From positions 64,233,994 to 64,297,993 of the forward strand of contig NC_053045.1 in assembly GCF_003473485.1 (NCBI RefSeq): a stretch of DNA of 64,000 nt, in the 5' to 3' direction. Source of the stretch: Medicago truncatula (lineage: Eukaryota; Streptophyta; Magnoliopsida; Fabales; Fabaceae). Below are positions 1 to 64,000 of this stretch, one piece after another. The translations under genes and the position numbers were made by a program. Under the pieces are notes generated by a model. The model was not told where the DNA came from. It saw only the letters and a program-made list of their open reading frames with translations, and made no database searches. How positions within the stretch are numbered: position 1 is the stretch's first letter; each line of letters opens with the position of its first letter.

Positions 1-235
1 AGAACTAGTGGTGTGTTCCGTGGGAACCCCTGAAGGAGCATAGCTAGAAATATTCCCAAGCTCTTGGCCAAAAAACAATTCTACCTGAGCCTACACACAA
101 CCATCCATTCATGCACCAATAACCTCTCCCCCTTTGTTTTATTTTAAAGATGTGATTTTTTTTCTTTTTTATTGTTATTAGAGATATAGTAAATTATAGA
201 TTAAGAATAAGTTTTACTTAACCATTAAAGTTTTA
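1..235. other. Unassigned AT-rich sequence
   Basis: I see no coding region, RNA gene or clear element end in this stretch at the window edge. It may belong to a transposon that begins outside the window. Confidence 0.4.
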
Positions 236-680
236 TGATTCAAGGTGTAATTTGCATATAAGTTTTACATTTGGAGAGGATGTTTGCATATAAGTTATAA
301 ATTTGAAGGAATATTTGCTACATTAATTTTAAATTTGAGGGTGGTATTTGCACATAAATGTTTAATTTCAGGGGGGTATTTGCATGTTCAGTGGGTGGCA
401 CAAATGTTAATTATGAAAAGAAAAAAAAATCAGATTTTTTTCAAAAAAATAAATAAATATAGTCAGTTACCCCCCTATGACGTGGCATGACTTTTCTGAC
501 CATGTGTCAGTGCCACGTGGCAGTTAACGGCCACATCAGCATGTTGGATGGAGGAAATTAACGGAGGGGGGTAATTGACAGACGCTTGACAATTTCAGGG
601 GGGTTTTTGACATTTTGCAAAATTCATGGGGGTTTTTGACGAAAGTTACAATTTCAGGGGGTAATTGACTATTTACTCTT
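236..680. mobile_element. Terminal fragment of a DNA transposon (MULE-like)
   Basis: The block ends in G-tract units such as 'caatttcagggggtaattga' and holds palindromic ACGTGGCA-type boxes, a style shared with the complete MULE at 48252-49370. At 240-390 a unit of roughly 40 bases ending in 'tatttgcatataag' or similar repeats about four times. The matching left terminus is not in the window, so no TSD can be tested. Classification is by resemblance only. Confidence 0.45.
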
Positions 681-685
681 TTTTT

Positions 686-1379
686 TTTGACATATGTTGT
701 TCAGAAAATCGAGACACTGTTGGTCGGGTGTTTTTACTTCTTTGGCAAATTTGGGCTGCCCGTAATGATGTCATTTGGAATGACGCTCATCACACTTCAA
801 CAAGCATTGGGAGGACAACACTAGATGCATGGCAGCAATGGCAGGAGGTTCATAAACAACCCTCGTCATCGATTGTGCAACACGGGCAGAATAGAGTGCA
901 AGCTAACAACTCAGTTTGGGAGAAACTGTGTGAGACGTGGTTGAAGTGCAATGTGGATGTCGTGTTTCATGACCGTCAACATATTACATCTTTCGCGTGT
1001 TGTTTTAGAGACTCCCGTGGGCAATTCATTCGGGCTCAAACGAAATGACAACGAGCAAATATGACAGTTTTGGAGGGGGAGGCAGTTGCCTTACTCGATG
1101 CCATTCACTTTGCTGTTGGGAATATATGGGACCGGGTTGTCTTCGAGTCCGACTCAGCTACTCTAGTGCAAGCGCTATCATCTCCAGACCATGGTGATTA
1201 ATTCGGAATTTTATGCTATTGTTTCTAATATTATTTTTCAGTTATCTTTACATTCCAACTTCGAGATGAAGTTTGTTAGGAGACAAGCGAACATGGTTGC
1301 TCATAGCTTAGCTAGGGCGGCCTATATTTGGGCTAGTCACCGTATTTTTTATTCTTATTCTTCTTGTATTAAACACTGA
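686..1379 (+). pseudogene. LINE-derived RNase H (RVT_3-type) C-terminal fragment
   Basis: Translation gives the usual C-terminus of plant LINE ORF2: a linker with LLWQIWAARNDVIW, then an RNase H-like domain with WLKCNVDVVF, EGEAVALLDAI, FESDSATLVQAL and VRRQANMVAHSLARA. The acidic positions D (KCNVD), E (LEGEA) and D (ESDS) are present. The copy is dead: a TGA at 1046-1048 stands where family members usually have Trp, and near 1190-1200 the frame shifts, so the C-terminal half reads in a different frame. No reverse transcriptase domain lies upstream; instead a transposon end abuts the fragment. It is a 5'-truncated relic, not a host gene. Confidence 0.85.
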
Positions 1380-3183
1380 TTGATTAATGATAATAATTAT
1401 TCTTCATGTATTGCTCATAGCTTTGTTATCTAGCATATTAAATGTCCGCACAGTCTTTCTATTATTAGACTGCATGTGTTACTTCACTTTAGCATTCATG
1501 TACAAGTTTTTGAATCCATTCATGTAACATTATACGTTAACAAAACCTATATATTTACAATATATAGTACTTAACTTGTTCGGAGTGAGGTTTCCAACAT
1601 AAGATTGTAATTATTATAAACATAAATCACACTTGTAATCTTGTCTTACTAACCGATGAGTCATGAGTACTGTAGTATTCCATCTTCCAGACCAGACCAT
1701 GAGCACCAACCAAGTGGTATGGCAGGTGGCAGTTGTTGATTGAAACACAGAGGTTGGTTTGACGAATCATTGTTTGACATCCAATTAGTGGGAATATAGT
1801 GGCGTGAGATTTCATTAATCATTAATTATGGACTATTCAAGCAAGCCCCACCACTTCACTTCATTTTACCTTAATCAAACATAATTTCTTTCCCACCCAT
1901 CAACCTTTAAATTGAAAAATGAAAGTTTTTTTAAGGTGTTTTACATTTTTGACAGATAAATCTAAAAGTAAGGTGTTTGAGTAGAGAGTAGAACGCGATA
2001 AGAAACCATCTTAATCAAATGCATATCCAACATGAATCACATCCTAGATAAACAATACCGTGTAATAGTTGATGTTTGCTCGGCCACTTGCGCTACTCTT
2101 TAATTATTATTATTGCATGTATATTGGTTTAGATTAAATATCTTTTTTTTTTTTACATTTTACATCTATAATAATGTAGGTAAAATATTACACTCTGATT
2201 TATACAATTTTTATTAGGCTTGGTTGCATTTCCAAATTTTATAATTGTGCAGTTTTGACCCTTTTAATTTAAAATAAATAATTTTGACCCCTCAAATTTA
2301 TCTTATTTTGCATTTACCAATCAGGAAAAGCTTGCTGGTACAACAAATACAATGAACAAATAGGAACCGTTGCAGTTCATTTTGAAAATATAATATCACT
2401 GCCCCCCCATGCACGTTTTAATCAAAAACACTAACATCTGACTAATTTTAACAACGTAACATCTCATTGTATATGCTAACTCCAACTTCTATCTTGAAAG
2501 ACTCGTCGATTTATTTTTTTCATGTGTTAAATCCTCGTGCATGTAATGTTCTTCACTTCTGTCACTTGTAAAGTACACTTTAAATAACTAACCTTTAAAT
2601 AGTTTTCAAAGTCTTGTCTTTTATGTGAGTCAAAAAATAAAAGTCTTGTCTTCTATGTCAATATTTTCAACAATTTTCATTTTTTATGCGAAACTTTTTT
2701 TATATATGTCGGTCATATTAAAAATAACCTTTCATATGTTAGGTCCAAAAAATATCTATCATCTTAAATTATATTTCAATTGTTGGGTTTTGCACTAAAC
2801 ATACAAGTTTGGTGCGTTGATGATATATAGGTCTACGCTCTAATACCATATACCATAAATTTTAGATTTGAACTAACTCGTAAACCAACTTATAAAATGA
2901 AGTATATGTCAGTAGTTACATAGTATAGCATTTTTTAACTTTTATTTTTACAAAAGTCTTGTATCATTTGAATTAGTCACTTATATATATTCTTTTTTTA
3001 TGTACCCAAAAAAAAAGTCACATATTTTCTCAATGACAATAAATATAATAACTTAAATAATATTGATTTATAATCAATTACACAATAGGATAACTTTAGA
3101 TAAATAAATATAGTACTATAGTCTCTTCAAAAAAAATGTAGTACTGTAGAATATGTTATATAGTACGTTTCATTAAAAAAAAA
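1380..3183. other. Intergenic region upstream of NF-YB gene
   Basis: I see no gene here. The stretch is AT-rich with homopolymer runs, and 2220-2310 resembles a decayed MULE end ('ttgacccctcaaattt'). Its last few hundred bases are presumably promoter for the NF-YB gene at 3242. Confidence 0.5.
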
Positions 3184-3195
3184 AACATATATATA
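3184..3195 (+). promoter_or_regulatory. Candidate TATA element of NF-YB gene
   Basis: A 'catatatatata'-like stretch lies about 50 bases before the ATG. That would imply a very short 5' leader, so an upstream TATA is equally possible. Confidence 0.35.
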
Positions 3196-3241
3196 GTACG
3201 TTTGAGTTTGGTTTATGTTCATTTATTGAAGCTAGGTGGGT

Positions 3242-3652
3242 ATGGCAGAATCAGATGATGAATCAGGTGGTCAAGCTTCAGGGAGCAGAGAATTACTGCA
3301 AGAAAGGCTTCTTCCCATAGCAAACGTGGGTAGGATCATGAAGAAAGCGTTACCGACGAGAGCAAAGATATCGAAAGAAGCTAAAGAAACGATGCAAGAG
3401 TGTGTATCAGAGTTCATAAGCTTCATAACAGGTGAAGCATCTGAAAAGTGTCAGAAAGAGAAGAGGAAGACAATAAACGGTGATGATCTTGTGTGGGCCA
3501 TGACTACACTTGGCTTTGAAGAATATGCAGAGCCTCTTAAGGGTTATCTTCTCAAGTATAGGGAAATTGAAGGAGACAAGAATTTCTCTATGAATATGAT
3601 TGGTAGTAATAAGGAGCAGGAAGGTAGTATTCATCGATTCTTCCAAGGTTAA
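3242..3652 (+). CDS. NF-YB: NF-YB transcription factor subunit (NF-YB4/5-like)
   Basis: This is a single-exon gene for a 136-residue histone-fold protein, the B subunit of the CCAAT-binding NF-Y complex, which pairs with NF-YC and then NF-YA in the nucleus. The histone-fold domain covers roughly residues 22-110. It contains [46 protein letters not shown] and [19 protein letters not shown], the DNA-contact and NF-YC-contact blocks of the family. I chose the ATG at 3242; the in-frame GTG six bases upstream is not a plausible plant start. The residue before the AKE core is Lys (ISKEAKE), as in non-LEC1 NF-YBs. The entry motif, normally EQDRFLPIANV, reads [11 protein letters not shown], and both tails are short, which points to the NF-YB4/5 side of the family. 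The subgroup call is inference. Confidence 0.93.
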
Positions 3653-4404
3653 TTATATTTGCAACAACTAATAGCAGGTTTATTTGTTTATTTATGCCTC
3701 CTTTTGAGGCTTTTAATGTTTGATTGCAGAACTATACACTAGTTTGTTATTGTTGTTTGTATTTTTGTTGTTGAGATTATAATATACACATTAAGTATAG
3801 TGATGATTTGTATTTTTGTTTTGAGATTGAGAATATATATACATGATACAAATTAATTTTGGTGATGATTTGGAATACATTTGAATTTTTTTGCTGCAAA
3901 AGCAGGAAGTAAGTTTGGTAAAATCACGGATTTTGTTCCGTAGTTTTTGTCAAAATTGTAGTGACTCATCATGATTCCATTAAACTTTGGAAAACTCAAC
4001 CCACACTTTCACTTGAAAGAACCTAAATAATTGAGGGACTAGTTCATGTCCATAAAAGAATACAAATATTAGAATGGCTATAATATATATAAATGGATAA
4101 GAGGGAGCATTATAATTAATTATGTTGCTTAAAAAAAGGGATTATAACTAATGCATATCTTTTCATTAGAGTTGACTTCAAATGGTTTAATTAATTGCCC
4201 CCCTCATAGTGGATGTAGGCACTAGGCAGGGTAATGCATTATCTGAAGGCCTTGCTTAAATGAAATAGTACGTGTAGGACAAGAGCATTCAATTTCCCTT
4301 GTTGCAAATAAACCTAATTCATTTGCAACAACTAATAGCAGAGTTCATAATGCATTTAGTTGTTTATTTATGCAACAACTAAATGCTCTTGTTCAAATGA
4401 TTAG
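3653..4404. other. Intergenic region 3' of NF-YB gene
   Basis: I see no gene. The motif 'aaggccttgcttaaatgaa' occurs at about 4246 and 4428, with a third copy near 7785, so the tract shares ancestry with the flanks of the GAUT and Nudix loci. Confidence 0.5.
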
Positions 4405-4690
4405 AATATTAATAATTTGAAACAAAGGCCTTGCTTAAATGAAATAGTGTATGACATGACATTGTAGAGAAGAGACAAGGATGATAGGGTTCGTGTTTGT
4501 CTGGAGTTAAGTATATGCTACCAAACTGTTTTATTGCTTCCACGTGGTATATGATCATGTCCTTGATCTTTATTATAGTTAAAATTCAATTGGTTTTAAT
4601 TTCAAACATGAATGAATAGTTAGAAGACTCAAAGAAAACGTTATCTTTTGAGATTGTTCACACAGTGCATAAAATAGTACTGAGTTACTA
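4405..4690. repeat. Direct repeat copy A (GAUT 3' flank)
   Basis: This stretch shares ordered blocks with 7765-7990: 'ataatttgaaacaaaggcc', 'actgttttattgcttccac', 'ttcaattggttttaatttca' and 'tttgagattgttcacac'. In both places the repeat lies directly downstream (minus-strand sense) of a coding region: the GAUT pseudogene here, the Nudix gene at copy B. Confidence 0.75.
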
Positions 4691-4786
4691 AGTTTGTAAA
4701 AATGACTGATACGAAGCAAGCCATGTATACAAAAAGAATAATAAATTATATAATGGATTGCAACCTATAAGGTGCATTGACCTTTA

Positions 4787-6430
4787 TTATGGATGGATGT
4801 TGCATTCTCGCAAATACACAGAATCATAATGAATGTACTTCGTCCAATAACCTTGAAACTTTTGAATACTTATCTCGAGCCATGGTTTCATATTTCCATT
4901 ATATATAGTGTGTATTACAGCAGCACTTTCGATATCTTTTTGGTTGACATCAGGGTTGTAGCCAAGACCCAAGACGTGCCAGGATCGGTTCAGCGGGAAA
5001 GTATGTTTCCAGAATGTCATAAGACCAGGTGGCAGTGTTCCTAATTTCCATAATTGTCTATCATGATTCTGTAGTCGGATTAATTAGAGAGGAAAAATCG
5101 TCGATGAAATTGGAAAGAAACGAGAAATTAACAGCAGATGCATTTAACTCAATTTTGTCAAGTTTTGGAAAAGTAAATTAAAGTGTGCTTACCAGTTTCT
5201 GCCATTTGTGGTACACCTCTGTGATGTTTTGCTTCTTCCATTCAACTAAATCAAAAACATTCATACATACCGTATGCCCATCCACAAGCACGAGGGTCAA
5301 AATTCTTTGCAACAAGAGGATTTGAGAAGTTGAGGTAACCATCAAAACGATGGAAACTTCCTGCACAAGTTTCAACAGCACCGTTTATGTTTCCCTCCAA
5401 ATTAATCGACCAAAGATCAGTAAGGTCCTTTTGCACAACTACATCATCATCGTCCAAAAACACCACTTTCTTGAGCTTTGGAAATATCTCAGGCAAGTAG
5501 AAGCGGAGGTGGTTCATCATATTCTGTTGTAAGGCGCAATGGAAGACAGTGGATAGCTTTGGGCAGCCAACTGTGTTAAGGCCAATTAAGGCTTTTTTCT
5601 TGTGCACACGAAGCTGATGCTCTGATGAGTGGAGCCTAGCTCTAAGCTTCTAATTCACAGCTGTGGCACAATCATCTTGAATTTGACTTGCTTTCATCAA
5701 TGATTGCTCCATTGCCTTCATTCTCTCATTTTCACTGCATTAGTAGAATTACAAATATAAAGTTAATAAAGATGAAATATAGCTATAACAACATTGGAAA
5801 ACCTTCTGACATGTACTCTTAAAGGATTACTTACTTCCTTGGCAAGTCGGAATCTTTGCTTGCATCTCCAAGCGTTCGTGAAACTTCCTTCACCCGTAAC
5901 TGAAGCTCCCGCCCGTGTGAGATGGGAAGGGAAAGATAAACTTTAGCTTGGATGAGCTGATCCTTTAGTTTCTGTACACGCGCATCAAACGGCGTTGGAC
6001 TATTATTATGCTTGACAGTTTCTATTACCATGGATCCATTATTTGTCTTTGCTAGAAGATTCAATATGTTGGTAAGGAAAGTTTTGCATTCAAACGGCGT
6101 TAGACTTCTTTTCTTTTCAAGTACATCTTTGATGTTTCAAAAAAAATAAAATTGAAAGTTTTGCTAGTGTGACCAAAAACCTAAGGAAAGTTTTGTACCC
6201 TGCATTAATGAACAAAGTACAATCTCATGAAGTAAATATGTCACTTACTATAGTTTCAGATACTTGATGAGAAGCATTGGATAATTTAGTAAGTTTTCCC
6301 ATCATTGTCATCAACATCAAAAGCATCAGCCTTCTGCAAGTAGTTACGTTGATTGACAAACTTAATATCATGAGGCAAGTTATCCATGTTTGAAGATTCT
6401 TCCCTACCGACAATAATATTTCTCATGACA
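4787..6430 (-). pseudogene. GAUT-type galacturonosyltransferase pseudogene (GT8)
   Basis: On the minus strand the exons read as a GAUT (pectin homogalacturonan synthesis, Golgi). An early exon lies near 6413-6250. Next comes the stem segment with VQKLKDQLIQAKVYLSLP and KEVSRTLGDASKDSDLP (about 6064-5831), then ERMKAMEQ (about 5730). The GT8 part has MNHLRFYLPEIFPKL, FLDDDD, GAVETC and NPLVAKNFDPRACGWAYGM (5540-5260). The last exons read NVFDLVEWKKQNITEVYHKWQKL, then NHDRQLWKLGTLPPG to the conserved C-terminal LRECNIHP and stop at 4787. Four lesions are visible. An in-frame TAG follows the stem near 5652. Roughly 170 residues between the HKKK segment and NHLRFYLPE are missing. A 4-base TATG duplication after WAYGM shifts frame near 5263. 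The metal-binding run has four Asp instead of three. Splice sites of the last intron look intact, so decay is fairly recent. Confidence 0.9.
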
Positions 6431-6597
6431 ACCCTATACAAAACCCCTGGCTAGCTGCAAAAAATTAAAACGAGGATGACAGTGATGTTTGGACAAAGGA
6501 GACTAGGTTATGTGACTAAATAAGGATTGCAAAATATAATATATATTTTGACAAGATATATAATATATCCCCTCAAAATCAAGTCAAAATATATATA

Positions 6598-6630
<33 letters not shown>

Positions 6631-7764
6631 CCTTATATGTTAAAATATTTGTATTGGGCCAAAAAAATAAATTGGACCTTTTAAGAGGTTGATCGAGTTC
6701 CCTCAAAAAAAAAAAAAAAAAAGGTTGATCGAGTAACAGGTCTAAAAAGTATCTCTACTTTTAGGTAAACTTGTGAGATTTAGATGGTTCAAATAAGTAC
6801 GACTTTTTCGAGTGGTTTAACGTATAACTGATATAACAAATCATTGTTTCAAATAGCGAACTATGACTTTTTAGAGCAGTTAAACGTGTAATCGATCTAA
6901 AAAGTTTTTGGGAACAATTGTTAATTACCATTCATCGCAGAACGGTTTGTAACTCATGGTAGAGGTATTTTTGGAAGTTTGAGGTGCTTGTGAACAATTG
7001 TTAGGTGTCTAAAGAGCAATTTCCTTTTCTTTTTTATGAATATTTTTCGGCACTCCAACTAATTGTGTGTCCCACTTTTAGAACTCACAACATTGTCTCA
7101 CATTTTTCTAGGATACATATCACTAAATTATATTATAAGTATTTGTGTGTACTGTACGTATCGATATTCGATACGGATACGACTCCATGTTTGGAGTTTC
7201 CGAGTTTCATAACTAGCATTGAATAACATCATCCACTTAAGTAGTTAGTGTGATTTTCATTTAGTAGTTTTTTTTTCTATGCCTCAAAGTTTACGCTAGA
7301 CTAATTTGATTTGGAACTATTGGAAGTCGATTTGTTTTTAAAAGTAGGACAACTTCATTGAAATGGACAGAGTCTAAACAAGATTAATGAGCACATTTAG
7401 GTTCAATTTTAGACAGTGAAATAGAATATGTTTTCGCAAAGTAAACTTGGCCTTAGATTACAATTTTGTTATCACTTTTTAGTGTGACTAGCAGACCTGG
7501 CAGCAGATTGCATATGAGAGGCCCCTATCAATGATTGTGTATTTGGATTGAAGTTTGCAAACTTATATTTAAACAACTTCATTTACAAAATTTTAATTTT
7601 GATCAAAATGAATTTAGTTTAACATGATTTATGTTTATTTTCAAATCCCTTCATGACAAAATGAAACTCTTGGTCAAATGATTCTGATCAAAAGTACTTT
7701 GGTCAAATAATATTAGATTATTGATACTGTTATTTCATTTTCTTAATAATATTTCAAGCATTAA
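6431..7764. other. Intergenic region with (TA)n tract
   Basis: There is no supported gene. A (TA)n microsatellite lies at about 6587-6631. A poly-A run follows near 6704, flanked by two 'aggttgatcgag' copies (6686 and 6722), which resembles a small retroposed insertion. GAUT exon 1 with its membrane anchor would be expected here, but I could not find it. Confidence 0.5.
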
Positions 7765-7995
7765 TGTACAATAATTTGAAACAAAGGCCTTGCTTAAATG
7801 AAGGGATGCATATAATAATAGTGTAGAGTAAGACATTGTTGTGGGACAAAATTCCAGGTGTACAAAAGAAACTGTTTTATTGCTTCCACTTATGTTCTAT
7901 ATGTGACATGACAGCGACATTATTATAGTTACAATTCAATTGGTTGTAATTTCAAACATGAAAATAAGTTTTTGAGATTGTTCACACAACGAATA
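7765..7995. repeat. Direct repeat copy B (Nudix 3' flank)
   Basis: This is the partner of 4405-4690, with the blocks in the same order and orientation. It ends just before the Nudix stop codon, so it probably supplies the Nudix 3' UTR and poly(A) region. Confidence 0.75.
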
Positions 7996-7999
7996 AATT

Positions 8000-10900
8000 T
8001 TACAATGAATTACTCCTCTTAAGGCCTCCAGCATTCAAATAAAAATGGCTATTTGGCTGGTTAGAGAAGTTTGATTTTGTAGATATAGGGGTAAATCCAG
8101 AATAATGTCCATCAATCTTTGCCAAGTATATGTCATTAATGTACCTCAAAACCTCATACTTTTCCATAAATGGCTGAGCTGCATATTCATCAAATGGCAT
8201 CCACTGCAGCACATAACAATTAATATCAACGCTGTTGCTATATATAATGAATATACATTTCCTCATAATACTAAAATTTACTGTCAGACAGTATGAATTT
8301 AAGTAAAACAGTTGATTCCAGAAAAAAGAGAGTTTCCAATGCGACGTAATGAAAATAATATATGTAAGAAATTGTGGTATTTTAGGGATCTATAAGATTG
8401 AATATTAACAAACCTTATTTAGTGCATAACTTCAATTAAATTGTACGTACCTTTGCAGCTTCTATCTCTACCTCTTGGATTTTGATGTCAAAAGAAAGTG
8501 GGCGCAACAAGCACACAAAGAATAAATCTGACTTCTCAAAGAATGTCATGTGGCTTTGTCTGTTAATCCAATGAAAGAATAAACAAATGTGAATTCCGGT
8601 TATCAAAATTGTAAGCTTATAAACAAAAAGAAAAAGAAGTTCCTACATTTTTTCAACAACTAAACAATAAAATCTGCAATATGAACATTTTCCAGCACAT
8701 ATTATCTGACCGCTTATAAACTATGATACTGTTATTGGTGCACGTAGCAACATTAGCAAGTTTAATACTTCAACATGACCAAGCAAAAACAAGGACTCTC
8801 CATGTTCAGCCGTTGGAAGTTTGGAACTTCCTTTTCCAACACACAAAATGAAATATTATATGTAAACGTGCTACCCACCTGAATGCTAATACTTCCACAA
8901 ATTCGGAGTCTATCTGAAAATTGAAAAAACTTGGAACTATTAGGCTTAGAATCACATTGGTTCTTTTGTGGTGGATCAAATTGCTAATAATTTCATGTCT
9001 AGTACACATTCGATAGGTACCGCAAAGAGATCACTTACTCCTGTTTCTTCTTTGACCTCTCTTACTGCTGCTGCACAAATGTCTTCTCCCTGCAGCGGAA
9101 TGAGTAGATTATATAAACCAAGGAATAGCTTCTTATACTAATTAGCAAAAGATATAATCAATACGTTTACCTGATCAGCAACTCCAGTAGGAAATTTCCA
9201 AGATCCAGTTCCCTGAAAATGTCCAGTTTTTTCTTGAAGCACTAGAACCTAACACCATTCGATAACTAGGAAATGAGACATCAAGACAAAATACCAATTC
9301 AGAATTATGCAGAGTTATTTTCGGTGAGACACATTATTCATTATCACTGAAAATACTGACAAGAGATCACATAGGAAAGACAGATGGACATACATACATA
9401 CATTAGAGTATGAAGATAGAATTTAGAACAACCAACAAAGATAAAAGCACATTCATCAATGTTATTTCTATGTATCAAAGAGATGTAAAGAGTTTCTTCA
9501 CTTTTACTTTTTGAATGACTGAAGTAGTGTTTGCTAGAATTAAGTGTCGAATATCCAATTTCTATTCCCATAATAAAGGGACAGCCCTCTAAGGCTCTAA
9601 CCATATGGGAGTGTGTGTGCTTCCTGAGGTAAAGATTCTTAGTTTCTAGCTTTACTTTCTTTACGTAGAAATTTATCTGGATAGCTGCATACGTTGACGA
9701 ACTAAATTAAATCCTTGTCAACTTTCTTATTTTGAAAATAGGAAACCTCTACCGTTCTTCAGGAACCCACTGGAGTTGTGTATCCAGAGGACTCACCTAA
9801 TAATGCTTCTGATCAAGCATCTGAAACTATAGTAAGTGACATATTTACCGCATGAGATTGTTTCGCTTGTTATTGTTACTGTGTTCATTAATGGTAGAAA
9901 ACCTTCCTTAGGTTTCTGGTCACGCTAGGGAAATTATACATTTTCCAAAACCCTAAATATATAACCATATGGGAGTGTTTGTGCATCCAAAATGTGCAGA
10001 AACCTGATCATGTGGTTGCTCTGCATTGTGATTATTAATGTATATATTGTTATGAATCATGGAATCATAGGGAAGAAGGTCATAATGATCAGCAAGAAAG
10101 CAAGCATAAGAGTACTCATGTGGGAGATACTCATAGAAACTCGTTATAGAAATGAATAGAATGATAAAAGATGATGATTTAATACACTAGAGTGAAGTAT
10201 TTATAGGAGTGAGTTGGAGTAACTAACTCCCTAACTACCTAACTAACTTGGTAACTCTAGTTAACCTATCATCTAACTCTAGTTTATTCAATATACTGTA
10301 ATATATATACCTCTCGTTTTTCATTTACCACAAACGCTCCAATACCCACTCGGTGTGTGGCATTTGCAGGAATGGTGTTTGCACTGTCTGCAATCCAATG
10401 TACAAGCATCAAATATTTTGGTTCTGCATGGTGATACCAAAAACCTTCCTGCACAGAATTGTGACACATAACAGAAGTTTTGATTAAAATGACAAATTAG
10501 TACACAAGGACATCAGTTAAATTCATTTTATCATCAACTGTTAAAACGCTTCTCAAGAATCAATAAGTGTAAGCTGTAAACTCACCTTAATTAAAGTTTC
10601 CACAAGGTTGGCCAGATGAATAGGTAATTTTATCCAAACACCCTTCTTGCCCTACAAGACAACGTTGATTCAATAACTCGACCAAACAAAGATAGTGACA
10701 ATTTCCAGCACAGGTGATGAGGAATTAGGATGCACGCATTCCAGAAGAATAAGCCATCAAAAACTGTTATACTGTAAACTGTCCCTTATTGAGACCCAAG
10801 TTTTGTTCCGTATTCCTAATCTTGTTTGCCTTTCAAAAATATCTTTAACTTTCTGAATAACTAAAACACAACCGGTTTTATTTTTTAGATGCTAAATAAT

Positions 10901-11562
10901 CAGGAAACTGGATTGCTTATATATAAGTTAAATCAGAAATCTTAATGTAAATTTGAAACAATTATTGTTCTAGTAGATAAGTTTTAGATTGAAGGTCAGG
11001 AAAAATAATGATATTTATGAGTGCCCTTAGTCAGTAATTAAAAATATATTTATGTGTGGATAGAGAAATTAGAGAATGCAGTATGAGCATGAAAAAGGAA
11101 AGATGAAAACCATAAAAAGGACAGTAAAACTACATAATGAATCAGATCTATGAAGCGAAAACAATGCCTAACTAATACATGATGAAACTTTATATGGAAA
11201 TGCCATATTGCCTAACTAATGACATGAACAGAAACTTAATAATATAGATATTCCATAGTGTAGTGTGCCAAATCTTAAGTTTTGCTGTGAAGTATCCTAT
11301 CCTTTAAATTGATTAAGGATAACAGAACTTACTAACAAACAAGATGAGCATCAAAACGTTATACACATACAAAATTGCATCTATTAGAGTTAGTAATTAA
11401 TAGTACCTGTTGTTTCCAGTTAGAAATTGAAGGTCTAAGAATGGATAAGAAGGTTGTAGAATCCATGATAGGGTGATCCATTAATTCGACTATAACACCG
11501 CTGTATTCATCATCAGTTGATGTAAGTAGTTGAATTTGATCTTCTTCCGTTGAGGCTGACAT
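8000..11562 (-). CDS. NUDT10-like: Nudix hydrolase, NUDT2/NUDT10-like, 8 exons
   Basis: The exons, in gene order, are 11562-11407, 10651-10586, 10448-10311, 9248-9171, 9089-9039, 8913-8879, 8559-8451 and 8203-8000. All introns are GT-AG, the frame is continuous, and the product is 278 residues. The N-terminal part carries the plant pre-Nudix region (GKKGVWIKLP, EGFWYHHAEPKYLMLVHWI, THRVGIGAFVVN). The Nudix box GX5EX7REUXEEXGU is complete: GVADQGE, then REVKEETGI, spread over exons 4-6. The glutamates that bind divalent metal are present. A 3' part reads SDLFFVCLLRPLSFDI and WMPFDEYAAQPF. Arabidopsis relatives hydrolyse ADP-ribose, NADH or similar nucleoside diphosphates in the cytosol; the substrate here is inferred only from the family. 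The start is supported by a 52-residue exon 1 ending in phase 0. Intron 3 (10310-9249) carries two insertions. Confidence 0.95.
9742..9930 (+). pseudogene. Stray GAUT exon inside Nudix intron 3
   Basis: On the strand opposite the Nudix gene, a 90-nt open exon (9742-9831) reads ETSTVLQEPTGVVYPEDSP, then NNASDQASETI. It is bounded by 'gaaaatag' and 'gtaagtga'. The 3' part and about 100 bases of following intron ('gtaagtgacatatttac', 'catgagattgt', 'gttcattaatg', 'ccttccttagg') match the minus-strand sequence at about 6290-6165 in the GAUT pseudogene. It is therefore an inverted duplicate of one GAUT exon and its intron. No further GAUT exons follow. Confidence 0.75.
10048..10290 (-). mobile_element. 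Candidate small solo LTR in Nudix intron 3
   Basis: Read on the minus strand, the 243-base block starts TGAATAAAC and ends CATAACA, and carries a TATA box ('cctataaatac'), as an LTR would. The flanks are AT dinucleotides ('atat' on both sides), so a TSD cannot be judged reliably. It lies between the GAUT fragment and Nudix exon 3. Confidence 0.45.
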
Positions 11563-12069
11563 TCATGAAAATTGGAATAGTACTCGCCTCGCCTCGCCAC
11601 CACTCTGATAATCTTAACTGGAAATTAACAAAATTAAACTGGTTTATACATCTATCTATTGTATAATAATTGAGTTCTCACAACTCAGTTTTAGTTATTG
11701 ATGAGAAAAGAGAAAGTGATGAATCAAAAATTACTAGTTTTGAGGCTGAATTATATGAAATACTTGAAAAATGTTTGTCCACCTCAGCAGCAGCAGCAAT
11801 ATAGTTAAGGTAGCTCATGGTTTGAGTTGTGATTATGCTATTGTTTTTCAAATTATTATTATAGGTGTCCGTGTTGTGTATGGTGTCCGTGAATCATTGG
11901 CCGAGACCCAAAATGAAGATTGAATTCAATTGAAAGTAGTTGTGTTGTGAAACATACCTGTATGTACAGTCGAGACGGATATGATATGAGAAACAACAAA
12001 TTACAGATTTCCTGTTTTTGCCTATGCCGAGCTGCACTAACTAACACCTACTTTTTTTTTTTTTTTTTT
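11563..12069. other. Upstream region of Nudix gene
   Basis: I see no gene. This should contain the 5' UTR and promoter of the Nudix gene on the minus strand; no TATA box stands out. Confidence 0.45.
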
Positions 12070-12100
12070 AAGAAAAACATACATAAATGACAGTTTTAGT

Positions 12101-12930
12101 CATAGTTTTGAAAACCGGACCGGCCGATTGAACCGGTCCGATCGAGAACCGGTGGGGGGACCGGTTCGAATTTATAAACGGATCGGTCATGCAATCAAAC
12201 TGGGCTGAACCGGTGAGACTCGGCCAAACTCGGTAAAAATCAGTGAACCGGCGGGTTTGACAAACCGAACCGGTTCTATGTGAAGCAGAAATTAATCATA
12301 TTAATTTTCCAAAAAAAAGCAGGGTGTTGAACCCACGTCTCTTAGATTGCAATGCAATCCCTTAACCCACTGCGCTGTGTAGATCTTCTACTTCTATTTT
12401 GCTTCTTATCAATTATATATAATAATTGAACAATTTTTTTCAAAAGGAACCAAGCACTCTTTTTTATTTTAAGGAACCAAGCACACTCTTATCATTTAAA
12501 TATTATTGTCCGACATCTCAAATATTTTAATAAACATTTTTTTTACTATATTTTTTTTGAAAGAATTTTTTTATTTTACTATATTTATTTGAATATGTAT
12601 TACTCTGATTTTATTTTTGTCCCTAAATATAAACCTTTTTTTAAATTACAATACTCATTAATTATTATTTTTCCAAATATATCCTTATTTAATACTATTA
12701 TTTAAATATATGCAGCTAAATTCAAGGGACGTCTATCAAGTTGTTTTTATTTATGTCATAAAAATGAAAAAAAAATTGAGTTCAAAGTCATTCGGTTCAG
12801 TCTAATTTAATATAAAGAATTTTTTATATAAACTGAGTCATCCGATTCAGTCATGCGGTTCGACCAGTGGTTCAACCAATGACCCAGTACCCTTACCGAG
12901 TCGATCACCGGTCCGGTTTTTAAAACTATG
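12101..12930. mobile_element. Non-autonomous hAT element, 830 bp
   Basis: Terminal inverted repeats are CATAGTTTTGAAAACCGG on the left and the complement of ccggtttttaaaactatg on the right. The 8-base flanks 'gttttagt' (12093-12100) and 'attttagt' (12931-12938) differ at one base. Removing the element restores the arm of the surrounding foldback, independent proof of insertion. The interior is rich in CCGGTT-type repeats; no transposase is present. Confidence 0.85.
12322..12378 (-). repeat. tRNA-like Pol III boxes inside hAT element
   Basis: On the minus strand 'cagcgcagtgggttaaggg' resembles a tRNA D-arm/A-box and 'gtgggttcaac' a B-box, about 40 bases apart. There is no acceptor-stem pairing, so it is a tRNA-derived relic or SINE head, not a tRNA gene. 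Confidence 0.45.
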
Positions 12931-13599
12931 ATTTTAGTCCAACCACCTATGCTCAACCATGAAATAAACAAGGAATAAATCATGGGGGTACAAGGAATCT
13001 ACTTTGTTCAGCACGCTAACCTAATTTCCAAGACATTTTACATACCTGAATAAAGTAGATTCCTTGTACCCACATGTTTTATTTCTTGTTTATTTCATGG
13101 TTGGGCATAGGTGGTTGGACTAAAACTGTCATTTTTGTGCGTTTCTAGAGTTGGAAATAGGGAGATAGGACTAAAACTGCAAAAAACATATAGTTTAAGG
13201 ACGATTTTGTTCGATTTAAAAAAGATAAGACCATTTTCGTGAGTTGGTCAAAATGGTAGGACCAAAAATGTAATTAAGCCCAAAAAAAAAACAACTACCT
13301 TATTTAACTAATCTTTTTTTGTTATTATTTTTATAATATTTCATTGTATTCAAATTACTACTGTATATTTCCTTATTTCAAAAAAAAAATATACTATATA
13401 TTTCCTTTTGCTTTTCCCAAAAAATAAAAGGAAAGAAATTATATTTTTTTATTTTGAAGAAATTATATATTTATTATTCACATTTTTTATACAATTGAAT
13501 TGAAGCAGTGATGAATTTTGTCTCAAATATACACATTTTTTATTTATAATTTTTTAATAAATAATTCATAACCATTGATTCTTAAAAGTAATCATTCTT

Positions 13600-15287
13600 G
13601 AAAATTCTTTTAAAACACTTAAATCATGTTGAAGACGTTCTTAAAACACTCATCTTTTGGACAAGGAAATGATTCTACAAGCTATTATGAGATGTTTCAC
13701 AAACCACCTTGAAATTCTGGACATATGTCCTACGTGATGTCCGGGATACCAGGAATGTCTTAACATAATATCCTAAACACTAGATATTAGGGGTGTTAAA
13801 ACCCAAACTAATACAAAAAAAAAAAATGAAAATTGCAAAAAATCGAATATTTTCGGATGCGTTTGGATGTTGTTTAGTAAAAATTGTTGTGATCGGATCG
13901 GATTTCAAATCACTTTTTCAAAACCGAACAAAACCACAAAAGTAAATTTTAATACTTATTTATCATTTTATTAGTATTATATATTCCATTAATATATTAT
14001 TTGTTTGTATTTAATCTTACATATTGCATTAGTTCAATCCATATTACAACTTCATATGTTTCAAATATAACATATCATTTTCATCATGTAATGTTAATTC
14101 TTTTAATACATTTGTGTTATGTTTTGCATCGAAACTATTATTTTATGGTGTATGTGTAATATTAATATTAATAAAAAAAATATAATTACATGTTGCTTGG
14201 ATGTCCAAAAATCGATCCAAATTAAACCGCATATATTTAGATCGGATCGGATTTTATTTTAGAATAATCATCCAAACCGCATGAGATTTTTATTTTGGAT
14301 CGGTTGACTTTTTGTCTCAAAGTCGATCTAAACCGGATCGCAAACACCCCTACTAGATATAACAGCGCAACGCAATAAACATTAATAAAGTAAAGTGTGG
14401 GGAAAGAAGATCACAAGAGATTTGATAACCCAGTTCTGTGCAACGTCACCTACATCTGGAGACAACCATGCCAAGAAAGGGAATTCACTATAATAATATT
14501 AGTTAAATGTCATATGTGAACAACCTCCGATTCACCCCCTTCTCACATAATCACTACTCGTGGTATTTCCATCTAAGACTCCCCTTAGATATGAGATCCT
14601 CTCTCACTTTCTTCTCTCAATCACAGCCCTTGTGATTGACTCAATCACAATTACAATCAAATAAGGAGAACAACTCCAATGAACAAAACCTACTCTTGCA
14701 AGATGCACTAGAGTGGTTTATAAAAGACAATAATACAACTCAACTATAACAAATCATCTTTGTGCTTTGATAATCGGTGACAACACACACAGAGAGGTAT
14801 ACAAAATAAAGCACATGGCTTAACAAGGACATGAAACCCTGAAAGACTCTTTCTTGGATACGACAGCTTCGACCAATCTGCACAATGTTTGTGTCTTCCT
14901 TTATATAGCCAGAGGATGCATGGGTTTTTCTTCGATCAGGCTAAACAAATCAGCAGACCAAAATGTATATATGGTCTTCGCAATCTTCAATGAGCAAATA
15001 TATTATTTCCTAAAATGTTTAGGACAATTACTTTAAAAGCACGACGTAACAAACTGACAATCGTAAACTTCTAGAAACACACGCCTCTTGGACCACAAGT
15101 CACGTGAATACAATCTTTAATCAAATCTTCAAGTATTTCACGCAAAAATATAATCTTTCAAGAAATCAAAACAAAGTACTTCACTGATACATGATGTCGT
15201 ACTTACATGTTCAGAACATCGAGTACATCATCTTGCTAGAACTTCTTGTTTCAACAAAATGCAGCTAACACAATATAAATCCCAACA
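13600..15287 (-). mobile_element. LTR retrotransposon LTR fragment
   Basis: Read on the minus strand, a block starting TGTTGGGATTTATATTG at 15287 contains a TATA box ('ctatataaagg', about 14910) and phrases such as 'gaactgggttatcaaatctc' that I recognise from legume LTRs. It continues to about 13600 and is interrupted by the hAT at 13788-14352. No gag/pol sequence or primer-binding site is visible, and the far boundary is uncertain. Confidence 0.55.
13788..14352. mobile_element. Non-autonomous hAT element, 565 bp
   Basis: It begins TAGGGGTGTTAAAAC and ends GCAAACACCCCTA, and is flanked by a perfect 8-base TSD 'ctagatat' (13780-13787 and 14353-14360). Subterminal 'gatcggatcggat' and 'aaccggatcg' repeats are typical. 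There is no coding capacity. Confidence 0.9.
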
Positions 15288-15308
15288 CACCTAAAACATA
15301 AAATTTGT

Positions 15309-15313
<5 letters not shown>

Positions 15314-15391
<78 letters not shown>
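15314..15391. repeat. (TA)n microsatellite
   Basis: About 39 uninterrupted AT units. Open frames made of alternating Tyr-Ile across it are artefacts. Confidence 0.97.
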
Positions 15392-15396
<5 letters not shown>

Positions 15397-15534
15397 TGCA
15401 CTATTTAAATCGTTATATTGAGTTGGTAAATCATAATCAATTATACGTGTTTTAAAAACAAATATGATTAAATTCAAATACCTTTAATGAACTAACGATT
15501 GTGGTCGATTAAAAGTGTAAAAAATATCTATACT

Positions 15535-15540
<6 letters not shown>

Positions 15541-15582
<42 letters not shown>
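15541..15582. repeat. (TA)n microsatellite
   Basis: About 21 AT units, 150 bases downstream of the previous tract. Confidence 0.97.
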
Positions 15583-15585
<3 letters not shown>

Positions 15586-16191
15586 CTTTGTTCCTAAATA
15601 CATGTCACATTTTGATAATGTGCACTATTCGCATAATTTACTTTGACTATATTTTTTAACTAATATATACATACAAAATGTTATCATATAAGATGTTGTT
15701 CCATTTCTTGTAAAAAAAAAATGTTCCATTTGTCTCAATGATTATTTTCAAAATAACAAATTTTAAATTTTTTTATTATAGATAATTAAATATATTAATG
15801 GTTAAAACTATAGGAACATGTATGAAATGGTTAATAGCAACATGTATTTAAGAACGGGGAGAGTATTAATTTAATATAATATTGCTAGTATTATTATCAT
15901 TATTATTATATATACAAAACATAATAAATAATATAATATCATCATGTATTAAATCTATAATATTATCTAAGTTAATTATATAATGCTTAAATATATACAA
16001 TATAGTATAAGTATATATTATTAAATGATATATTATAATATTATTTTTTTACTTTCTTAAAATAAAAATTATTTTTTGACTCAATTAAAGTTTTTTTTTT
16101 TTTTTTTAAGGATAATGTTTATTATTATTATTTAATCAATTAAAGTTTAGTATTAAGAACATGTTCAAATGTGGCACACTAAAAATATATT
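15583..16191. other. Very AT-rich intergenic sequence
   Basis: I see no gene or clear element end; the stretch is dominated by ATA/TAT runs and poly-T. Confidence 0.5.
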
Positions 16192-16194
16192 TTA

Positions 16195-16565
16195 GGGGGC
16201 GTTTATTTTTGGGAAACACAAATTATTCCCAGGAATAACATACCCGAGAATGAAAATATGAAAATTTGATTCTTGGGTATTTGTTAAAAAAAGTGTTTGG
16301 CAAATAATTTGACATTCCTGGAAAAATTGGAAGTTACAATTTTTTTTTAAAATCTATGCATAATATCATGGGAATGCACATTCCCATCTCTTAACATGAG
16401 AATAAATTCATGGGAATAATGGAAGTTATGGGAAGTTACTCCATTCCCAGGAACCTTTATACCCAGGAATATTTTTTTCTCAACCTCATAACAAACATGA
16501 GTATAATCATTCCCTAGTCATGCAGTCCCGGGAATGTCATTCTTAACCTTGAAACAAACACCCCC
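16195..16565. mobile_element. PIF/Harbinger-like MITE, 371 bp
   Basis: The left end is GGGGGCGTTTATTTTTGGG; the right end is ccttgaaacaaacaccccc, its imperfect complement. A 'tta' triplet flanks both sides (16192-16194, 16566-16568), the TSD typical of PIF/Harbinger. The interior is rich in 'cccaggaat' and 'ttcctgg' motifs. Confidence 0.8.
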
Positions 16566-16568
16566 TTA

Positions 16569-17404
16569 TTGTTAAAAAAACTTTACGTAACTTCTATTGG
16601 AGATGCTATGAGCGTATTAGATGTACGACATTTTACATTATTTTGCTTGTGTCGTCCATTATCAATCAAATGATAGATAAGTGATTGCTGTGTCATTCAA
16701 ACTTTACATTAAGTTGTTTGACTCCTTTAACAAAATTAATAGTTTTTAATTGATAATACTTAATTGTAAATAATAATATACAAAATATTCAATATACACT
16801 ATAATTCTTATACTATTAATTTGTTCATCACACAAGTTTGTATATTTTACACTATTTTTAAACTGTGTTAATCATCTAAATTGTTGTCAAATTTTTATGT
16901 CAAATTTTTGTGTCAAAATAGCATAATTCTTATACATATTGATTTGTTTATCAATAATAAATAATATTCATTTTACATTATAAAGGGACCTATTGCTTTA
17001 GAGAAACCAGTGTTTATATTGTGCTTCAATTTGTATCAAACTCACCATAAAATCACTCAAATTCTAGGAGTAGAAAACCTCTATGAGATAAATGGTAAAT
17101 CATCTTGAGAAAAAATAAAATTAAAACAACAAAAAGTAAAAACAAAATATAAACACAAACAAACGACATATCAATAACAAGAACAATTTGGATGCAATTG
17201 ATCTTATCAATTTCCCCAATAAAAAATGTTTCTTCAACATAAATATGAGGGACTTATAAAGATGATATTACATTGTAATTTTTTTTTTCATTCTTTGGAC
17301 AAGCTAGGAATCAAATAAAAATAAAAATAAAAACACCTCCTATGTATTATTTAAGAAATCCATCATGGGGACTTTATTAGGAGTTATAGAGGTCTGTTGC
17401 GATG
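16569..17404. other. Intergenic, no feature seen
   Basis: AT-rich with short local repeats such as 'tcaaatttttgtgtcaaa'. Nothing I can assign. It is downstream of the small minus-strand gene candidate at 17405. Confidence 0.5.
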
Positions 17405-17596
17405 TCACCAATAGTAAATCGCAAGATAAAGAGAATAAAAGATGATACCAAGAGGGATACTGCAAAACCAGATAATCACCAAAACTGGAGGCATTGGCGT
17501 TAGGTAGTAGGGGATCACCAAAATAGTTGTCATCAACAATATAATTATCAACAATGTTGTCATATGTTTGATCTTATTGTAGTCGATATTTCTCAT
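17405..17596 (-). CDS. Small hydrophobic protein (63 aa), unrecognised
   Basis: A minus-strand ATG opens a 63-codon frame with a basic N-terminus (MRNIDYNKIKHM). Two hydrophobic stretches follow, roughly residues 13-31 (TTLLIIILLMTTILVIPYY) and 38-61, separated by a PMPP turn, suggesting a two-pass membrane peptide. About 100 bases upstream is a TATA box ('gactataaattca'), followed by a pyrimidine- and A-rich leader, so the layout looks like a real promoter and short UTR. The promoter region is duplicated (17690-18030). I do not recognise the family. In such AT-rich DNA hydrophobic frames also arise by chance, so it remains a candidate. Confidence 0.4.
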   Translation of the reverse strand: MRNIDYNKIKHMTTLLIIILLMTTILVIPYYLTPMPPVLVIIWFCSIPLGIIFYSLYLAIYYW

Positions 17597-17689
17597 TTTC
17601 TCAGATTAAAGAGACCACACTACTGAATATTCTTGAAATAAACTCTTTGAAGAAAATGAAAAAGCTAAAAAATGTTTCTCCCCTTACAA

Positions 17690-18030
17690 TACACTTGAAT
17701 TTATAGTCAAGAAATGAAATAATCATAGAAGGAAACTAACAAATTTAATTAATTGGGCTTTATTAAAGGAATAAAATGTCCATAAAAACTAAAATTGCCA
17801 CCTATATATTTAAAAATGATTTAATTTTATATACAATGTCAAGTGAGAAATTTTTTTCATACATGCATTTAATCATATCCAGCACTCGTACAATTAATAC
17901 ACTTAAATTTATAGGCATGAAACCAAATGATGGTAGATGGAAACTAAAAAAATAATTAATTGGGCTTCATTAAAGGAATGAAATGTCCATAAAAACTAAA
18001 ATTGCCATCTATGTATTAAAAAAAGATAAA
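17690..18030. repeat. Tandem duplication of about 130 bases upstream of small ORF
   Basis: The text 'acttgaatttatag', 'taattaattgggctttatta', 'aaatgtccataaaaactaaa' and 'attgccacctat' (17690-17815) recurs with few changes at about 17900-18018, spaced by roughly 210 bases. The first copy carries the TATA box of the small minus-strand ORF. Confidence 0.85.
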
Positions 18031-18958
18031 GTTAACCGGTGCTCCGGGATACTAGTTAAAAAACATACATTTAAGCAAGAAACCTTTTCAAACATACATT
18101 CAATCATATTCTACCGTAGATATTGATGGAGATATTTTTGAAACTAATAACATAGTAGAATCATGATTGGATTGAATGCATGTGTAAAAAACTTACAATA
18201 TTAATCCATAGAAATTAATCTCTAGTAAAAAATATTTAGTTTTTTTCAAGGAGAAAAGAATATTCGCTTGTGATTGCTTAAGTTCTTTTTATAAAACTGG
18301 TATGGAAGATAATGCAATCTACTATTTAAGTTTAAAATTGAAAAATAAATGTTTTTGAGGTTGAAAAAGTTTTTCTTTTTTTAATTTGCATCATTTTTTT
18401 TTATTTAACATTGTGGTATTATGGAGTATGCTCCTCCTTAAAATTTTAAGTTTGATTCTTCCTGACGTGAATTTGGATGGTTAATTTAACTTTTTAAACA
18501 ACACAAACATTACGGTGTTTTGTTGAATACATACTCATTATCCAGTCATTTAATTATTTTTTTGAAGAAAAAAAAAAAACCTCTCTCTTTTTATATCTAA
18601 ATACATATACTGGTAATCCGAAGTTCGCCCGGGGTAGGTAAATTTTAGCCAAGAATCGTTCCCACCAGTAATCGGACTTGGATTCTCCAAAAAAGATTCA
18701 TATAGGGTAGAGGCGTCAAAACATGTTACCCGTCCGTTCAAGGCCGGCTATAATGGGATTCGGGTTTTATAGGGCCAAACCAAAAAGCTCTATTTAATAT
18801 GGAATAAAAGATTATTACCCGTGCCCGAATCTTAATTATTTTCATTTTTTAAAACATCATAAAAATCACCAATAAATTTCGCATAAGCATTATTTTTGTA
18901 TTTTCCACAAAAAAAAATATAATTAAAAAATACAAAAGAGAAAAAAAAATGGTTAATA
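18031..18958. other. Intergenic with decayed transposon end
   Basis: Around 18715-18830 the text 'gcgtcaaaacatgttacccg' and the following 'ggccggctataatgggattc' resemble the terminus of the hAT at 48074, but only one end is present. Nothing else is recognised. Confidence 0.4.
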
Positions 18959-19140
18959 GGCTTTTACCCCCTGCCATTTGGGGGTCTTTTGGTATACCCC
19001 CCTAACAAAAAAAAAACTTGGAGATTCCCCCTTGTAAAATGAAGATTCTTTGATTTTCAACTCTGATGCCATCTGACTGGATTAATGAGTTGATGTGGCA
19101 CGCTGACTGTGTAGTGATGAGTGAAGTGGCATTGACATAT
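18959..19140. mobile_element. MULE-like left terminus (solitary)
   Basis: 'ggcttttaccccctgcc', then 'gggggtcttttggtatac', 'cccccctaac' and a 'gccatctgactgg' block have the same build as the TIR of the MULE at 48252. A matching inverted end was not found, so it is a truncated or broken copy. Confidence 0.5.
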
Positions 19141-20930
19141 CATATTTTATATATTTTTTTTTTTTAAAAGTATGTTAAAAATGTGAAATACCAAAAATAC
19201 CCTTAATGATAAATTAAAAAATTCAATTATTTTCCTTTCTCTTCTTCTTCAGCGGGTATCATCTTCTCTCTTTTTCCCTCATTGTTCTTCATTCTCTTCT
19301 CCAGATCTCATCCTTATTTATTCTTCCTTCTAATTTTTTTTTACAAAAATTCTTTTCTATTTTTGTTTATTCCATTTAAATTTCTTTTAATTAAAAAAAA
19401 AAAAAACATCATTCTCTTCTTTCTTCTCTCCGCCGTATCACTCTCTTTCTTCCTTTTTTTTTCTTTTTCTTCTCTTCTTTCCCACCTTTCTCTTCTATGT
19501 TTCTGTACTTCCTTCTCTTATCTCTCTTCCTTCTCTTTCTACGACCTCCATTTTTTGTGTTGTATTTGATGTCAAAGGTCTTTGTTGACCGTCGTAGAAA
19601 CCCCGCATAAGCTGCAAAGCAATTGCAGGGATTTTATGAACGGTCGACAATGACCATGACACCGTAAATACTCATAAAAAACTATTTTTTTTAAAGAAAA
19701 AGTAAGAAAAGATGAGAAGTGAAGAATGAATGAATTTGTTGAATATGCAAGCATATTTATAGCCTTAAACAAGTCCTAGATCATAACTACAATCAAAGAG
19801 TATGTTTTCCATAGCCCAACAGTCCAAAAATGCATTAAACACACCACAAACCGTTCAAAGTTTTTTTATTTTATTTTGTGTTTTACAACAAATGAACCAA
19901 ACACACTTATTTATAGAAAGGAAATAAACCAAACCTTATAAATAGAGCGCGTGAGAAACCGATAGGGTGGAAAAAGTAATAGTCAACTCATTATGATAGT
20001 TGTAGTGTATGATTAACCATTTGAGTTCAATCATTTGTTTTTCAAACTCTAATTTTATATGAAATGCATCAAGCTTGTTTTTGTTAAAAAAAAAAATTGG
20101 AACCTTGCTAAAAAAAAAATTCTTTCAAAATGTGTAATAATTGTTATTATGACAAGTGAAAAGACATCTTTTCATTTTTTTTATTACGCTAACGCGTGTA
20201 TATTATCAACGATATTTTATCAAAATTTACGTGTAAATTACAAACGATATTTTATATAATTTTTTTTATATAGATTAAAATTATAAGTATAGATATTTGT
20301 GATTTTCAAATGGAACAAACTCAACAAACCATATTTATCTTTTCATATTGATAACAATAATATAACAAATATAATAAAATTCTTAAAAAAAAACAAATAT
20401 AATACAAATTCTTTTCTTTTTTAATAACACCAACAATATAACATTATTATCAAAAAATATATTTAAGTGTACGATTAGAATAATAAAAAAGTCAGTCCAA
20501 AAAGTCGAAACATGCTATTTTATTTATATTTAAAGTCTTTCCGCACTTTTTATTGCGCTAACTGTGTTTTTTTTTTATCAAATTTTGATTTTGATTAAAA
20601 CTAAAAATATAAATGTTTGTTGCTTTCAAGTTATAACAAACCAAACTAGCCATGATTATCTTTTTTTTTTTTTGTTAGATTGTCTATTTCAATGACACCA
20701 ACAATATAAAAAAAATATAATTTAATTTTTTTTTTAATGACACCAACAACAATCTTTATTATAAAAAAAAATTTGTTTAAGTGTATAATTGGGATAATGA
20801 AAAGGTAAGTTTGAATATACCCGTTGATAAAGAAAAAAAAAAGACATATAGATATATTTATATAGTGTTTTTTACATTTTTTTAATACTTAAATTTATTC
20901 TTTATCTATTTGTTAATGTGTTATTCGTAT
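19141..20930. other. Intergenic with CT-rich tract
   Basis: 19230-19560 is almost pure pyrimidine (TCTTCTT-like), resembling a plant 5' UTR or degenerate microsatellite; the open frame through it is low complexity. At 19750-19765 the minus strand has a TATA-like 'ggctataaatatgc' followed by a leader-like stretch, but only a 13-codon frame follows. No gene is supported. Confidence 0.45.
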
Positions 20931-20939
20931 TAAAAATTA

Positions 20940-22264
20940 GGCTAAATTAATCAAATGGTCCATCAACTAATTACCAGTTTTCATTTTGGTCTCATAAGTC
21001 TTAAAATCATCATTTTGGTCCCTCAATGTTTGCTTCGTTATTCAATTTGGTCCTTGGCTGTTAACTTTAACCCCAAATGTCTATGGTGGACTAACCTTAA
21101 GAGTGGTCCACCATAGATCCTATTAATTATTTTAATTTAAACCGTTTGATTTTTTTTTAAAAGGATGACCGTTGGATCACACATGTGTATTTTATCTTAC
21201 AGTGAACCATCAACACTTAATTCTTTATTCCTTTCTTCATCTTCTTCCCTCAACTTTTTCATCATCTTCACATAATCTTCAACAAATCTAAAAAAAAAAA
21301 AAAATCAGCACCAATTCTTAGAACTCAAATATGCTCATTCTTTAGATTCAAAATCAGTACACCAATACAATGGTCAAGGGAAAACATTTTAAGTAAAAAA
21401 ACCCTTATATAAAGGTGAAGAACTTTGATTGCCAAAAAAGAAGATAATAAGCCCAGATCCAATTGTATACAACAAGTTCATAATTAAAACTATTGCAAAT
21501 TCGTACATACATCCGTACCAACAAAAGCAACTAAAATACCACCAAATGAACAGTAAAATAAATGGTGGAAAGCAGAAAATATAACAAACAAGCTGCACAT
21601 TCATCAACAACAAATGAACATCCTGCTTCAAATTCTTGCAAGATCCAGGTTGAGTAACACCATGCTTCACCTTGTTGAATATGATAATCCCAGCAACATC
21701 ATTTTTGTGAGGACGCCATTGATTTTGGAATGGGGAATTAGGGTTTGGGGTTTGGAAGGGTCGAATTCAATGATTAATTGATAAAACAAATGGAATGTTA
21801 ATACCTATATGATGAGTTTTTTTTTTGCTGGAATGACAGATCTGAAACACCACAAATCCGAACCTAGATTTCGTTTTAGAGATTTTGTGATTACTGATGT
21901 TTTTAGATTTTGTGAATCCGAGGGTTTGGATTTGTGAATTTAAGTTTCAATTATAGAGAAGAAATTTAGGTTTTTAGAAGGAAAAAAAATATGAAAAAGG
22001 ATGATGAAGATACGAGGAAGAAGAAGAAGAGAAGAGATGATGAAAAGTGAAAAAAATTAGGTGATGACGATTCACTATAGATACAATGGACATTCAATCG
22101 AATGGTTAAAATCAAATCAAAAAATGGCACAATTACTTTTTTGACGGAAAGGATCTTTTTGAAATTTGTTTTAGAAGTTGAGGAACCAAAATGATAATTT
22201 TAAGACTTATAGGACCAAAATGAAAATTGGTAATTAGCTGAATGACCATTTAATTAATTTAGCC
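20940..22264. mobile_element. Mutator-like element (MULE), 1325 bp, possible Pack-MULE
   Basis: TIRs of about 100 bases start GGCTAAATTAATCAAATGG on the left, with ccatttaattaatttagcc at the right end. A perfect 9-base TSD 'taaaaatta' flanks the element (20931-20939, 22265-22273). There is no transposase. On the minus strand the interior looks gene-like: a CTTCTTCTTC leader, 'aaaccctaattcc', ATGGCGTCC ending in a stop after six codons, and a 93-codon open frame (21670-21389) with hydrophobic segments. This suggests a captured host-gene fragment, but I do not recognise the source. Confidence 0.88.
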
Positions 22265-22273
22265 TAAAAATTA

Positions 22274-23472
22274 AGTGTATTTTTAGAAAGAAAAAAAGAC
22301 AATGCAAAAGAGTTAAAAGAGGTTATTTGTAGATGTACCTATGATACAAAAAGTTTCCTTTTTTCTAATCAGCCGAAGTTTTTTTATCGACAGTGACAGC
22401 TTGAATCAAGACATGCATAGTGACTCTGTTCATAATATATAAAGTAATTTAGCAAATTAAATTATAACAAATCAATAAAATGCTATAAAAAAAGGTTGCA
22501 ATAAATATTTTGTTGTCATTGTAAACAAATAAATATAGTATTTTTTGAAAGAAATAAATATAGTCTATAGAGCAAGCCAGAAATTTGTTTTTTCTTTTCT
22601 TAATATATTCAAAATAAAAATTAATTTTATTTGTCTATTATATATAAAACAAAAAGTGTGATTTTCTTAAGGAGATTTTTTTTTAAATGTAAAAAATTTA
22701 AAATACTTTTTACAAAACTACTTTGTTAAATATTGGAATTTCTCACAATGAACCTATTTGAATTTTATTGGATTTAAAATTTTAAAATTAAATGAAGAAT
22801 TCGACATTCGAGCAATGCATTTGTCTCTTAACATTTTATAATGTATGTTCTTTATAAAAAACGTTCCTAGAGTATGTTAGATAAAGCAGGCAATAGAATA
22901 TCAGACTTAATGAGCAGTAATTACTTGTAAATGTTCTCTATCCAAATTAAAAGAACTCCTAATTAAAATTGATCCGTATTAAAATCTTGAACTAATATAA
23001 AAATTGAAAACATTTGACCAAAAAAAAATTAAAAAATTAAAAACACCACAAAATTGAATATTACTAGAAGTATTTGGATCTCGTTTTGTGAGAAACACTA
23101 TCCATTTTTTTAAAATTGGATTAAGCTAAACTAAATCACATATATATCATATAATACTCCTTATCGAGTAAATCACCATCTTGGTCCATATATTTGTAAG
23201 CAACTCTAAAATTAGTGTCTCATTCTATTAATATTTTAAATTAATCTCTGTATTTGTCACCAAAAAAAATAAATCAATTAGGTCTATGTCTTTATGTTTT
23301 TTTTTCACATGAAGAGTAACTTATATTTTTCTTCAAAAAAAAAAGTAACTTATATGATAAACTTTTGACAAAGACATGAATTAGTTTGAAATATCAATAG
23401 AGTCAGAGACTAATTTTAAAATGACTTAAAAAATAATTAATTTAATTGCTTACTCCTTATTAGTACGATATA
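22274..23472. other. AT-rich intergenic, no gene
   Basis: There are poly-A/T runs and short direct repeats ('aaaagtaacttatat' near 23310 and 23340). Around 23180-23280 and 23380 decayed 'ttggtccatatatttg' style text suggests an old MULE. Nothing is intact. Confidence 0.45.
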
Positions 23473-23481
23473 TTACTTGTT

Positions 23482-23622
23482 TTTTTTTTTTTTTTGTCAA
23501 GTAGTCTAGTGGCTAGAACTCACACAATTTAATTGTGGAGAAGTGGGGTGTCCGGGATTCGAACCCCGGCCCCTGCATATAAAATGCAATATCCCTACCA
23601 ACTGAGCTAAGCTTATGGGGAT
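23482..23622 (-). mobile_element. tRNA-derived SINE with poly(A) tail
   Basis: On the minus strand: A-box 'tagctcagttggtaggga', B-box 'gggttcgaatccc', then a body ending 'gtggctacttgac'-like text and a poly(A) run (T-run at 23482-23496). The flanks 'ttacttgtt' (23473-23481) and 'ttactcgtt' (23623-23631) form a near-perfect TSD. It lacks a tRNA acceptor stem. Confidence 0.88.
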
Positions 23623-23647
23623 TTACTCGTTGTTTCTTAATACTACT

Positions 23648-23733
23648 TTTTTTTTTGGTGGTGTCCACGGTTCGAACCGTGGATCTTGCATATATTATGT
23701 ATTGTCCTTACCAATTGAGCTAAGCTCACGTGG
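23648..23733 (-). mobile_element. Short tRNA-derived SINE
   Basis: On the minus strand: 'gagcttagctcaattggta' (A-box) and 'acggttcgaaccgt' (B-box), ending in poly(A) (T-run 23648-23656). It is flanked by 'atactact' at 23640-23647 and 23734-23741. It is only 110 bases from the previous SINE and in the same orientation. Confidence 0.85.
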
Positions 23734-24151
23734 ATACTACTTTTCTTTTCTTAATACTACTTGTTATTTCTATTTATTTTCATTTTTTTTATATTTTTAT
23801 ATGTTTATAATCGTTCCATAATATTAATTTCCAAATCGCTGGTTTGATTTTTTACTTTTTAGAGAAACAATTTTTTTTTAAGGTATTTTAAACTTTTTAT
23901 TGCCTTCCAATCTATTCTATTCTATGAATGTTTTCTTTTTTTTTTTGTTTGAAGAAATATTTTCTATGAATGTTATTAATGTATATAATACCGATACAAA
24001 TTAATTCTTTTTTCTAGGAGGACACAAATTAAGCCTTTGTTTACATTCTCGTCCAAAAAATACTCATAATGTACAAATTGCTGGTTTTATATTTTTTTTT
24101 GAAGGAATGGTTTTATATTTTTTTTGAGATTGGAGATACACTATTTTGTTA

Positions 24152-24265
24152 GGGATATTGCATTTTATATGTAGAGGTCGGGGTTCGAATCCCGGACACC
24201 CCCATTTCTCCACAATTAAATTGTGTGAGTTCTAGCTACTAGACTACTTGATAAAAAAAAATAAA
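24152..24265 (+). mobile_element. 5'-truncated SINE with 23-base TSD
   Basis: This is the same family as 23482-23622 but in the opposite orientation, beginning inside the A-box ('gggatattgc') and ending in an A-rich tail. The flanks 24129-24151 and 24266-24288 match over 23 bases with one difference (attggaga, T or A, acactattttgtta), as expected for L1-type target-primed insertion. Confidence 0.88.
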
Positions 24266-24741
24266 ATTGGAGAAACACTATTTTGTTATAAAAATAAGAA
24301 TAAAAAAAAAGAAGCATTATGTGTTTTAAAAAAATTATTGCTTTATAATCTATTCTAGGAATGTTTGTTTTTTGAGAGATACTGTATTCTAGAAAGATTA
24401 TTAATGTATGTGTGTACACACGCACAAGGACATAAATTAATTCTTGATTTTGGATGTGTTTGGCCCAACTTTTTTTTATGGTTAGAAACAACTTTAAAAT
24501 CAAAGGTACTATAATTTACCCACTGTTTTTTCTAGTTTTCAGTACTTCGTTTCCAAATTTGCTCCTTACATCTTGTACTAAAAAGCAGAAACAATTTGAT
24601 TTTAAGAAAATTGTTCACATCAGAGAGAAAATGGGGAATTCATTGAGGCATTAGCTCCTATAAATTACCCCTCAGGCATGCTCATTGCTCACACATCACT
24701 TCCTTTCTAACTCTTTCTAAGGTTACTTCTAACAAAAAGAA

Positions 24742-25062
24742 ATGGCCAAAACCCTTTCATTGTTGTTGCTCTTGCTTCAACTAACCTTTCTCATTGCATT
24801 TGCTGAAGAGCTTAATTCTCTTCCCCAAACTTATTCTCCACGTTACCCTCCAACCTACCCTCCATATCACCACCACACCTCACCATCCATTGCTCCTGCC
24901 CATGTTCACACTCCTTTACATCCTCCTCTTACTGTTAAAACCCCAACGCCTCACCACCCTCCTGCGCATGCCCCTATTCGCCCACCGGCTAGTGCCCCTC
25001 GCCACCCTCCTGCTCATGCCCCTATTCGCCTCACCACCCTCCTGCTCATGTCAGAACGTTAA
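24742..25062 (+). pseudogene. Truncated secreted proline-rich protein
   Basis: The frame opens with a clear signal peptide (MAKTLSLLLLLLQLTFLIAFAEE). A Pro/His-rich region follows, with YPPTYPPYHHH, SPSIAPAHVH, HHPPAHAPIRPP and RHPPAHAPIR, as in hydroxyproline-rich cell-wall proteins and chimeric AGPs. A TATA-like 'cctataaattac' at 24657-24668 and a short leader precede the ATG. At about 25028 the HPPAHAP repeat slips out of frame (RLTTLLLMSER, stop at 25060). Homology to the repeat ends abruptly at about 25048, where LTR-like sequence begins. The C-terminal domain expected for the family is absent. The break looks like a retroelement insertion or deletion plus a one-base frameshift. Confidence 0.75.
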
Positions 25063-25899
25063 TTCATAAGTCATAACTCTCAATTTCCTATCTCTAGGTT
25101 CCTATGTTGAATTAAACAGAATTACTATTTCAAGATTAAAAGCTAGGGTTAGTGGTCATTCAATTCCTAAGATCAATTTATGTGATTGAAAGAAGCTAGG
25201 GTTAATAGTCATGCAAACAATCATACGAAAAGCAATGAACACAAATAATTCTGAATAAAGACTAGGTTTTCATTGATGTCAAAGAGAGTTCTTAACAAAT
25301 TACATGATTCACAGATCACAAAGATTCATTTCATGGCTTAATCAATCTAAGAGTTTAGCTACTCATAACTAAACAATCAAATACATAGAAAATAGCGAAC
25401 ATACATAAACCAGAACCAACTATGAGTTTGGTGAGATCCACCGCGTGTTCTTCAGCTTCCTGGTGCCGTCTATGCTCTGTTTAGGTCTCTAAAATCGCAC
25501 CCTAAGCTTCTGGTCGCATCTGACTTTTATAGATAAAGAATTAGGGTTTCAGAAAAGCCCACCATCGTGCCACGTTTCGCGTCCATCGTGGCACGATTCC
25601 TTCATTAATCTGACGTGGCAGCAAATTTACTAAACCATTGTGGCACGTTACATATCCATCGTGCCACGATTTTTCCAGTATCTTCAGGTAAATTCCATGC
25701 TTCAAACGTGCCACGATTCAGGTCCATCGTGGCACGACTCAGTAGCTAAATTCTTTGATTTTTCTCCAATTTGTGCAAAACTTCTCTTTTATGAATCTTG
25801 AGCTGATTTAACCATGCATACAAGCATTTGACTCTCAAAACATTACAAAAAGGACACAAATATAACTAAAAAACTAGTAATGACGTACTGTCATCAACA
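25049..25899 (-). mobile_element. Solo LTR-like block truncating the proline-rich gene
   Basis: The block runs from TGTCAGAACG to GTCATCAACA, i.e. TG...CA in either sense. It contains a TATA-like 'tataaaagtcag' on the minus strand and a cluster of near-repeats 'catcgtgccacga' / 'tcgtggcacga' at 25560-25740. I recognise it as legume LTR text. The flanking 5-mers do not match, so one side was probably rearranged after insertion. Confidence 0.6.
25560..25740. repeat. Alternating inverted 'cgtgccacg' repeats
   Basis: Six to seven copies of cgtgccacg or its complement cgtggcacg occur in pairs spaced by about 15-20 bases, inside the LTR-like block. They could fold into short hairpins. Confidence 0.7.
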
Positions 25900-28199
25900 C
25901 TTTTATCAAAACGTTTTAAATAAAAACTAAAATTGATATGTTTAAAACTAAAAGTTTTAAATAAAGTTCTTTTGAGATAGACCAGCACCCCTCTAATTTT
26001 TAACTAAACATTCACCTCCCTTATTTTTTTTATTAAAAGGGACAAACACTCCCCCCTCCACTTATCACTTTTAATTAACCTCTAACACAATTCATTGAAT
26101 TCAAGATGTCACTTCTCTTTTGTCCATAGACATCATCAACCTCTTTCTTCTAGAACGTGATTGTTCATAGACTAAGATATATTTTTGAAAGTATAAAATT
26201 GATAAAACTTAGTAACTTTCGTACATTTAATACAATGACTACATAATAAATTGTCTACAATACAATGGAAAACGACATTCTAATCTACAAATATGAGTGC
26301 GATCATGTCATGAAGAAGCTCTACATTTAAGTATTTAAATGACTAGTAGTTCATCATATATAGTTTTCAACTTTTTAGTATCAATCTATACTTGGAATCA
26401 TCACCTAAACACAGTGAGCACAAAGACTCATTAGCATAGAATATAAAACATAATTTAACGCTTTCAACCATGCATGATGTACTAAACATGGAGAAAGTCC
26501 TCCCAGTAGACAATCCTAAACAAGAACGCATACTTATGTTAAACATTAACTATCTTAACGTCGATTTCAGCATGTTGTTGATAGGCCACAAGTGCACGAT
26601 TTCTATCATTGTAATAAAGGTATCGATCACGAGGACTAGTGTTATGTACCAATTTCTTTTTCTAAGTTGATTAGCTAAAAATAATTTATTTCTGAATGGT
26701 TGAAGTTTAACAATAATGATAAAAGCATCTTAGGATTGTGTTTTCCATCGCAAGATAGAAATTTCAATTTCAGGTCCCTTTGTTGCTATGAAAATCAAAA
26801 ATGTAACATATCAACCTTTCTGGGAGATGCTATGAAAAGCATCTTTTTGTTTTATCTTATAGATCCGACGTCAACCTTCCACTTTTACACCATCAATTGA
26901 TATCTAAGATTATATAAATCGTAGTGTTTTGATCACTCAGTCCTAAATGTTGATACCAACTTCTCAACAACAACACAATTAATAAACCTAGATTAAAATC
27001 AAGTGGAACGAAGTGTGTTGAGATTTCGGTTTTCCTTCTAGATTCAAATTCTATTTTATGTGTTTCTCTTAAAAACTCAGATATGTTTTTTCCATATGGT
27101 GTTTGGGTTAGAGGAGATGAAGATTGAAATGAATGTATGAAGATTGTTGTGTGTACTTGGGATGAATAGGATGAAGGGTATTTTTTAAGGTGTAAATTAT
27201 AGGCCTTTTAAAACCCCACATGCGATAACCATTTCTTATCCTCAAGTAATTTAATTACAAATGTAGAAAAAATTAGGAACAAGTGGAGATCAAACTCAAA
27301 GAACATAATATCAAGTACATGTACAAGTATTAAGCAAAGTTCAAAACCAAGGGCAACTAACATAGGTGCCAAGTTAGAGTCTGCTCTAGTTCACAAGTTC
27401 TCAGCAATCGGGCTTTCACGACATGATCACTCATTTGCAAGAAGTGTGATTTAATTCCACTTAAATTTTCACAAAAGATTATATTCTAACATAAACTTGA
27501 CTATAAACATATATCTCTACTGCATCTCTTTGGAAAGCAAATATGATTCAGAAGACACTTTTTAAAATGGTTGTAGAGGAAAGATAAATAATAAGTTAGT
27601 CCGAGCTAGGCTTTGCAAGGTCTAAGTCTGGCCTCTAAATTTTTTTTAAGGCTTAAGTCTGACCTACGGCTTGTCATATGCTTACTTTTTAGATCCGAAC
27701 ATAACTTTCTAGAAGTCTAATATGGTCTGCTAGTATGTTTAAAGGTCTATATCATACGAAGATTTTTAAAAAAAATAATGTCATCTAAATTTAAATAGAC
27801 TTGGAACTAATAGATCAATTAAATTAAATCCTCTTTTGATAATCAACATGAATTTTTTTGAGAATTTGATTATATATTGTATCATATTTCAATTTAGTTT
27901 ATAATAATACATTTAAATATGCGGAAAATTAATGCATACTAATAAGCTTAAATTACTGAAAAATTTGACAAATTTATATTTTAATTAAGACTACAAAAAA
28001 TAATATAATATAATAAAAAAAATATTATTCATATTTACTTAAATATGTCTAATAGGCTTTTTGAATGGTTAGTGATCTAGCCTTTTAAGCTTATTAAGCT
28101 TCTAAAAAAGCCTAGGCATTCTCTATTTAAGATGAAGTAAACCCTCCACATGCATGAATTGGACATTGTCCACAATGTTTAACATGATACGAAATGAAC
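25900..28199. other. Gene-free, retroelement-derived looking region
   Basis: 26580-26640 ('ggccacaagtgcacgatttc', then 'tcgatcacgaggactagtg') resembles text found beside legume LTRs. 27600-28130 has reciprocal 'ggcttaagtctgacc' and 'aagcctaggc' ends of a decayed transposon. No gene, RNA or intact element is supported. Confidence 0.4.
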
Positions 28200-28530
28200 A
28201 TGATGAGGGGTTAAGAAAGCTCACAATTTTAGTTGGAAGAAGATCATCTTGTTTGTTTTTTGCTTCATCTGTATTGTTACAATTTTAGATGATTTCTTGG
28301 TTTGGTGTTTAGTCTCTATTGGTTTCGAGGACCCTCCGGAGGGTGTTTTTGGTTTGTTTGTAGAAGTTTGTATTTGATACATGGATGTTTGTTTGTGTGT
28401 TCCGCATATATACGACACACTTTTCCTGTGTATATTGTTTTTTAATTCTCCTAGCCTAGCATTCCTTGTGCTTGCTAGGATTCTTTGCATGTTAAATAAA
28501 TTTCATTTTAGCTTCTTACAAAAAAATGGT
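28200..28530 (+). other. Possible LINE 3' tail
   Basis: A G/T-rich stretch with 'gttaaataaatttcatttta' just before an A7 run at 28520 resembles a LINE 3' UTR. No reverse transcriptase or RNase H coding sequence lies upstream. Weak call. Confidence 0.25.
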
Positions 28531-29629
28531 AGAAAATATGTAGACACTTCAACACTAAAGTATGTGAGGGATCAATAAGATTTGAGGTTTTTTTTTTCCA
28601 AAATGTGTGTACCTTTTTCAGAGTTGGTGGCTCCATTTATAGTTGTTAGGTTGCCATGTAAGCGTGAAGTTGTTAGAAAGTTACACATTTTACAGTGCAT
28701 TTTTCAGATAATCGTATGTTTCTCACCAGAAGGTCGAGATTAACCATATATGTATCCTTTTTTTGCAACCCCACAACCTTGTGTTGACACCTGGGGTTTG
28801 TATTTCGATTAAGCATGATTGCCTCACTGAGCCGTCAAACCTTACGATCAGGTCGTAGAACAGTTTGAAACACCAATTTTGAAGAATGTTTAAATAATAA
28901 TCAAATAAAACATGTATTTATTTTGTTTTCAAGTTTACCTCATTTAAAATCTCCAAACATGGTATCTAGGACAATAAAATAACCGCATACAGAAAATATC
29001 ATGAAGACTAAACAGTGAAGAATTTTTTATAAGAAATAAAATCATATTTAACCCTAAAATATTTATGTCTCTTAATTAAGTATTATAATTAAACTTAAAT
29101 TAAATACTAGAAGAATTATAAGTTACTCCCTCCGATTCTTATTATAAAAATAAAAAAAATTAATTAATTAATTTTTTTTTATCTTATCTATAAAAAAATA
29201 TCATAACTTTTAAGGTGTAATTATTATTTAAAAGACTTTTTTATCCATTATTTGATGTTAATCTTTTTAATATTAATGGGTGTGCTAATGTTTCACAATT
29301 TTCTATAAGATAATATCTGTAAAAAAAAATAAAAAAGTTACACTAAATGATAATTGTATTGATTTTTTATGTTCTTTTTGGTTTTTCTTCTTAAGAACCG
29401 AAAGAAGTATACATAATTATTTATTTCTTTTTAACTACCATTCGAGAGAGAGGGAGAGAGATTATAGATGCAATAAGTTGATAACATGATAGGAAGAGAA
29501 ATAGAGAGAAAATTAAGTGTTAGGTTGGTGTATAAAAGTAAGGGTGTACAAATATAAGTAACATACCTTTCAAAAAAATTATACTGGGTAATATTATGGA
29601 GGCAATTTTGATGCGGCCAGTTTGTTATT
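28531..29629. other. Intergenic, no gene
   Basis: AT-rich. 29125-29400 carries 'ctccctccgattcttattat', with 'gttctttttggtttttct' and 'ttaagaaccgaaagaagt' at the other end, which looks like a small degraded MITE. Confidence 0.4.
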
Positions 29630-29638
29630 AATTTTTTT

Positions 29639-30212
29639 GGTTAAATATCATTTCATTTCTTTTAAGTTAGATGATTATAGCAAGTTAGTCCTTTAAGTTT
29701 TTTTTTGTTATAAATTGGTCATTTAAGTTATAAAATAATTGCACCATTATCCTAATTTCATCAAACTAAGTCAAAAAAAATGTTTGTGTGGATGTTTAAT
29801 GTTAAGTTGATTTGTCCAAATTCACTGCTCTCAAAACTAGTGCTCATAGATGTGTTATTCGGTCTTTATTCAAAATAAAATTGACCTATTACTTGATTTA
29901 TAATGTTGTTGATCAAATATTTATCTGTAAAATTAGGCTTAAATTCAAAAATAAGAAGAAGAAAAATGTGTATAAGTAATCATGTTTGATGTCATAAACA
30001 CTTTTGAACCTACCATCTTAATGTTAAATGGTCTATAAGCACATTTTAATGAAGTTGGCTGAAACGATGGATGAAAATGTATATATTACATGACTTAAAG
30101 GGACCAATTTCTAACAAAAAAATAACTGACCAATTGGTAACAAAAAAAAAAAACTTAAAGGACTAATCTGTTATAAACATATAACTTAAAGGACCGCGGG
30201 AGGTATTTGGCC
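29639..30212. mobile_element. MULE-type MITE, 574 bp
   Basis: TIRs of about 90 bases: left GGTTAAATATC, then 'gcaagttagtcctttaagt'; right 'acttaaaggactaatctg', then 'ggaccgcgggaggtatttgg' and CC. The 9-base flanks 'aattttttt' (29630-29638) and 'aatttttat' (30213-30221) differ at one base. No coding capacity. Confidence 0.75.
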
Positions 30213-30413
30213 AATTTTTATTTTTTTTGAGATAGGGCAAATTTGTCCATTTACAATTCTGATCTCTTTCTTGTTTCTTGACTCTTTTCTCTCACCTTCA
30301 TTGCCCTAAACCTACTCTATCTCTCTCCACTCACCATCCAATCTATCTTCCTCTAGTGTCTCTCTAATTTCTCATCGGCGACCGTGACTGAAACACAAAT
30401 TTGAACAAACAAT

Positions 30414-30981
30414 CACGGGCGGATCCAGACATTTGATGCATGTGGGGTTAAAATATGGCCAAGTTGCACTTGATATCGACAAAAGTAAAGCCAAGTTCAA
30501 AAACTTGAAAATCATATCAAATGTGTTGCACTTATTTGTTTCCATAAGTTTTGCACAAGGTTGTTGACTTGTTGGTCTTATTCTTAACATATTGTGTTTT
30601 ATTTATAAGGGGTAATAATTCTTTTGGTCCCTGAATGTGTAAGGAGTAACCATAATAGTCCATCAATATATCAAAATTTTAAAATAATCATTGATTGTGC
30701 ACTTTGCTGGTCAAAATAGTCCCTAACATTAAAATAATTTGTTAATATTGTCATATTAGTCTTTTAATATACTTACTTATTGTCACTTCAAGCCTATTTT
30801 GACTAACAAAGTGCAAAATCAGAGACAATTTTAAAATTTTAATACAATGAGATACTATTGTGACTACTCGTTACACATTAAGGGACCAAAATAATTATTA
30901 CCCTATTTATAATATAAAAAAATAGAGAAGTTGGATGTGGGGCTTTAGCCCCCACATAACCTGTTAATGGTTCCATCCCTG
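30414..30981. mobile_element. hAT element, 568 bp, host of a nested MITE
   Basis: It begins CACGGGCGGATCC and ends complementary to CAGGGATGGAACC, with subterminal 'atgtggggttaaa' mirrored by 'ttagcccccacat'. The 8-base flanks 'caaacaat' (30406-30413) and 'caaacgat' (30982-30989) differ at one base. The element is split by the insertion at 30609-30903. Confidence 0.75.
30609..30903. mobile_element. MULE-type MITE nested in hAT, 295 bp
   Basis: The ends GGGGTAATAATTCTTTTGGTC and 'gaccaaaataattattaccc' are complementary but for one G. A perfect 9-base TSD 'tatttataa' lies at 30600-30608 and 30904-30912. Confidence 0.88.
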
Positions 30982-31086
30982 CAAACGATATTGGTAATAG
31001 TTGATCGATGGGGTGTCGGTCGGTCATGGAGGTGGATGATTGGTGGCCGATGAGGATGGAGGTGGAGAAATGGAGGATTATGTGGA

Positions 31087-31090
<4 letters not shown>

Positions 31091-31150
<60 letters not shown>
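31091..31150. repeat. (TA)n microsatellite
   Basis: About 30 AT units. Overlapping open frames on both strands made of Tyr-Ile repeats are artefacts. Confidence 0.97.
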
Positions 31151-31155
<5 letters not shown>

Positions 31156-31796
31156 CAAAATGCCACATGGGGTGTATTGGGAAAAGGTGTGTCTAAGCAT
31201 AATTAACCAAAAATATAAGCTCTTAAAAAAAAACAATGATAAATAGACACCTTTTAATTTCATAAACCTACTCAACATCTTATTTTTTATACATCTCTCT
31301 TTCCTATTACATCACCAACATATTAACCAACTAATTGGGCTCAAGCGATTTAATGTGTTTCACCAAATGATGAATTGTTCATAAGAACCTCAGTTCAATT
31401 TTTAGATGAAACAATTCTTAACAAAACTTACTAAGTCGAACATCGAAGTACCACAAGGGCGCTTACCATTGAAAATCAGAACGTTAACATACAAAAAAAA
31501 CACATCATCGCCATATTACGTTTATCAAATCACTCTTGGAAGTTTATAATAATGTTATTGCAAAAAAAAAATCGAATTTTAAAATCATAACTTTTGAAAA
31601 AGAAAACACTTTAAAACAATTAAAAAATACTTCTTTAAAACTTTTTTTTAATGGAAAATGAAGAATAAATGAAATAACACTAGATACTTTTTACTCCTCT
31701 TAAAATCACATTTTATTAATATTTAATAAAAAACTTCATAAGAAAAAACTTTATTTTTGTATAAACTTTCTTATTCCATTAAACGGTATTTAAGGT

Positions 31797-31880
31797 GTTC
31801 ATGTAAGCTTAACTCAGTTGATAAGGACAATGCATAATATATGTAAGGTTCGTGGTTCAAACTCCAAACACAAAAAAAAT
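31797..31880 (+). mobile_element. Short tRNA-derived SINE with 14-base TSD
   Basis: A-box 'agcttaactcagttgataa' and B-box-like 'gtggttcaaactcc' are followed by an A-tail. It is flanked by perfect 14-base repeats 'acggtatttaaggt' (31783-31796, 31881-31894). It belongs to the same short family as 23648-23733. Confidence 0.88.
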
Positions 31881-31894
31881 ACGGTATTTAAGGT

Positions 31895-32530
31895 TTTAAT
31901 TATAAAATTTTATCATTCTTTTTCTTTTATACATAAATTATGCGTGTTTAACCATAATATGGACATTTAATACAAAAAAAAAAAAAAAAAATCAAAAATT
32001 ATTTTTTGAGCAACCTTAAAGGTAGTTAGTTTTGTTCTATCCCATTCTTAGTTTTTCTTATGAGAAATTTTGAAAAATATAATTTTTAAATTGAGTTTTA
32101 GTTAATTTTTTTAAATGACGATTATAAAACCGTCAAATATGTCATCTCACTTTTTTTTTTTTTAAGGTGTACACGAAATATTTTCCTAAAACAAATTGCT
32201 ATAGTAATAAATGCTAATCACACTTTTTTTCTAACCCTTTCTTTAAAGTTTACTTTTAAATTCCGTAAAACTCATCTGAATTTCACTATTTTATGTGGAA
32301 TCCAAAGTGAGGATTAAAACGAGTTCGAACCGCACTCCTCTTGTCAAGATTTCTCACTTTGTCAATGTACGGTAAACTCTCTAAATTCCACACTTTAAAC
32401 ACAAGAATGAACGGGTGTAACCTACAGCTGTCAGTATTTTCATAGTCACTAATCCAAGTGGAACACATTAACGGGTTTGTGACCGGCTATAACGGGGACC
32501 CTCGTTTACATCGCCCCAAGTGACACGTTA
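31895..32530. other. Upstream region of LEC1-like gene
   Basis: No gene. From about 32280 the composition becomes less AT-rich and contains 'caagtgacacgtta' (ACGT core, ABRE-like) close to the TATA box. It probably includes the seed-specific promoter of the downstream gene; that role is inferred. Confidence 0.5.
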
Positions 32531-32536
32531 GAACAC

Positions 32537-32543
32537 TATAAAT
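32537..32543 (+). promoter_or_regulatory. TATA box of LEC1-like gene
   Basis: TATAAAT lies 78-84 bases before the ATG, followed by a pyrimidine-rich leader (tctctcttctctcacttcac). Position and context fit a plant core promoter. Confidence 0.75.
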
Positions 32544-32620
32544 GTGGACACTTGCCAAGTATTCCATTGTCACTCTCTCTTCTCTCACTTCACATCACAC
32601 ATCAACAGCCAGCAACAGCA

Positions 32621-34782
32621 ATGGAAACTGGAGGAGGGTTTCATGGCTACCGCAAACTCCCCACCAACACCAATTCTTCTGGTACGTAATAAATAAACTA
32701 TAAATATAAAACAAAAAATATTCTTCGAATGTTTCTTCTCTATGTGACATTTGTTTTGTGTTTTTTTCCTTTTTCTTTTGTTGTGAATGTTAACATCCAA
32801 TTTGATCTTAATTTCTCACATGCAGGATAATATTATACTTTAAGGTATATAATATATTTCAGTGTGCGTGTATGGTAGTGACAGATGCATGCATGATATT
32901 CATCTCTCTTATATAATATTTTGTTGAGACATCTTTAATTTAGTCGAATGATCAATTTGTTGATATTTTGTATCTGGTCTGAATTCTTGTTTTCTCTGTT
33001 TAAACAAGATTTATTTATCTGTATTTTCTTTCGTCCAAGTGATCTACCATACCACCATCGATCACTCCAGCCACCTTTGTTTTGTTGTGCAAGTAAAGGA
33101 AGGTAACGGAAACCATGAAAAAGAAGATGATGGCGTAAATGGGTTGTGAATTGTGATTGTATATTTTGGAATGGAACAAGTGTCGTGCATGCATGCATAA
33201 GATCATTGACTTTAGAGTTACAAGTGTCTTTCATGCATTCTTCAATAATATGATCATAATGCATAATACAAGGATCTGTCTGTTTGTATGTCTCCACTAT
33301 TACCACCTTTTACGCCTTTTTATCTGTCTGTCTTCTTTCACTCTTTCAAGCCAACCCAATTAGATACTTCTGTTTTGGATAGATATAACAGTAAATTTAA
33401 TAGCCACTTATTGATGAGTAACAATAAGGTCAAACTTACTGCTATTAACAAGCAAGTTTTAAATTTGTTTTCAAGTTATAGTATATATATAGCACTGCAC
33501 CATGACAAGTTTTCACACTCTTCTTATGTTTCCCATATAACTTAAGTTTGAATATTGTCCCTTGATGTATTTTTGGACTAATTAGAGAGAGTTTAACATA
33601 ACCACGTACAGTGTCATTTAAGAAATTGATCTCTCCCAAAATACTATGTGTATTCAAACACGCAATTGTTCTGTTGTATCTTTGAAATGCGTATTTAGAG
33701 TGACGAATGCATGAAAAGAAAAAGGCATAAAATAAAAAAAATAAAAAAAAAAGAGAAACCGTTTTTATTGGTTTGTTTGTTTTTGTCTCCTTTAAATTTA
33801 ATCGCATGCAATTAGGCCCTCTTTTTGTCCTTTAGTGTCTGATTCCTCTGTTCTCGAGTAAAGCTACGTACAGAAACACCTGACACACGCTCCCTCTCCC
33901 AACAACACCTACCTATAAAGTCTTAGGTTAGTCCTTAACCCACTCTACTCTAATTGGGCCCCCTCACCACCGACCCATCCTACTTGTCATTTCCTCTTTC
34001 GTTCTCTCTTCAACTATAATCTCACGTGTACACATACCATTTGCTACACCCTTAACTATCTTATCACTATGTTTCATTTCATTCATACATACATCTGCAT
34101 TTATGGACATGTTAAAAATATTTAATTTGATTAAAAAATTAATTCAACTTTCAGTCAAAATTGAAATGGTATCAAATATTTGGATTAGATACATGAATTT
34201 TGTTTGACCAAATTAAATTAGTTGAGTATTAAATATGAATGAGATGGATGCAGCAGTAGCAGGGACGTTGAAGCTATCATCAGTTTCTGAGATGAACACG
34301 AGGCAGCAAGTAGGAGAACAGAACAACAATGGTACAGAACAAGACAATGAATGCATTGTGAGGGAACAAGACCGTTTTATGCCAATTGCAAATGTGATAA
34401 GGATCATGCGCAAGATTCTACCACCACATGCAAAAATATCTGATGATGCAAAAGAAACAATCCAAGAGTGTGTGTCTGAGTACATCAGCTTCATAACTGG
34501 AGAAGCCAATGAACGTTGTCAGAGAGAGCAAAGGAAGACAATAACTGCAGAAGATGTGCTTTGGGCTATGAGTAAGCTTGGTTTTGATGATTACATTGAA
34601 CCTCTAACAATGTACCTTCATCGTTATCGTGAGCTTGAAGGTGATCGTACCTCAATGAGAGTTGAACCTTTGGGAAAGAGGGGTATGGAATATGGAAATT
34701 TAGGGGGGTTTGTCCCACAGTTTCATATCGGTCATCCAAATGGAGGGTATTATGGTAATGCTGCACCAACTTATATGATGAG

Positions 34783-34816
<34 letters not shown>

Positions 34817-34915
34817 GCACCAAATGCTGCTAATGCTGCTGGAGGCTCATCTCATTCTCAGGCACTTGCAAATGCTGAAGCCAATGGTCATCATCATCAC
34901 CATCAATATAAATGA
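32621..34915 (+). CDS. L1L (NF-YB6-like): LEC1-like NF-YB (L1L/NF-YB6 type), 2 exons
   Basis: Exon 1 (32621-32681) encodes [20 protein letters not shown] and ends one base into a Gly codon. The donor is gtacgt, the 1581-base intron ends gtagcag, and exon 2 (34263-34915) continues [12 protein letters not shown]. The product is 237 residues. The histone-fold domain (about 57-147) contains [57 protein letters not shown] and [18 protein letters not shown]81 in ISDDAKE is the aspartate that marks LEC1-class subunits (Lys in other NF-YBs). The C-terminus is Gly/Asn/His-rich, with a nine-Asn run coded by an (AAT)n microsatellite. LEC1-class proteins act in nuclear NF-Y complexes promoting embryogenesis and seed storage programmes. 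An ATG at 34235 lies in the intron and would lose the conserved N-terminus; I reject it as start. Confidence 0.95.
34788..34815 (+). repeat. Coding (AAT)n microsatellite
   Basis: An AAT repeat in the reading frame of the LEC1-like gene gives nine consecutive Asn residues in the C-terminal low-complexity tail, probably variable in length between accessions. Confidence 0.9.
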
Positions 34916-35989
34916 GTACTGGACAGACATCACCAAGACTTATTATTTTATGCTTAACTATGATCGAGTAGTTGTTTTGTTTTTGTTTGATGATTCATCA
35001 TGAACATCAAAGGAGAAGCTAGTTAGAATCCCTATCCTAACTATGTAGTAGTACTCAAATTAATAACTTGATTTGCTTTTCTTCAATTTTTGTTAATTTG
35101 GACCAGCTTCTATTCTTTCTTTTTTGTTTTCCGTCTCAGCTTCTACTCACAATAACAATAAAAATTAATTTTTCATTATCTAGAAAGTAAAAACAGTTAA
35201 TTAGTTTGAGGTTTCAATCTCCTTTTTTTTTTTAATAGAAATCTCTTCTTCTTTTTTTGGTCGAAAGGTTTCAATCTCTCAAGTATATAAAAAGAAAACT
35301 TGGTAGTATTCCTCTTTCCGCACCATAGTAGCCCCCTTATATTTTTACTCCATTAATTCTTGCATTGGTAACCAACTTAGTAGTAGTACCGTAAAAAAAA
35401 CATAAAAACAACTTAGTAGTTTTATTTATTCTTACAAAAAATTAAAAACTGAGTAGTTTATTATATTTTGCCCAAACCCACTTGTAACCCTAGTTTTTTT
35501 TTTTTTGGTCAAGACTTGTAACCCTAGTTTTGATAAACAGAAACAAGAAAGCAGCCGCCAGTCAGAATTCATGTCTATTCTCTAAAAAAAAAAAAAAAAA
35601 ATTGAAAGAGTGTGTTTGAAACACTTCCCAAAAATTCTTTTTTAGTTTTTAAAAACTTGAAAATTAAAAAAAAAATTGCTAAACTATTTTAAAAATTTAC
35701 AGTTTTGGAAACTGTTTTGAATTTTTTAGTTTTGAGGATTTAAACTAAAACATGTAAAAGGATAACTATTGCGAGAAGAGGACTTGTATATTTCAAAAAC
35801 TGAAAACAAAAACTATTTCAAACACTTTTTTAATCGCCAACTTGCTTGTGATTTTGTGCTTGTATACTGTACTTCTGGTTATCTTCTTTGTGAGTAAGGG
35901 TTTCAATCTCAGATCTATGTGCCTGCGAGAAAACATAAAGCAGAAAGTAAAAAAATAAATAAAAACAAAATGCGGTCCAACCCATGCCG
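34916..35989. other. 3' flank of LEC1-like gene
   Basis: No further gene. 35608-35830 has inverted ends 'gtgtgtttgaaacactt' and 'atttcaaacactttttt', probably a small MITE without a readable TSD. At 35480 and 35515 'cttgtaaccctagtttt' is directly repeated around a T-run. Confidence 0.45.
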
Positions 35990-36600
35990 GCACTATTATG
36001 TTCATGTTCAATCGCTTGTAAATCCAATGTCACAACTTTTTTGAAAGGTAAAACCCCTAAACTCTAATTTTTTTTTTCTAGCTTCAAAATAAAGTGAGTG
36101 GAATTGCTTGGCAAACAAAAAAAGTGAGTGGAATTGAATAATAAAACAACAAATAAAAAAGGCGGCAGACATTGGAATCACAATCGATCGTATGTTTGCA
36201 AATCCAATGTCACCGCTTTTTTGAAAGGTAAAACCCTAAACCCTTTCTAGCTTGAAAATAAAGTGAGTGGAAATGAATAATAAAACAACAAATCAATGAG
36301 GCGGTGACATTGGAATCACAAGCGATCGTGAACCTGCAACCTCAACAATCATATGTTCAATCGTTTGCAAATTCAATGTCACCGCTTTTTTGAAAGGTAA
36401 AACCCCTATACCCTATTTTTCCTAGCTTGAAAATAAATGAAAAATAAAACAACAAATCAAAAAGGTGGTAGCGTTGAAATCACAGATGAAGAACTCACAA
36501 CCTCAACAGTCTTATGTCGAATCATTTGTGATTCCAACACCACCACTTTTTTTTTTTTAAAGGAACCCTAATTTCTTTGGTTGGGCTTGAAAATAGAGTG
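35990..36600. repeat. Four-unit tandem repeat with internal inverted motif
   Basis: Units of about 160-180 bases start near 36021, 36199, 36370 and 36526. Each has 'ccaatgtcaccgc', then 'ttttttgaaaggtaaaaccc', 'tagcttgaaaataaa' and 'ataaaacaacaaatca'. The complement 'gcggtgacattgg' closes the unit, followed by 'aatcacaagcgatcg', so each unit is itself an imperfect inverted repeat. No coding frame persists. Confidence 0.85.
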
Positions 36601-38060
36601 AGGGGAATAGAGCGAGAAAAAGAACAGATAATGAGTACTTATTTATAATTGCTATGCTAGGGTGTTAATATTTAAACCCATGAAGAGAGTCAAACCCAAA
36701 AGACTAGTCCAATAGGTGCTAGAGCCCCATGACTTAAATACCACATCAAACACTTTTATTTACGCGATATATGACACTACAAAAAACACGCATGGATTGC
36801 AGCGATTTTTTCACTATTTTGCGGCGGTTTTTAACCTCCACAACATGTTTTGCTGCGGTTTTCAAAACCCCCGCTTATTCTAATCCCACAAATTATTTGG
36901 GGGAGTTTTGGCCAACCGCTGGTATTGCATCCATTAAACCCCCCCCGCAGTATGTCAACCATTTTGTTTGTGGGGGTTATTAACCTCCTCAAATACGATA
37001 ATATTTATTTTTAGTTTAACTGAGCATTTTTATACTTTGTGGTTCTTTATTTTTTTATACTTTTTTCTTCTGATTTATTGGAATTGTAAATATCTAATAA
37101 ATTATATCATTACACTCAAAATTCCAAAATAAATATATAATCATATGTAGTTAAAAATATTCATATATAATGAAATATCAAATGTAACAATACAACACAT
37201 AATTTATAATAGCATAAAATATGTCTTCCTCTAAAAGGGATATCATCAGAACTAAACATGCAACTAATATCACTCTTGTTCAACTTCCCAAATAACGACT
37301 TGAACATCTAAGCAAGTGTGATTTGATGTTTGATATAAACTATAAAACTCTTAACATATAATCTTAATTATACTCCAATAACATCAATGTTGCATCCACA
37401 CGATCCTTGCGTCAAATGAATCAAGCTCGATGATCTTGAGTAAAACTTCATCAAAATTACAGCAGTAAACAAACACAATTACGAACCATATGATAATCAT
37501 GTTCCACATTAAAATACTTGATAGACCATATTAAAATACTTCCTAGAACCCTACTAAACAACAGTTCTCACTTCTAAAACATGTCTTTGCTTGAAATAAC
37601 AAGTGCAGAGTACCAAAGAATCTATAAAGCATATGTCGGGATATATATTAGAACCCAGAAGATGTCTTCCCGTGAAATAGCATGCGTAGAGTACCAAAGG
37701 ATGTCTAAACCATATGTCAGAATATATATTAGAACTCAGAAGTTATGTACCTTCTCTAAAAGATGAAGGCAATCTTGATTTCCTTCAAATTCAACTTAGG
37801 CCCAATCAATGTCGTCTTGAATATACTGCTGAAAACAATCAGCAAATATAAGAAAATGATTGGATTCTCCTAGGCTAGTATTCTTATATTTCAAGATATA
37901 TGAAAGCATTCAATACTTGTTTAGAGCCTTAAGTTACTATGGTGTTTATACCTCATGTTCTAACTTGAACAAATGACGTTTGATGTGTTACTGCGAAACT
38001 AGAATGCTTCAAATCCAAACATACAACCATAAACTAATAGTTTATTCAAATTTAACTTAC

Positions 38061-38150
38061 CATTGCAGCCTTTGCTGCATCATTTACAAATCATGCATTA
38101 TTTGGTTTCTGGGTTTCAAGATACAATTCTCCACGAGTTGTTTTGCATGA
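38061..38150 (-). pseudogene. Remnant exon resembling En/Spm Transposase_24 tail
   Basis: The exon reads SCKTTRGELYLETQKPNNA, stop, FVNDAAKAAM. The pattern E-L-x-L-x-T ... V-N-x-A-A-K is what I know from the C-terminal part of the plant Transposase_24 family associated with CACTA elements. A TGA stands inside it. The match is from memory of the motif, not a search. Confidence 0.45.
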
Positions 38151-39958
38151 CTGCATATTCATAAAAATGAGAAAATATAAGAGCTGAAATGCAAAATGAA
38201 CTATATTATGACAAAATAAATAAAAGATGGGTATCGTGATTGCTAACCTTTCAAGATAAGTTTTGACAAAGCAAACTAAAGTGGACTGTGGATCGAGTGA
38301 GCATGATTGAAGCAAGATTCTGTGAACCAAAAAAAGATTGTAAAGAAACACAAATATGATTGTAAAGAAATAATTGGAAACATGAACCATCACTGCCAAG
38401 GCTAGCTACTCTTTTTTTTTTTTTAAATTCCTCTACATATAGAGTATATCCCAAAAAGAAAATATTGAGTCACACCGGTTGCTAATGATTTGTCCAACAC
38501 AAAGTAACTATGAAAAGTAATTTTGAGAACTAAAAGGCACTCCTAACACCCAGTCAGAATCAGAAACAGAAAGAAACTAAGAAACTAAAAGGCACTCTTA
38601 ACCACCCAAAACTAGGGACCTCACACCAAACTAAAACCACACTGAAGCTGCAAAACTATAATTTTTGTAAACATAGCAGAACAGCAGCCAATAAACACCA
38701 AAACGGTGACTCATTTAAGCCTTTAAGTCGTGTATTTTGTTCGTAGGATCCAATCTAAGTTCTGATAGTCTGATAGATGTAGATTCTGGTGTGAACATAC
38801 AATTTGGCAAATGATAACTGTGGGATGTCAAAATCTTTTATCGTTTGGAAATTATCTCATCTTGAAGTTGAGCCTTTTTACATGATTTGGTACATCATGC
38901 AATGTCATACCCTTTGCGTTTTACTTACAATTTGAACAGGGGATTTTAGTGTACATATTTTGGCAATAGTTATATATGTTATAAATACAAACAAATTAAT
39001 AAAAAAGTTTACCACTGCTCACAGAGTCCTTTGCGCTAGCAAAATTGTCAAGTTCTTACATGTAATAACTAAAAACAAACTAACATCCAAAAACATATGT
39101 CACTTAGTCTGTAATCAAAAACATATTTCATAGAACAAGAAAAACACAAATTACAGAAATCACCTTTTAATGTTCTTTTAAATTGATACTTTATTCAAGG
39201 ATATGAACTAAAAATATGAAGCTACATGGCACTAACAAATGTCGTATTCTATATGCATTATTAGTAACACCTCAATTCAAAAACATAAACCACTTATTTA
39301 AGAGACTTTGCCAAAATTAGAAATCCTAATATCCAAATTCTCAAACTCAGCAGTAAATAATCAAGATATAAAGATGGATATGGTGATTCACTGACCTTGC
39401 AAGCTGGGTTTCCACCAGGCGTTAACCTTGATTGAGTAAATAAATCAAAAAACCTGGTTAATACAAGATTCTGTGAACAAAAAGAAACACTAATTGGATT
39501 CTAAAGAACATATTTGAACAAAAAAAAATATACAATTCAAAGATTATAAACCCTAATTCCCAAATGAGATTTATCAATTAACTAGAATTGAAAAAGAATG
39601 AAAATACCTTTGAATAATTAGGGAGTGACGGAGGGTGAGAGGGTGATGAGACAGATTTCTTCAATGAGAGAGAAAGAGAGAGGAGCGTTCTCTCAAAAGG
39701 CTTCTTCGATGGTAGAAGGACTCTGAGATAGAGAAGTTGGTTATGTGAGCGAGAAGGGTATTTTTTTTTTTTTTTTTTTTTTTGTTATTAAAATAACAGA
39801 TATGAAAGAAAATAAAGGGGGAAAACGAAAAAAATAATGAAATATCAAAAAACTAGAAGGGCGCCGCATGAAAAATCAAGCGGGAGAGGTACTTCAATTT
39901 GTGGGGGTTTTAAACCCGCATCAAAATAGTGGCAATATTACTTTCCGGAAACTTTTAC

Positions 39959-39996
39959 GGTACACCTCACTTTACACTCACAAAGTGAGGTGTACC
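39959..39996. repeat. Perfect 15-bp hairpin
   Basis: 'ggtacacctcacttt' (39959-39973) and its exact complement (39982-39996) are separated by eight bases. Related 'gtgtaccggtacac' lies at about 40321, so the pair may mark a small MITE nested in the CACTA element. Confidence 0.85.
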
Positions 39997-40455
39997 GATA
40001 CTCTCGTTTCATAATTTTATAAATTAACGATCATTTTCATGTAAGAAATAGATATTTTTCAATATTTATATTTTATAGAACATCATTTCGTAAGAAAAAA
40101 CATCATTTCATTATTTATAAAAATCATAGTAATTTTTTTACATAATATCGTAAAAAATAATCAATGTTCTCCATCATGGGTGATAAAAATTCAAAACAAA
40201 AAAAAATTATTTCGTTGACACTTTTGATGAATAAGATTTAGTTATTATAATTATAAGTGATAAAAAAAACAATATTTTTCTTCAAAAACAACTCATTTAA
40301 CTATTAATTTAAAGAGTGAGTGTACCGGTACACTTAAATATATTGGATGTACCATAGAATTTGCCTACTTTTAAACCCCTTTTTTAACTAATCTGTGGGG
40401 GTATTTTAAAACCTCCCCTTAAAAACCGCCGCAATTAAGCGCGTTTTTTGTAGTG

Positions 40456-42352
40456 TGGGAACCCTAACATAGGGTCTTTACTTGGCGAACAAGTTTTTTT
40501 TTTTAGATTTATTTGATTTTGAAATAAAAAAATGTATTTTTCTTTCTTGTTTTGAAGGGAAATATTTTGTTTTTAGCCATTAGGGTCTCTGATAAGTTTA
40601 GTTCTTGGATCCACCTATAAAAAGAAAACTGTTTTTAGGTTTTTTTTTTTTTTTTTGTTGCATGAGAAAAGTTATGTTTTTAGATTTGATTTTGAATTAA
40701 AAAGATTTTGTTTTATTATTCCAATGACAGCTAGTAGCTTTGGGGAAAATATACCTCACACCTCAACAATTATACCTTTATCCCTACAAATCATAAAAAA
40801 TACCAATTTTAACCTTTACAAAATCTCCCTCATTTACCCCTACAAATCATCATTCACCTCAAACCACCAATTTCTCATCTTGAGTATAATGTTTGTGAGT
40901 TGTGAATTTTAAATTGTAAAAAACTTTGCTTGTATTTTTCAATGATACCAACAACATGTCATTATGTTTCTAACTTACATTTTTTTTTTATGCATGCACT
41001 AACTCATAATCTTATCTTAAACGTAATGCATATAATAATTTATTATTTTAAGCAAAAGTGATGCATCGAGCAACACTTAATTCATTGAAAGAGAAAAGAG
41101 AGGAGCACAAAAAAGAAAATGAGGATTAGACCAAAGCCTTTTTAAAAGGTAGTTGATCTATAGTTAGGAAGACCTAATCTATTAAGTTGTATAAAGAGAG
41201 TCATATATAGTGGCTAGCATATCAACACAAGAATTATCTTCTTTGTAAATATGAGTTACAATTAGGTGCATGTTGTTAATCAAATTCAAACAGTTAAGCC
41301 ATATGTTCCTAATCTGTCAGAGGTGCATATATTAGCCTTATTGAAAGCTAGTGTGACCAATTTTGAGTCGGTCTCTAGCCAAAGGTTAAACCGGACTTTG
41401 GAGTAAGCTAGCTATATAGCCAAAATAACAACAAATAGTTCAGCATAAAGACAAGTTTGGTTAAAGAAAAAATCAGCCCATATTTATGTATCTCTTTTTA
41501 TATGGATCAAGATTCTCTAATGTTAGAAATCTAGACCCTTAAAATACAAAAAGGAGATAATGTTGAAATTAAGAAGAAAAAAGCGAACCTAATTGAGTTG
41601 GCTGGTGGTGTTGGTTTATGACCTTAGTTTGTTCCTCCTCAAAATCTCATATTCGTTTCTATTAGTGTTATAACCAAATACAATAAAATAAATATACAAT
41701 TATACGCAATAGAAAAATGAAAAGGCACACATTTTAATGTTTGTTTTGACGTTAGTAGTATATAAATGCGAAATGGATCCTCTAGAAAAACTCATGTTTT
41801 CTCAATTCTTTAATAAAAAACCTAAACCAACTTTTCACCGTTTTCTTCTTAATTATTTTCAAGGACTATTTATTGAATTACAAAGACTATTTTTTAAAAT
41901 CACGTAAAATGTAAACACCTAAAATATATTTAACCTTAAAATAATTGGGACCCACTAATTGTCACATCAACATTATGTTAGAGAATTAACATCAGGGACT
42001 AATTTTAATAACGGAGATAAAATGAGAGGATTTTAAAAACATTTAATAAAATATAGGAACTATTCTTCAAAGGGGCACAAAATGTAAAGACTAAAAACAT
42101 ATTTGACCCTTATTCTTTTAAGAATCTAAATTATCTTTAAAAAAAAAAAAAATTAACTCACCAAATTGACACTTGAAAATTTTTCTTCAGTTGAAATAGT
42201 ATTTGAAAGACTAAGTTCGCTAATTTGACTTTCCGCTAAAAAAAAAAAAAAAAAAACGACAACGTATATTGAGCTATGTAATTGAATCAGTTCAAAAATA
42301 ACAAAAGAATATATAATAATCTAAGTGAAAATAAGCATCGAATAATCACTTG
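40456..42352. other. Intergenic, no gene
   Basis: AT-rich. 40735-40870 resembles a 'caaaccaccaatttctcat' type leader but has no sustained frame. 41860-42120 carries a decayed 'ggactaattttaataacgg' type transposon end. Nothing intact. Confidence 0.45.
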
Positions 42353-42424
42353 GCTTCCATAGCATAGTGGTAGTGCGTTCCCTTCGTAAGGGAAAGGTCG
42401 CGAGTTCAATCCTCGCTGGGAGCT
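42353..42424 (+). tRNA. tRNA-Thr (anticodon CGT)
   Basis: The acceptor stem GCTTCCA/TGGGAGC is fully paired. The D-arm is GCATAGTGGTAGTGC; the anticodon stem-loop is TTCCC-TTCGTAA-GGGAA with CGT at 42385-42387; the T-arm is GCGAG-TTCAATC-CTCGC; the discriminator is T. A/B boxes are intact, there is no intron, and a T-rich Pol III terminator (ttttattttttt) follows at once. CCA is not encoded, as expected in a eukaryotic nucleus. Confidence 0.95.
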
Positions 42425-42703
42425 TTTATTTTTTATGTGATTGTGGTTTTTTTTATTTTTTAAATGTAATATTGTGGATATCAATAACTAATTTGTCAAA
42501 ACGATAATATTGTCATTTTCTATGATATAAATAAGAGAAATGCTTTTGACAAACTCTCTGTCAAACTCTTTTTAACACACCCTCTTACATGAAGCCACAT
42601 CATCTATCTAATTAATAATTTTACTAGTTACCGGTTGTCCCTGTTAAGAAGGTTATTTCTTTTATTTTATTTTCCCCTTATTATTTGTTCAACTTCTCTC
42701 ACA

Positions 42704-42712
42704 CGTATATAA
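42704..42712 (+). promoter_or_regulatory. TATA box in left TIR, promoter of transposase
   Basis: TATATAAAA within 'cacgtatataaaactcaag' sits near the inner third of the left TIR. A leader with a probable intron (donor near 42997-43002, acceptor 'gaaatatag' at 43280) links it to the ATG at 43287. Confidence 0.65.
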
Positions 42713-43286
42713 AACTCAAGTGAAATCATCTCTTCCGCAAACTACTCCACTACTTTACGACAGAATAACAAGAATATACAACAGAGACCAACACATCAAA
42801 CTCCATCTTTACCCTGCAATATATACCTTGGCGCCATCTATCTATATTGTAAAATCTTCTCACCGCTGCACTCACTGCAACATATTCTTTCCACCGTCGT
42901 CAAACCATAGTTGGTGTTGCCATCATTTGTTTCAAAGCCACGTCCACCAAATTTCTATGTTACACTAGTGCAATCTGTTATCATCATCTCTTAAAAGTAA
43001 GGTAAACATTACTTGTTAGTATGGTACTTGATGGAACTATAAATATATAAATATAATATATTAGCCTTATAATATATATGTGGGATTTAGACAATTAGTT
43101 TTAGATCTTTAGTTTTGTACATAGTATATTTACATTCATCGTTACCAACTTCCCCAAATAAATTCTTTTTAATGTTTATTTTATTCAGTACATTATGACT
43201 AATTCTTTGTTGCTTTGAGTTATCATTACTTGTTATATATATATATATATATATAGTTATAATTATTATCTGAAATATAGGAATTA

Positions 43287-45416
43287 ATGGAAGTTGTTGA
43301 TGGGAATGGAGAACATTCTATTGATGGGAATGAAGAGCAAGCTCTCAAGGAGATTGATGACAATGATTCATGTACCGTTGATTTAGAGGCTAACGGTGGT
43401 CAAGAACCTAACATTGGAATGAAATTTGATTCACAAGAAAATGCTTATTCGTTCTACACTCATTATGCTAAATCAGTTGGGTTTGGGATATCAATTAAAA
43501 ATAGTCGTCGTTCAAAGATTTCTAGAGAGTTTATTGATGTAAGTTATGCTTGCACAAGATACGGCAAGAAGCGAGAATCCAGTTCACAAAATCCACGTCC
43601 TTGTTTGAAGGTGGGATGTGAGGCTAGTTTACGTGTTAAAAGAATTTGTGATGGAAAATGGATTGTTCATAGCTTCATTAAAGACCACAATCACGAACTT
43701 TTTCCAGCATATGCACATTATTTTCCTTGCCATAGAGGAATCAATAAAGCTCAAAAGCATTCTATTGAAACTTTGCACCATGTTGGAGTGAGAACAAGCA
43801 AAAATTTTGCCACAATGGCCAAAGAATATGGAGGATATGAAAACATTGGTTGCTTGGAGAAAGATGTAAGAAACCATTTAGATAAAGGTCGGCGTTTGGC
43901 TTTAGAATCTGGAGATGCAAATGCAATGTTGGATTGTTTTATGCTCATGCAAGAAGAAAGTCCAGGATTCTTTTATGCAATTGATATGGATGATGAGGGT
44001 CGCATGAAAAATGTATTTTGGGTGGATGCAAAAGGTAGAGAAGACTATCAAGAGTTTGGAGATGTGATTTCATTTGATACTACATATATCACAAATAAGT
44101 ACAAAATGCCATTTGCTCCTTTTATTGGTGTAAACAATCACTTTCAATCAAGGTTACTTGGCTGTGCATTACTCTCAGATGAGACCAAGAACACTTTCAT
44201 ATGGTTGATGAAAATATGGCTTAGAGCAATGGATGGAAAACCTCCAAATGCAATCATAACTGATCAAGATAGAGCAATGAAAGAGGCTATTAAAGAGGTA
44301 TTTCCAAATTCTCGACATCGATTTTGTCTTTGGCATATACTTAGAAAGGTGCCTGAGAAGCTTAGTCATGTTTTAAGAGATGACGAAGACTTCATGAGAT
44401 ATCTCAACATATGCATATATAAGTCTTAGTCAAAACAACAATTTGAAGATAAATGGCATGAAATGGTGGAAAAATTTGATCTATTTGGAGATGATTGGAT
44501 TCACTCTTTATATGAAGAACGTGAACATTGGGTTCCTGTTTACATGAATGATACATTTTTTGGTGGCTTGTCAACAACTCAAAGATCAGAGAGCATTAAT
44601 TCTTTTTTTGACAAATATGTATGTAAGAAAACTACATTAAAGGAATTTGTCGAAAAATATAAAGTTGCTTTACATGATAGAGAAGAGGCGGAAAAGCAAG
44701 CTGATTTTAAGACATGGCACAAGCAACCTGTTCTTAGGACTCCATCACCTTTTGAGAAGCAAATGTCGATGATATATACACATGAAATCTTCAAGAAATT
44801 TCAAGTTGAAGTTTTGGGATTATCTGGATGCCGTATTGTGAAAGAGCATAATGATAATCTTACTGCCACTTTTACAATTTTCGACTTTCATAAAAATGAC
44901 GAGTTTATTGTAGAGTGTGATGTCTCGAAGAAGGAAATATCGTGTCTATGTCGCTTTTTTGAGTATAATGGGTATCTTTGTAGACATTCATTGATGGCAT
45001 TCCAAGCTGTTGGTGTCTGTGTTGTCCCATCACACTATATTTTAAGAAGATGGACCAAGGATATTAGAAGCAAGCATCATACAAGGATAATGAAAGAAGA
45101 TGTGTGTTCTAGTAAGGAGAGATATGATTCTTTATATCAAAAGGCTATTGAATTTCTTGAAGAAGGATCGCTAAGTTTTGAGAGTTACAATTTGGCTTGC
45201 CATGCACTTGAAGAAACTTTGAAACAGTGTGCAACTATCAACCGGTCTTTGAAAATCGACAAGGAAAAAGTTGGTCAGAGCAGTTTACGTGTGAAGCTAG
45301 TGCGTGATCCTAAAAGAGCAAATACAAAAGGGGCTCCAAGAAGAATAAAGAGTGAGATCGAGAGAGGTCGTAAGAGAACATCTAGTTGTAAAGTAAAAAA
45401 GGTTAGAAGATTTTAA
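43287..45416 (+). pseudogene. FAR1/FHY3-family MULE transposase with one amber codon
   Basis: One frame runs 709 codons but for a TAG at 44427-44429 (codon 381), between CIYKS and SKQQFEDKWHEMV; CAG (Gln) is the likely original. The FAR1 zinc-finger DNA-binding domain is at about 50-145 (YSFYTHYAKSVGFG, CTRYGKK, KVGCEASLRV, IVHSFIKDHNHEL). The MULE transposase core is at about 220-420: D264 in ISFDTTY, D326 in ITDQD, then HRFCLWHI. The likely third acidic residue is the Glu in TTQRSESIN, after the stop. The SWIM finger is C553-x-C555...C565-x-H567. The basic tail is RRIKSEIERGRKR. Length and order match FAR1-related proteins. Its place inside matching TIRs shows it is an element transposase, not a domesticated FRS. 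Truncation at codon 381 would remove the SWIM domain. Confidence 0.93.
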
Positions 45417-46307
45417 CTTCATCAAAATTTGTATAATGTTTTTTTTTTTCTATTTTAGCATTATTTCTCATTGTTATGTATTTGTTGTGATTTTAAGTCT
45501 GCTATTGTCCAAAGAGAAGCAGTAAATACCTCAAATGTTCTCAATGATGAAGTAACAGCTGCATTGCCAAGAATGGTATGACACATTATTCTTAGGTGAT
45601 TTAATATTTAGTTAGTAGATACATTTTGAGTTTTCAACTAATTGTCTTTTGTTTTCTTATTTTCACAGGAAAATCATCAGGGTTGAAGGAGCTAAGAATC
45701 TTGTTTTAGAGACTTGTTTGATATACTTTTGTAAAGACTAGATGATGATTCAATTGGATTTGATAATGTTGATGTGATAATCAACTAGACATCTTTATGT
45801 ACCAGTTTATGAATCTTTTATTTTACTGATGTGGTTTTCTTTAAATAAAAGACCTATTAGGATTTAGCTATGTTGATATGATGATCAACTAGATTTGTTT
45901 ATTGTTTGTTGTTTCTGTTCAGTTTGGCGGTGTTTTTCCGGGGCGTTACGCGTACGGGCGGCGTTTTTGTTTTGTTGCTTTTGGCAGCTTGGCCTCGAAT
46001 AAAATTTCCCAGATTCAAAAAAAGTAGCAGTGGACTTAAACCAATTCGCTATGTTTCATGTTTGTATCTAGCAGTGGACTTAAACCAATTGGCTATGTAA
46101 CTCACATGTTATCAGTCTAAAAAAATGTTACTCACTTGTTTTTAAATAATTTTTTTGGAAGGCAAAATTTATTAATAAACTAACCTAAACACAAGATGTG
46201 CAAAGGATTATATAAAGTACAAAGATACAACCATCAATTGCACAAACTTTACATGTCTATCTCTCAATAAAGCTCGATGAAAACAAAAAACCAAAATTAA
46301 TCAATAC
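45417..46307. other. 3' region of MULE after the transposase
   Basis: 45500-45580 could be a non-coding or alternative 3' exon ('aagaatg' then gtatg; acceptor 'ttcacag' at 45669). 45930-45990 contains an oddly GC-rich patch ('gttacgcgtacgggcggcg') in a short open frame of no recognised family. Confidence 0.4.
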
Positions 46308-46480
46308 CTATGAAGCACAGATACATAACATAAACTAGAAACAACACGAACACAAGCACATGGACACCGATAATAATTTGTAAACATCACATAATTCAAT
46401 ATAATTATATGTGTCGGTGTTAAAAATCGACGCGTGTCTGACATCGAGCACGCTTAATTGAGGAGTATATGTGCTTCATA
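46308..46480. mobile_element. Small MITE nested in MULE, 173 bp
   Basis: The ends 'ctatgaagcac' and 'gtgcttcata' are complementary. The flanks 'aatcaatac' (46299-46307) and 'aaccaatac' (46481-46489) differ at one base. The interior has the 'cgtgtctgacatcgagcacg' text I know from a common legume repeat. Confidence 0.75.
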
Positions 46481-47094
46481 AACCAATACATTAATCCTCC
46501 AAAAGCAAAGATAGCAATACTTATGAGATTCTCTCCCTGTACAAAAATTTATATTGGCTAGATAAGTAAGATTAATGATCAAGCTGTTGCTATCAGTCCA
46601 CCTAATAACTTAAAATCCTTTAGTAATATCTCCACAAACTTAAGATAAAATTCAATCACAAACTTAAGAGCCTAGAACAACTCAAACATATTAAGCAGAG
46701 TTCATCAATCCGGATACTTCATCCTCTTTTCACTGTCCTGAGAGCTAAAAAATCAGCACATCATATCATACCAAAAAACTCCCAACAACTTTAGAGTGGG
46801 GCTGAACCACTCAACATAATAACAAATATCCTAATTCCAAAGATAGAATGTAAATCACTTGTAAATTATCATTCATCTCTTATTTCTTTATTTATACATT
46901 TATTAGCACTAGTTCTCGTTTACAATTATTCCTTTATTAGGGGTTGTGTCTTGTTGGGTGATTTTGCCATTTTGCTCCATTCCTTTATGAATTAGACGAC
47001 AATTGAATCTCATTTCACGTTATTAATGTCCTATATATTTCTCAACCAACCAAACCACTGCTTCCCAATTTAAATGAAAAGGAGAATATTGCCA

Positions 47095-47380
47095 ATTGCA
47101 GGGTAAAGATGGAGTTTGATGTGTTGGTCTCTGTTGTATATTCTTGTTATTCTGTCGTGAAGTAGTGGAGTAGTTTGCGGAAGAGATGATTTCACTTGAG
47201 TTTTATATACGTGTGAGAGAAGTTGAACAAATAATAAGGGGAAAATAAAATAAAAGAAATAACCTTGTTAACAGGGACAACCGGTAACTAGTAAAATTAT
47301 TAATTAGATAGATGATGTGGCTTCATGTAAGAGGGTGTGTTAAAAAGAGTTTGACAGAGAGTTTGTCAATAACATTTCTC
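47095..47380 (-). repeat. Right 286-bp TIR of the MULE
   Basis: It is complementary to 42535-42820. It carries the same inward TATA box on the minus strand, but no open frame of note follows it leftwards. Confidence 0.93.
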
Positions 47381-48073
47381 AATAAATAATTAAATATTTT
47401 CGAAAATAAAATCACAAAATTTATAAACATCTGAAAAAATGAAATTGATTTAAGTCAAAAATTATTTAATAAATTTAAATTAATATTATTATTTTTTAAA
47501 CATTTACCTTTTGTTAAGAGTAATTTTGTCATTAAAATATCTATATTGAAATAATAAATAATGTTGTCGTACGTGTGTGTGCATTGTCATTAGTAAAGAA
47601 ATGTGCTTGATCTAGTGAATGAAAGTGAAGAATGCAAATTAGCAACTGTTTATATCAACATATGCTGGTGCAGCTGTAGCAAAGATTAAAGGAAATGAGA
47701 TGTAGTAAAAACCAAAGAACATTTAAATGAGATGGTAGAATGTGTTTTAAGTGTAATAATAGATTTCAAGTTCGAATGCAATCATGAAAATGCAATAATA
47801 TTAAAATTTTTAGACTTTGTTTGCAAGTTTGGAAGGGACGGGTGGGGAGCGGTTTGAAAAAAATGGAAGAAATAGATGATGTTGAGAGGAAAAGACCTTG
47901 AAAGTTAATTTTTCTTCATAATACAAGGAGGAACTAAAAAATTGCATTGGAAGTAGGGGTGAGCAAACATCATAGACCCGCCCGAAAAACCGCTTAAACT
48001 CCAACTCATTTCAATAAAACGAACGGGTCGGTTCAGTTGTCAGGTTAATAAAGGAAGAATATAGGGTTAATAC

Positions 48074-49906
48074 TAGAGCTGTCAAAACGGGTGGCTCGGC
48101 CCTAAACGGGCTTCGGGCTTTATCGGGCCGGGCCAAAATGCCCGGTTGAAAAAACGGGCTTGAAATACACTACTCGAGCCCGGCCCTACACGGGTCGCGG
48201 GCTAACGGGCCGGCCCGTATTAAAAATTATATTTTTTTATATAAAAAAGTAGGCTTAAACTCACTTTTTACCCCCTAAGTTTGCAAAAGTTGCAATTTTA
48301 GCCCCCTATTAAAAAAAATGGCAAAAGCTACCCCCCATGTTTTCCCCCTTTTTCAAAACGTCGATTTTGACCGAGTCAGCCATATGTGGCATGCCACCTG
48401 GGTATTTTTTTTATTTTTTATTTTTTTTAATCCATAAATTCCACATGTATAATTAAAGAAATAAAAAAAATTATAAAATTAAAATTAAGAAGAGAGGGCA
48501 CGTGAGTGAATGAACATAACACCATTGTTGTTTCTTTTGTCCATAATGCTGGAAAGAATGTATTTTGCAAAAAAAAATCTCCCAATTCTTTCTTCCTCTT
48601 CCTTCTTTCCTAACCAAGACTTGCAAATTATTAAAATTATCAACATTGAGAAGCAATCCATTGAAAAAGGTAGCAGTTCATCATCAGCAACTGTCATATG
48701 GAAAACAAACTGAAAACAATAGATTTAAATTTCGGCGCGGTGGTGATGTTTTCCGGTGCGGTGGTCGTCGGAGAAATGTCATCCAAACATGATTTTTTGT
48801 GGGTTTTGTAGGGAATACGAAGGAGAGTACTTTTATTGTGGCAATTTGTCGAAAAATGTTTTGTGGTGGTCTAGATCTAACAATGAAGGTGGTGGTTTGA
48901 AAACTCAAAATATCTCCAATCCAAAAATAAATTCATGATGAGATAGAGAAGGAAGGGTGAATAAATATTATGTATTTTGTTTGACAAAGGATGGTTGGAA
49001 GCACCACGTTGGGTGGCCGGAAAGAGTGGCCGGAAAAAGGGAAGAGGGAGGCGGCAATTACGAAAGAAGGAAGAGGAAGAAAGAATTGGGAGGAAAAGAA
49101 AGAAGGGAGAGCATAAAGACTCTCTCACTCACGTGCCTCTACATTTTTTTTCTTTTTTGATTTTTTTAATTCAAAAGATACACGCGTGGCAATTTTAATA
49201 TTTTTTAATTAAAAATTTACACATGTGGCATGCCACATATGATTGACTCGGTCAAAATCGACGTTTTGTAAAAGGGGGAAAACATGGGGGGTAGCTTTTG
49301 CCATTTTTTTTAATAGGGGGCCAAAATTGCAACTTTTGCAAACTTAGGGGGTAAAAAGTGAGTTTAAGCCAAAAAAGTACTATAAAATACTCCTTATAAA
49401 TAAATTTTTAATATGTTTAAATAATGTCTAGCACAAAAATAAATTGTAAACATTTTTGTACACTAGTCGTAAACTAAAACGGCGAGGAAAACAATTTTAA
49501 ATAAATTAGATACGTTATGGTTATAGATATTTACTTCCCTAAAAAAAAAAGTTATAGATATTTATATATTTGATCTTTAAAATTATAAATAACGAAATGA
49601 GTAAATATAATTTTATATTACATTCATACGTGTTAATCAATTGAATTTCACATTTATTTTTTACTTTGATAATCAACTAAGTAAATAATTATTTGAAAAA
49701 TATATATAATTTATAGGATTTTTTTGTTATGCGGGCTAACGGGCTACCCGTGGCCCGTTCGGGCTAGCCCTAACGGGTACCGGGCTTTTTAGGACCGGGC
49801 TAAAAAGCCCTATTAAAATTTAGGCTCAATATTTAAGGCCCAAGCCCTATAATTAATCGGGCTAAACGGATAGGTCTGTACGGCCCGGCCCGTTTTGACA
49901 GCTATA
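48074..49906. mobile_element. Non-autonomous hAT element, 1.83 kb
   Basis: The ends are TAGAGCTGTCAAAACGGG and the complement of TATAGCTGTCAAAACGGG. A perfect 8-base TSD 'gttaatac' (48066-48073, 49907-49914) flanks it. The arms are rich in 'gggcttcgggctt' and 'cggcccggcc' motifs. More than half the length is the MULE inserted at 48252. Confidence 0.93.
48252..49370. mobile_element. MULE, 1119 bp, nested in hAT
   Basis: TIRs of about 150 bases start GGCTTAAACTCACTTTTTACC; the right end is complementary ('gggtaaaaagtgagtttaag', CC). A perfect 9-base TSD 'aaaaaagta' lies at 48243-48251 and 49371-49379. The interior has purine-rich/pyrimidine-rich arms and short frames on both strands (e.g. 'ggcgcggtggtgatgttttc'), possibly captured host sequence; none is recognised. 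Confidence 0.93.
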
Positions 49907-51463
49907 GTTAATACGGTTTTAATTGGTCGGTTGCGGTTCCAAAATTTACAACCCGGCGGTTGTAATGCCCCAATTTTATTCAATTATTATTGGTTGATTT
50001 AGAGTCTTTTATATGATTTTAAATAATTATTGTTGATTATGTGGTGTGTTATATTTTATTAAATGAGTTATTTTACTATTTAATAGAATAAGTGGGAATT
50101 TAGAATATTTGGAGTTCAAGGGGCTGATTTAGAAATAAGGAGAGTTGTGTGGGATTAAGCGGAAATAGAAGAAGTTGAATTAGGGTTAGAAAAGAAAACA
50201 GAGAAGTCAGAAAACTGTTTTCATGTACAAACAGAGTTTTGGGAGAAAAACCAAGAGAAAGTCAAGAGAAGAGCCAAGTGGGGAGAATTCAGATTTTGTA
50301 AAGCGTTGTTCATCAATCTAAGGTAAGGGTGAGGCTAACTCTCAATGATTATAGTTTGTATAATTCTGATTTTGATTTAGCAAGGGGTTGTGGTTAAATT
50401 TGGGAATTGGGATTAGGTTTTGATTATTGATTTTTGAATGAAAAAGTGTAGAAACCATAGAATTGAACGGTGGAAAGAGTGGTTAATCAGTTAGGTTAGT
50501 GATGGATTAACGTTTTAATGATAGAGTAATCATATGGTGATGATTATGGATGATTTTGGAGAGTTTAGGGTTAAGAAATGGAGCCAAGGAGGCTCCCATG
50601 GTAGAAAATCGCAGAAAAATCTGTAATATCAGCATGTATGATGCTGTCGAAATCGTGAGGCGATCCCAGTGGTCGTGAGGCGATTTTGACAGAAAATCTG
50701 TAAATTTCAGTATGTCTGATGCATACCCTGTTTCATGTTCTTGCATTTTTTTCGCACGTTTCTGTTTTGAATTGACCTTGGGTGTAAACATGAAAGTTGT
50801 AGATAATTTTGTTAGCTTTCCAATGGCTTTGATTTGACTTGAAAATGATTTTTAGTTTTTAAGATATGATGAAAATACTCCAAGGAGGTCTTAGTGAAAT
50901 CTTATGAAAATTCAGCATAACCGTTTCTAAGTTAATCCAAAACTTATGGGATAATTCCAAAGCTCAAAAGCAGAAGTACTATGAGTTCTATTAAGGTGTT
51001 TAAGAGTATTTAATCCATGTTGTGAGTTGAACCTTGGGATAGCAATGAAAGTTGTATAGGATATTAAGGATGATCTGTGAAGCTGATTGCGATGAATTGA
51101 GGTTATTTTTAATATGATATAATTGCATACGCATTACTTGGATTATGTGGGAATGTTAGATAGTGTTGAATTGCAAAGATATTGTTATATCACGTTGTCT
51201 GTATACTGTTTGTGTTGCTGTTGATTGAGTATGATTGTTGCTGATTGCTAGTTTATGTTTAACTGCATTCCATTAGAATACACAAGGTGTAGGTTCGAGT
51301 TGTAAAAGTTGCAAGTTGTCGTTCTAAGTAACGGAGTCATAGGTTGTTGATGTTGACCAAGTTGGGGAGTAAGTCATAGTTATTATGCACAGTTGTTGTC
51401 GTTGTCGTAGTTGAGTTGTATGCTGATATACACAAAGTCGAGTTCATTACATAAACATAAAGC

Positions 51464-51903
51464 GGTGAGGGCTCATGCCCTGGAACGCCTTGTCGTTCAA
51501 ATTGGTGAGGGCTTATGCTCTGGAATGCTTTGTCATTCAATCTGTTGAGGGCTCATGCCCTGGAACGCCTTGTCGTTCAAATTGGTGAGGGCTTATGCCC
51601 TGGAATGCTTTGTCATTCAATCTGTTGAGGGCTTATGCCCTGGAATGTTAATCATTCAACCGTTGAGGGCTTATGCCCTGTAATGATTTGTCATTCAATC
51701 TGTTGAGGGCTCATGCCCTGGAACGCCTTGTCGTTCAAATTGGTGAGGGCTCATGCCCTGGAATGTTAATCATTCAACCGTTGAGGGCTTATGCCCTGGA
51801 ATGCCTTGTCGTTCAATCTGTTGAGGGCTCATGCACTGGAATGATCATCATTCAAATTGTTGGGGGCTTATGCCCCGGAATGCTTAGTCATTCAACCCGT
51901 TGA
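51464..51903. repeat. Minisatellite, 11 units of about 40 bases
   Basis: Each unit has the form 'gttgagggctcatgccctgg' followed by 'aacgccttgtcgttcaa'. Starts are near 51464, 51504, 51544, 51584, 51624, 51662, 51702, 51742, 51780, 51820 and 51860. Two alternating versions (cgttcaaatt and cattcaatct) suggest past expansion of an 80-base dimer. Confidence 0.95.
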
Positions 51904-51929
51904 AAATGGTACCACAAGCCTTTAGATGT

Positions 51930-52100
51930 TGTCGTCGTTGTTGTCGTTGTTGTTGATTATGCCGCTGTAGTGATCGTTGATGGAGTTATTGTTATTGTTG
52001 TTTGTTATGCCGTTGTAGTGGTCGTTGCTGGAGTTATTGTCGTTGTAGTTGATTGTGTCGTTGATGTAGTTGTCGATTGAGTTGTTGTTGTCATCGTTGG
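51930..52100. repeat. Imperfect GTT/GTC trinucleotide tract
   Basis: Repeats of 'gttgtcgttgttg' alternate with two copies of 'gttatgccgttgtagtg' spaced by about 60 bases, directly after the minisatellite in the solo LTR. Confidence 0.8.
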
Positions 52101-53481
52101 TTGATTTAGTAAGTTTTATTAAAGTTGAAGAAGTATGAATATTAATGTTGAACATATGTTGTTAATTATATTATTTAATTAAGTTGTTAAATGCAGTTGA
52201 TGATTATATATATATATATATCTATTATTATTGTTTGTGAATCTCACCCCTTCTGCTTGGAAATGTTGCTCTTCGTATGAGTAACTTGCAGGTGATCAAG
52301 ATTAAGTAGCTGGTGTTGCTGTCGTGAGTGGCTATCCCTCACTGAGTCTTTAGGTTGCTCTGATACGTAACGGGATGAGATCTTTTGTGGCTATTTTATG
52401 TTCCTTACGTATTTGATTATGATATTAATTAATTAAGTTGTTTAACTGAATTTATGAGACGTTTTGATGAGGCCTACGTGCCAAGACTTATTTATGTTGA
52501 TGAATTTAATCCGCTGCAATGTTTTGGAATTTGATTTATATTGAAGGATAATTAGTTAATTATCTTATTTATGATTTTATGAAGGTAGCATTCCGTTTAT
52601 GTGGAAAACTTTGATTATTTATATAAAATTTTTAAGTTGGGAAAACGGGGTGTTACAGCGGTACTCACAACCGACCGAGTCAGAACCAAAGCTTATACCT
52701 TTAGCTTGCAATTGGCATTCAAGTGCAGGGATTACTTAAAAGCCTAGTCACCTACACCTAATACCTATTATTACCTACTTAAAAGCTTCTAGTGCACGTT
52801 CTCGTTCCTCCACAATAAATAATGAAAAATATTAATCGGTGCCCTGGGCACTGTTTAAAAGTTTTAAAAAGTGTCATTTTTAATTTAATTTTTCTTTTTT
52901 TAATACTTTAACCAGTGTTCGGGGTACTATTTAACACAACCCATAGATAATTTAAAAGTCTTCCACTACACATTTACAGTGTCATATACAAAGACAAAAT
53001 TTAATTAAGAACAACATCTTCTTCCCCTCTTTTAAACTTTTTTAAGTCGCTATTGCATAACAAAACCCACTCAAATTTGTCCAAATTTAAATTGAAATTC
53101 AGCAGCTCATCTATAGAATCAAACAACACAATTAATTATCGTTATCTATTTTGACTCATTAAATATCAAAGCTTCTTCCTTTCTGTTTGTTTGCTTGCTT
53201 CGGTCTTCACTCATCTTTCCCATTGTTTGATGTATTCCATTGTTTCATGTGGGACATGAAACAATTTGTTATGTGAGAAAATCGTCCTGCTAATACTGTG
53301 AATGGAGAAGATGCTAACCGAACAAACCGAACCGTTCAATCTGACACCGCTTTCAACCGCTACCCGCTCAAACCGAAGCTCACCGCGGTCGAGAATGGGT
53401 CTCTAAAAACCCTCTTCGGTTTTCTTTGAATGAGCACTTTGCGAACCGAATCCACCCGAACCCGCCCACTGCTCTACCCTA

Positions 53482-54480
53482 ATTGGAGGAGGGATTTGTT
53501 GGGTTTACATAAATTCTTTAAATTTAACATATGTTGTTATAATATTCTTAAAATAAAAAATATATGAATCATAATCATTGATTTATCATTCTCTAAAGAA
53601 TCACTCGTTAAAAAAATATGAAAGATTTTACCGTTTTCCCTTATATTTTCAACCCTCCAAAGTCTTCATTCCCCACCCTCTAAAGCCTTCATTTCCTTCC
53701 CCTCCAAACTCCTAAACAAAGCCTTCGAGTGTGTTTGGATGAGGTAATTGACAAATTTTAGAGAACTCAGAATTCTAGGCAATTTAAATGATTTAATTAA
53801 ATTACTTTTATTTCTCAATTCTTTTGTTTGGATGGAGTAATAAAAAAAATTCATTGTCATCAATTTTGGATAACTTTTATAAATTATTTTTTTTGGGCCA
53901 AATTTAAAATTGAAATTAGGGGTCAACTTGTAAATTTCAAAAATTTGAGAGGTCAAATTATAATTTTTGAAAAATTTGAGCGACCAATTTGCAAATTTTT
54001 TGAGTTTGAAATTTTTTGCAAAATTTGAATATCAAAATGCAAAATATGAGAAATTATAGCATGTAGAAATTTGAAATTCTTAGTATTTATGTGTCATCTG
54101 AAATTTTTTAAATTTAACTTAGAACAAAATACTTTATAAATTTCCACTATTTTGAAAATTATTCAAATTATTATTCAAACAATGAAATTCACCTCAAAAC
54201 ATTTAAATTCTCTTAAAACTTTCCTCCATCCAAACACACTGGAAGAATTTTACCATCTATTATGACCCGATTTGATGGGTTAATATGCAATTGTGGGTAC
54301 CGGGGGTTCATTTTTCTTCATAATACAAAATCCCACTAGAGGAGAGATTTGTAGGGTTTCCATAAATTCTTCAATTTTATTATATATTATTAATATATTT
54401 TTACAATTAAAAACATATTAATCATAAACATTGGTTTATCATTCTCTTAAAAAACACTCTTTAAAAAAAAAGTGAATTTT
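53482..54480. repeat. Direct repeats flanking a MITE
   Basis: 'gggatttgttgggtttacat' and following text (about 53490-53620) recur as 'agagatttgtagggtttcca' and onward (54345-54480). The second copy is preceded by 'tttttcttcataatacaa', which in the first copy lies at 47912, before the inserted hAT. Between them, 53728-54240 has ends 'agtgtgtttggatga' and 'tccatccaaacacact', a probable MITE without clear TSD. Confidence 0.65.
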
Positions 54481-54540
54481 TTTTCTATGGAACACCTTTT
54501 TTTATTTTATATCTTTGCTATTCTTCACTCTAAATTTTAT

Positions 54541-54600
54541 GTTTTTTTTGTGGTGATCGGAGTTTGAACTTCGGACCTTACATATATCATGCATTGACCT
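54541..54600 (-). mobile_element. Truncated tRNA-derived SINE relic
   Basis: On the minus strand 'taggtcaatgcatgatatat' and 'gaagttcaaactccgatcac', then an A-run, match the short SINE family at 31797. The 5' A-box is lost and no TSD was found. Confidence 0.5.
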
Positions 54601-54770
54601 AATTATGATGTTTTAGCAAAATAAGAAAATAATGAGAAGATAATAAAACAAAAAATATGATATGAAATTATTTACTAAAAAAATAAAAAAAAGATTTAGA
54701 GTAAATAAAAATATTTATTTATAATAACAGCACGTGAAATATTTGAGTGTGAGTAAAATTGGGGTGGGTG

Positions 54771-54779
54771 TTATAAAAG
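54771..54779 (+). promoter_or_regulatory. TATA box of PDS5 gene
   Basis: TTATAAAAG lies about 180 bases before the ATG and is followed by a CT/GA-rich leader. Confidence 0.55.
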
Positions 54780-54954
54780 AGAAGAAAAACGTAAGACAAA
54801 AAGAAAACCCTTTTTTTCCTTCTTCTTGTCATATTTCTCTCTCGTAAATCGTTTTCTGAGCTTCGTTCCTTCGTTCATTCATTCGTTTCTCGTGTGAAAC
54901 TCATGAAAGTGAAAGAAGAAGAAGAAGAGTGAAACGGCATCGTTTAAGAGAATT

Positions 54955-57900
54955 ATGGCGGGTTCTTCTTCTCCTTCTTCGAAGAGTCATTATCTGCAGC
55001 TACTGAAGGAGTTAGGATCCAAGTTCGATATCATCGTTCCTACTTCCAAAGACTCTCTCATCAAACTCTTGAAGGTTTTCTTTTTCTTCTTTCATCTTCC
55101 AATTCAATTTATAACTTTCAACAATTATTTATTTATGTAGCTAAGTTCTTTTAGGATTAAGATTTAATGCATTCAATTTCGTGCTCTTCTTTTAAAACCT
55201 AGCTATAACTGTATGTATGTAGGTGTTAGTTAATTTACGTTATTAGGTTTTTCTTCAATTGGAATTAATAAATTACTATTTCTGGTAAATTTATTACTAT
55301 GCTTGTTTTTATGAGCTCACAATTAAATGACTAATTTGATTCTTGAGTGGAACAATTCTTGCTAGAGGGTTAACACACAAAAAAGAAAATTAAGAGGAAA
55401 TGGATACATATACTGAAATTTGCAACTGAATCAGAAAGGAATGTTTGTGAATGAGGGATTAGTTGTTTATATGGAAATAGGCTCTGTTTGGATTAACAAC
55501 TAATTAGTTGAGAGCTTCTCAATTAAAATGAGGTTTATGTTCATCACTTATGAACAAGTCTGTGTAAGCTTATAGGTGTTTATCCAGTAGTTAAATGACA
55601 GAGTATTTGAAAGAGTTGAGATGCCGCAGCTAATTTTTATTAATAAACAAGAAGCTGTTATCTAAAATATATGCTTAGTTACTTAAGATTTTTTAATATT
55701 TTTATCTTTCCATTGGTATTTGTGGAGAATTCACTCAAACTGACTCTTAGTGTTGTGAAATTAGTCTGTTATGAAGCTACTGTGTCTTTCTTTCATGCAG
55801 CAAGCAACCACATACCTTGCTGAGTTGGATCAGTCACCTTTGACTACAACAAGAGATTCAATGAATCCCTTTTTTAATGCAATTGTTAAGCCAGAACTAC
55901 TGAAACACCAAGATAAGGATGTCAAGCTTCTAGTTGCAACATGTATTTGTGAGATAACTCGGATCACTGCACCTGAAGCTCCTTACAATGATGAAATTCT
56001 AAAGGTGCCTTTCTTTCACTTGGTTATACTTCATTTTCATATTCACAACTTAAGGAATTATCTCCATTTTAGTTTGTGCCGAAAAAAGGTGGAACATTAT
56101 TTACGATTATCCTTTGCACTAATCTATGTTAAATCTCCTTGTAGGATACCTTTCGGTTGATTGTGAGCACTTTTAGTGGTCTAAGTGATACCAGCGGTCC
56201 ATCCTTTGGACGGAGAGTTGTTATATTGGAGACACTTGCAAAATATAGGTCGTGTGTTGTGATGTTAGATCTTGAATGTGATGATCTGGTGAATGAAATG
56301 TTCAGTACTTTTGTTGCGGTTGCCAGGTTTGTTCATCATAAAATCTTATAATTAATCGTCAAGTGTGTGCTATTATTAATTACTTATAAATACGGGTTAC
56401 CCTTGTGAAAGTTTCTGTTATTCACTTGCAATATTGCAAACCCAGTATCTTGTTTTTTTTCCCTCTCTAGTTCTTTTGTTCTTTTACCTGGTCGTATAAG
56501 AAATTAATAATGACAAATGAATTAAAGATAATTACACAAACTATACATCTCTGCATACCTGGAATGTGGTGTTTTTGAGAAGCAAGTAATGTATTGCTAC
56601 ATACAGCCTCCACCTAGTTGGACAAGGCTTGATTATCATTCTTGAAACTTGACACTTTCAGACACTAAAATGAGAGCTAAGAATATATGTCCTAGCCATT
56701 TTCTTGTAGGCCAAAATTTCTATGCTTTCTTGAAAAATTCCTCTTTGGATTAATAATTGTTTAACCCATATATTTTGTTTCATTCTTAGAGATGATCATC
56801 CAGAAAGTGTCTTGTCATCCATGCAAACTATAATGGTGGTTCTCTTAGAAGAGAGTGAGGATGTTCACGGGGATCTGTTGTCTATCTTACTTTCTACATT
56901 AGGCCGCGGAAACAAGGTATTTACTTTTTATAAATTCCTCTTCCTCTTGAAAGCAGATAGCTAATGCTTTTACTGCTCTAAATTCCATTATTATTTAAGA
57001 AGTGTGATTTTTCAAATTTTATTTCCAGGGTGTTACTATGGCTGCAAAAAGACTTGCCATGAATGTCATACAACATTGTGTGGGAAAACTTGAATCCAGC
57101 ATTAAACAACTTTTGCTATCGTTAATGTCTGGAGATAGCAAGCTAGTGAACAGTCAAATTGAATACCATGGAATTATCTATGATCTCTATTGCTGTGCTC
57201 CTCAGATCCTATCTGGAGTTCTCCCTTATGTGACAGGAGAGCTACTGGTAATTGATGTTTTATTGGCTTAAAGCAGTGTCATGCATCTCCTTTGTTATGA
57301 TTTTACTGCTACGATATTTTCTTTAATATACGTCGTTATGATTTGTGGAAGTTCTGAGTTTTGAAATATATAAAGTTGTAATATCAGTCATTTGGGCATC
57401 ATTAATTTTGTTCATGAGTTGGGTTAAATAATACTTTTTGCTCTCCTTTGATGTCTGGTTTCTCACTTGTAATCTGGAAATTTGTAGACAGACCAATTGG
57501 AAACCCGTTTGAAAGCAATGAACTTGGTTGGCGATATGATTTCTATTCCTGGAACTTCCATTCCTGAAGCATTTCAGCCTATATTTTCAGAATTCTTAAA
57601 GAGGTTGTCTGATAGAGTTGTTGAGGTTCGCATGTCTGCCATTGAGCATGTAAAGAACTGTCTGCTGTTGAATCCTTTTAGAGCAGAAGCTTCTCAAATA
57701 TTATGTGAGTGCAATAAACACAAACATCCAGTTGGTCTATGTTTTTTCTAATCTTTATGTTATACCTGCTGATTTTATTTGAGTTGTACTTAGCTGCTCT
57801 TTGTGAACGGCTGCTGGATTTTGATGAAAATGTTCGAAAGAAAGTTGTGGCTGTTATATGTGATGTGGCATGTCATGCCCTAAATGCAATCCCACTTGAA

Positions 57901-60900
57901 ACGGTGAAACTTGTTGCGGAACGGCTTCGTGATAAATCTGTATGTATATCTCTATATTTTGGTCTTCGTGTCTTTTTTATCCAACCTTTTGTTGATTTGA
58001 CTATGGCATCTCATTTCCTTTTTTTACTTTACATTTGCAGCTACTTGTTAAAAAGTATACTATGGAAAGATTGGCTGAAGTGCATAGAGTTTTTTGCGAG
58101 AATAGCTGTGAAACAGTCAAACTCAATGAATATGACTGGATTCCTGGGAAAATTGTTAGATGTTTCTATGACAAAGATTTCAGGTGTCACACTTCTGCTG
58201 AATTCTTTAGCATCTTTGCTACTTCTTATTTCTATTTTTTCCTTTTTGGTTTGGCTTTCCACTTTTCATTTCTATTTTTTCATGTTAGATGCGTTCTAAT
58301 CATGTGTTTTTTCTGTTCATTTCATTATGCAGATCTGATATAATTGAATCCGTTTTATGTGGATCCGTATTTCCAGTAGAATTTTCAACTAGTGATATTG
58401 TTAAACGTTGGGTTGAAATTTTCTCTGGATTTGATAAAGTAGAGGTCAAGGCTCTTGAAAAGATATTGGAGCAGAAACAAAGGTAAGCCTGGTTGACTTC
58501 TCTGGTTTCTCAACATCAATAATCAATAAAAATTTCATTTGTATTGTCTTTCTCTTGTAACAGGTTACAGCAAGAGATGCAGAAGTATCTGTCTCTGAGG
58601 CAGAAGCATCAGGTATGTGACTTTGTAAGTTGGAAAGATGAATTTCTCATAGGGAATTTAACGACAATGGCATTGAATCTTATTTAAATGCAGGATAAAG
58701 ATGTTCCTGAGGTCCAAAAGAAGATTCGATTCTGTTTCAAAGTAATGTCCCATTCGTTTGGTGACCCCATAAAGGCCGAAGAGAATTTCCAGTTTCTCGA
58801 ACAGTTAACAGATGCTAATATTTGGAAGATTTTGGCAAATCTTGTTGATCCAAATACTAGCCTCCATCAAGCACGTGCCTATCGGGTAAAATTAATCACT
58901 GAATGATAGATATGTTTTCAATGATGCATTTTTTTGGAAAATCATTGCTAGAAACTGTATATACATTAGTCGTCGAAGTGAGTATGAGAGCTATTTATTT
59001 GAACTTGATGCTCAATTCCTGTGATATATACAATTTACAAATATTTCCTGAACTTGGGTGCTTACTTTCTCCTTTTTTCTTTCTTTCCTTTTTTTATTTC
59101 TGATTTTAACTCTTTTCAGTAGTTTCATTAATTGCCTCCTCGGATGGTATTGCCAAATACACTGGCTTTCCCTTGCTTTTTGACTATAGATTTGATTAAT
59201 TATTCTTTTCACTTTGCGAGTGTTATATTATCAACATTATAATCTTAACACAAGCCTGTATTAAATTGTTAACCACTGAACTGGCAACTAGCTTAAACTA
59301 AAATTAACATTAACGATCTTCAGAATCTGATGCCACTACATCTGTGTCTAGATCTACTTTCCTGTAGCCGTTACGAAGATTATTTCTAGGTGTCAATAAG
59401 ATGAACTGCATAGACTCAGTGCTGTAATTTCAAACAAATCATGACTGTTAGGGGTCTGTTAGCTATACTCTAGTATTATACTAAGGAACACTATCACAAG
59501 TTTCAACATCTAAATGTTAGCCTTGTTGTTGTTATGCGTTTTTTAATAACTATTTTTGTAGTTGAAAGAAACTGTACCTTGGACTTTGTTATTTGCCAAT
59601 TGTGAACATTTTTGTTTATTTATTTATTTCTTGTCTGCAGGATGATTTGCTTAAAATACTTGGCGTGAAACATCCTCTCTACGAATTTCTGAATACATTC
59701 TCTATGAAGTGCTCCTACCTGCTTTTCAACAAGGAGCATGTAAAAGCAATTCTTGAAGAAATTGTAGCTCAAAAATCTGCAGAGAATGCTCAGCGTACAC
59801 AGTCTTGTATGGATTTATTGGTGGTAAGAGCATATCATTTTTAGGTCTCTTGGACTGTTGCACGTAGTTCGTTAACATTTATCCATGAATTCTGGGACAG
59901 ATAATGAATAAATAGTTTCCAGCTTTAGCTTATAATGATGTTGCAAATTGTGCTTTATGTTGATGCTGATTAATTGGTATTTGTGGACTTAGGATGATTG
60001 TGTATAGTAAGTGCTGATTTTTCCAAAAACTTAATCTGTTAGGAGAAGGGCCAGAAATGATTTTTATTTATATCTCTAATTATGGATTTACTGGTGGTAA
60101 GAGCATATCATTTTTAGGTCTCTTGGACTGTTGCACGTAGTTCGTTAACATTTATCCATGAATTCTGGGACAGATAATGAATAAATAGTTTCCAGCTTTA
60201 GCTTATAATGTTGCAAATTGTGCTTTATGTTGATGCTGATTAATTGGTATTTGTGGACTTAGGATGATTGTGTATAGTAAGTGCTGATTTTTCCAAAAAC
60301 TTAATCTGTTAGGAGAAGGGCTAGAAATGATTTTTATTTATATCTCTAATTCAGCCTCTTGAGTGAAAATCCCTTAAGCTTTAAGTCTGAAATAATCAGA
60401 TTCCCGGATGGAATCTTTGAATCGAGTATGGTAACTGGCGTGGATCAAACTTTTGATTGTTTGGTCCCTATATATATATATATATATATATATATTTGAA
60501 TACAAGTAACTTATTTTTTATATGTATGATAGGATGAGACTTAATTAATTAAAAGAAGCTTTGATATCCCAAGGGTTTGTTTGATATGTATGATAGGATA
60601 ATCCCTAAATGCCTAAGCTGACAGGAAAAGGTTATAGAATAGTTTTTAACAAGTGCCATTGTCATGTGTTTGGAATTTGGATGCTTTTAATTTTTCATAT
60701 CCTTCTCTAATAATTTTATCCTCAAGTATTCCTGCTATGAAACTGTGGTGTGGTTTGCATCAGTGTGGACACAGATTTAGTATTCAAGAGAAAAATATTT
60801 TCTTATTTGAAAATTAACTTGTGATAAACTGCAGATAATTGCCCGTTTCTGTCCATTGGTTCTTAGTGGTAGTGAGGAGGAACTGGTGAATCTACTGAAG

Positions 60901-63900
60901 GATAATAATGATATTATTAAAGTGGGTGTTCTGAATGTTTTAGCTAAGGCTGGTGCTACTCTTCGTAAACAACTTTCAGCAACGGCAAGGTGCTGCTTTT
61001 AAAACTGTTAATCTTTTAAATCCATTTCCCTGTAGAATTTCTTATTATCTCCTTGTTTTACGCAGTTCGGTCGACCTTATATTGGAGAGGTTATGTTTAG
61101 AAGGCAGTCGGAGACAGGCAAAATATGCTGTCCATGCATTGGCTGCAATAACAAAGGATGACGGCCTCATGTCTCTTTCTGTTCTATACAAGGTTTCATT
61201 TAGTTGATTTGTTTATTTTAAACATACTTTTTTTTTTTTTCCTTTCACTACAATTTTTGTCATATCTATACAGAAACTTGTAGATATGCTGGAAGAGAAC
61301 ACACATCTTCCTGCAGTACTGCAGTCTCTGGGGTGTATAGCGCAGAATGCAATACCTGTTTTTGAGACTAGAGAGAGTGAAATTAAAGAATTTATAACAA
61401 ACAAGATTCTGAAAAGTGATGGTGTAAGCATTTAAAATCCCGCTGAATGGTGTGCTTTATAAAAATAAGTGTAGAAGTATTTGATTTTAATCTGAATGTA
61501 CGCTTCTCTGTTTCAGAAAGAAGATCACACTAGAACATCTTGGGATGATAAAAGCGATCTTTGCATGTTGAAGGTTGGTAGGACTTAGTCTCTTCTGTTT
61601 AAGATATTTAAGATACAATTTTGCTCTGTAGGTGCATTTGAAAATACATTGAGCTGGCTTCCCGGTTAACATTTTATTCTATGTTTCTCTACGTGCCCCT
61701 TCTTTTTCTTTCTTTGCTGCAGATATATGGCATCAAAACCTTAGTAAAGAGCTACCTGCCTTTCAAAGATGCTCATGTTCGTCCTGATATTGACAGTCTT
61801 CTGGATATCCTTAGGAATATGCTATCTTATGGTGAAATGTCAAAGGACCTGCAGTCAAGGTATGTGACCAATGGATCCTACAATTTGCCAACCGAACACA
61901 GCACAAGCAAGATGAAAAACAGATAACATTAAGGAAAATAGGGTGCTTTTATTGATAGTAATGAAAATAGTATGATGATAGTAGTAGAGATTAGAGAATT
62001 TCTCTAACTATTCCCAGAGTAAAGTTCCGACACAACTCAGTGAGGAATCCTACTTTAGCCCTAAACAGAACTTATTCCGTTATGCTCTAAAACTTAGACG
62101 AATTCCCCTTTAAATACAAATAAAGAGAACATTCTATTATTTAACCCTCATGGGCCTTGCCATTTAATCTTAGTGGACCACTTAATAATAATCTTCTTAA
62201 ACCTAATTAACCACCTACTAATTACTCAAGACACCCTCTCGTACTGGGTCCTAACACTATGTATTCATTTATGCTCGTCTGCAGTCCAGTTGATAAGGCC
62301 CATTTGAAGCTTGCTTCTGCAAAGGCTGTTATTCGGTTGTCAAGGCTTTGGGATCAATATATACCTGTTGATCTTTTCCACTTAACTTTACGGGTAACTC
62401 AGGTGGGCTTTTCTTCTGTTTATTTAATTTCTTCTGAGCGTTTATAATTTTTAACCACATTATTATAAGGATAGAAGAAGTCTTCTATTCATATGTAAAG
62501 GCAGAAATCAGTTTGATGAAATTTTCATTTCGATGTTGAAATAAATGATTCTCATTGTCTTCTTTTGAGTTTGTAGACTAGCTTTCCTCAAGCTAAGAAG
62601 GTTCTTTTAAGCAAAGTTCACCAATATATTAAAGACCGTGTTTTGGATGCCAAATATGCATGTGCCTTCTTATTCAACATATTTGGATCCAAGCCACATG
62701 AATTTGCAGAGGTAAGTTGTTGCGTTGGCTTTTCCACAATTGCAATTTTTCTGCTCTTTGACATTAATTTTTAGTTTTTGTTAATGTTAATGCAGGATAA
62801 GCATAATATGGCAGACATTATTCAAATGTACTACCAGGCAAAGGCACGACAAATTCCGGTGCAATCAGATGCAAATTCCTTTCCCATTTACCCGGAATAC
62901 ATCCTTCCATACCTAGTCCATGCACTTGCTCATAACTCATGTCCCAATGTGGAGGAGTGCAAGGATGTTGGAGCATATGATAATATATACCGGTACAATA
63001 TTACCCACTTAAGATATCACTATGCTGAATCTATTTTTAGACACTCCTCGAAAAAAAGTATGAAAAGACTAGAACTAATGAAAACCATTAACCTGGAATA
63101 GAAGGGATGGAGGCGATTCAGTTTACTTTTGGTAATTAATAATTATGGGGTCCTGTATAATGATTTTATGACTTGCATCAAAGGCCAAGTCTATGGTGCA
63201 CAAGTGAGACAAGTCTTGCACCATGCACAAACTTGTTTTCACCATTGGTTCAAAGGAGATATGATGAGACTTATTGATCCAGTGGCGAAAAACAAACTTG
63301 CACATTAGACAAAGTCTATGTCAAAATGTGTAATGTTAATATTTGGTTCTCACTTCTCATTAGTTTGAAATTGAGTAGAATGCCACATGCTTATTAAATT
63401 GAAGATTTTTAAAAAGTTTGCCTTTATGCATACTAGGCCTTACAGTATTATTTTCACATGCTATGGAAAGCTTATAAAAATCTTAATTTGGAATCGCACC
63501 TTAAAGATCTGCACGGGAGTGTATGTTCAGTGAAGGCTTTGGCTCTGATGCTTTCTTTTTATCTGATTTACTGACTTGTTGTACTTCAAAAATACCTGCT
63601 TATATGTTGCTGATTTGAAATATGAACGAGGATTGCAACTGCACCTATACCTACAAATTTACTTTTTAACAAACCTCATAACATAGAATGTGTTGGGAAT
63701 GTAAATTTTTACTAAATGCATATTCTGTTTTGACATTTTAGGCAGCTGCACTTAATACTGTCAATATTACTTCAAAGAGATGAAGGTGCTAAGTCAGAAG
63801 AAACTACTAACAAAGAAAAGGAAATTCTATCTACTATCATTTCCATCTTTCAGAGTATAAAACTTTCCGAAGATACAATAGACACCTCAAAGACAAAGGT

Positions 63901-64000
63901 TGAGAATAATTTTGTCCTTACTTGTAAGTAGTTAAACATTGCAAATTGTAATAGATTATAATTTATATTTTTGGTGAGTGAATTTCCAGAATTCTCATGC
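54955..64000 (+). CDS. PDS5: PDS5-type sister chromatid cohesion protein (partial)
   Basis: Exons: 54955-55074, 55801-56004, 56145-56326, 56790-56916, 57029-57247, 57488-57704, 57794-57939, 58041-58183, 58333-58482, 58564-58612, 58694-58885, 59641-59823, 60835-60989, 61066-61192, 61274-61423, 61517-61573, 61723-61859, 62285-62402, 62577-62711, 62796-62992, 63742-63898, and a last one from 63990 off the window. All are GT-AG and in frame, giving about 1055 residues so far. PDS5 is a HEAT-repeat cohesin partner that controls cohesin loading and release in the nucleus. Landmarks: KDVKLLVATCICEITRITAP, RVVILETLAKYRS, MAAKRLAMNVIQ, LCERLLDFDENVRKKVVAVI and DLQSSPVDKAHLKLASAKAV. Length and start fit the long PDS5A/B forms (about 1600 aa). 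The C-terminal region is not visible. Introns 12 and 17 carry a tandem duplication and an LTR. Confidence 0.95.
59809..60351. repeat. Tandem duplication including exon 12 end and splice donor
   Basis: 59809-60081 (273 bases) is repeated at 60082-60351 (270 bases), differing by a 3-base deletion and about two substitutions. Each copy starts with the last 15 coding bases of exon 12 ('atggatttattggtg' or 'atggatttactggtg') and the donor gtaagag, then intron sequence. A (TA)n tract follows at about 60469-60494. Confidence 0.95.
61865..62256 (-). mobile_element. Solo LTR filling PDS5 intron 17
   Basis: On the minus strand the 392-base block starts TGTTAGGACCC, has 'atcaataaaagcaccc' (poly(A)-signal-like) near its 3' end, and ends CATTGGTCA. 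The flanks gtatg (61860-61864) and ctatg (62257-62261) agree at four of five bases. The left flank is the splice donor itself. Confidence 0.7.

Follow-up and report, generated by a model that had tools for sequence, protein, structure and literature searches.

The window, a stretch of 64,000 nucleotides of Medicago truncatula DNA, very probably holds a formerly autonomous, FAR1-carrying Mutator-like element (MULE) of the Jittery group that landed there recently and is now disabled by a single TAG codon. The element, its terminal inverted repeats (TIRs) and target-site duplication (TSD), and two further features are as follows.

42535 to 47380, plus strand: whole element, a FAR1-type Mutator-like transposon copy of 4846 bp; the full-length relative L009 ends at identical bases
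42535 to 42820, plus strand: left TIR, 286 bp, from sequence comparison of the ends
47095 to 47380, minus strand: right TIR, 286 bp, 282 identical, from the same comparison
42526 to 42534, no strand: left TSD, TATAAATAA, 8 of 9 positions as in the right copy
47381 to 47389, no strand: right TSD, AATAAATAA, 8 of 9 positions as in the left copy
42706 to 42714, plus strand: TATA-box-like sequence of the left TIR, a possible promoter by motif match alone
46309 to 46480, no strand: MITE-like insert with 16-nt inverted ends (15/16), common to the element, L009 and L010

The two TIRs align without gaps and with 4 mismatches, and comparison of the element with its own reverse complement gave 463 16-mer matches, with 0 in a shuffled control (n = 1). 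The 9-bp TSD, though imperfect, lies within the 8 to 11 bp of the Mutator superfamily, and 9-mer pairs as good as this one occur at random in the window at a frequency of 0.00047. The earlier note on this DNA had described both the 286-bp TIRs with about four mismatches and the 9-bp TSD with one, and these observations held. The element ends in GAGAAATG. The TATA-box-like stretch of the left TIR is also present in the right TIR. An Rfam search of positions 42400 to 47500 gave no matches up to E 0.1. We rejected nested inserts as a marker of age at this locus, since the MITE-like insert and the stretch from 45901 to 46140 also occur in L009 and L010 and are therefore uninformative on the time since landing.

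The element contains a single transposase gene, with the following parts.

43287 to 45401, plus strand: main transposase exon to the predicted splice donor, 705 codons including one TAG
43449 to 43706, plus strand: FAR1 DNA-binding domain (residues 55-140), PF03101
44064 to 44345, plus strand: MULE transposase domain (residues 260-353), PF10551, with presumed catalytic Asp264 and Asp326
44427 to 44429, plus strand: amber TAG, codon 381, TGG in the closest copies
44589 to 44591, plus strand: presumed third catalytic residue, Glu435, beyond the stop; Glu in 7/7 aligned sequences
44916 to 45011, plus strand: SWIM zinc finger (residues 163-194 of the post-stop part), PF04434
45498 to 45575, plus strand: predicted second coding exon, 26 codons, from splice prediction
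45669 to 45686, plus strand: predicted last coding exon, ending in TGA, from splice prediction

The frame from 43287 to 45416 has one internal stop, while the remaining five frames of the same DNA have 29 to 86 stops each. Pfam searches placed FAR1 (E 2e-25) and MULE (E 4e-32) upstream of the stop and SWIM (E 2e-8) downstream, so the three-domain frame broken only by TAG that had been read from the sequence is borne out. By its PF10551 match the protein is a MULE-type RNase H-like transposase; its match to the IS256 family is weak (E 2.6e-7; 30 bits, where the cut-off is 150). The end of the frame at 45416 did need correction, since reading that far probably runs into an intron: predicted splicing, which follows a pattern that a sister family conserves, yields 736 codons, with the C terminus probably encoded by 45498-45575 and 45669-45686. 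Structure prediction for the read-through protein gave no usable fold (mean pLDDT 33.6), and the assignment of catalytic residues therefore rests on alignment. A search of solved structures returned weak WRKY matches for the FAR1 part (best E 0.0088) and zero matches for the C-terminal part.

We found a full-length sibling of the element, L009, on another contig. It is 4840 bp long, differs by 36 substitutions in 4837 compared positions (99% identity), and is flanked by its own TSD, TTTTACTAA, which matches at 9/9 positions. The flanks of the two copies are unrelated, with a longest match of 34 bp and a best E of 2e-5. Together, the near identity, the separate perfect TSD and the unrelated flanks show that this family transposed recently, as the earlier note had proposed. 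The two copies have four TIRs between them, and all 9 differences in this set are singletons, which means that the TIRs had not yet diverged when the copies separated. Segmental duplication within the chromosomes could also produce near identity across 4.84 kb, but the similarity ends at the TIR ends, flank matches do not exceed 34 bp and each copy has a separate TSD, which leaves this explanation a negligible probability. We also found related short elements of 763, 863 and 976 bp, each with a perfect TSD. Of ten TIR-matching loci examined, three had an end pair and a perfect TSD, L034 had a pair without a TSD, and six had no pair under the filter used. No relatives beyond this genome were confirmed in viral_contigs, plasmids or genome_contigs, the last searched with the C-terminal part only.

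The element matches 46 places in the genome, and codon 381 could be read in DNA in nine of these (9 of 14 stretches examined) in addition to the window; the matched parts of L017, L018, L019, L021 and L022 end short of it. The codon is TGG in L009, L010, L011, L015 and L020, CTG in L012 to L014 and CGT in L016, where adjacent gaps may have produced an artefact. The three closest copies all have TGG, which rules out the CAG that the earlier note had expected as the original codon. None of the nine copies has a stop at this position; a stop common to all related copies, which had been named as evidence against recent activity, was thus not seen. With L010 as outgroup, nine substitutions were placed on the window branch, and the TAG change was placed there as well. 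The coding changes on this branch (3 nonsynonymous, 1 nonsense and 0 synonymous) fit decay after loss of function, in numbers too small to prove it. As it stands, this copy does not have the uninterrupted transposase gene of an autonomous element.

The suggestion that siblings without the stop may still be active stood only in part. The stop is private to the window among the copies read, but each of the three nearest copies spanning the codon has its own lesions: the L009 frame is broken by a different nonsense codon, and the two next-closest copies are broken as well. No intact near copy was found among the genome matches examined, and open frames were found only in the sister family, at 82% DNA identity. 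Its three copies have perfect TSDs (L012, 9/9; L013, 10/10; L014, 9/9). The frames of L012 and L014 are open over 728 codons, extending beyond the presumed splice donor, and the L013 frame is interrupted. The presumed second catalytic Asp, found in 6/7 of the sequences aligned, is replaced by Tyr in L014. The window transposase compared with that of L012 gave a dN/dS of 0.275 over 696 codons, which shows that selection acted on the transposase in the past, between the two families. L012 and L014 differ by 4 synonymous and 21 nonsynonymous changes (dN/dS 1.28), as expected from decay.

We weighed three other readings of the stop against loss of function after landing. A copy that already carried the TAG could have been mobilised in trans, in the way of non-autonomous MULEs, by transposase encoded at a different locus, and we regard this order of events as possible but the lesser chance. 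The TIRs are intact, short related elements without a transposase have moved and have perfect TSDs, and the lack of an intact near copy implies a source that worked in trans or one that was lost to later decay; on the other hand, the closest relatives are without the stop, which makes it young, and the order of landing and mutation is unreadable from a single copy. A sequencing or assembly error in an intact gene would take only one substitution, but with nine substitutions on the window branch private changes in this copy are not unusual, and we think an error very unlikely.

We likewise think it very unlikely that the 380-residue product, which would have FAR1 and MULE but lack SWIM, is expressed and serves as a regulator or a competitor for DNA binding in the manner of FM-type or FRF proteins. 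Both domains are whole upstream of the stop, and truncated FAR1 genes of such shape are described as common, with one functional example in rice (PMC8599713, PMC13306707). However, the window branch, the stop aside, has 3 nonsynonymous and 0 synonymous changes, and the stop is probably too young to show retention. In the available text of PMC8599713, which treats truncated FAR1 genes of F and FM type, premature stops leaving FAR1 and MULE are common across the family, and in 84% of the FM-type genes analysed the end motif was hit by a frameshift or a nonsense mutation; those are annotated genes, whereas the window copy is an element with intact termini.

Compared by description, through its domains and TIR length, the element fits the Jittery group (group 36), in which PMC6446971 places Jittery together with MUJITOS2, MUMET1 of Medicago truncatula and MUTRIM1. 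Members have one transposase gene with an N-terminal FAR1 and a C-terminal SWIM domain, as found here, and TIRs of 39 to 292 bp are given for the dicot and monocot subgroup in Table 1 of that paper, a range that includes the 286 bp of this element. The TSD of the group is listed there as "Not indicated/8 bp," compared to 9 bp here. The element could conceivably be MUMET1 itself. AutoMuTAnT of Medicago truncatula, as described in the available text of PMC4486113, is similar in length (about 4.9 kb), in its single Jittery-like transposase gene and in its 9-nt TSDs where readable. However, AutoMuTAnT targets (TA)n microsatellites and has a five-exon gene and GGGG termini, whereas the window element ends in the bases given above and the targets of the window copy, L009 and L012 to L014 are not TA arrays. 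On this comparison, the element would be a new member of the known Jittery kind of FAR1-type MULE.

FAR1/FHY3/FRS host transcription factors share the same three domains with the element, but the window locus, unlike them, is bounded by TIRs and a TSD and has near-identical copies dispersed elsewhere. A tree of 12 proteins placed three FAR1-like genes as sisters of the mobile clade (support 95); these genes, L039, L040 and L041, have open frames and no TIRs nearby, and all three presumed catalytic residues (Asp, Asp, Glu) are conserved in them. This sisterhood, within a small tree, supports the connection to domesticated regulators drawn in the earlier note, while the general relationship of FAR1/FHY3 to MULE transposases is already in print (PMC6000157, PMC2528002, PMC13306707). 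We consider it rather unlikely that the window family and its open-frame sister form a lineage that is still live in this genome and is most closely related to the FAR1/FHY3 light regulators themselves, as their sister group; if true, mobile and stationary branches of one transposase could be compared within a single plant. CACGCGC, the FHY3/FAR1 site given in PMC13306707, was not found in the window element or in the L012 element.

In the history that we favor, loss of function by TAG in a recently landed element, the single gene would probably be transcribed from a promoter in the left TIR. The N-terminal FAR1 domain of the transposase would bind the TIRs, and the RNase H-like core, with the three residues presumed from alignment, would cut and join DNA, leaving a 9-bp duplication. 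Landing at this locus is probably no older than about a million years, an estimate from general substitution rates and few differences. The change from TGG to TAG, seen in no other copy read, would then stop translation after residue 380, and since the presumed catalytic Glu435 and the SWIM finger both lie beyond that point, the copy should make no working transposase. Its ends might still be mobilised in trans by transposase from elsewhere.

This locus gives a clear view of a FAR1-type MULE family in barrel medic that has moved recently and whose copies were each disabled by mutations of their own, whereas a sister family still has open frames. Its FAR1-like relatives lie in the same genome, and comparing them with this mobile element is useful for asking what domestication changed, the missing CACGCGC site being one example.

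The FAR1-type Mutator-like element (MULE) in the window (C4:64233994-64297993; 32% G+C), hereafter the window copy, and an insert within it were compared with the rest of the 429.9-Mb assembly (42 contigs). L009 and L010 are near copies of the element elsewhere in the genome.

42535-47380, window copy, whole element
46309-46480, MITE-like insert, also in L009 and L010

The two terminal inverted repeats (TIRs) of the window copy are 286 bp each and identical at 282 positions, confirming the near-matching repeats described in the earlier note, and the target-site duplication (TSD) flanks are TATAAATAA and AATAAATAA. The transposase frame starts at 43287 and, as had also been claimed, its single internal stop is the TAG at 44427-44429 (codon 381); the remaining five frames of the same DNA contain 29 to 86 stops. 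Third-codon G+C is similar on either side of the TAG (0.274 and 0.284), and Pfam places FAR1, MULE, and a ZSWIM1-3 RNaseH-like match upstream of it and SWIM downstream. The frame was previously given as 709 codons, but similarity to the protein of a sister family (L012 to L014; 82% DNA identity to the window copy) stops at KVKKV, where a GT donor begins, and splicing is predicted to continue into an exon of 26 codons and then a short terminal exon. The predicted product is thus 736 codons, with the stop counted as one, and this spliced frame is preserved in L012 across gaps totalling 12 nt. The sole CACGCG in the element, which falls short of the full CACGCGC motif, is at 46431-46436 on the minus strand, inside the MITE-like insert; neither TIR contains CACGCG.

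A tRNA-Thr (CGT) gene at 42352-42425 ends 109 bp from the left end of the element. Elsewhere in the window we observed a full-length match to the Rfam MIR2587 microRNA precursor (19569-19662, minus strand; 84.6 bits), CBF/NF-Y histone-fold domains in two open reading frames 31 kb apart (3236-3649 and 34226-34912), matches to the cohesion protein PDS5 in two open stretches (55765-56157 and 57718-58296), and a glycosyl transferase family 8 match in an open stretch at 5254-5649 on the minus strand.

A DNA search with the transposase (65 candidates, 40 scored) matched at least 46 places in the assembly. Near copies lie on four other contigs: C1 carries L009, which is full length at 4840 bp; C6 carries L010, whose left end is retained in altered form and whose right end was not found within the sequence stretch examined; C7 carries L011, a fragment with an interruption; and C5 carries L018, a 550-bp fragment that is 94% alike. 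Codon 381 is TGG in L009, L010, and L011, the closest copies covering it among the matches listed, which rules out the CAG suggested earlier as the lost codon. The more divergent L015 and L020 likewise have TGG, L012 to L014 have CTG, and L016 has CGT; the matching residue in four FAR1-like genes of the same genome is Trp in two, Leu in one, and Ser in one. The earlier note had called for a search for copies lacking the stop, and none of the nine other copies read (L009 to L016 and L020) carries it. The accompanying proposal was that siblings without the stop may still be active, but L009 (TGA at codon 415), L010 (stops at codons 333 and 404 plus a 1-bp deletion), and L011 (frameshifts and a stop) each have their own lesions, so that, among the matches listed, the gene is broken in the window copy and in all three of these near copies spanning codon 381.

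The window copy and L009 have 4.84 kb in common, no flank match of more than 34 bp was found between them, and L009 has a perfect 9-bp TSD (TTTTACTAA); thus, they are two separate insertions. The MITE-like insert, being common to L009 and L010, was carried along with the element. We counted 36 substitutions between the window copy and L009 over 4837 compared positions; using L010 as the outgroup assigns 9 of them to the window branch and 18 to the L009 branch, all three copies differ at 2 positions, and the other 7 are unplaceable. Coding changes are 3 nonsynonymous, the nonsense, and 0 synonymous on the window branch and 5 synonymous, 2 nonsynonymous, and 1 nonsense on the L009 branch, with random change expected to give approximately 26% synonymous, 70% nonsynonymous, and 4% nonsense. 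The four TIRs of the two copies show 9 differences, all singletons. At plant substitution rates of 6.5e-9 to 1.5e-8 per site per year, the divergence of the window copy's TIRs gives central ages of 0.47 to 1.09 million years (outer limits, 0.13 to 2.82), and the 36 substitutions give 0.25 to 0.57 million years.

TIR-like sequence occurs at 16 places, including the two termini each of the window copy and L009. Short elements of 763 bp (L030), 863 bp (L031/L032), and 976 bp (L033/L036) have TIRs 75 to 82% like those of the window copy and perfect TSDs of 9, 9, and 10 bp, respectively, and are likely non-autonomous partners.

The sister-family elements L012, L013, and L014 are 3.72 kb long, 98.4 to 99.3% alike, and bounded by perfect TSDs of 9, 10, and 9 bp, respectively. 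L012 and L014 have 728-codon open frames with FAR1, MULE, and SWIM domains; the L013 frame is interrupted. In L014, Tyr replaces the presumed second catalytic Asp, which the other six of the seven sequences compared retain; an uninterrupted frame is thus by itself no proof of a working transposase. Over 696 codons, the window copy and L012 give a dN/dS of 0.275, so the transposase was under selection during most of the time since the two families split. The ratio is 1.28 for L012 versus L014 (4 synonymous and 21 nonsynonymous differences) and 0.29, based on just 11 differences, for the window copy versus L009.

The kind of element is already known: PMC6446971 groups Jittery with MUMET1 of M. 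truncatula, in a plant subgroup with FAR1, SWIM, and TIRs of 39 to 292 bp, and a passage of PMC6000157, crediting Chan-Rodriguez and Walker 2018, describes a maize transposon that is active and shares the TIRs of a putative FRS5-LIKE gene. Searching with the read-through protein at an E limit of 1e-20 gave at least 63 scored places (of 919 candidates). Stops interrupt the match at 19 of these 63, and we retrieved eight of the more distant places for comparison. In midpoint-rooted IQ-TREE and FastTree analyses of 12 proteins from this one genome, without Jittery, the four MULE copies group together in a clade that has L039, L040, and L041 as its sister, at 44 to 47% identity (support for the uniting split, 95 and 0.993, respectively). 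No inverted repeat spans L039 to L042 within about 1 kb of flank per side. Their domain content, uninterrupted frames, and absence of TIRs lead us to infer that L039 to L041 are FAR1/FHY3-type host genes. Some members of the other branch, namely L042, L044, and L045, match several places about equally well and may represent additional mobile families. The link to domesticated regulators put forward in the earlier note is supported by this sisterhood, within a thin 12-protein tree and with L039 to L041 as putative host genes.

Known MULEs suggest that the FAR1 domain would act in TIR binding and the transposase core in cutting and joining DNA; the TAG removes the SWIM finger along with Glu435, presumed to be the third catalytic residue. 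Since codon 381 lies directly past the MULE domain, the truncated fragment has the same domain make-up as the FM-type proteins in the FAR1-gene survey of 80 plant species (PMC8599713). It is possible, though unlikely, that the fragment acts as a regulator.
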